This document shows, one piece after another, positions 1 to 54,923 of a DNA stretch of 54,923 nucleotides. The stretch spans positions 33,198 to 88,120 of the forward strand of contig JACRLJ010000105.1 in the NCBI GenBank assembly GCA_016215105.1, read 5' to 3'. Made by a program: the position numbers and the translations under genes. How positions within the stretch are numbered: position 1 is the first letter of the stretch; every line of letters starts with the position of its first letter. The DNA comes from Candidatus Hydrogenedentota bacterium (GTDB lineage: Bacteria; Hydrogenedentota; Hydrogenedentia; Hydrogenedentales; SLHB01). The notes below the pieces were generated by a model. The model had not been told where the DNA came from, searched no databases, and saw nothing but the letters and a program-made list of their open reading frames with translations.

Positions 1-1
1 C

Positions 2-607
2 CGGCCAGGCTACCGGGAAGTCGTGAATAGCGCCGACCTCGTCGTAAACGACGGAATTGGTGTGGAAATCGCCGCAAGACTCCAAGGAAGACGATTCCTT
101 GGCAATCTAATCGGCACGGATTTCATACCCGAAATATGCGCGTTCGGGGCGAGTAAGGGGTATAAACTGTACCTTCTTGGGGGCACGGAGGGCGTAGCTG
201 AACGCGCCCGCGAGACCCTGATTTCCCAGTTTCCTGGCCTGATAGTATCAGGCACACATCACGGGTTCTTCGACAAAGATCGGTGTGGAGACGTTCTTGA
301 GTCAATCCGGCGCGCCAAGCCGGACATACTCCTGGTCGGGTTCGGGAATCCATATCAGGAGGAGTGGATTTCCCGATATCAGGAGGAACTACCCGGGTGC
401 GTTGCGATAGGCGTCGGGGCGCTGTTTGACTATTTCGCGGGCGTTGAACCGCGAGCGCCTGAGTTCGTGAGACGTATGCATTGCGAGTGGGTTTTCAGAC
501 TTCTCGTGGCCCCGCGAAAGAAGTGGCGTAGATATATTCTGGGTAACCCGTTGTTTTTGTATCGTACAGTAATCGATGGACTCTTGAAGGCCCAACAAAG
601 GAACTAA
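2..607 (+). CDS. WecG/TagA/CpsF-family glycosyltransferase, 5' truncated
   Basis: This family (GT26) transfers an N-acetyl-hexosaminuronic or N-acetylmannosamine-type sugar from a UDP donor to a polyprenyl-linked acceptor on the inner face of the membrane during surface polysaccharide synthesis. The frame is open to the left window edge, so at least 201 C-terminal residues are present and the true start lies outside; the GTG at 23 is internal. Visible family marks are SADLVVNDGIGV near the left edge, LLGGTEGVAERA in the middle, VGFGNPYQEEWI (the conserved G-x-P-x-QE-x-W motif) and GVGALFDYFAG. The end is basic and aromatic (RKKWRRYILGNPLFLYR), typical of the membrane-associated C-terminus. 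It heads a same-strand run of surface polysaccharide genes. The family is clear; the exact sugar is not. Confidence 0.9.
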   Translation, partial: RPGYREVVNSADLVVNDGIGVEIAARLQGRRFLGNLIGTDFIPEICAFGASKGYKLYLLGGTEGVAERARETLISQFPGLIVSGTHHGFFDKDRCGDVLESIRRAKPDILLVGFGNPYQEEWISRYQEELPGCVAIGVGALFDYFAGVEPRAPEFVRRMHCEWVFRLLVAPRKKWRRYILGNPLFLYRTVIDGLLKAQQRN

Positions 608-724
608 AAACGTTGCGACTCGACGTGCGCACTAGCAAGATGATGCGGGACTTGGACGCCTATTTGGATTGTTGGTTCATAGAAACATGACGAACCAGCC
701 CCCACAAGAAATGGGCCTACTTCT

Positions 725-1453
725 ATGATTAGTGACCGAATCTATGATATTATTCAAGAGGCACATAGGAGGGCTAGACATGTCCTCTTCGAAAAACTGG
801 TCAGTAAGCTACCACGTCCGGTGCAAGTGCTTGACGTAGGGGGTACCGAGGCATATTGGGACCGGGTTGGCTTGACGGCCGGCGGCAGCTTGAATGTGAC
901 TCTCCTGAATCCAGTTTCGCCAAAAGTCCGGCGCCTCGGTTTCGTAGGCATCGTGGGTGATGGGCGCGCAATGTCCTGCTTCGAGGATCAGCGATTCGAC
1001 GTCGTCTTTTCGAATTCGGTAATCGAGCATGTTGGAGGCATTGCCGATCAGCACAGGATGGCCCGCGAAATACGGCGGGTGGGAAAGCGCTACATTGTCC
1101 AAACACCAAACAAGTATTTTCCGATTGAACCGCATTTCTATCCGTGTCCCCTTTTCCAGTTCTTTCCACTGTGGGCGCAAGTATTGGTCATAAGACAGTT
1201 TCGGTTGCGGTTCTCCAGTGGGGGCTTTGATCGGGAAACCGCTGAAGCGATAGCCAAGTCTGTAAGGCTGTTGAGTGAACACGAGTTCAGATCTCTGTTT
1301 CCAGACGCTGTTATTGAGAAGGAAAGACTGTTTGGTCTAGTAAAGTCGTTTACTGCGCTGGGCGGCTGGGATTTGGGAACGGAATATGCTCTGTCCCAAA
1401 GAACGAATGAGAAGACCCATAGAGAGAAGGCGCTGGAGGAGGGATCTCTATGA
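725..1453 (+). CDS. Class I SAM-dependent methyltransferase
   Basis: This 242-residue protein is a Methyltransf_11-like enzyme. The glycine-rich SAM loop reads VQVLDVGGTEAYWDR at about residues 32-46, and the acidic post-II segment is RFDVVFSNSVIEHVGG around residue 100. The phrase YIVQTPNKYFPIEPHF further on is common in methyltransferases of lipopolysaccharide and capsule clusters that act on sugars or nucleotide sugars. It lies about 120 bp after the WecG-like gene and before a GT39-like transferase, so methylation of a surface glycan is the likely role, but the substrate is inferred only from context. The start ATG has no strong ribosome binding site. Confidence 0.8.
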   Translation: MISDRIYDIIQEAHRRARHVLFEKLVSKLPRPVQVLDVGGTEAYWDRVGLTAGGSLNVTLLNPVSPKVRRLGFVGIVGDGRAMSCFEDQRFDVVFSNSVIEHVGGIADQHRMAREIRRVGKRYIVQTPNKYFPIEPHFYPCPLFQFFPLWAQVLVIRQFRLRFSSGGFDRETAEAIAKSVRLLSEHEFRSLFPDAVIEKERLFGLVKSFTALGGWDLGTEYALSQRTNEKTHREKALEEGSL

Positions 1454-1698
1454 CGGCGCCATATTACAGTAAAGCCGGCACTGCGGAACAAGGAGCAGAC
1501 ACTGGTGTGGCTCTGAGTGCGTGCACATCTGAAATACGCGTCGTTGCTCGGTGGCTCAACGCGGCCCGGGGGATTCACAGTCATAATGCGGCCAAAGTTT
1601 TGACAGTTTATGCTGTAAACATGAACGCTCGCGTCAATATTGACCTTGGCTTAATAAGCAGTACTTATACTAGCGTTCGGGCCCTCAAATGTACATAA
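1450..1698 (+). CDS. Doubtful small ORF bridging two polysaccharide genes
   Basis: An 82-residue frame opens with an ATGA overlap on the methyltransferase stop and closes 10 bases inside the next gene, which is the arrangement expected of translational coupling. The protein shows no motif, signal peptide or membrane segment I recognise, and its composition is unremarkable. The otherwise empty 235 bp between the flanking genes could equally be plain intergenic DNA. It is listed because the overlap geometry is suggestive, not because of any family match. Confidence 0.2.
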   Translation: MTAPYYSKAGTAEQGADTGVALSACTSEIRVVARWLNAARGIHSHNAAKVLTVYAVNMNARVNIDLGLISSTYTSVRALKCT

Positions 1699-3047
1699 CC
1701 CTAACTCGTCAGATTGCAAGAATCGAAAGTTATAGGGTCGCACTTCTAGTCGTACTTCTTCTATTCACGACCTCCCTGGGAGCGTTCTACTCCATTTACA
1801 TCGGAGAGGACTTCCGTTACCCAGACGAGCGCGACTATTATAAAATTGCACGGAATGTCGCGTCATCGTTCAGCTTCAGTATTGATGGAGAGGAGCCAAC
1901 GGCTTACCGTCCTCCCGGATATCCTCTCTTTCTCGTCCCCTTTATCTTTCTTGGCGCTGATGTTTCTGGGCTTCGGATACTGAATTTTGTCCTGGTTGCC
2001 GTCTGTATGTATCTCACATACCGTATCCTAAGTGAACATGCTTCGCCGCTGACCGGAGTCATTGGGGTATTAGGGGTTGTGTGCTACCCCGTCCTATTCT
2101 ATACAGCCGGAACGCTCTACCCGCAGATACTTGGCGCCATGCTTCTTCTATTCATTATTCAACGCCTATGCAAAAGAAAAGTCTTGCTGCGTGACTTTCT
2201 AGTGGCAGGCGTAGCGTTCGGCTATCTAATCCTCACTATACCATTTTTTCTTTTTATGTTATTGCCCATTACGCTATGGCTGTATTGGATTAAAGTGAAT
2301 GGGTGCACGAAGAAGGTGGCATTCATGCTAGCCGCGGCGTGTATTCCAGTTCTTGTTTGGTGTGTCCGTAACTACACCGTGTTTGACTCCTTCGTCTTGG
2401 TCTCTACTAATTCGGGGGAGAACCTGCTACTGGGAAACTCCGAGAATAGTGCTGCCGACTCCGGTACAAATGTTGATATTGCTCATTACTGGAATGAATC
2501 GGACAAAATGGGTTTAGATGAAATAGGACGCGACAAGTACTTTCAGGCGAAGGCGATTGAGTGGATATGGAATCATAAGACCGACGCGATAGAATTGTAC
2601 TGCAAGAAGTTCTTTAATCACTTTAGCTATAGCAATGATCTGTGGGTCGGTGAAGAGGCATCACCGTTCAAAGACAAGCTTATGCTGCTTACCTACTGGC
2701 CGTTACTGATTGTTTGCATTGTTCGGATATTGATGGTAGGCCAGTTCAGACTTTCCGCTTTCGAGGTCCTCCTCGTTGGGCTCTACATCTTCAGCGGCTT
2801 GGTATACGCGGTCTTCTTTACACGTATTAGATTTCGCTTGCCGTTTGATTTTCTTCTGATATGTCTGGCAGCCATGTTCATGCGGACATTGTACGCGGCG
2901 TGGCGGTGTCGCAGTGCGGTTGACGCGAGGAGTTTGGAGGTTGGGAGCGCTAGTACAAGTCGACGGGACGAGAAATCAGCGGGCGGTTACGAGGCGGCCG
3001 TCGCGTGCATGCATTCCGAGAGAGGCGTAATCGGTGAACGAAAATGA
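1689..3047 (+). CDS. GT39-like integral membrane glycosyltransferase
   Basis: This 452-residue polytopic protein resembles the ArnT/PMT (GT39, GT-C fold) group, which use polyprenyl-phosphate sugars on the outer face of the membrane. After the first membrane helix comes the first external loop with PDERDYYKIARN, where the acidic pair is the expected catalytic site of GT-C enzymes, then AYRPPGYPLFLVPF, a typical GT39 signature. About eight to ten hydrophobic segments follow, ending with FTRIRFRLPFDFLLICL near residue 385. The last 50 residues are hydrophilic. It sits inside the polysaccharide locus, so it probably decorates a lipid-linked glycan. The family is fairly sure, the donor and acceptor are unknown. 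Confidence 0.75.
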   Translation: MYITLTRQIARIESYRVALLVVLLLFTTSLGAFYSIYIGEDFRYPDERDYYKIARNVASSFSFSIDGEEPTAYRPPGYPLFLVPFIFLGADVSGLRILNFVLVAVCMYLTYRILSEHASPLTGVIGVLGVVCYPVLFYTAGTLYPQILGAMLLLFIIQRLCKRKVLLRDFLVAGVAFGYLILTIPFFLFMLLPITLWLYWIKVNGCTKKVAFMLAAACIPVLVWCVRNYTVFDSFVLVSTNSGENLLLGNSENSAADSGTNVDIAHYWNESDKMGLDEIGRDKYFQAKAIEWIWNHKTDAIELYCKKFFNHFSYSNDLWVGEEASPFKDKLMLLTYWPLLIVCIVRILMVGQFRLSAFEVLLVGLYIFSGLVYAVFFTRIRFRLPFDFLLICLAAMFMRTLYAAWRCRSAVDARSLEVGSASTSRRDEKSAGGYEAAVACMHSERGVIGERK

Positions 3048-3117
3048 GAGAGGGCTTCGGTTCGGCTCTGTATCGCGCGGTAGTGTTGGAAGGTAGAGGG
3101 CGTGGAGGTTCGGCGAG

Positions 3118-5043
3118 ATGATCGATAAGTTCCGGTACCGGCCGGATATTGATGGTCTTCGCGGGATTGCCGTTCTAGCGGTGGTTCTGTTTCACGGTGG
3201 ATTTGGCTGCCCTGGTGGTTATGTCGGCGTGGACATGTTTTTTGTGATTTCGGGTTTCTTAATCACTTCTCTGATATGGAAAGATCTCGAAAGCGGTTGC
3301 TTCACATTCGGGCAGTTCTGGGAACGGCGTGCGCGGCGAATCGTCCCTGCGATGGTGGTGGTCACGCTTGCGACTTTGGTGGCGGGGTGGTTCTTGATGC
3401 TTCCAAGGGACTTTAGGAGTCTGGGACAGGCATCGGCGTCTCAAGCGGTTTTTGGCGCAAACATCTATTACTGGAAGGATTCCGGCTACTTTTCACGTAA
3501 CGCCAACGAGAAACCTCTGCTCCACACCTGGTCGTTGGCGGTTGAGGAGCAATTTTACATTATCGTACCGTTCCTGTTTTGGGGAATGTACCGCGCGGCC
3601 AAATTGCGTACCCGGAAAGCGGTTCTTTCGTTGCTCTCCGCCGGGTTTATCGTCAGTTTTGCCTTGAGCGTCTATGGGGTGGCGCTGCGTCTAAATGCGG
3701 CGTTTTATCTTCTACCGTGCCGCGCTTGGGAGCTGTCGCTTGGCTCGATCGTCGCCTTTCTTCCACCAGCTCCAGGGTTGTTGTGCCGTCGGTTCGTACG
3801 TGAGTTTTTCGCGCTGACGGGCCTAACTTTGATTCTTGTTCCTGTCTTCATGTACGGCCCGAAGACGCCGTTTCCAGGAGTGGCCGCACTGTCACCATGT
3901 CTTGGGGTGGCCCTGCTAATCTGGGCGAACGAACCGGTCGCGAACTGTGCGCCTACGACCGTGGGCACGCTACTCGCAACACGGTCGATAGTCTTTGTTG
4001 GCTTGATCTCGTATTCCCTCTATCTTTGGCATTTGCCGTTTCTGGCGTTTAGCCATTATTTGGCTCTTGAACCTGTTTCCGCGGGCCAGCGGGTTACGAT
4101 GTTGGGTCTCGGACTTGGATTGGCTGTCCTGTCATGGAAGTACGTCGAAACGCCTTTTCGGAAGCGAACGCTCGCAGGATCTAGGAAGTCCATGTTCGTG
4201 TTCGCGGGGTCGGGAATCGCCGCCGTTCTCGGTTGCGGCCTGCTATGTTGGAACATGCAGGGCTTTCCGCAGCGTCTCTCTTCAGAAGCGCAGGAGTTTT
4301 CCAATGCAGAAGGGGATAGTCCCTTCTACTTTAATCTCACGACCGACGACATCCGCGCCGGAAGGCTCGTCCCGATCGGAGCAACGGACTCGACGTTGCG
4401 ACCCACAGTTTTGGTTTGGGGCGATAGTCACGGCAACTCTGGTCTTGAAGAGGGATCCATCGCCTACAACGATGCGGTAATCTCCTATATTCAGAGTCAG
4501 CATATTCCCGACGTTGTTTTGATCGCCCGTTGGGGGGGATATCCCAAGATTGGGGGGAACTCCCAAGACTTCAATTCTTCACTGTTGGCGACCGTTCGGC
4601 GGCTCGTCGCCATGGGTTCCCGCCCATGGATTATGCTGGACGTTCCGAACCATTCTTTTGATGTTCCAAGAGCGCTGTGCAGCCCGATCTATTCCGTTGC
4701 ATACATTGAGTCGCACTGCGCTAAACCGACGGCATGGAATGAATTTAGCAAGAAAGATCCGGAGATCGTGGCCCAATTAGAATCCGCCGGTGGTCGAATC
4801 CTTGAGCCGAAGCCGAGATTCCTCGACCCAACAGGACAGCGTTACATCATTCAGGCCGCGGGGATTGCCCTCTATGGCGATAACCATCATCTAACGACTA
4901 AAGGTTCTAGACTAATGCTCCTGCCGTTTCTGCGCGATTCGTTGACATTAGACGAACCGTCGCCTCCGGATGTCCACCGTGTCGCGGCTGCAGCGAGCTT
5001 TCCACGCTCGATGGAAGGAGTCTTCGCAAGCAGAAAACGGTGA
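3118..5043 (+). CDS. Acyltransferase-3/SGNH fusion (OafA-type O-acyltransferase)
   Basis: The 641 residues form the usual two-part OafA architecture. The N-terminal half is a membrane acyltransferase-3 domain opening with YRPDIDGLRGIAVLAVV, with the conserved VDMFFVISGFLITSLI and the HTWSLAVEEQFY motif near residue 140, followed by about ten helices. The C-terminal part is a periplasmic SGNH esterase-like domain, with the block-I Ser in VWGDSHGN near residue 435 and the Asp/His pair in GDNHHLTTKG near residue 588. Such proteins move acetyl groups across the membrane onto O-antigen or exopolysaccharide. GGAGG lies about 11 bases before the ATG. Neighbouring methyl- and glycosyltransferases support a glycan-decorating role. 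Confidence 0.9.
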   Translation: MIDKFRYRPDIDGLRGIAVLAVVLFHGGFGCPGGYVGVDMFFVISGFLITSLIWKDLESGCFTFGQFWERRARRIVPAMVVVTLATLVAGWFLMLPRDFRSLGQASASQAVFGANIYYWKDSGYFSRNANEKPLLHTWSLAVEEQFYIIVPFLFWGMYRAAKLRTRKAVLSLLSAGFIVSFALSVYGVALRLNAAFYLLPCRAWELSLGSIVAFLPPAPGLLCRRFVREFFALTGLTLILVPVFMYGPKTPFPGVAALSPCLGVALLIWANEPVANCAPTTVGTLLATRSIVFVGLISYSLYLWHLPFLAFSHYLALEPVSAGQRVTMLGLGLGLAVLSWKYVETPFRKRTLAGSRKSMFVFAGSGIAAVLGCGLLCWNMQGFPQRLSSEAQEFSNAEGDSPFYFNLTTDDIRAGRLVPIGATDSTLRPTVLVWGDSHGNSGLEEGSIAYNDAVISYIQSQHIPDVVLIARWGGYPKIGGNSQDFNSSLLATVRRLVAMGSRPWIMLDVPNHSFDVPRALCSPIYSVAYIESHCAKPTAWNEFSKKDPEIVAQLESAGGRILEPKPRFLDPTGQRYIIQAAGIALYGDNHHLTTKGSRLMLLPFLRDSLTLDEPSPPDVHRVAAAASFPRSMEGVFASRKR

Positions 5044-5162
5044 GAACGTGAGGACCGTCAGGGGGGGAATGATGTGGACTCGATCCGCGTTTTACAAACC
5101 AGATACGGGTGAATCTATAATAGCGGTTATTCGTCTCGGTGCTGCCGGAAAGGGTAAGGCCT

Positions 5163-6188
5163 ATGCTCGCTTCGCCGTCATGTCCAGTGTGCGCTTCGGA
5201 CACGTGGATGTCACTAGGAACCCGCACGCACGCAGCTTCAGATATGGCGCATTACGATGACTACACCAATCGTCGATTTCGGATTCTTTTCGAGGTCTGG
5301 CTACCAGGGAAATCTGAGGCGACGTTTGAATCCAAGCTCTGCGAAACATGCGGAATGGTGATCTATACACCCCGTCCGACGCCAGAGGAAGTAAACGAGG
5401 GGTACCGGTATCTTTTGCAGATGCCTGTTGCACCTGGACAACGGCCCGTTTCAGAGGAAGTGCAGAGTGTACGGGCAAAGGACTTGTTCCGCATAATGTC
5501 CCGATACGCCCGTGGAGGCGCGGCCCGGGTGCTTGATTTCGGGGGAGGACGCGGTCAACTAATGACTTGCTTTGCCGACCTGGGGTGTGACTGCTTCGTG
5601 GTTGACTATTATCCGAACCCGATTCCAAAGGTGCGCAAGTTGGGTAATACACTTGATGAGCTGCCTAAGAACATGAAGTTCGACGTGGTAATCTGCAGTC
5701 ACGTTCTTGAGCGTCTGGCCGACCCATTGAGCGTGCTTGTCCAGTTACGCAGCTTGCTATCCGAGAGCGGGATACTGTATGTCGAGGTCCCTATGGAGCT
5801 TTGGCGTTGCGTACCAGTGCAAGCGCGTGCGGTAGAAGCCGTTAATCCGATAGATCACTTGAATTTTTTCACGGTGCAACCACTACGATTCCTACTGGAA
5901 CGAGCATCCTTCAGCGTAATCAGCTGCAGCATGGATGCGTACGTGCATACGAACGGAAGCAGGTTAACTGCGGTCCGTGCTGTCGCGAGGGCATCGAACA
6001 AGGTTCGTACCCGGTATCCTGATGGAGCAGCTCGGGCTACGGAACGGATCATATGCCCAGACCTGCGGTTGCGTGTTCAAATGCTCGCGATTCACCCTGA
6101 TTGGCTCTGGGCTGCGGGTCGTAGTCGCTTAATTCGCGTTCGGGAGTACTTCGCACGTCTGTGCCGTCGAGTACCGTTCGGGAGATAG
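5163..6188 (+). CDS. Zinc-ribbon class I SAM methyltransferase
   Basis: The protein starts with a zinc-ribbon-like Cys cluster (CPVC followed by CETCG) and continues into a Rossmann methyltransferase. The SAM loop is ARVLDFGGGRGQL near residue 122 and the acidic motif is FDVVICSHVLERLADP near residue 175. This layout is shared with methyltransferases of sugar biosynthesis such as the C-methyltransferase group and is common in O-antigen clusters. I chose ATG 5163, preceded by a GGAAAGGG stretch, over an in-frame GTG at 5139; the product is then 341 residues. The last 70 residues are basic and not recognisable. Glycan or nucleotide-sugar methylation is inferred from the neighbours. Confidence 0.75.
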   Translation: MLASPSCPVCASDTWMSLGTRTHAASDMAHYDDYTNRRFRILFEVWLPGKSEATFESKLCETCGMVIYTPRPTPEEVNEGYRYLLQMPVAPGQRPVSEEVQSVRAKDLFRIMSRYARGGAARVLDFGGGRGQLMTCFADLGCDCFVVDYYPNPIPKVRKLGNTLDELPKNMKFDVVICSHVLERLADPLSVLVQLRSLLSESGILYVEVPMELWRCVPVQARAVEAVNPIDHLNFFTVQPLRFLLERASFSVISCSMDAYVHTNGSRLTAVRAVARASNKVRTRYPDGAARATERIICPDLRLRVQMLAIHPDWLWAAGRSRLIRVREYFARLCRRVPFGR

Positions 6189-6816
6189 GCAAAGATTCCT
6201 CTCACCGCAACTTGTCGCTCCGATGGCAGCCCAATAGTGCAATTTCGGGTTTCTTGAGAAGATGGGCTCATTGCGCGTTCACTATGCGAGTCGGCCAACG
6301 CGAGCGAAAGGGGGCTTCGCTCTACACCACTGCTGTGACGGTGTTGCTTGGGGCGCTTTCACCCGCTTTGTTGATGGCGATTACACGATATTCCCAGTCT
6401 TTGCCGCGTTCTTGGTTGGTGAGGGTGGCTTCACGTTTGAGGGAGATGGAGACGAGCGCCCAAGCGCCGTCGGATCGCCTTATCCTCTCACCAAACGCAG
6501 AACACCAGCGTTGCCGTCCCATCATGGCTCGCGTTTGACCGCCCAAACATTTTCACCGGATTTCCAGAGCGGGAGGGACAAATGTTACGGGCGCAGTGTT
6601 CTCTTCACAGTCCACCTCGATCTTGCGGCGACGCAATGGGCGCAAAGTTTGACGAATTCATGCAACCTTTTCGTTGAAAGACCGGCTGTTGATCGCTATG
6701 ATTACAATACTGGGTTACGGGTGAGGATTGCGTGGGTTTGCCTGATTCTAGGAGGCGAGGAGAGAACGTGGATGGGGTCTATTTGCGCAGCGCAGTGGGG
6801 GGAGGAGAATCTGAGG
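6189..6816. other. Long gap before the TPR gene
   Basis: About 630 bases separate the methyltransferase from the chosen start of the TPR lipoprotein. The frame of the TPR gene stays open back to 6262, but that stretch encodes low-complexity, non-protein-like sequence and the lipoprotein signal begins only at 6817. The minus strand of 6322-6480 encodes the end of a fibronectin type III domain, listed separately. I see no convincing promoter, RNA gene or repeat in the rest. Confidence 0.6.
6322..6546 (-). pseudogene. Fibronectin type III domain remnant
   Basis: Read on the minus strand, this frame ends in a clean C-terminal half of an FN3 domain: DGAWALVS, then RGKDWEYRVIAINKAGESAP and SNTVTAVV followed by a stop. 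The tryptophan, the Y-R-V strand, the N-x-A-G-E turn and the S-x-S/N ending are diagnostic of the last strands of FN3. The N-terminal strands are missing; beyond about 6480 the frame continues only as unconvincing sequence to an ATG at 6546. FN3 repeats belong to large secreted proteins, so this looks like the tail of a lost or displaced gene. A short functional ORF is possible but unlikely. Confidence 0.6.
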
Positions 6817-9800
6817 ATGATGGTTTACCAGCGTCACAACACCCTATGGCTATTCACTGGCGCGCTCATGGCCGCGGTTTTTCTTTCGGGGTGTAGCTCG
6901 CCGGAGGTCCGCAAGCAGAAAGCGTATGACAGGGGCCGGGCCCTCATGGAGTCCGGTGAAACGAAGAAGGCGATTCTGGAATTCCGCAACGCGATTCAGA
7001 TCGAGCCTAAGTTCACGGACGCACGGTATTATCTGGGAATCTGTCTTTTGAAGGAAAAGAATCCGGCTGCCGCTCTAGCTGAACTGGAAAGGGTAGAAGG
7101 CGAACAGCCGTCGCGGGTTGCCGATCTAAAGCCGTACAAAGCGGAGGCGTCCGTGGGGGCTGGGAAGTTTGCCGAGGGACGTGACTTGCTCGAGGATCTG
7201 GTTAAGGACAATCCCGAGAACGCGAGCTATCACGACCTGCTGTCGCGCGCCGCGCTTGGGTTGAGTCGAGCGGGGAAGGGGCAGGCAGGCAAAGACGCGG
7301 GGGACAGCACGGAGGATCTTCTGATCAAAGCGTCGGCCGAAGCCGAAAAGGCCCTCTCGCTGGACCCTAAGCTTATCGAGCCGCATATGACACTGGCCCA
7401 AGTCCTGGTCCTCAAGCGCCGCAATCCTGCGATGCCTTCGCCTATCACGGCAGACGATAAGAAGGAGATTGGCAGACTGCTTGACGCCGCGAGGGCAATT
7501 ACTCCCAACGATGCTGCGACGAAGGGAAAGATAAGCCATCCGCGCCTGGACTTCTTGAACGGGCGCATTTGGTTCGCGGAAGGCGATTTCGAGAAAGCGC
7601 GCGACGAATTCCGCAAGGTTAAGGACGCCCCGTCCGCAGGTTACTTCCTTGCCCTATGTTTGGATAAGCTCGATGACCACCAGCACGCCATCAGCCAGTT
7701 TGAGCAAGTACTCGAGCAGGATCCCACGTATGAACCGGCCCGGCGGACGCTATTTGAAATCTACATGAAAGAGGAAAACGTCGCCAAAGCCACCGTTCAG
7801 GCGGAGGCGGCGGTGAAGGCGGCCCTGCAGAGTCCGTTGGGTTACTTGTTGCGCGCCAGGGTGTGCGCATCGAAAGCTGACTGGGCCGGCGCCCACGACT
7901 CCTTGGATGAAGCATTGCGTTTCGCTCCGGGAATGGTCGATGCATTATTGCTGCAGGCGGATGTGTATAGGAAGGAAGGAGATCTCGATAAGTCAAAAGC
8001 GGCGCTGGACGAGGTCGTTCGCACGCAACCAAACATCGCCGTAGGATATCTGGCGCGTAGCGAGGTATTCCTGTTCCAGAAGAATCTTCAGGGAGCGGAA
8101 GGTGACGCCAAGAAGGCGCTGGAACTCGCTCCCAAGGATCCCCTTGCGCAAGTGGCGTTTGCCAGGGTGCGTATTGCTCGAGGTGATCTTGATGGCGCCT
8201 ACGGCGCGTATGAAAAGGCGCTGGAGTTCGCTCCCGACAACTCACAAGTACGCTTGTCTCTGGCTTCGCTTTGTGCGGCGAAGAAAGAATACGACAAGGG
8301 GCTGACTTTGTTGCAGGCGGTTGGCGAAAAGGACGCGCTTTATGTGTTGGCCCGGACACGCATGGCAGAATTCTACGATGCGAAAGGCGACAAGACGGCC
8401 GCCGCGGATGAATTTGCCAAGCTTCTCGCTGCGCATCCGGAAACGGTCGACGCGACGTCGGCTTTCGTCCAACACCTATCGAAATCAGAAGACCTCGATT
8501 CTATGGCGGAGCTCGCCAAAGCTACAATACAACGGGACCCGGACACGACCATCGGCCACCTCATGCTTTCCGAAGTGCATGCCGCGCGAGGTCTTTGGGG
8601 ACCGGCGGCTGAGGAGACCCAAGCGGCAATCAAGAAGCTGCTTGACTCGGCTCGGCTCTGGTATCGACTGGGGCTCCTCCAGGCGAGCGCAGGACGATTC
8701 GATGACGCGCTAGCGGCGGCGTCTCGAGCCAGCGAGTTGCGCCCGGAGTTTGACGCAGCGACATTGTTGGCCGCGAGGATGCTCGCGCAAACGGGAAAAG
8801 GCGACGACGCTCTAGCGTTGTGCGCGAAGGTTCTGGAAAAGAAGCCTGATGACCCGGCTACGAACCTAACAAAAGCGGATGTCCAAGCGCTTCTTGGGAA
8901 GTACTCTGACGCGGAGTCCGGCTATCGCGCACTCATCAGCTCGCAGAAGACAGCGCTTCTCCCGTATCTTCGTCTTGCGGCGCTGTATGAGAAAGATCAA
9001 CAAAATGGCGGAAGCGAGAAAGCGAAGAAGCTATTTGATGAAGCGCTCGCGGCCATTCCGAACTCCGCCCAGTTGTTCGTAGAGTATGCCCGATATTGGG
9101 AGCGCGCCAAGGACGGCGTGCAAGCGCGTCAACAGTATGCGCGAGCTCTGGAGTTGGCTCCTGGCGATCAAACCATTCAAGACGCGCTTGCACGACTGGC
9201 CGCGGCGGCCGGGGATTTTCCCGATGCCGAGAAACGGTTGCGCGAACATTTGGAGAAAGCGCCAGGAGACCTATCCGCCAGATTGAACCTCGCCCTCGTG
9301 CTCGAGAACGAGGGGAAGGTCAGCGAGGCAACCCAATCCTTACTTGGTTTTGTCACCGCAAGCCAGGATCCCGCGGCAACAGGAATGGAAGTGAGCAAGC
9401 TCTTTGCGTCGATGGGGCAATACGACAAGATCGAACGCCTAGCCAAGACTATGATTGAGTCCGATGCCTCCAATTGGATGCCGCACTATGCGTTGGGCAT
9501 AGCGTACGCCGGCCAGGGGAACGCGGAGCAAGCTCAGAAGGAGTTCAAAGAGGCTGCGACCCTAAACTCAAAATCACCGCTGGCTAAACATGCGGAAGGT
9601 TTGATGTGCGCACGTTTGAATCAGGTGGATGAGGCGCTTGCCGCTTTTGAAGCGGCCCGTCAGATCGAGACCCGCTTCGAACCTGCGTACACTGACGCAG
9701 CCCTGTTGCTCATTCGAAAAGGCAGCTACGACCGCGCCGAAGAACTGTGCCGCAAAGCATTGGAAGTGCAGCCAGCTTCAGTTAAGCCGGCGCTCATTCT

Positions 9801-10434
9801 CGCTTCAACGTACATAAAGATTGCCCGAGCGCCGTTGGCGCTGCAAATTGTGGACGATCTTCTGAAACGAGACAACAAACTGGCCGTTGCCGCTTCCACG
9901 CTCGCCGATGTCTTCATATCGGCGGGCCTTCACGACGACGCCATTAATCTCTGCCAAAAATGTCTTGCGGCATCGCCCAACACGCCCAGCCTTGTGATGA
10001 AGCTTGGCGCGGTCTACGAACAAGCCGGTAAGCGGGATCTTGCCATCACTGAGTACCAGCGGGTGATTCAAATGCAGCCTAAGGATCCATTGGCGCACAA
10101 CAACCTCGCATGGCTACTATCGGAGCAAGGGAAACTCGACGACGCGTTAACTCACGCGCAGCTTGCCAATGACCTCCGGCCAGGCAGCCCATCTATTCAA
10201 GATACTTTGGGCTTGATTCATCTCAAGAAAGGCGACAATGCGAAGGCGCTTCCGCTTCTAGAGGCCTCGGCAAAGGGCGCTCCGCAGAACCCTGAAATTC
10301 TTTTTCACTTAGGAAAGGCATACTCCGAGGCAGGACGCCAAAGTGACGCAAAAACATACTTGAGCAGAGCTCTAGAACTCAACGCAAACTTTCCCAATGC
10401 AAGCGAAGCGAAGAAACTTCTCGACGGCCAATAG
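6817..10434 (+). CDS. Large TPR-repeat lipoprotein, PrsT-like
   Basis: This 1205-residue protein has a lipoprotein signal, with the lipobox LSGC placing the lipidated Cys at residue 26, then uninterrupted tetratricopeptide repeats to the end, of the form A-x-x-x-Y-x-x-A-L-x-L-x-P. The first repeats (ALMESGETKKAILEFRNAIQ, ARYYLGICLL) look like the TPR lipoproteins called PrsT in exosortase/PEP-CTERM EPS loci, though this one is longer than the roughly 900 residues usual there. I chose ATG 6817 because a GGGGGGAGGAG stretch lies about ten bases upstream and the signal peptide begins there; the frame is open much further upstream. It probably acts as a periplasmic scaffold for polysaccharide assembly. 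The sigma-54 signalling cluster next door fits that picture; no exosortase gene is in the window. Confidence 0.85.
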   Translation: MMVYQRHNTLWLFTGALMAAVFLSGCSSPEVRKQKAYDRGRALMESGETKKAILEFRNAIQIEPKFTDARYYLGICLLKEKNPAAALAELERVEGEQPSRVADLKPYKAEASVGAGKFAEGRDLLEDLVKDNPENASYHDLLSRAALGLSRAGKGQAGKDAGDSTEDLLIKASAEAEKALSLDPKLIEPHMTLAQVLVLKRRNPAMPSPITADDKKEIGRLLDAARAITPNDAATKGKISHPRLDFLNGRIWFAEGDFEKARDEFRKVKDAPSAGYFLALCLDKLDDHQHAISQFEQVLEQDPTYEPARRTLFEIYMKEENVAKATVQAEAAVKAALQSPLGYLLRARVCASKADWAGAHDSLDEALRFAPGMVDALLLQADVYRKEGDLDKSKAALDEVVRTQPNIAVGYLARSEVFLFQKNLQGAEGDAKKALELAPKDPLAQVAFARVRIARGDLDGAYGAYEKALEFAPDNSQVRLSLASLCAAKKEYDKGLTLLQAVGEKDALYVLARTRMAEFYDAKGDKTAAADEFAKLLAAHPETVDATSAFVQHLSKSEDLDSMAELAKATIQRDPDTTIGHLMLSEVHAARGLWGPAAEETQAAIKKLLDSARLWYRLGLLQASAGRFDDALAAASRASELRPEFDAATLLAARMLAQTGKGDDALALCAKVLEKKPDDPATNLTKADVQALLGKYSDAESGYRALISSQKTALLPYLRLAALYEKDQQNGGSEKAKKLFDEALAAIPNSAQLFVEYARYWERAKDGVQARQQYARALELAPGDQTIQDALARLAAAAGDFPDAEKRLREHLEKAPGDLSARLNLALVLENEGKVSEATQSLLGFVTASQDPAATGMEVSKLFASMGQYDKIERLAKTMIESDASNWMPHYALGIAYAGQGNAEQAQKEFKEAATLNSKSPLAKHAEGLMCARLNQVDEALAAFEAARQIETRFEPAYTDAALLLIRKGSYDRAEELCRKALEVQPASVKPALILASTYIKIARAPLALQIVDDLLKRDNKLAVAASTLADVFISAGLHDDAINLCQKCLAASPNTPSLVMKLGAVYEQAGKRDLAITEYQRVIQMQPKDPLAHNNLAWLLSEQGKLDDALTHAQLANDLRPGSPSIQDTLGLIHLKKGDNAKALPLLEASAKGAPQNPEILFHLGKAYSEAGRQSDAKTYLSRALELNANFPNASEAKKLLDGQ

Positions 10435-10680
10435 AAATTGACTGTAGGAAGTCTTTACGGTAGCGGCATAGTGCGGGACCGACGATGAATATGCGGAAGT
10501 TGCGGCGCAAGGACGAAGCGCTCGGAGATTCGGTGGAGGAACATATGGCGCCCAAAAAAGGAACTCTTGGGGTGATATGAAGGGCCAGTGGGTTTCGCAC
10601 TGACGGGCGGAGCGCTGACCCGCGCCAAGATTGGACAAGGATAGGGAACGGGCCGCGCACGATTGGTGATAGCGTTGCCT

Positions 10681-12096
10681 TCAGGTCTCAGTATTGAGGT
10701 TGAATTTTGCCACTCGGCGCCGCAACGCGCTGTAGCTGAGCCCGAGAAGGCCTGCCGCCTTTCTCTGATTCCACCTTGCCTTTACTAGAGCCGCCTGAAT
10801 GGCGTCTTTCTCGATGTTTTCCAGGCTCGCAAATTCCTGCGGCTTGGTTTCGTGAGCTTTTCCGCCGGTCCGGCCGGCGAGGGTCTCTTTGATCAGGCCC
10901 ACGTTGTTTGTTAGGACGTACCGTGCGATAACCGCCTCAAGTTCACGCACGTTTCCGGGCCACTCGTAGGTCATCAATTCCGCCAAAATGCTTGCCGGAA
11001 GCGGACTCGGGACTCGGCCGTATTTTTGACCGTAGTAGTGCATAAAGTACTCCGCTAACAACGGAATATCGGCGCTGTGCTCCCGTAACGGTGGCAGGTA
11101 GATCGATACCTGGTTGAGGCGATACAACAAGTCCATGCGGAATTCACCGCGCCGGATCATTTCCTCGAGTGGCGCGTTTGTCGCCCCTACGAACCGGACA
11201 TCCAGACGCAGAGCTTCTCTTCCGCCAACACGCATGAACTGCTTGGTGTCAATTACCTCGAGCAATTTGGATTGCATTGCCGGAGAGATTGAGCCGATCT
11301 CGTCGAGGAACAGCGTGCCACCCGCAGCCAGTTCAAGCCTGCCCGGCTTTTGGCGCTCGGCTCCCGTGAAGGCTCCTTTCTCGTATCCGAATAGCTCGGA
11401 TTCCATAAGCGCATCGGGAACGGCCGGGGCATTAATCTGGACGAAGCTCGCTCGATTTCCGCCATTTGACGCCTCGTGAATCATCCGAGCCGCGATGCTC
11501 TTTCCTGTGCCACTTTCGCCCCGAATTAGTACCGTTAGGTCGGACTGCGCCACCTCGGCGATTCGAGAACGAACGGACTTGATGATCTCTGTCTCCCCTA
11601 TGAGCGCGACACGCGTACCTTGAGGTGAGGATTCGAGTAGTTCGTGTTCCTTCACTCCGCCTCCCGAAACTGAAGGGCTTCGCTCAGAATCCGACTGTGC
11701 AGCTGGCGCATCCACGTGCCCCCGCAACGGGGAGCACAGAGCGCGATCCACGGCGCTGAGAAGTGTGCGTCCCATGTCTTGAGGTTTGCACAGATAGTCG
11801 GAAACCTGAAACCGTACGGCCTCAATTGCCGATTCAGTAGATGGATATCCCGTGAAGATTATGATTTGAATCTCAGGATGATTTTGACGAAGCCGTCCAA
11901 CGAGCGACAGGCCTCCGCCGTCGGGAATGGCCAAGTCAACGACAGCCACATCAATCTTGTTTTCGGTAACGGCGCGAACGGCCATCTCATCGCTTGTCGC
12001 GGTGATAACCGCGTAATCGCCGACTCTGAACAGCGACTCCATGACTCCCAGCAGATCACTGTCATCATCAACCAAGAGTACATTACCTTTGGACAT
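10681..12096 (-). CDS. Sigma-54-dependent response regulator (NtrC family, PrsR-like)
   Basis: The 471 residues contain the three NtrC modules. A receiver domain has its phospho-acceptor at Asp54 (AVVDLAIPDG) and the acidic DDD pocket at residues 10-12. The AAA+ domain has Walker A GESGTGKS at 193-200, the sigma-54 contact loop GAFTGA at 241-246 and Walker B TLFLDEIGS near 265. A Fis-type helix-turn-helix (NQRKAAGLLGLSYSALRRRV) ends the protein. It will activate RpoN promoters when phosphorylated, most likely by the PAS kinase encoded upstream on the same strand. Comparable regulator/kinase pairs (PrsR/PrsK) accompany exosortase-type EPS loci, and a PrsT-like gene is adjacent. The targets are not visible here; I found no convincing -24/-12 element. 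Confidence 0.92.
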   Translation of the reverse strand: MSKGNVLLVDDDSDLLGVMESLFRVGDYAVITATSDEMAVRAVTENKIDVAVVDLAIPDGGGLSLVGRLRQNHPEIQIIIFTGYPSTESAIEAVRFQVSDYLCKPQDMGRTLLSAVDRALCSPLRGHVDAPAAQSDSERSPSVSGGGVKEHELLESSPQGTRVALIGETEIIKSVRSRIAEVAQSDLTVLIRGESGTGKSIAARMIHEASNGGNRASFVQINAPAVPDALMESELFGYEKGAFTGAERQKPGRLELAAGGTLFLDEIGSISPAMQSKLLEVIDTKQFMRVGGREALRLDVRFVGATNAPLEEMIRRGEFRMDLLYRLNQVSIYLPPLREHSADIPLLAEYFMHYYGQKYGRVPSPLPASILAELMTYEWPGNVRELEAVIARYVLTNNVGLIKETLAGRTGGKAHETKPQEFASLENIEKDAIQAALVKARWNQRKAAGLLGLSYSALRRRVAKFNLNTET

Positions 12097-12437
12097 TGTT
12101 CACATTTCCTTGCATTTCGTTGCAAATTAATGATCCCACAGCCAACCACCTACCCGAATCACTCATCACAGCCACTTCGTTAGTGCGCAAGAAGACACCC
12201 GGCGTCGATTGCTATGCCCATCGAAATTACATTCCCCGGTTGCTCCATCATGCTCGACTGGCAATTTCCGCGACTCCACGTTTCTCTCACCGTGCTCCAC
12301 AACGCCCTATCTGTCTAGAGGCGCGGCCAGAAAGCCTCCGCATAGCAAAACTCCGCGCGAGCCAGCGCAGGTATTGAACAACTTACAGACGCTTTCTGGC
12401 CGCGCCGCGTCAAAGAGCCGACTTTCTGGCCGGATTC
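12097..12437. other. Intergenic region with inverted repeats between two regulators
   Basis: This 341 bp stretch upstream of the sigma-54 activator gene carries no convincing ORF. It does hold a perfect 15 bp inverted repeat plus a third partial copy, listed separately, so it is the natural place for a promoter and binding sites controlling the activator. No sigma-70 or sigma-54 promoter stands out by eye. Confidence 0.5.
12321..12433. repeat. Three copies of a CTTTCTGGCC element, two as a perfect inverted repeat
   Basis: GCGCGGCCAGAAAGC at 12321-12335 is the exact reverse complement of GCTTTCTGGCCGCGC at 12391-12405, with 55 bases between. A third copy of the core, ACTTTCTGGCCGG, follows at 12421-12433 in the same orientation as the second. 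The cluster lies upstream of the sigma-54 activator and downstream of the REC-PilZ gene. It could be a set of operator sites for the activator itself, or a degenerate mobile repeat; the sequence does not decide. Confidence 0.7.
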
Positions 12438-13226
12438 CTAGGGATACATTCGCATACGCCACGGCTGACTATGTGTTTCGGCGCCGGGCATAGTACCCGG
12501 AGGAATGAATGGCACAATGTTGTGGTTCATGATCCAATCACAAAATGGCCGCCGCGTCTCATCTGTGAGATAATCAATTTCAATTCCGCAGACGAACTGA
12601 CCGGCCGCTGGGTCAGTCTCGACCCATCGAATGGTGCCCGTGCCGTCAATTTCGTCCAGTCCTGTCGCTTCGCACTTTGCCCGAAACGCCAGGCATGACC
12701 CCACGCGCGGTTGCCGGCCCGCGACGTTAACGGACAAGCCGCCCCGGCCAAGGTCCACAGCGTTTACCAAAGAGGCCACCGAGGTATCAAGAAGTCGGTT
12801 CCTTGCGTGCAGGCCTGTCGGTGGTTCTTCTAGCCGATTCCAGCGCGCCATCGGTGGTAACAACAATCGTCTCGCCGTCTCCAACAAATCGCTTAGCCTG
12901 CACGGTTTTTGAAACAGGGCCTCCGCGCCGAGTGAATACGCAACCCGTGGTAGTATGTCTTCCACTCCCGAGACAAGCATGACTGGCGGAAGATGGAGGT
13001 TCACCTTTTTGATGTGAGTAAGCAACTCAATTCCGTCGCCGTCATTCATCCGTATATCGGTTATCACGAGGTCCGTTGATCCGCTATCGAAGCATGCGCG
13101 CGCTTCCTTACCGCTAGAAGCTTTGTGGGTGCGGCAACCACAACGTTCAAACTCGAATTCGACGAGTTCAAGGAAATCGGACTCATCATCGACAAGGAGG
13201 ACCGAAGCGTCCTCGAGGGCCGTCAT
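12438..13226 (-). CDS. Response regulator with C-terminal PilZ-like domain
   Basis: The product is 262 residues. The receiver domain has the acidic pair at residues 13-14 and phospho-acceptor Asp57 (LVITDIRMNDGDG), with a conserved Lys in FQKPCR. The second half has NAVDLGRGGLSVNV and a beta-rich FRAKCEATG to FVCGIEIDYL pattern that resembles PilZ, the c-di-GMP binding fold; the first Arg-rich PilZ signature is weak, so ligand binding is uncertain. I chose ATG 13226 over an in-frame TTG at 13235 because the ATG forms an ATGA overlap with the kinase stop and has GAGGG nine bases upstream. The pair is therefore translationally coupled, and the kinase is the likely phosphodonor. Confidence 0.8.
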   Translation of the reverse strand: MTALEDASVLLVDDESDFLELVEFEFERCGCRTHKASSGKEARACFDSGSTDLVITDIRMNDGDGIELLTHIKKVNLHLPPVMLVSGVEDILPRVAYSLGAEALFQKPCRLSDLLETARRLLLPPMARWNRLEEPPTGLHARNRLLDTSVASLVNAVDLGRGGLSVNVAGRQPRVGSCLAFRAKCEATGLDEIDGTGTIRWVETDPAAGQFVCGIEIDYLTDETRRPFCDWIMNHNIVPFIPPGTMPGAETHSQPWRMRMYP

Positions 13227-15349
13227 GTCAGGCAACCCTCTGAGTTGGCTTGAGTAGTTGGGATGCGAATTACGAAGGAGGTGTTGGGGTTTTGCTCATC
13301 GACGAGAATCTGCCCTCCGCATTCCTCCAGCATGCTCTTGGATATGCTCAGACCCAACCCCATGCCTTTTCCGGCAGGTTTCGTCGTAAAGAATGGATTG
13401 AACATCTTCTCCACGCATTCTGCGGGCAACCGCGTCCCCGCGTCGGTCACCATTATCTCGACCATTCCGGCTACCTCTACTACAGATATCTTCACCCATT
13501 TTTCCGGCAGATCCGCGACGGCGTCGTGGGCGTTGCTGAGGACATTGACAAGAACTTGCGAAACCTGGTGGGGACGCGCTTCGACACATATCTGCGGCGA
13601 AATTGCGGGGACTATCATCTTGACACCGTGCGCCTTGAAGCGGGCAGTACATAAGGTCAGGCTGTCTTCAATAATCTTCTTTATCGATACTTTCTCGAAT
13701 GGATCCCGCGAACCCTCTCTGGCAAACGTGCGCAGTGCGCGCACGATGTTTGCGATCCGATCCACGTTGCGGATTATCTTGGCCGATAGATCCACTATAT
13801 GCGCCTTGTCGGGTTGGCTGGCGCCTAACGCGCCGTCCAACTGCTGCGCGGCGCCGGAAATTGTCGCAAGCGGATTGTTGATCTCGTGCGCAATGCCGCT
13901 GGCCATCACTCCCAGCGACGCCATTCTGGATGACGCCACGAGTTTGACCTGTTGCTCTTCCAGCAGGGCTTCTGCCTGTTTCCGGTCCGTTATATCCGTG
14001 AGCATCTGAAGGGCGCCCGCGTATTGTCCGTCTTCATCGAATAGCGGACTCGCGCTCACGATGACCCAGACCGGTTCTCCATCCTTGCGGCGCAGCTTGA
14101 GATCGTACTGTTCCATCACGCCCTGGCCGACGCGCCGCAGGGACTCCGTCGCTCGCGGCATCCAATCACGATCAACGAGGGTATCGAGAGGTCTCTGGGG
14201 CATCTCGTCGGCCGCGTATCCCAACAACTCAGCAAGACGACGATTCACGAAGACGGTGAGACCGGTGGAGTCTACAATCCATACGCCCTCAAACGCCGTC
14301 TCGACGATCATCCGGTAACGCTCTTCACTTTTCTGAAGTAATGAGGCGGCCTGATTGCGCTCCAAGATTTCGAGATGCAACGCCCGGTTCAAGTCCTCGA
14401 GTTCTTTTGTGCGCTTATCGACCTCTTTCTCCAACACCTCCCTGACCTCTTCCAGGGCGTGTTGGACACGCTTGCGGGTCGTGATGTCCCGCACGATTGC
14501 CCACATCGCTTCGGCATTGCCTCCGGCGTCGCGCTGCAGGAAAGTGTGAAGTTCAACGGAGACAACGCCCCCCCCTTTCCGAAAGTATTCCTTTTCGTAT
14601 ACGTCAGAATATCCGCGCGACAAGACTTGGTCGCGCACAATCTCGGCCTCGATTGGATGCCAATTGGCGGGTGTGAGGTCTTGATTTGTAAGCCGGGCCA
14701 GTTCTTCTTCGGAATAGCCCAGCATCGCACGGTATGGACGATTCGTCTCAATGATGTGGCCCGCCATATCCATACAGACATAGCCGTCCGTCATCCCCTT
14801 ATGCAGGCGACGGTGCTTTTCCTCGCTCTCGTAGAGCGCCAATTCGGATCTCTTGCAGTCGGTTATATCACTAACGATACCGTCCAGCCGGCGGATGCCT
14901 CTTTCCGACTCCGAGACCGTGATTATTTCGCGCACCCATCGCAGCGTGGCATCAGGCGCTACGATTCGATACTCGCCCCGCACGCAGTCAACCTTCTCCT
15001 CGATTGCGCGGGCCATGGCGCGTTCGAGTTTCTCTCTATCCTCCGGGTGTACCCGGGCAGGCCAGCCGCGCGGCGATGCCGGATGGGCTGCGGCGGCCGG
15101 TTCACACGCCCAGGGGTCTGATAGTGAAGAGCACCGGTACCGAAGCTGTCCATTTTTCTCGACGTCTGCGCTCCACAGGTAGGTGGAAACTGATTCGAGA
15201 ACCCTATTGATTTCCCGATTGGCTTCGCGGACCTCGTGCTCGGCGTTCTTTTTCTCAATGACGGCCGCCCGCAGTTTTTCGTTTTGACGCTGCAATTCGT
15301 TCACTCGAATGCGCAATTCTTCTTCGGTCAAGTCGTCGCTGGTTGTCAT
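13223..15349 (-). CDS. Multi-PAS sensor histidine kinase (PrsK-like context)
   Basis: From ATG 15349 the protein has 708 residues. It begins with a short coiled coil (EEELRIRVNELQRQNEKL), followed by three PAS/PAC units ending in DGIVSDITDCKR, WAIVRDITTRKR and LQMLTDITDRKQ. A coiled coil (EEVREVLEKEVDKRTKELED) sits between the second and third. The phospho-acceptor His lies in GIAHEINNPLATI near residue 486, and the ATPase domain has VLVNVLSNAHDAV, a G1 box VTDAGTRLP that departs from the common DNGxGI, and KGMGLGLSISKSM. No membrane segment is visible, so it is probably cytosolic. An upstream extension to 15526 is open but unlike protein. It is coupled to the REC-PilZ gene and lies upstream of the sigma-54 activator. 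Confidence 0.9.
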   Translation of the reverse strand: MTTSDDLTEEELRIRVNELQRQNEKLRAAVIEKKNAEHEVREANREINRVLESVSTYLWSADVEKNGQLRYRCSSLSDPWACEPAAAAHPASPRGWPARVHPEDREKLERAMARAIEEKVDCVRGEYRIVAPDATLRWVREIITVSESERGIRRLDGIVSDITDCKRSELALYESEEKHRRLHKGMTDGYVCMDMAGHIIETNRPYRAMLGYSEEELARLTNQDLTPANWHPIEAEIVRDQVLSRGYSDVYEKEYFRKGGGVVSVELHTFLQRDAGGNAEAMWAIVRDITTRKRVQHALEEVREVLEKEVDKRTKELEDLNRALHLEILERNQAASLLQKSEERYRMIVETAFEGVWIVDSTGLTVFVNRRLAELLGYAADEMPQRPLDTLVDRDWMPRATESLRRVGQGVMEQYDLKLRRKDGEPVWVIVSASPLFDEDGQYAGALQMLTDITDRKQAEALLEEQQVKLVASSRMASLGVMASGIAHEINNPLATISGAAQQLDGALGASQPDKAHIVDLSAKIIRNVDRIANIVRALRTFAREGSRDPFEKVSIKKIIEDSLTLCTARFKAHGVKMIVPAISPQICVEARPHQVSQVLVNVLSNAHDAVADLPEKWVKISVVEVAGMVEIMVTDAGTRLPAECVEKMFNPFFTTKPAGKGMGLGLSISKSMLEECGGQILVDEQNPNTSFVIRIPTTQANSEGCLT

Positions 15350-16136
15350 TGGCGCCCCATAGAGCTTCGTCGCCGAGGGTACACTCGGCAGACACGCGGA
15401 CTCCCCGCAGGAAGACGAAAACCCTCCACTTCCCCTGACCACATGCGACATTCCACTTCCTCTAGTGCCCACCTGGTACCCCTCGGGCAAATAGCTACTC
15501 CAGCGCGTCTCTTCGCCGCTTCTCAACGAAACGGACCATTATTAGTGAGTAAAGTGCTGTTTTGTTGGCGAAAATCCTGTTCTCACGGTGTTGGGGCATC
15601 TACGACGTGGAGAAGTCTCCCCGGTTCTCGTTCAATATCCATCATTACAATCGTTGAACTGTCATGCCAAAATAGCAGCGTACCCTCCCTTTTATAGCAA
15701 GTAGCCTGCCATCGAACTCCCGGGAGATCGGACGGAACATAGGTTGTTATTTTTCAATACGTTACGACATATGAGAAAGTCAATTCTCCCGGGGCGTAAT
15801 TCGCTGGACCGAGGATAGTGACTAACATTTGGACAGTAGTGTGCAATATTTGTACAGATTAGACATTCCTTTCCAGCCTTGGGTGAGAGCTCTGAGGCCT
15901 GCCCATCGATGACGTAGGAGCCACCAAAACTCTGGCTGCCTGTTCCGTTTTCCTTCTGCCGATCAGGTACTTACAGTGACTGTTTCACTCCTGCCGTCGA
16001 GCAACGAAACACCCGGCGGTGACAATTGCGGAAATGCGACGACCTGGAGACTGTACTTGACAAGATCCCCTGCTTTTCCGGTACCGTGGGCGATGTAACG
16101 GGGTAACGACTTACTAACGATAGAAGGGTAGGCAAT
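15350..16136. other. Divergent intergenic region without a recognised gene
   Basis: Almost 790 bases separate the minus-strand kinase from the plus-strand DUF4838 gene. Short frames here have no recognisable content. A GG-N10-GC pattern at about 15830-15845 has the spacing of a sigma-54 promoter but matches the consensus poorly. The promoters of both divergent genes should lie here. Confidence 0.4.
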
Positions 16137-18635
16137 ATGAAGTTCCTGCTAGGGATATCCGTTTTTGTGCTTGGGACCGGAAGCGCAATCGCTGGGACAA
16201 TTCCACTGGAGAAGATGACGAAGTGGTCCATCGTCATCGCCCAAGACGCCATTTCGAGCGAGCGTTTTGCCGCGGAGGAGTTTCAGACGCTGTTTCAGAA
16301 GATGACTGGAATTAGCCTGCCGATTGTGGACAAACAACCTGGCAAGTCGCATAACATTGTTATTGGTCCCGGCGCGGCGACAACGGCCGGTAAACTTCGA
16401 TTTGACGCTTCAACACTGGGTGAGGAGGCCTTGCGCATCCGGATTTCCAGGGATACCATCGTCATCGCCGGGGGGCGGCCGCGGGGTACCTTGTATGGTG
16501 TGTATGAATTCTTCGAGCGCTATTGCGGCGCACGCTTTCTCACGTGCGACCAAGTCTATTTTCCGGACGCCGCTCATCGTGCGCCACTCGAGGAAACTGA
16601 TTTTACTTACAATCCGCCGTTCTCGTTCCGGTGGAGCTACTACAAAGAGAATTCTGACCGGCAGGATTTCGCGGCGCGCTTGCGAGTGAATACCGTCGTG
16701 AAGGAGGAAAGACTCGGGGGATCGACGCGGCAAACGCTAATTGGGCACAGTTACGCGAAATGGATCACGCCGGAGAAATACGGGAAGACGCATCCGGAGT
16801 ACTTCGCGCTAGTTGACGGGGAGCGCAAGTGTAACGTTCCGGCGGGAGCGACCGAACCCTGCGTGACCAATCCCGAAGTCATTGACATCATTGCGGACAA
16901 CGTCCTGGCCGAAATCGCCGCGAACTCGACCATGGAGAATATCGCGGTCAGTCAGAACGACAACGACGCGTATTGCCATTGCCCGCAGTGTGAAGCTATC
17001 AACCAACGCGAAGGCACGCCCATGGGAGCGAATCTGGCGCTGGTGAATGCGGTGGCGGAACGCGTCGAGAAGAAACATCCGAACGTGAAAATCGGCACGC
17101 TGGCCTACTGGTATACGCGCAAGGCGCCGAAAACGATTGCGCCGCGTAAGAACGTCCAGATCCAGTTGTGCAGTATCGAGTGTTGCGAGCTTCATTCCAT
17201 TGATGACCCGGCGTGCGCCAAGAACCAGGAGTTCTGCGCGGATATGCGGGCCTGGAAAGCCATCAGCGACAACGTCTGGGTGTGGAACTACAACACGAAC
17301 TTCTCGTACTACGATTTGCCATTTCCCAATCTTCAGGTAATTGGCCCCAATATTCGCTTCTTCCAGGCGAACAACGCCAAGGGCGTGTTCATGCAGGCCA
17401 ATGGTAACGGCAACGCCGGCGAGATGTGCGACCTTCGGAACTACGTGATGGCGCGTTGTCTATGGGATCCGGCGCTGGATAGCTGGGCGCTGACGGAAGA
17501 GTTTTGCGAGTTGCACTATCAGGAGGCTGCGCCCATTATTCTGGAATACCTCAAACTCATTCGTGATAACGCCGAGGCAAAGCACGCGCATCCTAACTGC
17601 GGCGCGGCGCCAATCGAACTCGGATTGACACCCGAAATTGCGCGAAAGGCCGTTGATTCGTTTGTGAAAGCGCGCGCTGCGGCAAAGAACGACACCGTGC
17701 GCGCGCGGGTAGAGAAGGCGTCGATACCGGCGTATCGCGCGCTGATTCTCGTGAACGGGTATCCGTGGAAGGTCGAAAACGGGACTTGCCGGCGTGACTT
17801 GCCGGAGGAGTATAAGAATCTTGTCTCGACCTATATCGCGTTGTGCAAGAAGTACAACATGTCCATGGTGTCGGAGCAGTTGCCGTCGTCGGACTACTTT
17901 GAGCGGCTTCAGAAAATGGAGGCGATGCCGGTAAGCCGCATTGAAAACAGTGTCTGGCGTCTCACGGTCTTGCCGGAACAGAACGGCAAGCTGATCGAGA
18001 TGTTCCATAAGCCGACGGGGAAGTATCTGCTGCCGGCCATCACGCGCGACAACGTGTTGCAGGGCGCGCTCGACGAAGTCGGACAGAAGGGATTCGCGAG
18101 CACCGCGTTCACGCCGTTCCGGGCGGAAACGACGAGCGACTCCATTCACCTGACGCGCACGCTTGACGATAGCTCGACCGTCGAACGACGCATCACGTTA
18201 AGCAAGGCGCATCCGGACAGGATAGAGTTTGAGTCGCGGGTCACGCATCGCGGCGCAACGCCCGCCGCGTACCAATTCCGTGCGCGACCGGAATTTGATG
18301 CGTTCACCGCTTCGACCGACCCGGATCTTCTGGGCGTTTACGTTAAGGGCGCTACGTGGCAACGCATCAATCGTGATTGGAACGGCAACAACGGGCCTGA
18401 TAAAGCCGCGATGTTGGCCGCGAAAGGCGGAGGCATCGCCTACTTCAATCGGGACGCTAAGGCGGGCGTGCGCATCAGCTACAGCGTGGACAGTGTGAAG
18501 TATCCGCAATTGTGGTGGCGCCCCCAATACGAACAGGTGAACCTGGAACTGTTCTCGATGGAACGCGAACTGAAGACGGGCGAATCGCTCGGCTTGGCCT
18601 ATCGGTTTCAGTTCCTGAGCGAACCCCCGAAGTAG
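16137..18635 (+). CDS. Secreted DUF4838 protein (first of two)
   Basis: This 832-residue protein starts with a Sec signal peptide (basic MK, hydrophobic core, end near AIAG at residue 20). A small domain follows with SERFAAEEFQTLFQKMTG and GGRPRGTLYGVYEFFER, the fold that precedes the barrel in GH67/GH20-like enzymes. The DUF4838 barrel then has NPPFSFRWSYYKE, SQNDNDAYCHCPQCEAINQR with its Cys cluster, and WVWNYNTNFSYYDLPFPNL. The C-terminal 200 residues are beta-rich, resembling a carbohydrate-processing accessory domain. DUF4838 proteins are thought to act on plant or algal polysaccharides, but no reaction is established. AGAAGGG precedes the ATG. A paralogue lies at 24969 and a sugar kinase/isomerase operon lies between. 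Confidence 0.85.
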   Translation: MKFLLGISVFVLGTGSAIAGTIPLEKMTKWSIVIAQDAISSERFAAEEFQTLFQKMTGISLPIVDKQPGKSHNIVIGPGAATTAGKLRFDASTLGEEALRIRISRDTIVIAGGRPRGTLYGVYEFFERYCGARFLTCDQVYFPDAAHRAPLEETDFTYNPPFSFRWSYYKENSDRQDFAARLRVNTVVKEERLGGSTRQTLIGHSYAKWITPEKYGKTHPEYFALVDGERKCNVPAGATEPCVTNPEVIDIIADNVLAEIAANSTMENIAVSQNDNDAYCHCPQCEAINQREGTPMGANLALVNAVAERVEKKHPNVKIGTLAYWYTRKAPKTIAPRKNVQIQLCSIECCELHSIDDPACAKNQEFCADMRAWKAISDNVWVWNYNTNFSYYDLPFPNLQVIGPNIRFFQANNAKGVFMQANGNGNAGEMCDLRNYVMARCLWDPALDSWALTEEFCELHYQEAAPIILEYLKLIRDNAEAKHAHPNCGAAPIELGLTPEIARKAVDSFVKARAAAKNDTVRARVEKASIPAYRALILVNGYPWKVENGTCRRDLPEEYKNLVSTYIALCKKYNMSMVSEQLPSSDYFERLQKMEAMPVSRIENSVWRLTVLPEQNGKLIEMFHKPTGKYLLPAITRDNVLQGALDEVGQKGFASTAFTPFRAETTSDSIHLTRTLDDSSTVERRITLSKAHPDRIEFESRVTHRGATPAAYQFRARPEFDAFTASTDPDLLGVYVKGATWQRINRDWNGNNGPDKAAMLAAKGGGIAYFNRDAKAGVRISYSVDSVKYPQLWWRPQYEQVNLELFSMERELKTGESLGLAYRFQFLSEPPK

Positions 18636-18655
18636 CAGAAGACGCACTCGGCTTG

Positions 18656-18694
18656 GCTCCGCGCGCGCCAACTTCGGCGATGCGCGGAGCTTCT
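18656..18694. terminator. Bidirectional terminator hairpin
   Basis: GCTCCGCGC at 18656-18664 pairs perfectly with GCGCGGAGC at 18682-18690 across a 17-base loop, and T-rich sequence follows on the plus strand. It lies between the ends of two convergent genes and its last bases touch the amidohydrolase stop codon, so it can serve the DUF4838 transcript and perhaps the opposing operon. Confidence 0.7.
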
Positions 18695-19716
18695 TATTTG
18701 CGCGAACCGTCTTGCACAGAGCGAAGGAGTCTTATCCCGTTGCCGTAGAACAGCCCTTCGATGAAGTCTGGTCCCAGGCCAAGGCGTTCAACAGCCTTTC
18801 GGATGGCGCGTAGCTCTTCGTAGAGGAATGATGTGAAGACCAGCTTGCCGTGGTCGTCCGAGATCGACAACGACCACGGTTTGGGGGTGACGTAGGTGTA
18901 TTGGTCATTGATTTCGACGGATTTCCCCGGGGCGAGCGCAATTGGAATGTCCGAGCCGTACAGAATCCTGTGCGCGGGCAACTCGCGGAAGGCGTATTCA
19001 ATCACTTCCCAACTGTTCAGCATCGCGAGGTCGAAATAGAGATTGGGAAGGTCTTTCAGGCGTTCGAGATTACCTACCACATTCTTGTAGAAATAGGCTC
19101 GGCCAATGTGGGCGAGCACGACCTTTGCGCGCGGGTATTTCGAGCACAGCTCGACAATGTGCCGCTGGTTTAGCGGATCGGCCAGCCTTGCGCGGCGCGG
19201 AATGTGGAGCATGACGAGTGCGCCTAGGTCGTTTACGATTTCCATGGCCCAATCCGGCAGCATTTCGGGAATCTCGACGTCCGCCTCGTTAGCTTTTCGC
19301 GGGTAAACCGGGTACGGTTTAAGCCCCAGCAGTTTTCCGCCTTCGAGGTCCCGTCGAACCGACTCGGCGTCATCGCGGTGCGTGTCCAAGAGACGGAGAC
19401 CAAAAAACTTCGTATTGTCGCATCTGGATGCGATGTAGTTGTTGTTTAAGCGATGGTCGGCGTCGACTTGGGGAATCCCGAAACACACCGCGGAGTTTTC
19501 CCGGCCGGGAAAGCATTCGTCCAGGTCCGTGGCCAACTCCTCGAAGGTGTATCTCTGAATTGCGGGTCCGCCGGCATGGAAGGGGTTGTCCGCGGGCAAG
19601 ACGCCCTCGTTCACGACGTGAACGTGAAAGTCCAGAATGCGTTTCGGTAGAAACGCATCGAGTTCCTCGTCGAAGATTTGCCGGTTACGCTCGTGCTTGG
19701 TGGTCTCGCGCCACAT
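18694..19716 (-). CDS. Amidohydrolase-2 family metal-dependent hydrolase
   Basis: From ATG 19716, preceded by CAGGAGA, the product is 340 residues. It is a TIM-barrel amidohydrolase: the metal-binding HxH is LDFHVHVVNEG at residues 31-33, later barrel residues are in KVVLAHIGRAYF and the catalytic Asp is in ILYGSDIPIALAPG. Family members hydrolyse lactones or decarboxylate sugar- and aromatic-derived acids. It starts 25 bases after the isomerase stop, so it is the third gene of the kinase-isomerase-hydrolase operon. A role as a sugar lactonase or in a later catabolic step is possible but inferred from context only. An open extension to 19935 lies inside the isomerase gene and is rejected. Confidence 0.82.
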   Translation of the reverse strand: MWRETTKHERNRQIFDEELDAFLPKRILDFHVHVVNEGVLPADNPFHAGGPAIQRYTFEELATDLDECFPGRENSAVCFGIPQVDADHRLNNNYIASRCDNTKFFGLRLLDTHRDDAESVRRDLEGGKLLGLKPYPVYPRKANEADVEIPEMLPDWAMEIVNDLGALVMLHIPRRARLADPLNQRHIVELCSKYPRAKVVLAHIGRAYFYKNVVGNLERLKDLPNLYFDLAMLNSWEVIEYAFRELPAHRILYGSDIPIALAPGKSVEINDQYTYVTPKPWSLSISDDHGKLVFTSFLYEELRAIRKAVERLGLGPDFIEGLFYGNGIRLLRSVQDGSRK

Positions 19717-19741
19717 GTCTTCAGAATCTCCTGCGATTGGA

Positions 19742-21136
19742 CTAATTGATAACGGTGTACGGCAATCCGGCGAATTCGGCAAACGCTTCGAGGGCCTCCA
19801 GTCCGGCGCTATGGACCAGCGCGGAGTGATGCGTTCCGCCATTTGCGGAGTACCGCTCCAGGAATGATTCCAGGGAGCACTCGGGCCGCATCCATCCGCG
19901 CACCGAATCGCGCATCGCGGTGTGAGTGGCCTCACCCAAAACTTCGACCGGCGCCAACACCAGGGCGAACGAGTCGTCCGGTCCGGGCGCTAGATTCACC
20001 AGGACCGCTGGACCCGGCGTTGGAGTTGCTGTCAAAATCGCCGGGTTCTTGGCGCCGGCCCATGGAAACGGCTTTTCGATTAGGCGTGGCATCTCCCGTG
20101 CTGTCACCGGATTAAACTCACCCATGTGCGATAGGAACACACTGCCGCCTTGCCAATCCGGACAGAACATTTCGGTGAAGTTCACGGCGCCATATACCCC
20201 ATTGAGCGCGCCGACGAGAGCGGCAGTCAACACGTCTCCCTCTCCCGCGTAACCCAGACCCCGGGTCATCGCCTTGGACGCCTCGAGGAACGGAACAGTG
20301 TCCACCGGCTCGTCGGGAGAACTAAACGCGAGGAAGTTCGCGCTGAATGCCCCGTAGTCTTTCGATTCAAGCAGCGCGCGCAAGCCAAGTCCTACTCGCA
20401 CTGATCGGCGGTGGACGTCCTCGGGCGCCTCGACAGTGTAATCCGCGCGGTCGAGGCTCATTTCCCGCGCGATGTCGTTCGGCGAGACGTTCGTTACCCA
20501 CTCAGCCAAAGCCGTGGAGTCAACAGTGTCGACGGTAATTCCAAAGGCGCTGTAGAGCAGGGCATCCGGAACGCCAAAGTCCCCCATACCGCGAAACGAC
20601 TCGCCAATCCGCAAGACCCGCATGCCGCGAAGCGCTCGCGCGGCGGCATAAGCGCGCACGATGTCCGCCACACGGTCCAATACCTCTTCATCGTCAATGT
20701 GGCCGGCGACGATGCGGAAGCGCTTTCCCCGCCGGCGAAGCACATTCGCCAAATCCTGCACGCCGTGAATTCCGTGGTTGTACATGATCCGCTCGGGGTC
20801 CACGTCCAAACCAAATTCGGCGTCCATGGTCGTATCCAACATAAGAACCGGAATTCGAGTCGAAGCCAATACGCCGACGGACTCGAGCGACGGTGAATAC
20901 GCCAAGTGAACGGTCACAATCATATCGACGTCTTGTTTCTCGAAGGAGTCGACTGCGGCTCGAAACTCCGGTTCGAGCCGGCAAATGGGGGCGCGTTCCA
21001 CTTCGATTCCCCGGTCGCTCAGACCCGAAACGATCTTCTCCACGAACGGTTCAAATTGATCACGCAAGTTTTTCTGCACGTCGTCGTACAGCTTCAGGTA
21101 CAGTGGCAACAAGCCCACAGTCGCGCTCTTCGTCAT
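19742..21136 (-). CDS. L-fucose/L-arabinose isomerase-like protein
   Basis: This 464-residue protein has the fold pattern of the FucI/AraA superfamily: an N-terminal Rossmann-like part (VGLLPLYLKLYDDVQ), a central segment with DMIVTVHLAYSPSLESV, and a C-terminal part where metal-binding Glu and His are expected (GEGDVLTAALVGALNGV, VNFTEMFCPDWQGGSVFLSH, MGEFNPV). Enzymes of this superfamily interconvert aldoses and ketoses. Its ATG overlaps the kinase stop as ATGA, with AGGAG six bases upstream. The coupled kinase implies that the ketose product is phosphorylated next. The sugar cannot be told from sequence; some members of this superfamily act on sugars other than fucose. Confidence 0.85.
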   Translation of the reverse strand: MTKSATVGLLPLYLKLYDDVQKNLRDQFEPFVEKIVSGLSDRGIEVERAPICRLEPEFRAAVDSFEKQDVDMIVTVHLAYSPSLESVGVLASTRIPVLMLDTTMDAEFGLDVDPERIMYNHGIHGVQDLANVLRRRGKRFRIVAGHIDDEEVLDRVADIVRAYAAARALRGMRVLRIGESFRGMGDFGVPDALLYSAFGITVDTVDSTALAEWVTNVSPNDIAREMSLDRADYTVEAPEDVHRRSVRVGLGLRALLESKDYGAFSANFLAFSSPDEPVDTVPFLEASKAMTRGLGYAGEGDVLTAALVGALNGVYGAVNFTEMFCPDWQGGSVFLSHMGEFNPVTAREMPRLIEKPFPWAGAKNPAILTATPTPGPAVLVNLAPGPDDSFALVLAPVEVLGEATHTAMRDSVRGWMRPECSLESFLERYSANGGTHHSALVHSAGLEALEAFAEFAGLPYTVIN

Positions 21137-22632
21137 GACTTTCTCCTGGCGATTCTGAATGGCTCACTTCGTTCGTCGAAGCCGAACGAGCGGTCAAATA
21201 CTATCTTGTATTGTTCGAATGATCGCGTCATGCGATCCCGTATCCCGGCGTTTGGCTGCGCCAATTTACGAAGGGGCGCCGCAGACACTTTTCCTCCAAA
21301 TACGTGAAGCGCGCCGCGCGCCGCGGCCAGATCTTCATCCTGTTGACGGTATACCGGTAACGGAGAGAAGATTGCGGAAAACAGACGGCAGAAGTAGTCT
21401 CCTTTGCTTGCGCCACCGCCCAGGACGATTCCGTCCACAATGGGCGTGGTACGGATGAATGCGAACGTGCGGGCAAACTCGAAGACCATTCCGGCCGCTA
21501 CCGCGCGCAACATATCGTTCGCAGACGTCTGCGCGCTGACGCCGCAGAAGAGCCCATCGCCGCTGCATTCCGGAAACAATCCGTTCTGTTGAGTAAACCA
21601 GGGTACAGCAAAGAGCCCTTCCGGCGGCAGGAGCGAATCGCGAAAAACCTTGGCGGCGCGCTCGAGCGCCGCCGAGTGACCCTGATCGACAAAACGGCTT
21701 AGCGCCCAATCCCAACTCGCACTGCCAGTTAGCAGTGGCAATACCACCAGGCGTCTATTGCCCGACGGAGCCGGTAAGACGAGCTGGATAGGGGACTTCC
21801 CATTGACACCTTTTGGGAGCTCGAAATTCCCGACCCACGCGGTGCCCAAGGAAACCTGCAACGGGTTGGGCAGCGCCGACGCGGCAGATAGATACCCCGC
21901 CTCCTGATCGATGTAAGGGCCGGCTACCGGGATTCCTTCCGGAATTCCGAAAAGGCGCGCGCCCCGCCGCGATAGTGGCGCGGTTTCATGGGTCGCGCGC
22001 AGGGGCGCCAGGAACGACAGCGGCATGCCCACCATTTCAAGTGGCTCCTGCTCAAGCCGGAAGTTCGCGGCGTCGTACGCGCCGATCTGAATGGCGTGTC
22101 CCGGATCTTGCCGCCATACCCCGGTCAGCCGATGAAACAAATACTCGCCGGCTCCAATGTGAATGTGGCCGGCGTTGAAAAGTTCGGGCCGCCGTTCTTT
22201 CAGCCAGATCAATCGGCAGAGCCCGGCAGGCGCGAAATCGCGCAATGCGAGGCGGCGCCAGTACTCTCGAGGAAAATGATTGAGTACGCGGGCGGAATAG
22301 GCGTTGCCCCTGGCGTCATTCCACGAGATCATAGGTGTCCGCGCGCGACCGGACACGCGATCCGCAATGATCGAACTCCCCCCTTGGGCCGCGACACCGA
22401 CTCCGTGGACGCGCGAAAGGCCGGTTCCCAACGACGAACAGACCGTGCGCATGGCCTTCTGAAGCGCCGCGTCCAGCTTCGGAATGCTTTGCTCGCGTCC
22501 GCCATCGCGTAGCATGGATACCGGAAGTCTTTCTGACGCTCGCGCTCGCACCGCTCCGGTGGCGCCGTCAAAAGCGCAGACCTTGAGCACGGTGGTGCCC
22601 AAGTCAATGCCAATCAGAATACCGCGCGCCAT
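21133..22632 (-). CDS. FGGY-family carbohydrate kinase
   Basis: The 499 residues match the FGGY sugar kinase family (xylulose, rhamnulose, fuculose and glycerol kinases). The N-terminal phosphate-binding strand is LIGIDLGTTVLKVCAFDG, the conserved Asp-containing middle includes GPYIDQEAGYLSAA, and the C-terminal adenosine motif is IVLGGGASKGDYFCRLFSAI. The length is normal for the family. It is the first gene of a three-gene operon and is translationally coupled to an isomerase, so it probably phosphorylates a ketose. No aldolase or epimerase for the next step is present in the window. Upstream, after 22632, lies a non-coding region with a repeat hairpin. Confidence 0.92.
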   Translation of the reverse strand: MARGILIGIDLGTTVLKVCAFDGATGAVRARASERLPVSMLRDGGREQSIPKLDAALQKAMRTVCSSLGTGLSRVHGVGVAAQGGSSIIADRVSGRARTPMISWNDARGNAYSARVLNHFPREYWRRLALRDFAPAGLCRLIWLKERRPELFNAGHIHIGAGEYLFHRLTGVWRQDPGHAIQIGAYDAANFRLEQEPLEMVGMPLSFLAPLRATHETAPLSRRGARLFGIPEGIPVAGPYIDQEAGYLSAASALPNPLQVSLGTAWVGNFELPKGVNGKSPIQLVLPAPSGNRRLVVLPLLTGSASWDWALSRFVDQGHSAALERAAKVFRDSLLPPEGLFAVPWFTQQNGLFPECSGDGLFCGVSAQTSANDMLRAVAAGMVFEFARTFAFIRTTPIVDGIVLGGGASKGDYFCRLFSAIFSPLPVYRQQDEDLAAARGALHVFGGKVSAAPLRKLAQPNAGIRDRMTRSFEQYKIVFDRSFGFDERSEPFRIARRKS

Positions 22633-23076
22633 GCGTCTGAGCTGCCTTTCCCAATTTTGCAGTTCGCTGTCAATCGTTCTACGAACGCAAACTTATCATA
22701 AGCGCGCGACTGGCCGCCATTCCACGCTCAATTGGCAACTACCAGCAAATCTGGTGGTATGAGGAAGGTCCCCACGATAGGCCGTGTAACGTGATTTGCG
22801 ATATGAGCCACGCAACGTGTCATTCGGAACGAAGTGAAGAATCTACCTCACCCAAACAGATGGCTCTGCCCTAAGCGCGTAATGCTCGCACGTTAAACGT
22901 AGATTCTTCACTTCGTTCAGAAAGACACGTTGGCGGTCGCTTGCGAATGAGGATCTCGCATTGCAGAGACCGCCGAAACGGCAGAGGCTGTTCAATTTTA
23001 ACCGGCGAAGCTGGTGGGCTAGCTTGGTTTTGGATGCAGGAGGTGGGCGATCTATACGGGCGCCGGAAGTGACGAA
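22633..23076. other. Intergenic region holding a repeat hairpin
   Basis: About 440 bases lie between the kinase start and the end of the hemoglobin gene. Apart from the imperfect inverted repeat listed separately, I see no gene. The promoter of the kinase operon should lie near its 22632 end. Confidence 0.5.
22814..22931. repeat. MITE-like inverted repeat with GAACGAAGTGAAGAATCT core
   Basis: The 33-base arms 22814-22846 and 22899-22931 are reverse complements with two mismatches, around a 52-base centre. The arms begin AACGTGTC and contain the core GAACGAAGTGAAGAATCT. Repeats with a very similar TGTCATTCTGAGCGAAG-type core are scattered in many bacterial genomes, so this is probably one copy of a small interspersed element. 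Nothing inside it is coding. Confidence 0.75.
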
Positions 23077-23442
23077 CTACAGCCCCAGAACGTCGTCACT
23101 ATACGACGCGAGTAATTTGACGACACCTTCTACCACGTCCGGCTCTAGCTTCAACTCAGTGAACGCAGAACGAAGATGCTCAAGAAAGCTCACCATATGC
23201 TGCTGGGATAGACCTTCGTTTACGGCATGAGCATGCGCGGAGCGCAACTCGACTCCGACCCGGCCGAGCGGTCCTTCCGTGACCGTGTTTAGAAACAAGC
23301 GGAACATCCGTTTCTGGCGGGGCATATCCAGGCCTTCGAAGAATGGGGCCAAACTCTTGTCATCCCGCACTTTGGAATACAGCAAGTCGACGGCTTTCTC
23401 GATAACGTGCTCTCCGCCCAACCGGATGTATAGAGTTTCCAT
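23077..23442 (-). CDS. Group I-like truncated hemoglobin
   Basis: From ATG 23442 the product is 121 residues, the normal size for truncated (2-on-2) hemoglobins. The pattern LYIRLGGEHVIEKAVDLLY with Tyr22 as the likely B10 residue, then FFEGLDMPRQKRMFRLFL, ELRSAHAHAVNEGL with His70 as the likely proximal heme ligand, and HLRSAFTELKL, fits the family. These proteins bind O2 or NO and detoxify NO or sense redox state in the cytosol. A GTG at 23454 would add four residues. It stands alone between the kinase operon and a divergent beta-helix gene and has no obvious partner. Confidence 0.85.
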   Translation of the reverse strand: METLYIRLGGEHVIEKAVDLLYSKVRDDKSLAPFFEGLDMPRQKRMFRLFLNTVTEGPLGRVGVELRSAHAHAVNEGLSQQHMVSFLEHLRSAFTELKLEPDVVEGVVKLLASYSDDVLGL

Positions 23443-23641
23443 TATCAATTCCACGTTGCTTCGCTACACCAAATCTCATACTGGTCAAACAGAAGAACAC
23501 CCCGTGATGGATAGTGTATTCCGGGCTGCATTTCAGATTCGGTTACTGCGCAAAAGGCCGTGTTGCGACTGCGAATCGCAGGAAAAGGCATTGATCGCCG
23601 CGTGGAGGCATACGATAATGCCCATCAAAGGAGAAAACCGT

Positions 23642-24934
23642 ATGCACTTGCCCCAAGATCTCCGCGCCAGCAGTATTATATCGTCGCTTACTTTCGTTCT
23701 TGGGACTGCCTTGGCCGTATTCGGAGACGATCTTCCCACTCCGTCCTCCGCGAAACTGCGCGCGATGAACTACGTCGTGGTTAGCCCGGAAGGTCCTAAG
23801 GACGGAGGCGATTTTGGCCCACTCACTCCAAATACCAAGACGTCTGGAATTCAGGAGGCCTTTAATAGCGCGAAGGCGAATCGCAAGGACGTCTATATTG
23901 CCGGCGGGACCATGCCCGAGGCGTTCAAGGGCGGTGTGGTGTACCACATCCAAGAAACCATACGCATTCCCTGGTTTCAGGACTTCCGTCTGGACGGCGG
24001 CGAGTACGTTATCAATTACGATCGCGATACGGGCGACGCCATGGTCATCGACAGCCAGATGAGTTGCCGGTTCAAGTTTGGACTCATCGTTTCGCCGTCC
24101 GGCGGCGTTGCGGTCCACCTGAAGCCGGAAACCAAAGGCCCGGACGGTTTCGCTGTCATTACGACGAGCACGTTTGAGTTCAACGCCGTCGTGGGAGGAG
24201 GAAGCGTCTTTCCGGACGGGAAGCAGCACCCCAAGGGCACGGGCCTCTTTCTCGACGCTTCCGTGGGTCCGATTCTTCACAACAAGTTTTACGCGACGGA
24301 AATCATCGCCTGCGAGACGGGTCTCTTACTCACCTGCGGCCCGAATGGAAACAGATCGTCCGTCATCGCGGATAACAACTTCGAGATTCCGATGATACAT
24401 CTTTGCGACACGCATATGCAGATTGGTAACGCCGATTCGCATGTGGTCCGCAATATTCTTCAAGCCAATATCACCAGCGAGAATCTCGCCGCTGCGACCG
24501 GCGTGCGGATATTTGGGAAACGCAATTTGCTCACGCTCGACGTCCAGACGATTGCAAAAGATCGCGGCGTCGTGTTTGAGGCCCCCGCTGAGGACAACCG
24601 AATCACCGCAGTAGGTCTGTCGGCGGGATACACCAATTCGGCGACACGTCCAACGAATCGCATCATCCCGATGCAACCGCTCGGAATGTCTATTGAGACT
24701 CCCGCCGTTCCTGCGACGGCGGTTCCGGTGGTCAACCGAACGCCTTACACCGTGGACGCGCTTATCACGGCGCCGGGCGCGGTCACGGCGTGGACCCTCA
24801 CCGCCGCCGCCGACGCTACCCAAACGGTTTCGGCGCCACTTGCCGCGGGACAGACTATTCACCTGGAGCCGGGTGACTCCGTCTGCTTCACCTATACCCA
24901 GGCTCCAACGTGGCGCTGGCGGGTGAAGTCGTGA
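23642..24934 (+). CDS. Secreted right-handed beta-helix protein (pectate-lyase-3-like)
   Basis: From ATG 23642, with AAGGAG eight bases upstream, the product is 430 residues. A signal peptide (SIISSLTFVLGTALAVFGDD) is followed by SPEGPKDGGDFGPLTP and TSGIQEAFNSAKANRKDVYI, the typical opening of the pectate-lyase-3 / phage tail-spike-like beta-helix fold. Repeating short strands with Asn, Val and Gly continue to about residue 350. The last 90 residues form a separate beta-rich domain. Such proteins bind or cleave polysaccharides. It precedes the second DUF4838 gene by 34 bases on the same strand, so the two are probably co-transcribed. Confidence 0.75.
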   Translation: MHLPQDLRASSIISSLTFVLGTALAVFGDDLPTPSSAKLRAMNYVVVSPEGPKDGGDFGPLTPNTKTSGIQEAFNSAKANRKDVYIAGGTMPEAFKGGVVYHIQETIRIPWFQDFRLDGGEYVINYDRDTGDAMVIDSQMSCRFKFGLIVSPSGGVAVHLKPETKGPDGFAVITTSTFEFNAVVGGGSVFPDGKQHPKGTGLFLDASVGPILHNKFYATEIIACETGLLLTCGPNGNRSSVIADNNFEIPMIHLCDTHMQIGNADSHVVRNILQANITSENLAAATGVRIFGKRNLLTLDVQTIAKDRGVVFEAPAEDNRITAVGLSAGYTNSATRPTNRIIPMQPLGMSIETPAVPATAVPVVNRTPYTVDALITAPGAVTAWTLTAAADATQTVSAPLAAGQTIHLEPGDSVCFTYTQAPTWRWRVKS

Positions 24935-24968
24935 CGCTATGGCGCATCGCGAATAGGAGGACGAACTG

Positions 24969-27302
24969 ATGCGAAAGGTATTGGCGCTGGTATTTCTCTC
25001 GTCGATTTCCGCGGCGTGGGCGGAGACTGCCGGTATCACCATCGCGCAAGACGGGCAGTCGAAAGCGACTATCGTTATATCGGCCCAGGCCGGTGATAAA
25101 GTGAAGCTTGCCGCGGCCGAACTTCAAACCTACGTCGAAAAGATTTCCGACGCGCATCTGCCGCTCGCCACAGACGCGGACTTTCCCCAAGGCGCATTGA
25201 TTCTGGTTGGGGCGAGCAAGCTGACTGACGCCGTGGGAGTCAAGATTCCATCCGGCCTGTCCGACAACCGCCGTGACGAAGGCTTCGTCATTGTCTGCGC
25301 CGCGGACCGGCTTCTGCTCGCGGGGAACAACGACGGCCCTTACCATGGCACGGAATACGCCGTGTACGATTTCCTGCGCAGTCTCGGCGTGCGTTGGTAC
25401 ATGCCCGGTGAATACGGCGAGATTATCCCGCACACTAAGACCATATTCGTTCCTGCGGCGAATATCGTCGAGACCCCGGACTTTGCCATGCGGGACTGGT
25501 GGTGCCATACGCCGCCGGGGCTGGCGGAAATCGAGAAGCAGTGGAAACTGCGCAACAAAATGAACCCGGACGCACTGTTTTTCTTTCCCCGCGACAGCAC
25601 GGTCCGCAACGTGACTGCGCCGCAGACCATGCTCAAGGAGAAACCGGAACTCTTCGCGCTCAACCAGGACGGCACGCGCAATCCCTACCTTCCCAACTTG
25701 TCGAACCCGGAAGCGGTCCAGTTCGCGGCGGAGGTTATTAAGAAGTACTTCCGCGAGCATCCAACGGAGAACTCGTACGGATTCTCGCCGGACGACGGGC
25801 TTCCGCGCGACTTCAACCCGGAGACGATGAAGCGCAACCAGGGCTTTACTGAATTGGGACAGCGGCAAGGCGTACCGACCGAGGTCAGCACGAGTGAGGA
25901 ATGGTTCCGTTTTGTCAACGAAGTTATCGCCGAGGTACACAAGGAGTTTCCCAAGATTTATATTGTCACCAACGGTTATGCGAACCGCGACTTCCCGCCG
26001 CAGGGCGTGAAGATTGATGACCACATCGTGATCATGTTCGCCGCGATCTGGTCTTGCACGCTGCACGCGTACGACGATCCGCATTGCTGGCAAAAGCGGC
26101 TTCAAGGCAGGATGCTCGAGCGGTGGCTTCAGAAGACTCCGAACGTCTGGGTCTACGGCTACAACTACAACATGCTCGTGTCCGCTTTGACGCCGCTGCC
26201 CGAGTTCACCAAGTTACGTCACGATTTTCCCTCGTGGAAGAAGTGGGGGATATTGGGATTCCTTGACGAGACGCGCAACGTGTGGGCGGAGCCCGGCATC
26301 GCCTCGAAATACTTGCGCGCGCAGCTCGAATGGCGCGCCGACGCAAATGTTGATGCAATCCTCGACGAATTCTTCGCGCAGTGGTATGGCGCCGCGGCCG
26401 CGCCCATGAAGGCCTATTGGCTTGCGATCGACCGCGCCATCACGGAAACCCCGATGCATGGCCACGAAGATCGTATCATGCCGTTGGTGTATACATCTCC
26501 GCTTGTCGCGGATTGCGAGCGCTTCGTCGCGGAGGCGGAGAAGATTGCCGATACGGATCGCACCAGGCTGCACGTAAAGGCGGATCGCATATCACTGGAG
26601 CACCTGAAAGCATATCGGGCGATGTCGGCGGCCGAGGCAGCGGCGGATTACGCTGAAGCGGCGAAACAGGCCGACACGATGATGGCTTTGCGCAAAGATT
26701 TGCACACTATCGATCCGTCGTACATTCAGCCCTTCGAGGAAGGGTACGACGCGGGTGTGTGGTATTGGCGAATCACGGAACGCGCGAAGTATTTCCGCGA
26801 ATTAGCGGATAAACTTTCCGGCGTGACCGGAGATCGCGTGGCGCTCTTCCCCGAGTCGGCTCTGTTCCGCACCGACGCGTACGATGAAGGGCTTGTCTCA
26901 GGCTGGTATGAACCCGGCCAGGACTTGCACGGCTGGCATTCGCTGGTGACCACGAAACCTTTCTTTACCCAAGGATACGATGACGCGGAGGGCCATACCT
27001 ATACAGGCGCCATCTGGTACCGCTTGGCGGCCGATGTTCCGGAATCGGTCAAAGGCCGCAAAGTGACGCTGTACGCGCCGGTGGCGCTGGCCGAGGCGTG
27101 GTGCTGGGTCAATGGTCAGTACGTTGGCCATAGGCCGTACTTGGAGGCATATATCCGTCCCGCGCCGTTGGAGTTCGACGTCACGGACGCTCTTCAACCG
27201 GGCAAGGAGAATTCGGTCGTGATACGCATCAGTACTGGTCTTGCGCCTGCGGCAGCGCCGGAAGGATTGTTCTCTCGCGTGTTTCTCTACGCGCCGAAAT
27301 AG
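24969..27302 (+). CDS. Secreted DUF4838 protein (second of two)
   Basis: This 777-residue protein is a paralogue of the protein at 16137. It has a signal peptide (MRKVLALVFLSSISAAWA), then the small alpha/beta domain with KLAAAELQTYVEKISDAHLP and GPYHGTEYAVYDFLRSLG. The DUF4838 barrel includes VRWYMPGEYGEIIP and SYGFSPDDGLPRDFNP, plus WVYGYNYNMLVSALTPLPE, equivalent to the WVWNYNTNF segment of the first copy. It lacks the Cys-rich CHCPQC segment. The C-terminal 150 residues form a beta-sandwich resembling a galactose-binding-like domain (WYRLAADVPESVKGRKVTLY). A strong AGGAGGA site precedes the ATG. Polysaccharide processing is likely; the bond attacked is unknown. Confidence 0.85.
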   Translation: MRKVLALVFLSSISAAWAETAGITIAQDGQSKATIVISAQAGDKVKLAAAELQTYVEKISDAHLPLATDADFPQGALILVGASKLTDAVGVKIPSGLSDNRRDEGFVIVCAADRLLLAGNNDGPYHGTEYAVYDFLRSLGVRWYMPGEYGEIIPHTKTIFVPAANIVETPDFAMRDWWCHTPPGLAEIEKQWKLRNKMNPDALFFFPRDSTVRNVTAPQTMLKEKPELFALNQDGTRNPYLPNLSNPEAVQFAAEVIKKYFREHPTENSYGFSPDDGLPRDFNPETMKRNQGFTELGQRQGVPTEVSTSEEWFRFVNEVIAEVHKEFPKIYIVTNGYANRDFPPQGVKIDDHIVIMFAAIWSCTLHAYDDPHCWQKRLQGRMLERWLQKTPNVWVYGYNYNMLVSALTPLPEFTKLRHDFPSWKKWGILGFLDETRNVWAEPGIASKYLRAQLEWRADANVDAILDEFFAQWYGAAAAPMKAYWLAIDRAITETPMHGHEDRIMPLVYTSPLVADCERFVAEAEKIADTDRTRLHVKADRISLEHLKAYRAMSAAEAAADYAEAAKQADTMMALRKDLHTIDPSYIQPFEEGYDAGVWYWRITERAKYFRELADKLSGVTGDRVALFPESALFRTDAYDEGLVSGWYEPGQDLHGWHSLVTTKPFFTQGYDDAEGHTYTGAIWYRLAADVPESVKGRKVTLYAPVALAEAWCWVNGQYVGHRPYLEAYIRPAPLEFDVTDALQPGKENSVVIRISTGLAPAAAPEGLFSRVFLYAPK

Positions 27303-27312
27303 GTCACGCGAA

Positions 27313-30300
27313 TTACTTCCGCGAGATCGAGAACAATCTTGTCTGACCTGCTTCAAACGGACACGACATTGCAGAGCCTTTACCGCTCCAGCCGTCCAGC
27401 AAGTCTTTCGCACTTACAGCATGAGGCCAAATCAACTGGGTTTCCCCAGCGGAGGACGCCGTAATGCCTACCAACTGTCTGGACGCGTGAACGGTGAACC
27501 CGATAGGCGCGTAGCAGTGCGCGCCCGCCGCCTCAACCCACTCCCGCAATAACGCCGAATCCTGCGGCGGAACGCCGCACCAGATCAGCCGCCCCCCATT
27601 GGGCAGAGGACGATCGGCGCCGGCAGTCTTGCCATCCGCGTAACGCAGCCAGCCGTTCCCCTCGACATAGGCCCGCGGCCGCATAGATTCCGCGTGCGTG
27701 ATCTCTTTACCATTCGACGCGAGCTGCGCGGTACCCGTGGAAGCAATATCCTCGACTTTGACGGGCAACCCAGTTAGTACGCGTGTCGCACCCAGGTCCC
27801 AATCGTTGGCGTCAGGGTTGACCAGGCCTACCGGGCCGCAAAGCACGACGGTTCGGCCGCCTCGCGCGAGGACGGCCTTCAACTTTTCCAGGTCCAAAGG
27901 TCTTGCGGCGGGAGCGTGCGCAATAACCACCATGCGGATACGTTCGGGAATCCGATCCACGTCTGACAAGAGCCATACTCCGACCGGGGCTCCGGTGCGC
28001 GCAAGCGCATAGAGAAATGCCACATTGGCCGTGCGAGGCAACTCCGTTCCCGGTGGCGCCCACGCGAAACTCGTATCGTCAACGACAAACGCGATCTCCT
28101 CGGAGGCAGTCCGATCGTATTTGACGCCGCTGTGATTCAACGCGATCTGACGCGCAAACTCCTGCTGGAGCCCGGCGTCGTGGTGCCAGTTTGTCAATAA
28201 GGAAAACCATTGGCGCGATGCGCCATGAACCATATCGTCGGCCAGCACTCGTTGGTGCATGCGCACGGCTCCCGCGCGCGGGTCCTTTGGATCGTATTCG
28301 GTGTACCACGGCCCGTTGTGCAGCCACGAGAACAGATCGTTCTCATTTGCGTAGCCTTTTCCGTGCGCGAACACGCTCTCTACGGCCGTGGTGTATACGT
28401 CATATCCGTCCTTATATAGACGGAAATTGTGCAATGGGATACCCAACAAATAGTCGACATCAGGACACGCCAACACTTTCGTGAGCGCAAAGTGCCCGCT
28501 GGTGTGCTGACGCGATTCACCGGCGAGTTGGAGGACGTAGCCGTAGAAGACGCCGACTAGAGTCCGACCGCCCGTCGCGTCTTTCACCACCTTTGCGAAG
28601 TACTCGATCGTTTCGGCGGTCCTATCCGAGCAGAATTGCGCGTAGGCCGCGCTGTTCCGACCTGCAGGGTCCGCGGGATAGATGTCGTACCCGGTTCGAT
28701 TTCGATCTTCCGGGGAGGGAATTGGCGCGTCGAGAAGACCGTGATCGCGGCGCCAGGACGAATACGCTCCGGTGAACGGCGCGCTGTAGTCCGCATATTG
28801 GCCGTCGTTACAGCCCCACATGAACCACTCTTCGGTGACCTCACCAGCGAGAATGACCGCCACCACCCGGTTCGCCCACGGCTGGGACTTGCAGTGATCG
28901 ATCAATTCGCGCAGGCACATGGCCTGCTGCTCCCGCCACGCGTCGGACGCAAGCGACACGGCCACGGCTCCCGTTTCTTCCCAGGGGCTGTCCCCTTGCG
29001 GCGTGCGAATCAGCGCGGTACTGTCCTTGTGTTCCTGGAGCCAAAATGGCGGCAGCGCTAGCGACACGCGTAGCGTGATGAATGACTTCGGATTGGCCTG
29101 CAGCCCCATCGCCACGCGTTCATCCAACTCGCCGAACTCATAGGTGTCCCAGTTTCGCCAGGTCGGCGCGGCGACTTGATGTACGTGCCGGCCCGCGTCG
29201 GTCGGCACGACAAACATATCGGCGCCCGACGCCCCGAACTCCGCCACATTGCCGGGCCGGTAATCGTAGGAGGCATACCCGCTCCAAGTGAGCGGCTTGC
29301 CGTTCACGAAGAACGTTGGCCGCCCGCGATGCGTGCGGCGCTCCACCTTGGCCAGCGCGGGGCGTTGATGATTCAAGACTTCAATGCGGGTTTCCGCCAC
29401 CTGTGCCCGATATCCGTCCACAACCAATCCCACCGTGTACGCGCGCGGCGCCAAGTACCAGGGAATCGGACGCGTGATGCGGACCTTACCCGCGCGACAC
29501 AGGGTATTCTTTTCATCGGCGGACAAACGCATGCGTCCCAACACCCACGGCTCGCCGCGCAATTCCAGGTCTACCACGGACTCCGCGCGGACTCCGCTCG
29601 CTGCAACGACGAACGAAACCGTCTCAGACGTTCGAGCGGTACGCGGTCCAGAGACCGAAACTCCCGAAACACCGTGCGCAGGCGAGTAGTGAAACGTCAA
29701 CTTGCTAAGAAGCAGATCGTACTCGGTTTCGTCGTCGACGCCGTCAGCCACAATAGTCATTCGCGCCGGAAACCACGGGGTCTTGCGCTCCGCGGGCTGC
29801 GCAGAGGTCATGGCCGACAAGGGCAAAGCGATTTCTGCTTCGGCGCCAGGGGCCACGGACTCCGATATCGGCGCACCCCATTCCAAATACCGCTTCTCCG
29901 TCTCGTCCGCCTTGTTCCAGGCAAGTTCGTACAGAATCGCGTGAAATGAAACCGGCTTCGCGGAGTTGTTGCGTACGTGAAACGAGACCGACTCCGGCGC
30001 CCGGCGTATGTTGTCCGTAAACCCGAGACTGGCCGCCGTCGCAACGCCCTTCTTCCGGTTGAAACGCCAGTGCGTTTGCCTGACACCGTCGCGCTCCACG
30101 GACAACAGCTCATTCCGATGCCATTGTGCCGGGCGCTGTGGCGCATTTCCCGGCAGCAGGATTCCGCAGGTAGTCTCGAAGCAATGCCAGCGATCGTCGG
30201 CGGGTTCGGAATACGCGTCGTCCGGATACACGGGCAAAGTTCCCGTCGGCAACGATGTCGTACCCGTGTCAGCGCGACTGGCGGGCGGCACGAGCAACGA

Positions 30301-30372
30301 CGTAATTGCTGCCGTGATCAAAGAGATCGGTAACAGGTGCGACCGCGCGAAAAGCATGTTATTCAATGTCAA
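27313..30372 (-). CDS. Secreted beta-galactosidase-like (clan GH-A type) protein
   Basis: The 1019 residues begin with a signal peptide (HLLPISLITAAITSLLVPPA). Two beta-sandwich regions follow to about residue 330. A TIM-barrel section then starts with GRPTFFVNGKPLTWSGYASY and contains AVILAGEVTEEWFMWG, where a Glu in the acid/base position of GH42-like enzymes is expected. A flavodoxin-like domain (VVIAHAPAARPLDLEKLKAV, GGRTVVLCGPVG) resembles the trimerisation domain of GH42. The family assignment is by resemblance only. Start choice is uncertain: TTG at 30372 or 30366 lies close behind AAGGAG, while ATG 30357 lies further away. It is convergent with the second DUF4838 gene and only ten bases from its stop. 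Confidence 0.65.
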   Translation of the reverse strand: MTLNNMLFARSHLLPISLITAAITSLLVPPASRADTGTTSLPTGTLPVYPDDAYSEPADDRWHCFETTCGILLPGNAPQRPAQWHRNELLSVERDGVRQTHWRFNRKKGVATAASLGFTDNIRRAPESVSFHVRNNSAKPVSFHAILYELAWNKADETEKRYLEWGAPISESVAPGAEAEIALPLSAMTSAQPAERKTPWFPARMTIVADGVDDETEYDLLLSKLTFHYSPAHGVSGVSVSGPRTARTSETVSFVVAASGVRAESVVDLELRGEPWVLGRMRLSADEKNTLCRAGKVRITRPIPWYLAPRAYTVGLVVDGYRAQVAETRIEVLNHQRPALAKVERRTHRGRPTFFVNGKPLTWSGYASYDYRPGNVAEFGASGADMFVVPTDAGRHVHQVAAPTWRNWDTYEFGELDERVAMGLQANPKSFITLRVSLALPPFWLQEHKDSTALIRTPQGDSPWEETGAVAVSLASDAWREQQAMCLRELIDHCKSQPWANRVVAVILAGEVTEEWFMWGCNDGQYADYSAPFTGAYSSWRRDHGLLDAPIPSPEDRNRTGYDIYPADPAGRNSAAYAQFCSDRTAETIEYFAKVVKDATGGRTLVGVFYGYVLQLAGESRQHTSGHFALTKVLACPDVDYLLGIPLHNFRLYKDGYDVYTTAVESVFAHGKGYANENDLFSWLHNGPWYTEYDPKDPRAGAVRMHQRVLADDMVHGASRQWFSLLTNWHHDAGLQQEFARQIALNHSGVKYDRTASEEIAFVVDDTSFAWAPPGTELPRTANVAFLYALARTGAPVGVWLLSDVDRIPERIRMVVIAHAPAARPLDLEKLKAVLARGGRTVVLCGPVGLVNPDANDWDLGATRVLTGLPVKVEDIASTGTAQLASNGKEITHAESMRPRAYVEGNGWLRYADGKTAGADRPLPNGGRLIWCGVPPQDSALLREWVEAAGAHCYAPIGFTVHASRQLVGITASSAGETQLIWPHAVSAKDLLDGWSGKGSAMSCPFEAGQTRLFSISRK

Positions 30373-30410
30373 CTTACTCCTTCGACTTCTATCTATGCGG
30401 GGCGGCCGAT

Positions 30411-31766
30411 TCAGTCTACAGATCGTTCGAGCACGAAAACCTGCTGGACTCCGTTTACCGCCAAATTCATTGCCAGGCGCGACCCGTCGGGCGAAAAGCT
30501 GAGATTCATCGGCGGGCCCGGAAGAGGTCCATCATAGAATGACTCTACTCTCGGCGTGTCTCCCGCCTTTACGAGGTACACCCGGTACAAGCGATTCCCG
30601 CTCGCCACGGCCAACCACTGATCAGACGAATGAAAGCAAGCATCCGAATTCACCCCATCAGCGAAGGCCGTTAATGGGACAGCGGCGCCACCCGTTGTTG
30701 GCATGGAAAAGAGTTGCTCCTTGGCCGTGCTATCTTTGGCGTGAAACACGAGCAGCGTTCCATCCGCTTTCGAGCGCACGTCTCCGGAAACAGTTCCCAC
30801 GCGGGTCAAGCGTCGCAGCGTCGTTCCTTTCGGTGGGGCCGGATAGGTGTGTTTCGTGCCCTCGAGTGGCGCTGCCCCCGCATCTGTAATGTCGTCGGGA
30901 ATGTCGACGACGAACACATCGCGTGCACCGTCGGAAAGTGTTCCGACAAATGCTCGCGCCATCTGCAGCTTGCCTTCCTTCTCATACCCCTCGCGGCCGA
31001 CCCAGCAGTCACCTTCCGCGCGCCGCAAGTCATCGGTCCCAGGTCGTGGGTCAGGCGTCACCTGCGCCAACACCACGCTGAAACCGGCCCCATCCCAATT
31101 CTCCGCGTCCGCATCCACGTGAACCGGTATACCCAGCCGCGTCACGCCGACGGTTCGCACGTCCCAGTTCTTTCCTATCGACTCACCCTCGGCCGTCATC
31201 ACCGCGTCGTCGTACGTGAACCCAATCCACTGATTGCTCGGCCCGCCCGGCACATGCACGTGCGTTCCTCCTCGAAGCGCTCCCGGCGTAAATGGCGGGG
31301 TGACATCGCGCGCATCCGCGTGTGTCAACGCGTGCGTACGAGTGTCCACGATGGCCCCAAAGCGCCGCCAACGCTCGTAGGTTAGTCCCGTGCTCTTTAC
31401 GGGGCCGTGAATGAATATCACGCGGCGGTCCTCTCCCGGAAAGTAGCGAACAGCCGCCACGCCGGGCCCCGCGCCGGGCACTGACTTTGCGTCGTACACC
31501 GTCACCTGCATTCCAGCAGCGACATTGACCAACTTGATCAGGCTTGCATCCCGGATGGACGCTTTCGCACTGTCATAGCAGATCCATTGGCCGTCCGCCG
31601 AAAACGGTGTGCCCGCAATAGTAATTCCGTGGTTTGCGGTGGTGTCGGTTGTCAACTGCCGCAAAGACCACGATTCACCGTGCGCGGGAATAATGTCAGC
31701 GTACACGGCGATAAGCGCAACCGTGAACAATTTCGTGAACAACTTGATGAAACACCCACTCGTCAT
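30411..31766 (-). CDS. YidR-like DUF3748 beta-propeller protein
   Basis: The product from ATG 31766 is 451 residues. The central part closely follows E. coli YidR: RVIFIHGPVKSTGLTYERWR, THADARDVTPPFTPGALRGG, THVHVPGGPSNQWIGFTYDD and LAQVTPDPRPGTDDLRRAEG, ending in TolB/WD-like repeats (FHSSDQWLAVASGNRLY, FSPDGSRLAMNL). Unlike YidR it has a signal peptide, so it is exported. I chose ATG 31766 because AGGAAGAG lies just upstream and the signal peptide follows; the frame is open to 31820. The function of the family is unknown. It is 43 bases after the M28 peptidase gene, in a probable operon. Confidence 0.85.
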   Translation of the reverse strand: MTSGCFIKLFTKLFTVALIAVYADIIPAHGESWSLRQLTTDTTANHGITIAGTPFSADGQWICYDSAKASIRDASLIKLVNVAAGMQVTVYDAKSVPGAGPGVAAVRYFPGEDRRVIFIHGPVKSTGLTYERWRRFGAIVDTRTHALTHADARDVTPPFTPGALRGGTHVHVPGGPSNQWIGFTYDDAVMTAEGESIGKNWDVRTVGVTRLGIPVHVDADAENWDGAGFSVVLAQVTPDPRPGTDDLRRAEGDCWVGREGYEKEGKLQMARAFVGTLSDGARDVFVVDIPDDITDAGAAPLEGTKHTYPAPPKGTTLRRLTRVGTVSGDVRSKADGTLLVFHAKDSTAKEQLFSMPTTGGAAVPLTAFADGVNSDACFHSSDQWLAVASGNRLYRVYLVKAGDTPRVESFYDGPLPGPPMNLSFSPDGSRLAMNLAVNGVQQVFVLERSVD

Positions 31767-31809
31767 TTCGTTTCTCTTCCTGCTGATTCTGGCGTCCGCG
31801 TCACCCAGA

Positions 31810-34158
31810 TTACAGTTCAACAGTCTTCGTTACATAAATGCGGTTACCCTCGAGCCTGGGGCCGTGATGGTTGACCGTATTGGGTCTGCACGCGATGTAG
31901 TCCGGTCTCGGGCTAAATCCCGGCAACACCGGAACTCCATAGTGCGTTTCGCGCACAGTAATCTTCAACTGTTTGTCGGCGGGAACACGCAGCAAGACTT
32001 CGACGCCCTCCCGTGGAAACAATTTGAAACTCACGCGCCAATTCCTATCTGCTGGGGAGAGGGATTTCCCGAAGACCGACGCGGCGAGCACCGGAGTATC
32101 GGAAACAACGCTCATTTCGAGAAGCGCCGCCTTTCCAGATGAAGCGACATGAACAGTCACCTCACGGATACCACCGGCTGTGGTGTCACTGGTAGCCGTA
32201 ACCTGTGGACTCGGATAGTCCGGCGAGATCGGCGCGGGTGCTTTCATCACCGCTTCAGCGCGGCCGGACGTAAACTCCGTATAGTCGGCGCGGGTTGCGT
32301 TCGGCGGAAAGAACTGTGAGGTCCATTCATCCGTCGCGGCGTCCGCGCTCATCCAGTAAGCAGTGTTCGCGTCGTAGTTGATCCCGTAAGACAACGAGTC
32401 CAGCTTTGGCCGCAGCGGAGTGAATCCGCTGTTGGCGAGTCCGAACCCGAGCAGTGCCAGGGCCAGAATCGCGCCGACAGTGGGCGCCCACCAGCGATTT
32501 ATACGGCCCAGCAAGTCCAGTTGGGGAATCAACAATCCCATCGGCGCCGTCGCAAACACCGCCAGTCCCGGCGCCGCCATGATCATGACCGTACAGGCGA
32601 AGGTGTGATACGACGGTGTGAATAACGCTATCGCGGGCAGCGCGAACGAGGTTTGGAGCAGAATCCACACAGGGCTTACGGTTCCCGGCTTCGCGCAAAC
32701 GAAGAATAGCAGCGTCCCGGCCGCGCTGAACGCCAGCGGCCACATGAACAGGTAGCTTCCCCCTGGCAGGTACCGCACCAACCCTAACATTGCCGCAACC
32801 CACCACAGGTGCGCGCCAACGACTAGGCTCAGTGACCGTATCCATCGGCACGCTAAGCAGTAGACCACGGCCGCAACGGCGATGCTCGCCACGGCAAATG
32901 CGATGGTATACAAAGTGTTGTGATACAACGGATACAAGTCCGGAATCCGCGTGAAATCCCTGGTATAGAGCCCGCGAACGGTTTCTGGTCCCCAGATTGT
33001 TACCAGCATCAAGACACATATCGCGGCGGCAAACCCCGCGCAAATCACCCACACCGCGATGCCAGCCAATACGCCGGGTATGGAAATGTGTCTCCGGACA
33101 CACCCAATGATCAGCGTCAGAAGCGTCAACACCGCGGTTCCAAGAGCCAGCGGACCGCCCCACGACAAGGGATAGTGAACGATCTGATACCCCAGCGCAT
33201 TGAAGAACATCTCGTCAGGCGCGGTCAAGCCTCCGTCCAGCGGCACGTTACCAAATTGCCGCGCGAGATCCAGCGCGAACATGCCGTGCTGTTGCAGAGT
33301 CCCAAGGTTCAGATGCTCCGGCGTGTCGTTCTTGGTGTGGTACCACGCGAAGTTGTCCACGAACGCTATGTCAAACCCCTTCATACCCCTCGGACGCAGC
33401 ACATCGAAGTCGGTTGAAAACGGCATGCGCTTGTATACGTCGTATCCCAATGACGTGGCGCAGGGAAGACGCACACCGGCAATCATCTGCCTGATGAGCC
33501 AGCCGTTCTGCTCGCTGGCGCCGAACAGAATTGAGTTTCCCTGGGTGCCCCGCGCTTCGAGGTTAGTCATTACGCCAACATCGTTGAACCACGGATGATT
33601 CGCGAACGCCGTCGAGCCCAGCTTGCTCCCTTCCTCACCGTCGGTGAACACAAAGATGACATCATTCTTCAGGGCGGGCGACGCCTTCAGTGCGCGCGCG
33701 ACCTCTAACATCGAGATCACACCTGAACAGTCGTCCGACGCGCCCGGGCCATACGGGACCGAATCGTAATGCGCCATCAGCGCGAAGGCCTTGGTATTTG
33801 CCGTCCCCGGGATCTTTGCCAGGACCATGTCGCGCTGTCCGGCGCGGTTGCCCTCCTGGACGTATAATGACGACACAATCTCGGCGTCGACGCCGAAGGA
33901 CTTCAAAGTGTCGCGAATATAGACCGGGACTTTCTCGTTCGCTGGCGAACCCGCAGGATGGGGCTCATTGGCAATCACGTAGTCGTGCTCGATCGCGCGT
34001 TTTGCCGAGAACTCGTTAGTTGGCGCATCGACGGGCAAGGGGACCGGCGTGCGTAGCGCGTAGAGCGAAATGAACGCCGTCGCCAAAATCAGGCCAACGA
34101 CCAATAACGCCCATCCACGCGGGCGGGCTGCGGAACTCCGGACGCCGTTAGCCATCAT
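31810..34158 (-). CDS. Membrane-anchored M28 zinc peptidase (ERMP1/Fxna-like)
   Basis: The 782 residues start with one membrane helix (about 15-34), then an M28 aminopeptidase domain. The likely zinc and catalytic residues are His130 and Asp132 (MAHYDSV), Asp142 (GASDDCSG), Glu175-Glu176 (TDGEEGSKL), Glu201 (TNLEARGT) and a His in FAWYHTKNDTPEHL. Six or seven membrane helices follow between about residues 315 and 545, then a periplasmic C-terminal domain of 230 residues. This layout is that of the ER metallopeptidase 1 family, which also has bacterial members. It probably trims exported peptides at the outer face of the membrane. It shares a minus-strand run with the CPXCG gene before it and the YidR-like gene after it. 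Confidence 0.85.
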   Translation of the reverse strand: MMANGVRSSAARPRGWALLVVGLILATAFISLYALRTPVPLPVDAPTNEFSAKRAIEHDYVIANEPHPAGSPANEKVPVYIRDTLKSFGVDAEIVSSLYVQEGNRAGQRDMVLAKIPGTANTKAFALMAHYDSVPYGPGASDDCSGVISMLEVARALKASPALKNDVIFVFTDGEEGSKLGSTAFANHPWFNDVGVMTNLEARGTQGNSILFGASEQNGWLIRQMIAGVRLPCATSLGYDVYKRMPFSTDFDVLRPRGMKGFDIAFVDNFAWYHTKNDTPEHLNLGTLQQHGMFALDLARQFGNVPLDGGLTAPDEMFFNALGYQIVHYPLSWGGPLALGTAVLTLLTLIIGCVRRHISIPGVLAGIAVWVICAGFAAAICVLMLVTIWGPETVRGLYTRDFTRIPDLYPLYHNTLYTIAFAVASIAVAAVVYCLACRWIRSLSLVVGAHLWWVAAMLGLVRYLPGGSYLFMWPLAFSAAGTLLFFVCAKPGTVSPVWILLQTSFALPAIALFTPSYHTFACTVMIMAAPGLAVFATAPMGLLIPQLDLLGRINRWWAPTVGAILALALLGFGLANSGFTPLRPKLDSLSYGINYDANTAYWMSADAATDEWTSQFFPPNATRADYTEFTSGRAEAVMKAPAPISPDYPSPQVTATSDTTAGGIREVTVHVASSGKAALLEMSVVSDTPVLAASVFGKSLSPADRNWRVSFKLFPREGVEVLLRVPADKQLKITVRETHYGVPVLPGFSPRPDYIACRPNTVNHHGPRLEGNRIYVTKTVEL

Positions 34159-34176
34159 GCTAGTCTTGAACCCAAC

Positions 34177-34437
34177 TCACTCATCCGTAGCCCGCGCGCT
34201 GAACTGTGTGACACGCTGCCCCGAGGCATAGTAGGTAACCTCTATCGGGTTGCAGCACACTTCGCAATCTTCGATGTACGTATGGGGAGATACACTGAGA
34301 TCGAGTGACATCGAGATGCGCTGCCCGCAATACGGGCATATGAACGCGTATTCTTCCAAGGTGTCGTTCTTTCCTTTGTCCTGCTGCGACCGCGTGAACG
34401 TGATTCTAGTCTGCGCCAAAGTTCCCGTCAATGCCAC
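34177..34437 (-). CDS. CPXCG-motif cysteine-rich small protein
   Basis: This 86-residue protein carries a zinc-ribbon made of AFICPYCGQRISMSLD and EDCEVCCNPIEVTY, the pattern of the CPXCG cysteine-rich family (usually 60-75 residues). The first 25 residues before the ribbon may be an overlong N-terminus, but no better start is obvious. The function of the family is not known. The gene is 18 bases upstream of the M28 peptidase on the same strand, so the two are probably one transcript, and it is divergent from the sialidase-like gene. Confidence 0.8.
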   Translation of the reverse strand: MALTGTLAQTRITFTRSQQDKGKNDTLEEYAFICPYCGQRISMSLDLSVSPHTYIEDCEVCCNPIEVTYYASGQRVTQFSARATDE

Positions 34438-34530
34438 TGTCGCGGAGTTCGTCCGTCTTCCAATTCCGCTTCAAAGTGCGTTAGAATGCGTTTCGAAGGG
34501 GTAGCGCAGTTTCAAGCGGAGGAGCGCGTC

Positions 34531-35715
34531 GTGAAGGTCATATCTGTTTTGAGCATCCTGGCAATTGCCGTTCTCGTTACTGCTGCCTGGGCAGAGCCCT
34601 TCATGCAGAGCGAACTCATATTCCCGGCGCAAGACAAGCACTGCCACGGTAGCAGCATCGTCGAATGTCCCAATGGCGATCTTCGGGCAGTTTGGTTTTA
34701 TGGCTCAGGGGAACGAAGCGCGGACGACGTGATCGTTCAAGGCGCGCGCCGCAAAGCCCACGCCAAGGAATGGAGCCCTGTTTTCACCGCTGCTGATACA
34801 CCCGGTTTCCCGGACTGTAATCCTGTTCTCTACATTGACGCGAAGCAGAAGCTGTGGCTGTTCTATGTGCCCGTCTTGGCGCACGCGTGGCAAGATTGCA
34901 TGCTGAAGTACCGGACGTCAGTCGACTACCAGAAGAAGGACGCCCCGAACTGGTCGTGGCAGGACGTGATCGTCCTCAAACCGGGCGATGATTTCGCGAA
35001 GAACATCAAGGCCGGTCTGAAGGAACTAGACCTTGATGAAGGGATGTGGAGCGCATATGCGCCGAAGTACTCGGAGCTTCTCGCGGAAGCTGCAACAGAC
35101 CTTCGCAAGTGTGAGACTGGCTGGATGACCCGCATTCATCCACTCACACTGCCGTCGGGTCGTATGCTTCTGCCGTTGTACTCGGACGGATTCAACTTGT
35201 CGATTGTCGCCATCACGGATGACGCTGGTCAGACCTGGCGTGCGAGCAAGCCCATCGTCGGGTTAGGTCCCATCCAGCCTTCTCTGGTTCGCAAGAAAGA
35301 CGGGACCATCGCAGCCTACATGCGGGACAGCGGGATGTTGCCGCAGCGCGCACAGTCTGCCACGTCGAAAGATGACGGCGAAACCTGGTCCGTGGCGCGG
35401 GACACCGACCTTCCGAATCCCTCTTCGAGTCTGGAAGTTGTTGCCTTGAAAGATGGACGGTGGGTAATGGTCTTCAACGACACCGAGGATGGGCGTCACA
35501 GCCTTGCGATCTCGATGTCAGACGATGAGGGGCAGTCCTGGAAGTGGAAACGCCACCTCGAACTCGCGGAGAAGGGTAAGGGCGGTTTCGCATACCCCTC
35601 CATGATCCAGGCGCGCGACCGCCGCATCCACATCACCTACACGCACAACATCAGCGAACACAAGAGCATCAAGCACGTAGCGCTCGATCCCGAGTGGATC
35701 AAACAAGGGTCGTGA
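34531..35715 (+). CDS. Exported sialidase-like (BNR repeat) protein
   Basis: From GTG 34531, with GGAGGAG a few bases upstream and a signal peptide starting directly (VLSILAIAVLVTAAWAEP), the product is 394 residues. It is a six-bladed sialidase-type propeller: GSSIVECPNGDLRAVWFYGS at the first blade, then Asp-box repeats in TDDAGQTW, SKDDGETWS and SDDEGQSWKWKR. FAYPSMIQARDRRIHITYTH near the end is typical of the BNR_2 exo-alpha-sialidase group. Members release sialic acids or other sugars, but many homologues in this group have untested substrates. The frame extends to ATG 34486, but that start would bury the signal peptide. Confidence 0.8.
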   Translation: MKVISVLSILAIAVLVTAAWAEPFMQSELIFPAQDKHCHGSSIVECPNGDLRAVWFYGSGERSADDVIVQGARRKAHAKEWSPVFTAADTPGFPDCNPVLYIDAKQKLWLFYVPVLAHAWQDCMLKYRTSVDYQKKDAPNWSWQDVIVLKPGDDFAKNIKAGLKELDLDEGMWSAYAPKYSELLAEAATDLRKCETGWMTRIHPLTLPSGRMLLPLYSDGFNLSIVAITDDAGQTWRASKPIVGLGPIQPSLVRKKDGTIAAYMRDSGMLPQRAQSATSKDDGETWSVARDTDLPNPSSSLEVVALKDGRWVMVFNDTEDGRHSLAISMSDDEGQSWKWKRHLELAEKGKGGFAYPSMIQARDRRIHITYTHNISEHKSIKHVALDPEWIKQGS

Positions 35716-36052
35716 TACCGAACCGTCCCCGGCAGTTCGCGATGGACTGCCGGGGGCGGACAGCGCATTCCAGCGAAACGTTGCAGTTCCCGTCAAAGTC
35801 AGCGCTTCTGCGTTCTTGGCTCAGCATAGATCGGATGATCATGCGGCGCGACCTCTAATCCTTCCCGGGGCCAGATCACTGAGCCTATGAAAAGGCCGCA
35901 GCCGACCAGTGGCGCCTGCGTCGTTGGCCTCCTCCTGTTTGGGTGTACGGAACAAGGAGGTCCCCGTAAACAACACGCATTCCTTCGTCGGTTATTGTGG
36001 TAGGGCGAGCGCATGTGGGGCATGCGCGTCAGTGGGAGAGCATGAGTTGCGG
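35716..36052. other. Intergenic region with one GC-rich hairpin
   Basis: CCCCGGCAGT at 35727-35736 pairs perfectly with ACTGCCGGGG at 35746-35755, just after the sialidase-like gene, but no T-run follows, so it is at best a weak terminator. A 38-codon frame at 35887-36003 with a lipobox-like LLLFGC is noted among the rejected items. The promoter of the sigma factor should lie here. Confidence 0.5.
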
Positions 36053-36601
36053 ATGACAAGTTGGGAATACGAGTTGTATGTGGCCTCGATCCAGCGGCGC
36101 ATAGTGAATAGCATCTGGCGCATCGTGCGTGACGGCCCGGCCGTCGAAGATCTCGTTCGTGATGTGATCGAACAGGTAGTGCGCAAGATAGGCCGGGTCC
36201 GCGCACATCCGAACCCACAGGCTCTCATCCTGCGCATGGCCGTGCAGCGCGCCTTGGACTTTGGCCGGAGCCGGGCGCGGCGCCGAAGCGCCATGGAAAG
36301 GTATGGGCGTTTCCAAGAAACGCGGGGGCCAGACAACGCGCTTGCGGCTGACATTGCCCTGCGGGAGGAATGCGATGCGGTATTAGGCACGCTACATCGT
36401 CTGCCGAAGCGAGAGGCAGAAGCTCTATGGCTGCACGCCGTCGAGGGGATGTCCTATGCGGAGGTGGCGACGACCATGGGGTGTCGTCCGGCGACAGTGC
36501 GCGTGCTGGCCGCGCGCGGCCGCAAGCGCCTCAAAGGATGTTTGTTGGGAGGAACATCTTCGAACGTTACGGAGGATGGCGGCTCATGCGAAAACACTTG
36601 A
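36053..36601 (+). CDS. ECF-type RNA polymerase sigma factor
   Basis: From ATG 36053 the product is 182 residues, the usual ECF size. Region 2 is seen in WRIVRDGPAVEDLVRDVIEQ and region 4 in LPKREAEALWLHAVEGMSYA with EVATTMGCRPATVRVLAARG, the helix-turn-helix that reads the -35 element. Between them lies a basic linker. An open frame upstream to 35909 does not look like protein. Its end overlaps the next gene by 16 bases, so the two are translationally coupled, as sigma factor and anti-sigma usually are. What it controls is not visible in the window. Confidence 0.85.
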   Translation: MTSWEYELYVASIQRRIVNSIWRIVRDGPAVEDLVRDVIEQVVRKIGRVRAHPNPQALILRMAVQRALDFGRSRARRRSAMERYGRFQETRGPDNALAADIALREECDAVLGTLHRLPKREAEALWLHAVEGMSYAEVATTMGCRPATVRVLAARGRKRLKGCLLGGTSSNVTEDGGSCENT

Positions 36602-39174
36602 CGGACCCGGAATGGGAATCACAGCAAGACCGAGAGGCGGACCTAGCCCTACGTCGTCTGGTGGGAGGCGACGCCTCCGATGAGATGCATCGTGCTGCGG
36701 GACGGCAGTTTGAGCGTGTCCAGGCGCAGCTGAGGCGAGGCGAGGAGACGCCGCCTCGCGGCGCGGCATCAGCCAGAACGTTTCGGCTGATTCCACTTGT
36801 GGCGGCTGTGCTGATATTGGTGGGAGGCTGGTTCTTTTTCGTGTATTCACCGAAACTCACTTGGGCTGAGGTGCGCAGCACCTTCCGCCAGGTTCCATTC
36901 TTCAGCGCGTCCATTTATATCACGCGCGATCCCGCGAAACCGTCCGAACATGTCGAACTGTGGATGGCGCGAGATGGGCGATTGCGTCTTCACCAGGGCG
37001 GACGCGTCTTCTTGGCCAACAAGGGCAAGCTCCTGGGCGTGTGGGACGCGGCCAGCAAGAAGCGCATAGACATAACGGTCCTGACGGAGTTACAAAGGCG
37101 CGATCTCCACATGGATGAGGCCTTGGCGCTGGTGGACCTGTTTGCCGACATGAACGCGTTCTCAATTGACGCGTTGCTCGCGCACTTCTGTGGACGGCAG
37201 ACAATTTCGCCGCCGCTGCCGAATGCAGAGCCTTCCGTTTCGAGAGGTATCGAGGCATTCGACGTAACTAACGATGCGAATCCCGAGTGGATGCGGGTGT
37301 GGGTGCTGAAGGAGGCGGGGTTGCCCGTGCGCTTTCGTTGGTGGGACCCACGTGACGGCGAGTGCTCGGAAATGCTCTTCGACTACATGCGTGAACAACC
37401 TGCGGAAGCCTTCGATCCTGATGCTTTGGCCGCTGCCATGCTTGCCCGGCCAGCGCATAAGAATCCACTCTACGCCCTGCTGCTGGAACCGGGTGGGCAA
37501 TTGCTCACGCCGGAAGACCTCTTCGAGGCAAATGGGTACCACATGCCCGAGGTGATCGAGGCAGGTCGTACGGGCGACGGCATTGTGTGGATAAAGAGCG
37601 GCAAGAGCGAAAACCGCACACCACAAGGGGTGACGTTCTATGGGTTTGGGCGGATCAACGACGATCTCGGGCAGGAATACCTGCGCCACTCCATGACCCA
37701 TCAAACTGGAGAGAATGTGGGGATCGAGTGCTTCATTCCGCTTGATTACCGCGATGGTTATCGGAAGCCGTCCCGCTACGAACTGACGTGCTGGAGTCAA
37801 CCGGAAATTCGCACGGTCGCTGGCGATGTCGTCGGCTCAGTGACGCTCACGGAATGGAAGGAGGAGACGCCTCCGCCGGCGCCGCTGGGCGCAGGCCCCC
37901 AGGACCAGGCGGCTGTGAAAGCTGTCATCACCGAGTGGGTGTGCCGCGAGAACTGGGAGCACGTAGACCGGCTGTTGGCGACCATTCCCGGCGAAGCCCA
38001 GGATAACGCCATGGCGCTCTACCGCGAGGAGACACGGCTCGATAAGTGGAGTCTCATGGGCCGCGACGATGAAGTGCTGGCCCTGGCCAAGTCCTTGCAC
38101 GAGATTCTTACGCAGGTGTCCCAGGCGGATGCGCTCCAGCATCCCAAAGTCGTTGAGGAGTATGTCAAACAGCTTGTGAAGCGCAACCAGCTTGAGCAGG
38201 CGCAACGCGTCCTTGCGCCCTACCGCGATGTATTTCAGACGGCGGAGGACATGACCACCGCATCGCGCATATTCCTTGAACTCATTCGTCAGTGCCGCGA
38301 TGCTCTTCTCGACCAGCAAAAGATAGACGCCTTGTTCGGATTCTCTGCGTGGAGCCTGCCGCGCGTGCAAGACTACTTCAAGATGTTCCCGCAGAGTGGC
38401 ATCACAGTGGAATCCGACCCGCGCTACGACCCGTGGCGCGCGTACGTCCGTGATGTGGCGAAACGCTACGAGGGTCATACGCTGCCCCAAGCCGTTGATT
38501 TTCCCAACGTGACCCCCTTCGACACCGACAAGCCGGCATGCGACGTGTCGCTGCCTGGCGTTGACGGGTACCGCATCGCGCCTCTGCGTGGAACATGGGA
38601 GACCCTCGCGCAGAGCTTGGCCCGCGCCCGAGACGTGGACCCCGACCTTGCGCGCGTGACGCCCGGACTTCAGGGAACGCGCGTTGAGGGGCTGGCGGTC
38701 TTTCCTGAAAGCGTGGGGTACAAGGCGGCGTTGACGGCATTTTGCGCGCGAAATGGTGTGCGCGTCGAAGAGCGCTCTGTGTCCCGCTCGGTGTGGGTGG
38801 CGCGATATGACGGACGTCCCCTGCCGTGCTGGCGGTATGTGCGCCCCTTGACCGCGGAAGAACTTGGATCCGAGCCCGTGTGCCGCGTCGGTGGGCGTAC
38901 GATGACCGCCAGAAGCGTATTAGACTACTTTGCGATGGCGATCAACCAGGGCAACCCCGGCGAGAAGGTGGTCATCGTCGACGAAACTGGCCTTCCCTCT
39001 GTTCCCGGTGAAAACCAGAGTTGGGGAAGTATCTGCCTGAGCTATTCAAACGCTTTCGGCACGGGTGACGTCGCTACTCAGAAAGCAAAGGATTGGTTCA
39101 GGGATAACTTCGGCATCACCTTTAGCAGGGAGGTGCGGCCATTCTCCGCGCTGACGCTCTCGCCCAATTCATGA
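36586..39174 (+). CDS. Large single-pass membrane protein, likely partner of the ECF sigma factor
   Basis: The 862-residue product has about 65 cytosolic residues, one membrane helix (LIPLVAAVLILVGGWFFFVY, near 67-87) and a very long extracytoplasmic part. The start ATG 36586 follows GGAGG and overlaps the sigma gene. The N-terminal part has no zinc-type HxxxCxxC motif, so it is not a classical zinc anti-sigma factor. The early external region (FSASIYITRDPAKPSEHVEL, RDGRLRLHQGG) recalls outer-membrane-lipoprotein-sorting-like or sigma-E regulatory protein folds. The rest shows no repeat or enzyme motif I recognise. Coupling to the sigma gene suggests a membrane sensor that holds or releases it; this is inference. 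Confidence 0.7.
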   Translation: MRKHLTDPEWESQQDREADLALRRLVGGDASDEMHRAAGRQFERVQAQLRRGEETPPRGAASARTFRLIPLVAAVLILVGGWFFFVYSPKLTWAEVRSTFRQVPFFSASIYITRDPAKPSEHVELWMARDGRLRLHQGGRVFLANKGKLLGVWDAASKKRIDITVLTELQRRDLHMDEALALVDLFADMNAFSIDALLAHFCGRQTISPPLPNAEPSVSRGIEAFDVTNDANPEWMRVWVLKEAGLPVRFRWWDPRDGECSEMLFDYMREQPAEAFDPDALAAAMLARPAHKNPLYALLLEPGGQLLTPEDLFEANGYHMPEVIEAGRTGDGIVWIKSGKSENRTPQGVTFYGFGRINDDLGQEYLRHSMTHQTGENVGIECFIPLDYRDGYRKPSRYELTCWSQPEIRTVAGDVVGSVTLTEWKEETPPPAPLGAGPQDQAAVKAVITEWVCRENWEHVDRLLATIPGEAQDNAMALYREETRLDKWSLMGRDDEVLALAKSLHEILTQVSQADALQHPKVVEEYVKQLVKRNQLEQAQRVLAPYRDVFQTAEDMTTASRIFLELIRQCRDALLDQQKIDALFGFSAWSLPRVQDYFKMFPQSGITVESDPRYDPWRAYVRDVAKRYEGHTLPQAVDFPNVTPFDTDKPACDVSLPGVDGYRIAPLRGTWETLAQSLARARDVDPDLARVTPGLQGTRVEGLAVFPESVGYKAALTAFCARNGVRVEERSVSRSVWVARYDGRPLPCWRYVRPLTAEELGSEPVCRVGGRTMTARSVLDYFAMAINQGNPGEKVVIVDETGLPSVPGENQSWGSICLSYSNAFGTGDVATQKAKDWFRDNFGITFSREVRPFSALTLSPNS

Positions 39175-39488
39175 ATGCCCGGCAATACGGGAGTCACAGG
39201 CAGTTGGCGGATGCTTGATTTCACAATTATGGACACGCGCGGGACAGTTTGTCCGCGGCATGAATCGGCGCAGGCATGCGACGAGGTCCAAAGTGATGGA
39301 ATCTCATGCGTAAGCGAGTTAGTGAAACGGCGCGCTCAACATTTCGGTTTGTGAAACGTTGAGACCAACGATCAGGATAGAACATTCTCAGGGAACGCTT
39401 CGCTGAGTTTGCCGGGCTCGAAAGCGGGGAAGCCCGTTTCCTGGCTCAGGACTGTCGCGCGATGGGTAAGCGCAATTTGTCCGCGACC
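39175..39488. other. Intergenic region, no gene seen
   Basis: This 314 bp gap separates the end of the membrane partner gene from the end of the convergent MFS gene. Two GTGAAACG octamers occur near 39320 and 39350, the second inside a near-palindrome. I see no clear terminator with a T-run, promoter or coding sequence. Confidence 0.4.
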
Positions 39489-41108
39489 CTAGTCCTCGGA
39501 AGCGCCGCTGGACGCAGTAGCAAGCTCCGGTGGCTGCGGTGTATCCGCCGGCTGCAAGCGCAGCACGGTTCTCAGCTTTCCCAATGGAAAACTCGAAAGC
39601 TGGCGCATGCCCGCCACGGTTGATACTTGCCGCGAGACCGATTTGCGCATCTCCGAATAGAGTTGCCGCAGTACCACGTCTTCCTTAACTTCCCCTTCTT
39701 CGCGTATCGCAAGCAGGCGATGAACGGCCTGGAGGCCGAGTACGAACGCGGCTAAGAAGACGAAATCCAGTCCGCGCAGATCTACGGTGTGGAAATCCAC
39801 CGCCGGCAGCGTTGAATTCTCCATGTTCCATTGAAGCGCAACCGAGAGATGCTGTGGCTCGAACCAGTCCGCCGCAACCCCCGCGATAAGCGGCGCCACT
39901 GTTCCGGCCATGCCGGATATGAGCGCGGTCATGGCCAGATACGATGTGGACTTGCCGAAGGGCGCCCCCTTGAGCGCAAGATTATTTGCGGAAATCGCGA
40001 CGCCCGCCGTCGAAATTCCGCCGAGCGCATGGATGACGAGTAAGAGCGGGATACTCAAGAAGCTCCAGGCGGGCATTGCTGTAAACGGCCACATAATAAA
40101 CGTAAGGAAGAACAACGGCGCTGATGCCGCCAGCACGGATTTGTTGGTGAACCGGTCGGCAAGCCGGCCCCAAACGCCAAAGAAAAGCACGTTCATGCCC
40201 TGACTCACCAACGACAGTCCCAACACCCATGTCATGTTCAGCTTCAGACGATCAATCATGTAGACCGCGAAGAACGGCCCCGCGAAGTTCGCCGCGAAAT
40301 TCCACCACCCCAGAAAAATGAGTAGTTTCCGGAAGTTCAGGTCACGGAACGGTTCGGCCAATACCGAACGAACGCTTCGGTGCAGCGTCTCGGGCATCTT
40401 CGGTTCCGGCGCGCGGAACAGGACCCCGACGCCCAGGAATCCCGCGATGGCGGCGATGGTGAACAGGATGCTGTACGCACCAAGTTCGTTCTCGAAATGG
40501 CGTTTGTAGACGTCGATACCGACGCCCGCCGCGAAACTCAGTCCGGCGCCGATTGCGGTGGCATATGCGAGACGTTTTGCAAAAAAGGTTCCCATGGATT
40601 TTTCGGGCACCAAATCCCGTATCCACGATCCGTACGCGCATCCTCCCATCGCGCTCAACGCGAAGAAACCGAAGAGCGAAAACAGGAATACAGGAAGCTT
40701 GAGCGAGTCAGGCAGTACCCAAGGAATTGCGGCGATCACCAGCCAGAATGCACGCGCTACAAACGCCGTGCTCAGAGTCAACGCCTTGCGCAGGCCGGTG
40801 CGTTCGACGAGAAAGATGGAAGGGATTTGGAGAATCTGCGAAATGGGGCCTATTGCGGCCAGCAGCCCGATGACCTTGTTCGATGCGCCAAGGTGTAACG
40901 CGAAGGCGACCAGGAATGCGCCGGTCGTAAGCACCACCAGCACCTGAGAGTACATTCCTTCGTATAACAGCATTCTGAGACCGGTCGTGACATCCGTATC
41001 GTCCAAGCGGTCCTTGGGGCGCAGCCAAGCGAACATAGGCGTACAACAACTCCCGTTAGCGTCACTGCCGGCCTCGTTTCCGCGTAAAGCGCTCGAGTTA
41101 CCGGCCAT
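39489..41108 (-). CDS. MFS transporter
   Basis: The product from ATG 41108 is 539 residues with about twelve hydrophobic helices. The first helices (VLVVLTTGAFLVAFALHLG, VIGLLAAIGPISQILQIPSI) are followed by FLVERTGLRKALTL, the loop 2-3 signature of the major facilitator superfamily. A second such loop, GVWGRLADRFTNKSVLAASA, opens the second half. The Pro-rich last 25 residues are cytosolic. A TTG at 41138 is an alternative start. Uptake of a sugar or efflux cannot be told apart from sequence. It stands alone on its strand, divergent from the small secreted protein at 41360. Confidence 0.85.
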   Translation of the reverse strand: MAGNSSALRGNEAGSDANGSCCTPMFAWLRPKDRLDDTDVTTGLRMLLYEGMYSQVLVVLTTGAFLVAFALHLGASNKVIGLLAAIGPISQILQIPSIFLVERTGLRKALTLSTAFVARAFWLVIAAIPWVLPDSLKLPVFLFSLFGFFALSAMGGCAYGSWIRDLVPEKSMGTFFAKRLAYATAIGAGLSFAAGVGIDVYKRHFENELGAYSILFTIAAIAGFLGVGVLFRAPEPKMPETLHRSVRSVLAEPFRDLNFRKLLIFLGWWNFAANFAGPFFAVYMIDRLKLNMTWVLGLSLVSQGMNVLFFGVWGRLADRFTNKSVLAASAPLFFLTFIMWPFTAMPAWSFLSIPLLLVIHALGGISTAGVAISANNLALKGAPFGKSTSYLAMTALISGMAGTVAPLIAGVAADWFEPQHLSVALQWNMENSTLPAVDFHTVDLRGLDFVFLAAFVLGLQAVHRLLAIREEGEVKEDVVLRQLYSEMRKSVSRQVSTVAGMRQLSSFPLGKLRTVLRLQPADTPQPPELATASSGASED

Positions 41109-41359
41109 GCCGATACGCCGTTTACCAGACGGCTGCAACTAAGCTTAGGCGACCGCGCTCTCATCGTTCGCAGCGCTGCCGCAAACGACGTTCCTTTATT
41201 ACACCATTCAATGCCTGTGAATTACAATTCTGCTGAGATCCGTCTGAATGGGAACCAATTTGCTGCGTTCGGGGTTTGATAGACGATAGTGTTCTGTTCC
41301 GTAAAGCCGCCGTGCGCTCGTGGCGGGCACAAGAAACGTAATCGAAAAGGAGAATTTCC

Positions 41360-41821
41360 ATGAAACTGCGTCACCTGTTTGTACTTGTTCTGGCAATAGC
41401 CTTTACGGCTGGCGTGTGCGGAAGCGGGTTTGCTGCTGACACTGCTCCGGCGCCAACGGCCCCCGCCGCAAAACCTGCGACGCCGGCCGCTCCCACAGCG
41501 CCCGCCGCCAAGGACGCGCCAAGGACGGATTCCACGAAGCCCGCCGCGAAGCCCGGCGAACCACTCGTCAAGTGCACTGTCAAGGGGAGAGTTGAATCCA
41601 AGACGGTCACAAACAAGAAGACTGGCAAGGAAGTGAAAGTGTTCATGCTAAGCGTTGCGGAGGCGAAAGGTGACGACGGCAAGCCGGTCGAGAGCATGAA
41701 AGGGAAGACGCTTCGAATCGGGGGTCAAAAGCCTGACGTACTGGAGAAATTCGTAGGTAAGGACGCTGAAATCAAGGGTGAGGCCAACACGAAGCGGATT
41801 AAAGCCGAGTCGATTAAATAA
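41360..41821 (+). CDS. Small exported protein with Ala-Pro linker
   Basis: This 153-residue protein has a signal peptide (MKLRHLFVLVLAIAFTAGVC, cleavage near FAAD), a low-complexity Ala/Pro/Lys linker at about residues 28-62, and a compact C-terminal domain from VKCTVKGRVESKTV to IKAESIK. The domain pattern, short strands with KVFMLSV and GKTLRIGG, suggests a small OB-like beta-barrel. A purine-rich AAAAGGAG lies eight bases before the ATG. I do not recognise a family. A strong terminator follows, so it is a single-gene transcript. Confidence 0.7.
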   Translation: MKLRHLFVLVLAIAFTAGVCGSGFAADTAPAPTAPAAKPATPAAPTAPAAKDAPRTDSTKPAAKPGEPLVKCTVKGRVESKTVTNKKTGKEVKVFMLSVAEAKGDDGKPVESMKGKTLRIGGQKPDVLEKFVGKDAEIKGEANTKRIKAESIK

Positions 41822-41859
41822 CGATCCGATTTCTCGGTACTGCTGACAAAGCTGGAAAT

Positions 41860-41901
41860 GACCTGCCAGAAGGCGCCATTCTTCTGGCAGGTCTTGTTTT
41901 T
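41860..41901 (+). terminator. Rho-independent terminator
   Basis: GACCTGCCAGAA at 41860-41871 pairs perfectly with TTCTGGCAGGTC at 41882-41893 (12 bp stem, 10-base loop), followed by TTGTTTTT. It lies 39 bases after the small exported protein gene and before the WbsX-like gene, separating the two transcripts. Confidence 0.9.
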
Positions 41902-41968
41902 CAGTGACGCAAGCTTTTCGGCCAGTGTTTTTCCTCGGACGATAGTCGTACTCGAAGGAGCAGCCCGC

Positions 41969-44182
41969 ATGTTTCAACGTGTTCTCGTGGCGGTGTACAC
42001 CATCATACTTGCCGGATTTCTGTCGCAGAGTGCCGCCGCGGCCGAGCCTGGCCACTCTGCTGCTTCAGGACAGTCCGTCGTGACTGTTCGCTCTTTTCTT
42101 CCAGTGAGAGGTCTGAACAGGGCGCAACGACCGTCCGAAGTCACTGCGACGATCGAGAACATGACCGATGCGGCAGTTACGGTCGACGCGCGGCTTATCC
42201 TTCCGGATGGGGTGAAGGCGGTAAGCCTGGACTTAGCGTCAACCGTCGAAATCGGTGACCAAGATCGAAAAGAACTGAAATGGAGCATTGAGGCGCAAGA
42301 AGCCAAAGCGTACGACCTGCGCTTGGAAATCCGACAAGGCGGCGCGGTCCTTTCCGCCGTGCCACTGACTATGTCGTTTATCGCGCCGCTGGCCGTCCAA
42401 AAACAGCCCTACATCCCCGAACCTACTCCTGTCAAGACCGATATTCTCGTCGGCGCTCACAACTGTCCGTTGTGGGAGGCCGACAAGCCCGCTATGTGGT
42501 CTCAGTTGTTGAAGCATCCGGAACGGACCCCGGCGCTGGGGTTCTATGCGCAGGAGAATCCCGAAGTCGCGGACTGGGAGACCAAGTGGGCCGTCGAGCA
42601 CGGCGTGGACTATTTCATCTATTGCTGGTACCGCGCGGGACAGGGGGGACCGGTGAAAATGAACTTTGGCAGCGCAATTCACGATGCGCTGCTGAAATCA
42701 AAGTTCGTCGACAAGATGAAGTTCACCATCATGTGGGAGAACCAGAGTCGGGGTAACGCCGGGGTCTCCGACGAGAATGATCTGATGCAGAACCTGCTGC
42801 CGTTCTGGATTGACAACTACTTCAGACATCCGAGCTACGTCAAGATCGATAACAAGCCGCTACTCTTCATCTACCGTCCCGAGTTTCTCATTGAAGACCT
42901 TGGAGGCGAAGAAAAGGTTGCCGCCGCGTTCGACACGATGCGCCAGGCATGCAAGACCGCCGGGTTTGACGGGCTCTACATCCTCGGAGAGTATCGCGGC
43001 CTCGACCCCGATCACCTGAAGCAAATGAAACGACTAGGGCTCGACTATACATTCGCGTATTGCTGGTACGTTCCCGACAATCCAACGCCCGAGAAGGCGA
43101 TCGCGGCGCAGGTGGACCAAATCAACAAGACACAGTCCCTCGGGATCATTCCACAGGTGGTGACCGTGTCCCAGGCGTGGAGCGGCTGGAACGACGAAGG
43201 AACCATATGGAAAATCCCACCCGCCGATTTCAAGACCTTGCTGCGCAGGGCCAAAGACATCATCGCGGCATTTCCCGCAAACGAACTAGGGAGCAAGATG
43301 CTTATCCTCGACAATTGGAACGAGTGGGGGGAAGGGCACTATCTCGCACCCTATCGAGAGTACGGATTTGGCTACCTCGACGCCATTCGCGAGGTGTTTG
43401 CCAAGAACTCCGGTCCGCATACCGATTTGTTGCCGGAAGATATCGGCATGGGACCGTACGATACCGCGTATCGCGCCTTCACGGAACGAAACGAACAGCT
43501 TCGGAAGCAGGTATCCAAGAAAGCGCTCAAGGCGGGCGCCCCGGAAGACGGACTCATCGCGTGGTGGGCCTTCGACGAGGACGAGAAAGACGCTGTCGCG
43601 CTGGATTATTCCGGCAACCGGCTCGGTGGAATACTTCGCGATGCAAAGCGGACCAACGGTATCGATGGGAATGCCTTGCTGTGTGACGGTGGAAGCGTCG
43701 AAATCGTGAACAGTCCGCGCCTGTCTCCTCCGACGGCGTTGACTATTGAATGTTGGGTCAAGACAGACGACGCCGGCCAGGCGAACACGTGGTTTGTGAA
43801 TCGCGTCTTTGGCGGCGGCACGTCCACCGGCTACCGTATGGGTGTTGTCGATGGCAAGCCTTGTTTCGAGGTCCCCCAGACCGACTGGAGCCACCACCTC
43901 AAAGCCGACCTACCCTTACCTACCGGAAGGTGGGTCCACACCGCCGGCACGTTCGACGGCAAGGTCGAGCGCATCTACATCGATGGCGAAGAACACGGCG
44001 CCATGGACCGCCCCGGCCCAATCAACCCCAATACGTTTCACCTTTGCCTCGGCAACTTCGAGATCGGCCATGCCGCGCACTTCTCGGGGCTGCTTGATGA
44101 AGTCAAACTTTATGATCGCGCGCTAACTCCCGCCGAGATCCGCGAACATTACCGCAGACTCGCGGACCGGGTAGCCAAATAG
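41969..44182 (+). CDS. Secreted GH99/WbsX-like protein with C-terminal LamG domain
   Basis: From ATG 41969, preceded by GAAGGAG, the product is 737 residues. After a signal peptide (VLVAVYTIILAGFLSQSAAA) and a 100-residue beta-domain, the catalytic-type barrel runs from about residue 150 to 500. It carries ILVGAHNCPLWEADKP, VDYFIYCWYRAGQGG, FTIMWENQSRGN and LDNWNEWGEGHYLAPY, the signature of the WbsX/GH99-like family (GH99 enzymes are endo-alpha-mannosidases). The last 200 residues form a LamG/concanavalin-like domain (DGLIAWWAFDEDEKDAVALD, LLDEVKLYDRALTPAEIREH), probably for glycan binding. WbsX proteins in O-antigen clusters are usually cytosolic and lack LamG, so this secreted form is more likely degradative. 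Confidence 0.85.
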   Translation: MFQRVLVAVYTIILAGFLSQSAAAAEPGHSAASGQSVVTVRSFLPVRGLNRAQRPSEVTATIENMTDAAVTVDARLILPDGVKAVSLDLASTVEIGDQDRKELKWSIEAQEAKAYDLRLEIRQGGAVLSAVPLTMSFIAPLAVQKQPYIPEPTPVKTDILVGAHNCPLWEADKPAMWSQLLKHPERTPALGFYAQENPEVADWETKWAVEHGVDYFIYCWYRAGQGGPVKMNFGSAIHDALLKSKFVDKMKFTIMWENQSRGNAGVSDENDLMQNLLPFWIDNYFRHPSYVKIDNKPLLFIYRPEFLIEDLGGEEKVAAAFDTMRQACKTAGFDGLYILGEYRGLDPDHLKQMKRLGLDYTFAYCWYVPDNPTPEKAIAAQVDQINKTQSLGIIPQVVTVSQAWSGWNDEGTIWKIPPADFKTLLRRAKDIIAAFPANELGSKMLILDNWNEWGEGHYLAPYREYGFGYLDAIREVFAKNSGPHTDLLPEDIGMGPYDTAYRAFTERNEQLRKQVSKKALKAGAPEDGLIAWWAFDEDEKDAVALDYSGNRLGGILRDAKRTNGIDGNALLCDGGSVEIVNSPRLSPPTALTIECWVKTDDAGQANTWFVNRVFGGGTSTGYRMGVVDGKPCFEVPQTDWSHHLKADLPLPTGRWVHTAGTFDGKVERIYIDGEEHGAMDRPGPINPNTFHLCLGNFEIGHAAHFSGLLDEVKLYDRALTPAEIREHYRRLADRVAK

Positions 44183-44982
44183 CTCCCGAGATGCTGCACT
44201 CCGCAGAGGACTCTGGGCGCATCGTGGAAGGGTGGCCCCGCGCGCAGTCGCACTTACCCAATGTATAGTGCTCGGAGGCGTGAGCTGCGTTTTGAGGAAA
44301 GCATTGCCTGCCATTTCTGACAGCCAGGAGAACGTTACCGTAAGAGCTGGTTCGCCAGGGCGCGCCAAGCCATAAGCTCAAGCGGGCCGGACACGTGCAG
44401 AGCTTTGGCGATACGATGCCTTCGTCTGATTTGTGCGCGGGAAAGAGCCGGACAAGAACTGTTGGCCAGCGAATACGATAGCATGGTATAACGAGTGAGA
44501 GGAGTTCCTCCGCCCCGCTGATTCGGCCGTATGAGATTGGCGACATTGTCAGCAACTCTCGCGGTAACAATGTAAATGTGCTGACAATTGCGCCTGGCAG
44601 TCGAGGGCGGGAGCGTGGCGGATTCTCCAATGGTAAAAGAGCAGACTTGCGCCGGCGATTAGCGAAGACGGACGAACGTGGCTCGCGCCGTGGAACGATC
44701 GGTACCTTAGTTTGTATTTGTATACGCTTTGTTCCGCCGTGGCAGTCGGGACCAAGAGAAAAGTTGTCCGCTATCGAAGGACTTGAAAAAAGTCCGAGAG
44801 AAGCGCAGTCTATTGCCCTGACGGAGCCCAGATGCTGGCAAACGATCTACAACCACCCCGTGGATGAGATCGATGCGTTTTCGACTTGATGTGGATTGTA
44901 CGTGAGTAACGCGTAGGTGAGGCGCTTGGCGCACAATGGCCGGGCGTGAGCGGCGGTAGCACTGAATCGGGGTGGAGAATGT
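44183..44982. other. 800 bp without a supportable gene
   Basis: Several short frames on both strands cross this stretch, but none has a recognisable motif, a plausible ribosome site or protein-like composition. I see no tRNA, repeat or clear terminator. The upstream region of the 361-residue gene that follows is at the right end. It may hold a decayed gene too far gone to read by eye. Confidence 0.4.
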
Positions 44983-46068
44983 ATGGAGCTCTTCAAACGA
45001 ATCACTGACTTGTTGACTCCTCCTCCGGCGCCGAAGGCCGCAAAGCCTCGGGCCGTTCCACTCGTAGATCCAGGACCGGACCTCGCAACCTGCATTCGAC
45101 CGCATCTACGTCAACTCGCGAGCGCTGAGTCCCTGAGCGATCCCGAAGCGAGAGAATCGCTTGCCGAGCTCAAGCAGTTGGCCATCAAGAAGGGCCTCTA
45201 TGTCACAGCGTTCGAAGTTAAGAACCAGCTAGACCTGCTTCCGCGCATGAACGACAAGGGGGCGCCCTATCAACGGTCTAGAGGCTATGTGCTTGCGGCG
45301 GATTTCTTCCTGGGCCACGTTCGCCAACAAATCGAAGGGATGAAGAACCAAACGCGCGCCGTCGGCCCCAACGTCTTCCGTGGATACTGCAATGAAATGG
45401 TAGGGTGCCTCTTGCACGGCGAAAATCCGCGCCGCGCCGTCGAGATTCCGGTACTTGTTATTGAGGAGTTACTATCGTCCGCGGTGGACTACAGTGATCG
45501 AGGGAATGTCTTTGTCGAATTGGCTGGTCAGGCCATTGCAAGCTCTCTTGAACTCGCGCGAGATAATCTGAACCTGCAACTCGGCCGTGCCGGTTCCAGG
45601 TTCTCCTCGAACCCCTTCGGATCGGATCCGGGCTCGCGCGGCGACTCATCCCGTCTCGACGAATCCTCCGTGCGGTATCTTGCGGACCTGCAGCGCAAGT
45701 TGGGTGAGGTACGCGACGCCATCGAAAAGTGTCTGCCCCTCAGCCCGGGAACAAACCGCATGGGCTTTCTTCAGACAGTACTGCGCGCGTCAGAACCCGC
45801 GGGACTCGTGCCGTTTACTGCGGTGTTGTGCGAACGCATCGGTCTGCTGCTGGAGGGCGCGAAGTCTGATGAGGCCATGCAGTATTTCGATTCCGCCGGC
45901 GAACGGTTCGAAGCGCAGGGCGATGATGAACGAGACTTGAGGCTGACCAAACTCGCGGCAGCGCGCTATCGTAAGGCCGTCGAGCTATATCAGCGCGCGA
46001 ACGCGTCCCAACATGCCGCGAACGCGCAAGCCAAACTCGCCGAGTTAACGGCCCCTAAACTACAGTAG
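44983..46068 (+). CDS. Unrecognised 361-residue protein
   Basis: I do not recognise this family. GGAG lies about ten bases before the ATG. The protein has no signal peptide or membrane segment; it opens with MELFKRITDLLTPPPAPKAA, then a mostly helical body. A Ser/Gly/Arg-rich linker near residues 205-226 (NPFGSDPGSRGDSSRLDESS) separates it from a C-terminal helical region that could hold a TPR-like pair (EAMQYFDSAGERFEAQGDDE, LAAARYRKAVELYQRAN). A cytosolic scaffolding role is possible. It lies between the WbsX-like gene and a GT4 gene on the same strand, but spacing does not suggest an operon. Confidence 0.65.
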   Translation: MELFKRITDLLTPPPAPKAAKPRAVPLVDPGPDLATCIRPHLRQLASAESLSDPEARESLAELKQLAIKKGLYVTAFEVKNQLDLLPRMNDKGAPYQRSRGYVLAADFFLGHVRQQIEGMKNQTRAVGPNVFRGYCNEMVGCLLHGENPRRAVEIPVLVIEELLSSAVDYSDRGNVFVELAGQAIASSLELARDNLNLQLGRAGSRFSSNPFGSDPGSRGDSSRLDESSVRYLADLQRKLGEVRDAIEKCLPLSPGTNRMGFLQTVLRASEPAGLVPFTAVLCERIGLLLEGAKSDEAMQYFDSAGERFEAQGDDERDLRLTKLAAARYRKAVELYQRANASQHAANAQAKLAELTAPKLQ

Positions 46069-46281
46069 CGATAGTTCACGTTGTTGGGCGCAAGTCGATA
46101 CAGGGGAGCCACCGGCAAACCACAACTCGCAAACACAGCTCACGAGACTTGTGCCGTCCGCCCAACCGGAAAGGCTTACTTGACTTGCGCCGTGGCCTGC
46201 GGTAGCTTCTCTTGGCACTGTGTGATCACTCACGGCGGAAGGTTCGCAATCGGGAAGCACTCATGAATCACGGCGGTATCG

Positions 46282-47436
46282 ATGGCGCGTAGGATCGTTT
46301 CGATTCAGCATGGCGATTACTCGGACGGATTGCGCAGGATGCGCGCGGGCGAACCTGAGCATTACTTTGGTGTCCGGCACGCGCTTGATTCACTCGCGGA
46401 GTTGTTCGGACACGATCCCCATCTTGTAATTAGCCTGAATAGCCAGCCGTATCACATTACCGAGGGCAGTGGCGAGTATACCGGCATCCCGCAACCCAGC
46501 CTGCCGTGGGGCGCGCCTCGGACTATCGGAATGCTGTTGTGGGCGCAGGCCATACTAGCCAAAGTGCGCGCGTTCAATCCTACCCATGTGCTGTTACGGA
46601 CGGGCGACATCCTGGGTGTTCGTATCCTGCAGCATTGTGTCAGACACCGAATCAACGCGATGGCCAACTTCGCGTTCTATCTCGATCCCAAGACCATCCA
46701 AAGCCGCTTTGTCACGCGCAAGCTGGTCCATCTACTCAACGACCCGTGCGTCTACCTCGTCGGAAATCACAAGACTCCCGCCACCCAGTCCCTCGTCGCG
46801 TGGGGCCTTAATCCCAACAAGGCGGTCGCTTGGGACTGGCCGGGCGCGCGGCATCCTCGCGACTACCCCGTCAAATCCCTCGATACCGTCAAGCCGGCGC
46901 ACATCGTGTACGTGGGAAATGTCACCGAACAAAAGGGCGTAGGCGATCTTATGGATGCGGTAGGCTTGCTCCAGCGGGAGGGCCGAGCGATTCACCTGTC
47001 GGTGGCCGGAGCGGGGTTGGGGCTCGAGGCCATGCGTGCCCGTGCTCGGGCGCTGCCGGAAGGGCTGGTGAATATTCTGGGCTCGGTGGACAATAATCGC
47101 GCGTTTCAGCTGATGCTCGAAAGCGCACTGGTCTGCGTTCCTTCCCGGCACGAATTCACCGAGGGGATGCCCCTGACACTCACCGAAGCGCTGGCAAGCC
47201 GCACGCCGGTTGCCATCAGCGACCACCCCGTCTTCAAAGAGGCCTTTCACGACAGGGAGGGTGTTCGATTCTTCACGGCCTCATCGCCTCAGTCCTTGGC
47301 CCGGATGATCGCCGGGATGCTTGATGACTCGACGGCGTACGCGGAACTATCTCGTTGCACTGCGGCCGCCTACGAACGAGTCGAATGTCCCACCTCATTT
47401 GGTGATTTGCTCCGGCGGTGGAAAGCCACCTTTTGA
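46282..47436 (+). CDS. GT4-family glycosyltransferase
   Basis: The 384 residues have the two-domain GT-B layout. The C-terminal donor domain shows HIVYVGNVTEQKGVGDLMDA, LSVAGAGLGLEAMRARA and VNILGSVDNNRAFQLMLESA, then EFTEGMPLTLTEALASRTPV, the E-x7-E retaining motif of GT4 enzymes. The N-terminal domain has the usual acceptor-side features (HDPHLVISLNSQPYHI). It probably adds a sugar from a nucleotide donor to a lipid- or protein-bound glycan at the inner membrane face. A GC-rich hairpin follows the gene, and there is no strong ribosome site. Confidence 0.88.
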   Translation: MARRIVSIQHGDYSDGLRRMRAGEPEHYFGVRHALDSLAELFGHDPHLVISLNSQPYHITEGSGEYTGIPQPSLPWGAPRTIGMLLWAQAILAKVRAFNPTHVLLRTGDILGVRILQHCVRHRINAMANFAFYLDPKTIQSRFVTRKLVHLLNDPCVYLVGNHKTPATQSLVAWGLNPNKAVAWDWPGARHPRDYPVKSLDTVKPAHIVYVGNVTEQKGVGDLMDAVGLLQREGRAIHLSVAGAGLGLEAMRARARALPEGLVNILGSVDNNRAFQLMLESALVCVPSRHEFTEGMPLTLTEALASRTPVAISDHPVFKEAFHDREGVRFFTASSPQSLARMIAGMLDDSTAYAELSRCTAAAYERVECPTSFGDLLRRWKATF

Positions 47437-47449
47437 CCCGCAAGGCGAT

Positions 47450-47471
47450 AGCGCCCCGCTTCGGGGGCGCT
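47450..47471 (+). terminator. GC-rich hairpin after the GT4 gene
   Basis: AGCGCCCCG at 47450-47458 pairs with CGGGGGCGCT ending at 47471 around a three-base loop, with one bulged base. It lies 14 bases after the GT4 stop. No T-run follows, so it may only stabilise the transcript end. Confidence 0.45.
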
Positions 47472-47513
47472 GGCGTGGCGTACCGAGCGGAGTATGCGGT
47501 CCCGGATAAATCG

Positions 47514-47542
47514 TTGACAAGAGCAGGGACCTGTGTTAGACT
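47514..47542 (+). promoter_or_regulatory. Sigma-70 promoter for the TIGR04073 gene
   Basis: TTGACA at 47514-47519 and TAGACT at 47537-47542 are separated by exactly 17 bases. The expected start of transcription is near 47550, about 50 bases before the GTG of the exosortase-associated gene. This is one of the two best sigma-70 promoters in the window. Confidence 0.75.
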
Positions 47543-47597
47543 CATTTCGTTGCACAAGACATTTGGCCGTGCCTAGTTACAGGTGGAGGAGCGACAC

Positions 47598-47981
47598 GTG
47601 GAGATTCGTAAGAAGCCTTGGGTTATTGCCGTCGTCGTGATGATAGCGTTGGGGTTGCTGCTTCCCACGACGCCTATTCTTGCGCAGAGCTACGATCCCG
47701 ACGACGAACTGCCAAAGCCGACGGGTGTTGAGAAAGGCCTGACCAAACTCGGGCGCGGACTGTCCAACGTGCTCTTGGGGTGGGCGGAGATTCCCGTGAC
47801 ATTCGACAAGAAACTCCAAGACGGCAAGCCACTGGCGTATCTGCTGGGCGTTGTCCCCGTGTTGGGAACCGCCCGCGCGTTGATGCGGACCAGCACGGGC
47901 GTCTTCGAGATGGTGACCTTTCCGCTCTCGGATCGTAAAGTGAACTACGGGCCCATTCTTGAGCCTGAGTACATCTTCTAA
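47598..47981 (+). CDS. Exosortase-system-associated protein, TIGR04073 family
   Basis: From GTG 47598, with GGAGGAG about eight bases upstream, the product is 127 residues. A signal peptide or N-terminal helix (IRKKPWVIAVVVMIALGLLL, ending near ILAQ) is followed by the family pattern: TKLGRGLSNVLLGWAEIP, then GVVPVLGTARALMRTSTGVF and EMVTFPLSDRKVNYGPILEP near the end. The family is named for genomes with exosortase protein-sorting systems; its job is unknown. The frame is open to a GTG at 47583, but that one lacks a ribosome site. It fits the PrsT-like gene and the PrsK/PrsR-like pair elsewhere in the window. Confidence 0.85.
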   Translation: MEIRKKPWVIAVVVMIALGLLLPTTPILAQSYDPDDELPKPTGVEKGLTKLGRGLSNVLLGWAEIPVTFDKKLQDGKPLAYLLGVVPVLGTARALMRTSTGVFEMVTFPLSDRKVNYGPILEPEYIF

Positions 47982-47990
47982 GCATCTGAG

Positions 47991-48254
47991 TTGATTGCCT
48001 GGACCAGACATCGGGCTGCTATAACGGGCCAAGTTACGCTGCTTGACGGACGCTACGGTAGAGTGGTGCTTGTTGGCGCCATTGATAACCCCAAGGGCGC
48101 GATGTTGATTCCAACTTCAAGTTCCGGGGAGCAGTTTCCTCCACAAGCGCTGTGGGAGTTCGCGGACCAGTTGACTCCGCAACAGATGATTGACGTTCTC
48201 TGTGCGCAAGAACGGCTGTTCGGCGGCGGCAGTCTCGGACCTCTTGGTTTGTGA
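47991..48254 (+). CDS. Small hypothetical protein
   Basis: An 87-residue frame opens at TTG 47991, nine bases after the TIGR04073 stop. It contains a strand-like VTLLDGRYGRVVLVGAIDN, an acidic helix (ALWEFADQLTPQQMIDVLCA) and a glycine-rich end. No family is recognised and no ribosome site is obvious. The close spacing to an actively promoted gene favours co-transcription. An alternative start is the GTG near 48064. Confidence 0.35.
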   Translation: MIAWTRHRAAITGQVTLLDGRYGRVVLVGAIDNPKGAMLIPTSSSGEQFPPQALWEFADQLTPQQMIDVLCAQERLFGGGSLGPLGL

Positions 48255-48332
48255 GCACGAAATGCGCGCCCAGTCCCATGTAAAACTTAACAGGGGAGCG
48301 TCCCGCTTCCCGCGGCTCGGCCGCCCAAGGGA

Positions 48333-49196
48333 ATGCCATCTCGCGTGAAGAAACCGGTTGACATTGACTACCTCATTAACGAGGTAATTACGCTTCCCAG
48401 CCTGCCGAGCACCGTCTCGCGAATTTCCGATCTATTGAATGATCCCACGGCTCCGTTGTCCGACGTTGGTAAGATCATCGCCACCGACCCCGCCATCGCC
48501 TTGAAAACGCTGCGTCTGGTCAATTCCGCCTACTATGGTCTTGCGACAAAAGTCACCTCGGTAGAACACGCCGTCGTCCTCCTGGGCGTCAAAGTGATCA
48601 AGAATCTGGTCTTTACCGCGACCGTCTTCGATACATTCAAGAGCGGCGCCGATGTGCTGTTGAAGCACAGCGTGGCCACCGGGATGGCGATGCAAGCCAT
48701 GGTTGAATCGTGCGGCAGCCGGAGCGACGTGGATCGCGAAGGCGCGTTCGTATTTGGTCTCTTGCACGACATCGGAAAGATCATTCTGGAGGAATTCCTG
48801 CCTGAAGAGTTTGAGCAGGCGCGAGGCCTTGCCAAGCGCCGCGCCGTTCCGGTCTATCAGGTGGAGCGTGAGATAATCGGTGTGGACCACGCCGAAGTGG
48901 GCGGCCGCCTTGCCGAGAATTGGAAGCTCCCTCCCGAATTGATCAATGCGATATCGGGGCATCACGACTTAAGCCAATGCCGCAGCAATGCAATGCGCCC
49001 GCTCGCCGCCATGCTGTCCGTCGCCGACTATATTTGTGTAGCCAGTGGAATCCCCGCAGAGACTGGCGCGGTGTGTATCGTGAGCGATGACATTTGGAGA
49101 GCGTCCGGCGTTACTTCCAGGCAGGTACCGGCCATACTCGGGAAGTTCTTCGCGGCGGTCCCCGGCATCGACGAGATTTGTCAAGTAGCCGCGTGA
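48333..49196 (+). CDS. HDOD-domain signalling protein
   Basis: This 287-residue protein is almost entirely one HDOD domain. LPSLPSTVSRISDLLNDPTA begins it, KIIATDPAIALKTLRLVNSA is the classic core and VEHAVVLLGVKVIKNLVFTA follows. GLLHDIGKIILEEFLPEEFE near residue 144 retains the His-Asp pair, and VDHAEVGGRLAENWKLP with ISGHHDLS retain further His residues. HDOD proteins are mostly non-catalytic relatives of HD phosphohydrolases that act in signalling, chemotaxis or motility. No second domain is attached. It lies between the TIGR04073 gene and recF without close spacing to either. Confidence 0.9.
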   Translation: MPSRVKKPVDIDYLINEVITLPSLPSTVSRISDLLNDPTAPLSDVGKIIATDPAIALKTLRLVNSAYYGLATKVTSVEHAVVLLGVKVIKNLVFTATVFDTFKSGADVLLKHSVATGMAMQAMVESCGSRSDVDREGAFVFGLLHDIGKIILEEFLPEEFEQARGLAKRRAVPVYQVEREIIGVDHAEVGGRLAENWKLPPELINAISGHHDLSQCRSNAMRPLAAMLSVADYICVASGIPAETGAVCIVSDDIWRASGVTSRQVPAILGKFFAAVPGIDEICQVAA

Positions 49197-49335
49197 CATC
49201 GGCGCCCCTCACCTGCCAGCCATTTCGAGCTTCCCAGGGCGTGAATATGGATTCTCATCTCGAATACCTCTACGCTTTGTCTGCGCCTGGTTTTGACTAT
49301 CGTCCCGCGGCGCCGTACCGTTTTCGGAATAGATC

Positions 49336-50409
49336 ATGCACTTGGCACAACTAACGTGTGAGAACTTCCGGGGGCTGACCAGCATTCACTTTCAGCCTAC
49401 CCCGGGCTTGAACGTTCTCTGCGGCCGCAACGCGCAAGGAAAGACTTCGGTCCTCGAGGCTATCCTCTACCTTGCCACCTCCAAGAGTCATCGCACCAAC
49501 ACCGAAAAGGAATTGGTCCAACATGGCGCCGAGGGCTTTCGTCTCAGCGCCTGCGTTCAGCGCAATGACCGCGCCGTGGACGTCGCAGCCACATGGTGGG
49601 GTGGAGCAAAGCGCTTCAAGGTCAACGGAGTCGCTCAAACCCGTGTCAGCGACATTCTTGGTAAAGTCAACGTAGTGCTCTTCTCACCCGAGGACGTGGC
49701 TCTCGTCAAAGGCGCCGCCGGTTTGCGCCGCCGTTTCCTCGACATGGAACTTTCTCAACTGCAGCCCCAATACCTCAACGCGCTCCAGCAGTACCGTCAA
49801 GTGCTGCGGCAGCGCAATCAGGTCCTGCGCGAACGGCGTCCCGATTCGAGTCTTATCGCCGTTTGGGATACCCAACTGGCCGCGCACGGCGCTACGCTCA
49901 TGCGTGAACGCGGCGCATTCCTCGAGGATCTTGACGCGCGTGCGCGCGCGGCCTATCGGGCCATTGCAGCGGAGGAAAACCTGAACTTGGTGTATCAGCC
50001 GGACGTCAAAGCCGCGGAACCGCTCGAGGACCTCTTTCGGCGCACCCATGCCTCCGATATTCGCCGGGGCATGACTACGCGCGGACCGCATCTGGACGAT
50101 TTCGAGTTTATCATTGCGGACCGACCAGCCCGGAGCTTCGCTTCGCAGGGTCAACAGAAAACGGCCGCGCTGGCCGTGAAACTCGCCGAACTTGAACTGG
50201 TCAAGAGCCGAATCGGCGAGTATCCTATCCTGATGCTGGATGAAGTACTCGCAGAACTCGACGAACGGCGCGCCGAGCAGTTGCAGGCGGCAATCGGACC
50301 CGAGGCGCAATGCCTGTTGACCACCGCCCATATCGATGCGCGTACGCCCCTGCCCTTGGCGGACGGCGCGCGCTTCGTTATTGAAGGAGGCCGCCTTGAA
50401 GCGCAATGA
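49336..50409 (+). CDS. recF: RecF DNA repair ATPase
   Basis: RecF is an SMC-like ABC ATPase that loads RecA at gaps through RecFOR. The 357 residues match the family in length. LTCENFRGLTSIHFQPTPGL opens the protein, Walker A is GRNAQGKT at residues 30-37, the RecF-type DIRRGMTTRGPHLDDFEF lies near 240, the ABC signature is SQGQQKTAALAVKLAELEL, and Walker B is YPILMLDEVLAELD near 296. The gene overlaps the following dciA-type gene by 14 bases. In many bacteria recF sits with dnaA, dnaN and gyrB; here those are absent from the window and an HDOD gene precedes instead. Confidence 0.95.
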   Translation: MHLAQLTCENFRGLTSIHFQPTPGLNVLCGRNAQGKTSVLEAILYLATSKSHRTNTEKELVQHGAEGFRLSACVQRNDRAVDVAATWWGGAKRFKVNGVAQTRVSDILGKVNVVLFSPEDVALVKGAAGLRRRFLDMELSQLQPQYLNALQQYRQVLRQRNQVLRERRPDSSLIAVWDTQLAAHGATLMRERGAFLEDLDARARAAYRAIAAEENLNLVYQPDVKAAEPLEDLFRRTHASDIRRGMTTRGPHLDDFEFIIADRPARSFASQGQQKTAALAVKLAELELVKSRIGEYPILMLDEVLAELDERRAEQLQAAIGPEAQCLLTTAHIDARTPLPLADGARFVIEGGRLEAQ

Positions 50410-50701
50410 ACCCAGCGCAATCTCCGATGTCCTCAAGATCCTCAAGAAAACCTCCAAGCTCGGCAAGCAACTCGAACAAGCACAGATCTGGGAGCGCTGG
50501 CCGGAACTCGCCGGCCCGAAACTCGCGACCCATGGCCGGCCGGTGACCATCAAGGAAGAGACGCTCTACATCGAAGCCGAGTCCGCCGCCTGGGTCCACC
50601 GCTTCACCATCCACAAGTGGAACATCCTCAAACGCGTCAACCGCATGGCCAGAAAAGAACTCATCACCGACGTCTTCGTTTCACTGCAGCCCGACGAGTA
50701 A
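50396..50701 (+). CDS. dciA: DUF721/DciA-family protein
   Basis: The product is 101 residues. I chose TTG 50396 because GAAGGAGG lies six bases upstream and the family sequence begins there; there is no ATG nearby in frame. Family features are ISDVLKILKKTSKLGKQLEQ, IWERWPELAGPKLATHGRPV, and the KH-like ending with LYIEAESAAWVHRFTIHKW then ILKRVNRMARKELITDVFV. DciA loads the replicative helicase in bacteria without DnaC, and DUF721 genes commonly follow recF. The gene overlaps the end of recF and is probably translated by coupling. The symbol follows the family and is not proof of function. Confidence 0.85.
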   Translation: MKRNEPSAISDVLKILKKTSKLGKQLEQAQIWERWPELAGPKLATHGRPVTIKEETLYIEAESAAWVHRFTIHKWNILKRVNRMARKELITDVFVSLQPDE

Positions 50702-51136
50702 ATCCGGCGGCGGCCTTCTTGCTAACTCCTCCCAGGGTCCCGCCGCGTCTTCTCTCTGCGTTTCTGCGTTGACAAACTCCCGCCGAACGCCATTGCTACG
50801 ATCGCGGCGCCGCCGCGCGAGTTGGCATCCGCGTAACCACCCCCATATATATAGCCCAAGTGTTTCGGCTATTAAGGCGGGAAATGAGCTGAAAACCGTT
50901 GACAATGGGGACGTCCGCAGATGGGAAAAGACCAGATAGGTCGAACCGACACCGACAACTCCGATGCGCGAGACGAGGGGGTAAGGGGAGCGGCTCCGAC
51001 CAATCGCTGGAGAATGGGCGCGTTTTCGAAACAAGGGGGTAGCCGATGATAACTCATTACAATGTAGTGGATTGCAAGTTCTAGGCGGGCGAGGGCTGGG
51101 TCTGGACTCGGGCAGAAGGCGAGAAAGTAAACTAGA
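50702..51136. other. Intergenic region upstream of the transposon insertion
   Basis: This 435 bp between dciA and the target duplication has no supportable gene. Two TTGACA-like hexamers, near 50772 and 50900, have no good -10 partner. The region rejoins the DNA after 54632 if the transposon is removed. Confidence 0.4.
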
Positions 51137-51144
51137 CAAACGAG
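51137..51144. repeat. Left target-site duplication
   Basis: CAAACGAG here recurs at 54625-54632, directly outside the two terminal repeats. If the ends are read one base further out as GGG and CCC, the duplication is the six bases AAACGA instead. Confidence 0.8.
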
Positions 51145-51161
51145 GGTAGTGGTACATTTTG
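51145..51161 (+). repeat. Left terminal inverted repeat
   Basis: GGTAGTGGTACATTTTG is the exact reverse complement of 54608-54624. With one extra outer G the match extends to 18 bases (51144-51161 against 54608-54625). Confidence 0.85.
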
Positions 51162-51185
51162 ACGTTCGCCGCCTAATACTCACGC

Positions 51186-51695
51186 CTAGATAACGGTGGG
51201 TTTAAGGTATTGATCGATTAAGTTGACGTGCGATGGAAAGAAATTAGCGATTATTAGGGACAGCACGTCGTCGGTAGTTATGTGTTTTGTGGCAAAATGC
51301 GGCCCCCTATGAGCAATTAACTCGGCCGGCAACGGGCAACCGTTTAATTCACATCGCCTCTCTATGCCTATATGCATATGAGACAACGGTTTAATTGCGT
51401 GGGCAGATTTACTTTGTGCCTGCGCAAAGCCTTCATTTTCGTAGTCTATACGAAATCCGTTGTTTCGCCGATAATGGAAGGTATACCTAGCGGAGCGATC
51501 GGGTTGGCCGTCGTCGTATGTTTCCGTCCCCTCAAGTTGAGATGAGTCTTGAAAGGCAAGCGAAAAATCAACAACAACGAATTTTCCTGTTCCGGATAGG
51601 GTTGGGTATCTAGTAAGGGATGAGATAATTGGGTCAAGTTGGCTAGTAAAAAGGCCTTTTAGCCGCGTGATATAGCTACTTAACACGCCGGGCAA
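51186..51695 (-). CDS. Passenger protein 3, unrecognised (169 residues)
   Basis: I do not firmly recognise this protein. It starts at TTG 51695, directly on the stop of the gene before it (GTG 51686 is an alternative). The body has RYTFHYRRNNGFRIDYENEG, then PLSHMHIGIERRCELNG, and ends with ITTDDVLSLIIANFFPSHVN. The strand-rich F-R-x-D-Y followed by S-H-x-H-I-G and a helical I/FIxxFFP end recalls uncharacterised families such as DUF2290 or DUF6516, the second often seen in toxin-antitoxin-like pairs, but this is a visual resemblance only. It has no signal peptide or membrane segment and is AT-richer than the host genes. It is last in the three-gene passenger operon. Confidence 0.7.
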   Translation of the reverse strand: MPGVLSSYITRLKGLFTSQLDPIISSLTRYPTLSGTGKFVVVDFSLAFQDSSQLEGTETYDDGQPDRSARYTFHYRRNNGFRIDYENEGFAQAQSKSAHAIKPLSHMHIGIERRCELNGCPLPAELIAHRGPHFATKHITTDDVLSLIIANFFPSHVNLIDQYLKPTVI

Positions 51696-52037
51696 TTAGA
51701 ATTCTAGCCCCGTTTTATACCCTTCAGTCCAAAGTTCCCAAAGGATAACCCATCGAAGGGGATTTTCTATGTCCTGAGTATCGCCCTTCTTCCATCGGTC
51801 ATAAAAATCTTTGGACTTCAATCTATATCTCTTTTCGAGTTCGAGTAGATTTTTCCTCACCGTTTCTCGTGGCTCAATTGAGGGGAGTGGATCAATGGCC
51901 GTTGTACCGCTATTAGTGAAGGTGAACAAAACAGCACTAGTCCCATCCGTTCCCGAAGAGCGCACACATCTGGTCGGCACCGATTCGATCCGCGATGTCG
52001 TGTCGTAGGCTTTTTCAACCTGAGTGCGGTTTGACAT
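51696..52037 (-). CDS. Passenger protein 2, unrecognised (113 residues)
   Basis: No family is recognised. Its ATG lies inside the end of the upstream gene, a 23-base overlap, and its stop abuts the start of the downstream gene, so the three are tightly coupled. The first half is strand-like and Thr/Ser-rich (TDGTSAVLFTFTNSGTTAID). The second is a charged helix with KNLLELEKRYRLKSKDFYDR, then a Trp-rich WVILWELWTEGYKTG end. It has no signal peptide or metal motif. Its small size and its position between a DUF3467-like protein and a larger partner suggest an adaptor or small partner of a protein complex. Confidence 0.65.
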   Translation of the reverse strand: MSNRTQVEKAYDTTSRIESVPTRCVRSSGTDGTSAVLFTFTNSGTTAIDPLPSIEPRETVRKNLLELEKRYRLKSKDFYDRWKKGDTQDIENPLRWVILWELWTEGYKTGLEF

Positions 52038-52308
52038 TTGGCGTTACTCCCTGATCGCTTTCGATTTGATTCCTGATCTCGTCAGGCAAGAGAGCCATCT
52101 TGAATTCGTTAGAATACACGGATAAGTGCTTTGTTAATAGTGCGTTAAGTGAAGCCGCATGTTGTGGGCTCATTCTTATTATTGCTAGATCTCGACTAGA
52201 TATTTCGCCCTTGCCGTCGGAAGTCATTAAGGCAAGGGAAAGCGCAACCTCATACAGGGAAACGCTTACCCTAACCGAATTCGTGTAGATGTCTATTGGG
52301 TCGCTCAT
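52015..52308 (-). CDS. Passenger protein 1, DUF3467-like (97 residues)
   Basis: The 97 residues follow the DUF3467 pattern: a strand with DIYTNSVRVSVSLYEVALSL, then IIRMSPQHAASLNALLTKHL and a C-terminal helix. DUF3467 proteins usually show YANxVxVxxSxxEF at the start and VxMSPxHAKxLxxxL later, and both are visible here. The family has no known function. This is the first gene of the passenger operon, and its end overlaps the second gene by 23 bases. It reads away from the transposase start, so its promoter should lie within or near the end of the transposase gene. Confidence 0.75.
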   Translation of the reverse strand: MSDPIDIYTNSVRVSVSLYEVALSLALMTSDGKGEISSRDLAIIRMSPQHAASLNALLTKHLSVYSNEFKMALLPDEIRNQIESDQGVTPNVKPHSG

Positions 52309-52340
52309 AAAGTAAGTCTAACACGTTTAGAATCAAATGT

Positions 52341-53165
52341 CTACCACTCCGGCACAAGCTCCGCAACCGTCCAGACGTGATCCGTCAACCCTGCCGCCAT
52401 CGCCGGAGTAATCTTCTGCGTCCGGGGAATCCAGCAGAAGTTGTAATAGGCGAAATGCAGCGCACACGCGGCCTTAAGGTTCGCGAGCTTCTTAGAGAAC
52501 CCAAGGGCTAAACGGGTTAAACGGCGCTGGAACGTCCGTAGAGTCAAGTTCTGGCGTTCAATATGGGACGTGGTCGCTTTGGCTAAATCGGGTTTCCCTT
52601 CTAAAGGGAACTTATGGACGGCGGCCACACGAGGCGGGGCGTAGCGGCCCCGTCCTGCCTGTTCAGACTCATATTCCTTCGTGATAGCCGCATAACTTGC
52701 CTGAGTCCCGAAGAACGCCGGGACAGCCTTCTCGTAGGGCGCAAACGCGTCCGTAGAGATCTGAGTCTGGCAACCGTTCATGCACTGTTTGAGTTGGGAC
52801 ATGAAGGTCATCGTGGTATTCTCATTGCGCTTTCCGATAACCCACGTCGGTATCAGCTTCGTATTCCGCTCAAGGGCGATGAAGACATATTGATCGCCGA
52901 TGGTTGTGTCCTTCTTTTCCTCGGGCGTGAGACGGCCTTGCTTCTTGCGAACGAATGTCCAGATTTCGTCGGCTTGGATGTCCCGCAGGTCCAGCTTGCG
53001 CATGTACTGGTCTTGCAGGGACTCGCAATGCTCGCCAGCACGTTCCAGAATCTTGATGATTGTTGTTCGATGAACGTTCAGCAAGCGAGTGATTGAGCGC
53101 AGGGACATACCCTGGCAAAGCGCGTTCGCAACTTGGATTTGAAGATCGCGGGAAAGCTTGTTCAT
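52341..53165 (-). CDS. IS1-family transposase, single ORF
   Basis: From ATG 53165 the product is 274 residues, uniting in one frame what classical IS1 makes from insA and insB by frameshifting. The N-terminal part is a helix-turn-helix (ALCQGMSLRSITRLLNVHRT). The DDE part has its first Asp in IQADEIWTFVRKKQ, the second in TQISTDAFAPYEKA, and the Glu in SHIERQNLTLRTFQRRL, followed by KACALHFAYYNFCWIP-like sequence and AMAAGLTDHVWTVAELV. It looks intact. The frame extends to 53186, but AGAAAAGG just before 53165 supports that start. It is the only transposase between the terminal repeats. Confidence 0.9.
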   Translation of the reverse strand: MNKLSRDLQIQVANALCQGMSLRSITRLLNVHRTTIIKILERAGEHCESLQDQYMRKLDLRDIQADEIWTFVRKKQGRLTPEEKKDTTIGDQYVFIALERNTKLIPTWVIGKRNENTTMTFMSQLKQCMNGCQTQISTDAFAPYEKAVPAFFGTQASYAAITKEYESEQAGRGRYAPPRVAAVHKFPLEGKPDLAKATTSHIERQNLTLRTFQRRLTRLALGFSKKLANLKAACALHFAYYNFCWIPRTQKITPAMAAGLTDHVWTVAELVPEW

Positions 53166-53176
53166 GGCCTTTTCTC

Positions 53177-53205
53177 TTGACCGCAAACGAGAAAGGCCGT
53201 ATAAT
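53177..53205 (+). promoter_or_regulatory. Strong sigma-70 promoter for the intergenic RNA
   Basis: TTGACC at 53177-53182 and a perfect TATAAT at 53200-53205 are separated by exactly 17 bases, reading away from the transposase gene. It overlaps the upstream leader of the transposase, so it could also interfere with transposase expression. The first downstream terminator is at 53372-53410. Confidence 0.8.
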
Positions 53206-53211
53206 GAGGTT

Positions 53212-53410
53212 ATGAGGCACTCAGGCGGCTTGTTCGCTTGCGTGTTTAGCCCCGAAGGATTGCTTCAACAATCCCTCGGGGCGTTGCTTCGTTAAACTGT
53301 TTGAATTGGGTGGCTCCCTTGCCCGCTAGTCTAAGTTTCCTAGGCCAAGACTAGTGACTACCCGCATTCGCGCCCCACTGGTCGAGAGCCCATTTGCCAG
53401 TGGGGCTTTT
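53212..53410 (+). ncRNA. Candidate structured small RNA, about 200 nt
   Basis: The transcript predicted from the promoter at 53177 would start near 53212 and end at the terminator at 53410. It has no convincing reading frame but three strong hairpins. The first, 53249-53282, is a 13 bp stem with one A-C mismatch (GCCCCGA to TCGGGGC and GGATTG to CAATCC). The second, 53326-53354, has a 7 bp stem of CTAGTCT with AGACTAG. The third is the terminator. I do not recognise a known RNA family. It lies between the transposase and the P63C gene, so it may regulate either, or act on its own. It could instead be just a leader that is terminated early. Confidence 0.55.
53372..53410 (+). terminator. Rho-independent terminator of the candidate RNA
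   Basis: GCCCCACTGG at 53372-53381 pairs perfectly with CCAGTGGGGC at 53397-53406, a 10 bp stem with a 15-base loop, followed by TTTTCCTT. It lies about 147 bases before the P63C start, so the P63C gene probably needs its own promoter. Confidence 0.8.
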
Positions 53411-53443
53411 CCTTAACTTTCCCATATCAGTCACTCCTTAACC

Positions 53444-53483
53444 GAATGCAAGCATAGCACGTTTTTTCCAAGAATGCAAGCAT
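53444..53483. repeat. Two direct repeats GAATGCAAGCAT upstream of the P63C gene
   Basis: The 12-base word GAATGCAAGCAT occurs at 53444-53455 and again at 53472-53483, starts 28 bases apart, with related TTGCTT and AAGCATT words close by. The spacing of nearly three helical turns places both copies on one face of the DNA, as for an operator. A possible TTGCTT / TATTTT promoter (18-base gap) follows at about 53501-53530. Confidence 0.65.
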
Positions 53484-53556
53484 TATTTTTTTGTTCTTGC
53501 TTTTATGACTCGAGATGTGCTATTTTGTAAGCATTAACCAAGGGAGGATATGTACT

Positions 53557-54588
53557 ATGCTTACTGGAAGGGCAAAAGGCGGAAAAGCTAGAGCGGAGAT
53601 TCTTACACCCGAACGACGCAAAGAAATCGCCTCAAATGCGAGTCTTGCCAGATGGGCTAAGGCGAAGACAAAGCAGGATGCCGTGGAAGCGGTCGAGGAA
53701 CGCGAAGACAGAGTTCCGATCGCAAAGTGGCGTGGATTCCTGGCGCTCGAGGGGTTTGGCGAGGTGCCATGCTATGTTCTCGAGACCGGAGAACGTGTTA
53801 TCGGGAGAACGTCCGCTACTGAAATGCTGACCGGTATCAAAGGTGGTGGCGATCTCGAGAAATACTTGGGTGTCAAAGCATTTAAGCCCTTCATAGACAT
53901 TGATTTGATCCTCGAGAAGATGATGCCATTTCGTTTGCCTGAAGTTGAGGGGCTCGAGCGATCAGTGAAGGGATTGCGTTCAGATGTCCTGATCGACATT
54001 TGTAGGGGCTTCGTGGCTGCTCGAGAGGCGGCGGATAAAGATGAGCGCATGAATCTTACGCCTAGACAGAGAGAGATGGCGGGAAAAGCGGCACTCTTTC
54101 TCTCCGCAATAGCCAAAACGGGCCTAGACGCTCTAATCGATGAAGTTACTGGGTATCAATATGAACGTCCCGATGATGCTCTACAACTACGGCTTCGCGC
54201 CTATCTTAGCGAAGAAATGCGAGAGTGGGAAAAAACTTTCCCGGATCAATTGTGGAGTGAACTTGGACGGCTTACAAATTGGAAGGGCGCCATATCCAAA
54301 CGGCCAAAGTACTGGGGTAGACTGGTAAACGAGCTCGTGTATGACTACTTGGACCCAGATGTCGCCAAATGGCTAAGAGAAAACGCCCCAAGACCCAAAC
54401 ATGGGCAGAATTACCACCAATGGCTAAGCGGACAGTTTGGATTGCAACGATTGCTCGAGGTCATCTGGAAATTCATTGGTGTATCTGGTACCTGTAAAAC
54501 CCTTGCCGAATGTCGCCAGAAATGGGCCGAGATAAACGGCAAACAGGTTGTCCAAATGTACTTTGCCTATCCCCAGGATACGCAATAG
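53557..54588 (+). CDS. P63C-domain protein, transposon passenger
   Basis: From ATG 53557, with GGGAGG nine bases upstream, the product is 343 residues; the frame is open to 53515. The N-terminus has RAKGGKARAEILTPERRKEI and ASNASLARWAKAKTKQ, a basic helix motif seen on many phage and plasmid proteins. The middle has REDRVPIAKWRGFLALEGFG and GEVPCYVLETGERVI. The C-terminal P63C domain runs from YLSEEMREWEKTFPDQLWSE through RPKYWGRLVNELVYDYL to KHGQNYHQWLSGQFGLQRLL. P63C is a domain of phage and mobile-element proteins with no established activity. A terminator overlaps its stop codon. It diverges from the transposase. Confidence 0.8.
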   Translation: MLTGRAKGGKARAEILTPERRKEIASNASLARWAKAKTKQDAVEAVEEREDRVPIAKWRGFLALEGFGEVPCYVLETGERVIGRTSATEMLTGIKGGGDLEKYLGVKAFKPFIDIDLILEKMMPFRLPEVEGLERSVKGLRSDVLIDICRGFVAAREAADKDERMNLTPRQREMAGKAALFLSAIAKTGLDALIDEVTGYQYERPDDALQLRLRAYLSEEMREWEKTFPDQLWSELGRLTNWKGAISKRPKYWGRLVNELVYDYLDPDVAKWLRENAPRPKHGQNYHQWLSGQFGLQRLLEVIWKFIGVSGTCKTLAECRQKWAEINGKQVVQMYFAYPQDTQ

Positions 54589-54607
54589 GCCACCCGGCCT
54601 ATTTATT
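54584..54607 (+). terminator. Terminator at the inner edge of the right transposon end
   Basis: AATAGGCC at 54584-54591 pairs perfectly with GGCCTATT at 54596-54603 around a four-base ACCC loop, followed by TATTC. The left arm overlaps the P63C stop codon and the right terminal repeat starts at 54608, so P63C transcription would stop before leaving the element. Confidence 0.75.
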
Positions 54608-54624
54608 CAAAATGTACCACTACC
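54608..54624 (-). repeat. Right terminal inverted repeat
   Basis: CAAAATGTACCACTACC is the exact reverse complement of 51145-51161 and lies four bases after the P63C terminator hairpin arm and its tail. Confidence 0.85.
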
Positions 54625-54632
54625 CAAACGAG
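54625..54632. repeat. Right target-site duplication
   Basis: CAAACGAG repeats the eight bases at 51137-51144 and adjoins the right terminal inverted repeat. Read with the longer 18-base ends, the duplication would be AAACGA at 54626-54631. Confidence 0.8.
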
Positions 54633-54745
54633 GGATATTCACTTAACATATCGGAGATAGTATCATAATGCGTATAAATAGTATACTTGATTGATGCGGG
54701 CGAAAATCAATATAGCAGCGTAACCAAGACCGGAGATGTGAAGCG

Positions 54746-54923
54746 ATGCCGGAAAAAGACGAGGCAGAGTTAGCCACAGATCTCACGCGGATTGATGAGC
54801 TTGGACCTGTGCATATTTCGGCACGAGTAGGCCAGCGAATACGGCGTAGCGCGAGCACTGAATTCGGTTGTGCGCGAGCGGGCAGTATGGGACGCGCGAG
54901 CGCTCGATCCGCAGGAGGGTTTC
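54746..54923 (+). CDS. Possible start of a gene cut by the window end
   Basis: An ATG at 54746 opens a frame with no stop before the window ends, giving 59 residues (MPEKDEAELATDLTRIDELG, then a basic region). GGAG lies upstream at a long distance. The composition of the first 35 residues is protein-like; later codons run through repeated GCGCGAGC words and are less convincing. No family is recognisable. Confidence 0.3.
   Translation, partial: MPEKDEAELATDLTRIDELGPVHISARVGQRIRRSASTEFGCARAGSMGRASARSAGGF

Follow-up and report, generated by a model that had tools for sequence, protein, structure and literature searches.

A probable cis-encoded antisense RNA opposite the transposase leader of a divergent IS1-family transposon, kept in shape but not in sequence among relatives

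A small unit inside a transposon of a Candidatus Hydrogenedentota bacterium is probably a real and functional antisense RNA gene, which would control the IS1-family transposase of this element. In the analysed stretch of 54,923 nucleotides (the window), the strand opposite the transposase leader carries a promoter, a strongly folded region and a terminator, and this arrangement is kept in relatives of the transposase. Because distant relatives retain both the layout and the RNA shapes with unrelated sequences, the unit is probably a switch that quiets the transposon. We favour, with a probability of roughly two in three, a cis-encoded antisense RNA that would turn off transposase translation by shifting the leader from a helix between two of its segments, B and A, to a hairpin in which the ribosome site is buried (the sequestor). 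The features of the element are compiled in Table 1.

Table 1. Features of the transposon and of the putative antisense RNA unit (positions in the window)
Feature	Position	Strand	Remarks
IS1-family transposon with passenger genes	51145-54624		3.5 kb, near the end of the window
Inverted ends	51145-51162 and 54607-54624		GGTAGTGGTACATTTTGA
8-bp target duplication	51137-51144 and 54625-54632		CAAACGAG; flanks the 3.5-kb element
IS1-family transposase, 274 aa	52341-53165	-	Pfam DDE_Tnp_IS1 1.7e-7, above cut-off
Three genes behind the transposase		-	DUF3467 protein and two unknowns
P63C-domain gene	53557-54588	+	
Antisense promoter	53177-53205	+	TTGACC-17-TATAAT; sigma-70, 11/12 matches
Predicted antisense RNA, about 197 nt	53212-53410	+	Conserved core of 71 nt at the 5' end (53212-53282)
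Hairpin I	53215-53247	+	Complement of the anti-sequestor segment
Hairpin II	53249-53282	+	mRNA-strand hexaloop UUGAAG, YUNR U-turn motif
Hairpin III	53302-53366 (core 53325-53355)	+	Extension; none seen in relatives
Intrinsic terminator of the antisense RNA	53372-53410	+	Stem -22.4 kcal/mol, then TTTTCC
Sequestor hairpin	53166-53198	-	GGCCUUUCUC/GAGAAAAGGCC; directly 5' of the transposase ATG
Anti-sequestor segment B of the leader	53220-53243	-	Lies opposite the 5' end of the antisense RNA
Leader segment A	53182-53209	-	Can pair with B or partly with the arm holding the Shine-Dalgarno
Candidate transposase promoter	53451-53479	-	TTGCAT-17-TATGCT; extended -10 TGCTATGCT, weak -35
24-codon ORF	53351-53425	-	Shine-Dalgarno AAGGAG; out of frame with the transposase

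The element, of which the genome contains a single copy, is bounded by perfectly complementary 19-nt arms (51144-51162 and 54607-54625). IS1 is the best NCBIfam model for the transposase (3.3e-22), with 79 bits against a curated cut-off of 100, which indicates a divergent member of the family; the residues D66, D139 and E203 are invariant in the alignment. An IS1-type DDE transposase, terminal inverted repeats and a target duplication within 8-9 bp all place the element in the IS1 family. Operator-like direct repeats (ATGCAAGCAT / TGTAAGCATT) at 53446-53455, 53474-53483 and 53526-53535 overlap candidate promoters of both transposase and P63C, each of which has a TGCTAT-type extended -10 element, and these sequence features suggest a DNA-binding regulator common to the two genes. 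The N-terminus of P63C (GGKARAEILTPERRKEIASNASLARWAK, 53557-53680) resembles that of an HTH passenger (GGLARTAKLTPERRKQISQHAIQTRWAK) at the related locus L128 (3449-3796), a small motif common to passengers of related elements.

The preliminary description of this DNA had proposed that a near-consensus promoter and a terminator bracket about 200 non-coding bases with strong hairpins, located between the transposase and its passenger gene on the strand of P63C, and this was borne out. The promoter is the sole site in the element with at least 11 of 12 matches, whereas shuffled sequences contain 0.04 such sites on average; it overlaps the ribosome site of the transposase, its -35 box falling within the sequestor loop. 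From the predicted start at about 53212, the following 201 nt (53212-53412) fold with -87.7 kcal/mol as compared to -64.4 +/- 4.8 kcal/mol for shuffled sequences (z -4.9, none of 200 as low), and the three hairpins are followed by a terminator stem of about 10 pairs (53372-53406) with its T-run. The loop of hairpin II is likely the contact loop. Length and non-coding character of the unit were likewise confirmed, with the qualification that a 27-codon ORF opens directly at the predicted +1 (ATG 53212). The leaderless peptide MRHSGGLFACVF... that this ORF would encode was considered and rejected, as its start has no counterpart in the sequences of the relatives.

Plain scans found no more promoters and terminators than expected by chance; the significance of the unit thus derives from the quality of its promoter, its fold and the layout kept in relatives, and not from scan counts. 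Rfam provided no name for the proposed RNA: at the gathering score no family matched in the window and only tRNA genes were found among the relatives, weaker matches being at chance level. DNA homologues of the antisense RNA were detected neither elsewhere in the genome nor in 68 genomes of the phylum nor in plasmids.

On the minus strand, the Shine-Dalgarno sequence of the transposase sits in the 3' arm of the sequestor hairpin. The candidate transposase promoter matches the consensus at only 7 of 12 positions, plus the extended -10, compared with 11 of 12 for the antisense promoter. From its location (53479-53451) the transposase mRNA is predicted to start at about 53444. Its leader would then measure about 280 nt, and the plus-strand RNA would be antisense to it along its entire length. 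In the window element the B:A helix has an energy of -21.1 kcal/mol (p 0.007), whereas the sequestor's 5' arm, taken by itself, does not pair significantly with the leader farther upstream (p 0.85); significance was reached with the whole of segment A. The 24-codon ORF in the leader possibly represents a leader peptide. A coding extension of the transposase itself was rejected, the upstream frame on this strand being open for 99 nt only.

Relatives of the transposase were collected in tblastn-based scans, which yielded L007, 80 and 31 loci on viral contigs, plasmid copies and, later, 79 more. L007 is the nearest full relative, with 53% identity. Of the 91 distinct transposases in the first collection, many have a good sense promoter directly before the ATG, as leaderless transcription predicts, and few have an antisense promoter. 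A subset differs from these and comprises the window element, L007, L125, L127, L128, L131 and L142, seven members which were chosen after inspection of their hairpins and antisense promoters; L160 joined later as the eighth. In the tree of transposases these members cluster, without being shown to form a single clade. The window element, L007, L127, L142 and L150 constitute a 100/97 group in a careful tree of 33 rows, and L150, the sister of L142, appears to be devoid of the layout. The leaders of the members are not alignable, with common matches of at most 10 nt, which is at chance level, and since the antisense cores gave too few aligned columns in MAFFT to build a covariance model, statistics of shape were used in its place. 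Start codons and transcription starts in the members are predictions.

An antisense promoter (8 to 11 of 12 matches) is found at the same offset in six of the seven members, among them L125, L127, L128, L142 and L007 (TTGACA-18-GATAAT), and no clear one in L131 (6/12). In all seven the start codon is preceded by a hairpin hiding the Shine-Dalgarno sequence (-10 to -26 kcal/mol), which in L007 hides the ATG as well. Segment B (-82 to -54) pairs with segment A (-48 to -16, the 5' side of the sequestor) with a Fisher p of 1e-7 over the seven members, six of which had shown the pairing by eye before testing, so that B:A of L007 and all of L160 are the unseen tests. No signal against A was obtained for the neighbouring windows -112 to -84 (0.90) and -142 to -114 (0.09), and other members of the family show a mild B:A excess (14% below 0.05). 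Starting from the predicted transcription start, the antisense strand forms two successive hairpins in eight out of eight members (z -2.9 to -6.9), as compared to a mean z of -0.5 for the same fold in 110 other family members (p 1.8e-9). In the window element this pair corresponds to hairpins I and II, to which hairpin III and the terminator at the end are added as an extension. T-run terminators are present on the antisense strand of 4/7 members and 5/82 others. Read on the mRNA strand, hairpin II has a loop starting with YUNR in 6/8 members versus 2/43 controls (p 4e-5), according to a loop rule (terminal wobble pair opened) that was set after a first, stricter definition had given 1/8. The preliminary description had regarded a lack of compensatory change as a sign of a simple leader; instead, the helices persist with unrelated sequences.

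L160, which was found after the pattern had been defined, shows an antisense promoter with 10 of 12 matches, a sequestor of -13.7 kcal/mol and B:A pairing with p 0.005, and has no proximal sense promoter. Strong sense promoters are located at -134 to -147 in L125 (11/12), L128 (12/12) and L142 (10/12), in two of which (L125 and L142) the antisense terminator lies just inside the sense promoter; for L007, L127 and L131 no sense promoter scoring at least 9 was found. In L125 (3824-4846) and L142 (3860-4921) an ATG near the sense promoter opens a frame that runs through the leader in phase with the transposase, and an N-extended transposase may exist in these two, judging from the reading frames. 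A simple ribosome-site switch does not account for these open leaders.

Several other observations were made at related loci. Genes for tRNAs or degenerate tRNAs are found shortly upstream of the transposase in L198 (2791-2865), L167 (2767-2839), L142 (3494-3588) and L131 (3540-3628), and tRNA-like genes were noted by eye at this position in L179 and L126; in L142 (element 2423-6202) and L131 they are located inside the element bounded by the terminal inverted repeats. They may be cargo or a source of transcription. L039 (5333-6386, G058:C109) harbors an element of 1054 bp whose ends are the same (GGGTAGTGGTACATTTTGA) and which has an 8-bp duplication (CAACTTTG). It contains two unknown ORFs only and no transposase, a non-autonomous cassette in a genome of the same family. 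Passengers resembling toxin-antitoxin systems often occur beside related transposases (L131 4824-5854, L023 3383-4221, L008 5300-6300); the pairs seen were SocA/Panacea, RES with an MbcA-type antitoxin and, by eye in L008, an ImmA-like protein with an HTH protein. In L166, within the 200 nt upstream of the transposase start, a direct repeat of about 90 nt in the leader ends near the start and contains a second copy of the hairpins.

From this layout we infer that the RNA is transcribed, pairs with the leader and lowers transposase expression. The proposed switch consists of a two-hairpin antisense RNA, a U-turn target loop and the B:A helix set against the sequestor. In the members, a distance of 43-52 nt separates the predicted antisense start from the ATG downstream of it; the start thus falls immediately beyond the sequestor's 5' arm, and the RNA covers B. 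When its footprint was blocked in a folding model, this arm lost its upstream pairing partner and the sequestor formed at 0.72-0.99 in all seven. In the model of the free leader the competing helix took 0.23-0.91 of the arm in five of the seven and almost none in L007 and L131, whose free leaders favour the sequestor, so that a switch there would need folding during transcription. With respect to duplex energy, with loop cost left out, every member has its stronger pairing in B:A. A new transposase mRNA, beginning about 280 nt upstream of its ATG, would thus form the B:A helix early and keep its Shine-Dalgarno sequence free. The antisense RNA, made from a far better promoter inside the ribosome site of the transposase, would contact this leader first via the YUNR loop of hairpin II and then via hairpin I, and from the geometry it would pair with B and not with A. 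Once B is occupied, A would fold back on the Shine-Dalgarno sequence, the sequestor would form, and translation of the transposase would stop. As the antisense RNA would be able to act in trans, repression should rise with copy number.

The antisense RNA might also repress the transposase independently of B:A and the sequestor, through cleavage of the duplex by RNase III, interference with sense transcription by the strong antisense promoter or a block of leader-peptide translation. The lopsided strength of the two promoters and the leader ORF with its good Shine-Dalgarno sequence are in line with this explanation, and antisense control is often accompanied by duplex decay (PMC8383071). We nevertheless regard it as unlikely, as it leaves unexplained that a segment at one fixed place, B, has its partner in A in every member and that the antisense start always falls immediately beyond the sequestor's 5' arm. 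Still less probable is an activation of the transposase by unfolding of the structure in which the leader buries its ribosome site, as in ISPpu9, which is the closest published layout and for which activation up to 12-fold was reported (PMC8450116): an RNA whose start lies upstream of the sequestor's 5' arm, as in these relatives, cannot pair with this arm, and modelling with a blocked footprint keeps or raises sequestor formation.

The preliminary description had offered control of the transposase, control of P63C and partnership with a passenger protein as possible functions of the RNA. The first of these is supported by its position antisense to the transposase leader and by the presence of the layout in seven relatives whose passengers are different or for which none is known. 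A plain upstream promoter and terminator that insulates P63C, or forms its leader, the RNA itself having no role, would fit the strand and the end of the unit before the P63C promoter region. It is very improbable, however, as the terminator separates the unit from P63C and RNAs of the same shape are found next to transposases that lack P63C, by which this explanation is contradicted. Least probable of all is a passenger RNA partnering the P63C protein, even though the RNA adjoins its gene on the same strand. Relatives of P63C are found in phages and plasmids in unrelated settings, often beside repressor genes, and no DNA similar to the RNA was found in plasmids; tblastn with the P63C protein of the window gave no match in the transposase relatives fetched by then, and Pfam scans of the passengers of several relatives detected no P63C. 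In addition, complementarity between the antisense RNA and the leader of P63C was not above expectation. Both P63C options thus fail, because the RNA follows the transposase while P63C homologues occupy unrelated settings.

A translational switch acting on the transposase can be compared with several known systems. ISPpu9 of Pseudomonas putida encodes a transposase of another family, IS110. Its antisense RNA Asr9, of about 180 nt, is directed against a 244-nt structured transposase leader hiding the ribosome site; as in our case, its promoter overlaps the transposase ribosome site and the RNA ends at a terminator, but Asr9 covers the structure burying the ribosome site and activates, and a second RNA, Ssr9, counteracts it (PMC8450116). 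The RNA described here, in contrast, spares the sequestor, whose 5' arm lies outside the antisense RNA in all modelled members, and covers its competitor; therefore repression is predicted. In the type I toxin-antitoxin system bsrG/SR4 the target is a Bacillus toxin mRNA, and overlap and RNA shapes differ from those found here. Both have in common that antisense pairing refolds, or here would refold, the ribosome-site region and that a YUNR loop provides the contact (PMC8464778); antisense systems commonly make contact through YUNR U-turns (PMC4485353, PMC8464778). IS10 RNA-OUT (PMC5006887) and, as cited in PMC8450116, the antisense RNAs of IS30 and IS200 are also cis-encoded, with an outward-facing promoter close to where the transposase begins. 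RNA-OUT, however, pairs with the transposase initiation region itself, within its first 35 nt (PMC5006887), whereas the antisense start upstream of the ATG leaves the ribosome site beyond the reach of the RNA in our members.

Inc RNA of the plasmid ColIb-P9 acts by blocking an activating structure in the leader, upstream of the repZ ribosome site (PMC8383071, PMC10724649). The proposed switch would follow this logic; a U-turn target loop is shared with ColIb-P9 and other I-complex plasmids, and the target loop of L142, UUGGCG, is the ColIb-P9 loop motif as named in the title of a reference. The B:A helix is conserved within the antisense footprint, and its competition with the sequestor, which comes from modelling, would be of the ColIb-P9 type. 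Unlike in ColIb-P9, a transposase would be controlled here and the putative activating structure is a plain helix in which no pseudoknot was found; the systems are not homologous, and any coupling to a leader peptide would be hypothetical here. No paper describing antisense control in the IS1 family came up in a search of the open-access literature, which is weak evidence of absence.

Antisense control of transposases has been worked out for few elements only, namely IS10, IS30, IS200 and ISPpu9. While the general kind of regulation is thus already known from IS10, ISPpu9 and ColIb-P9, the sequences point to a variant not described before for IS1-family elements, whose unusual parts would be a shape kept without its sequence and a sequestor spared by the geometry of the antisense RNA. 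As shapes are conserved where leaders cannot be aligned, RNA logic, and not sequence, appears to be under selection. The model offers a mutually exclusive pair of helices which can be tested experimentally. With slightly better than even odds, we consider these RNAs a so far undescribed antisense family in a branch of the IS1 family, a translational switch resembling plasmid copy control in which shapes are kept while the sequence is turned over and which would confer element-specific, copy-dependent self-limitation. If this is true, a kind of incompatibility is predicted, in which each element would silence only its own kind, as plasmids do.
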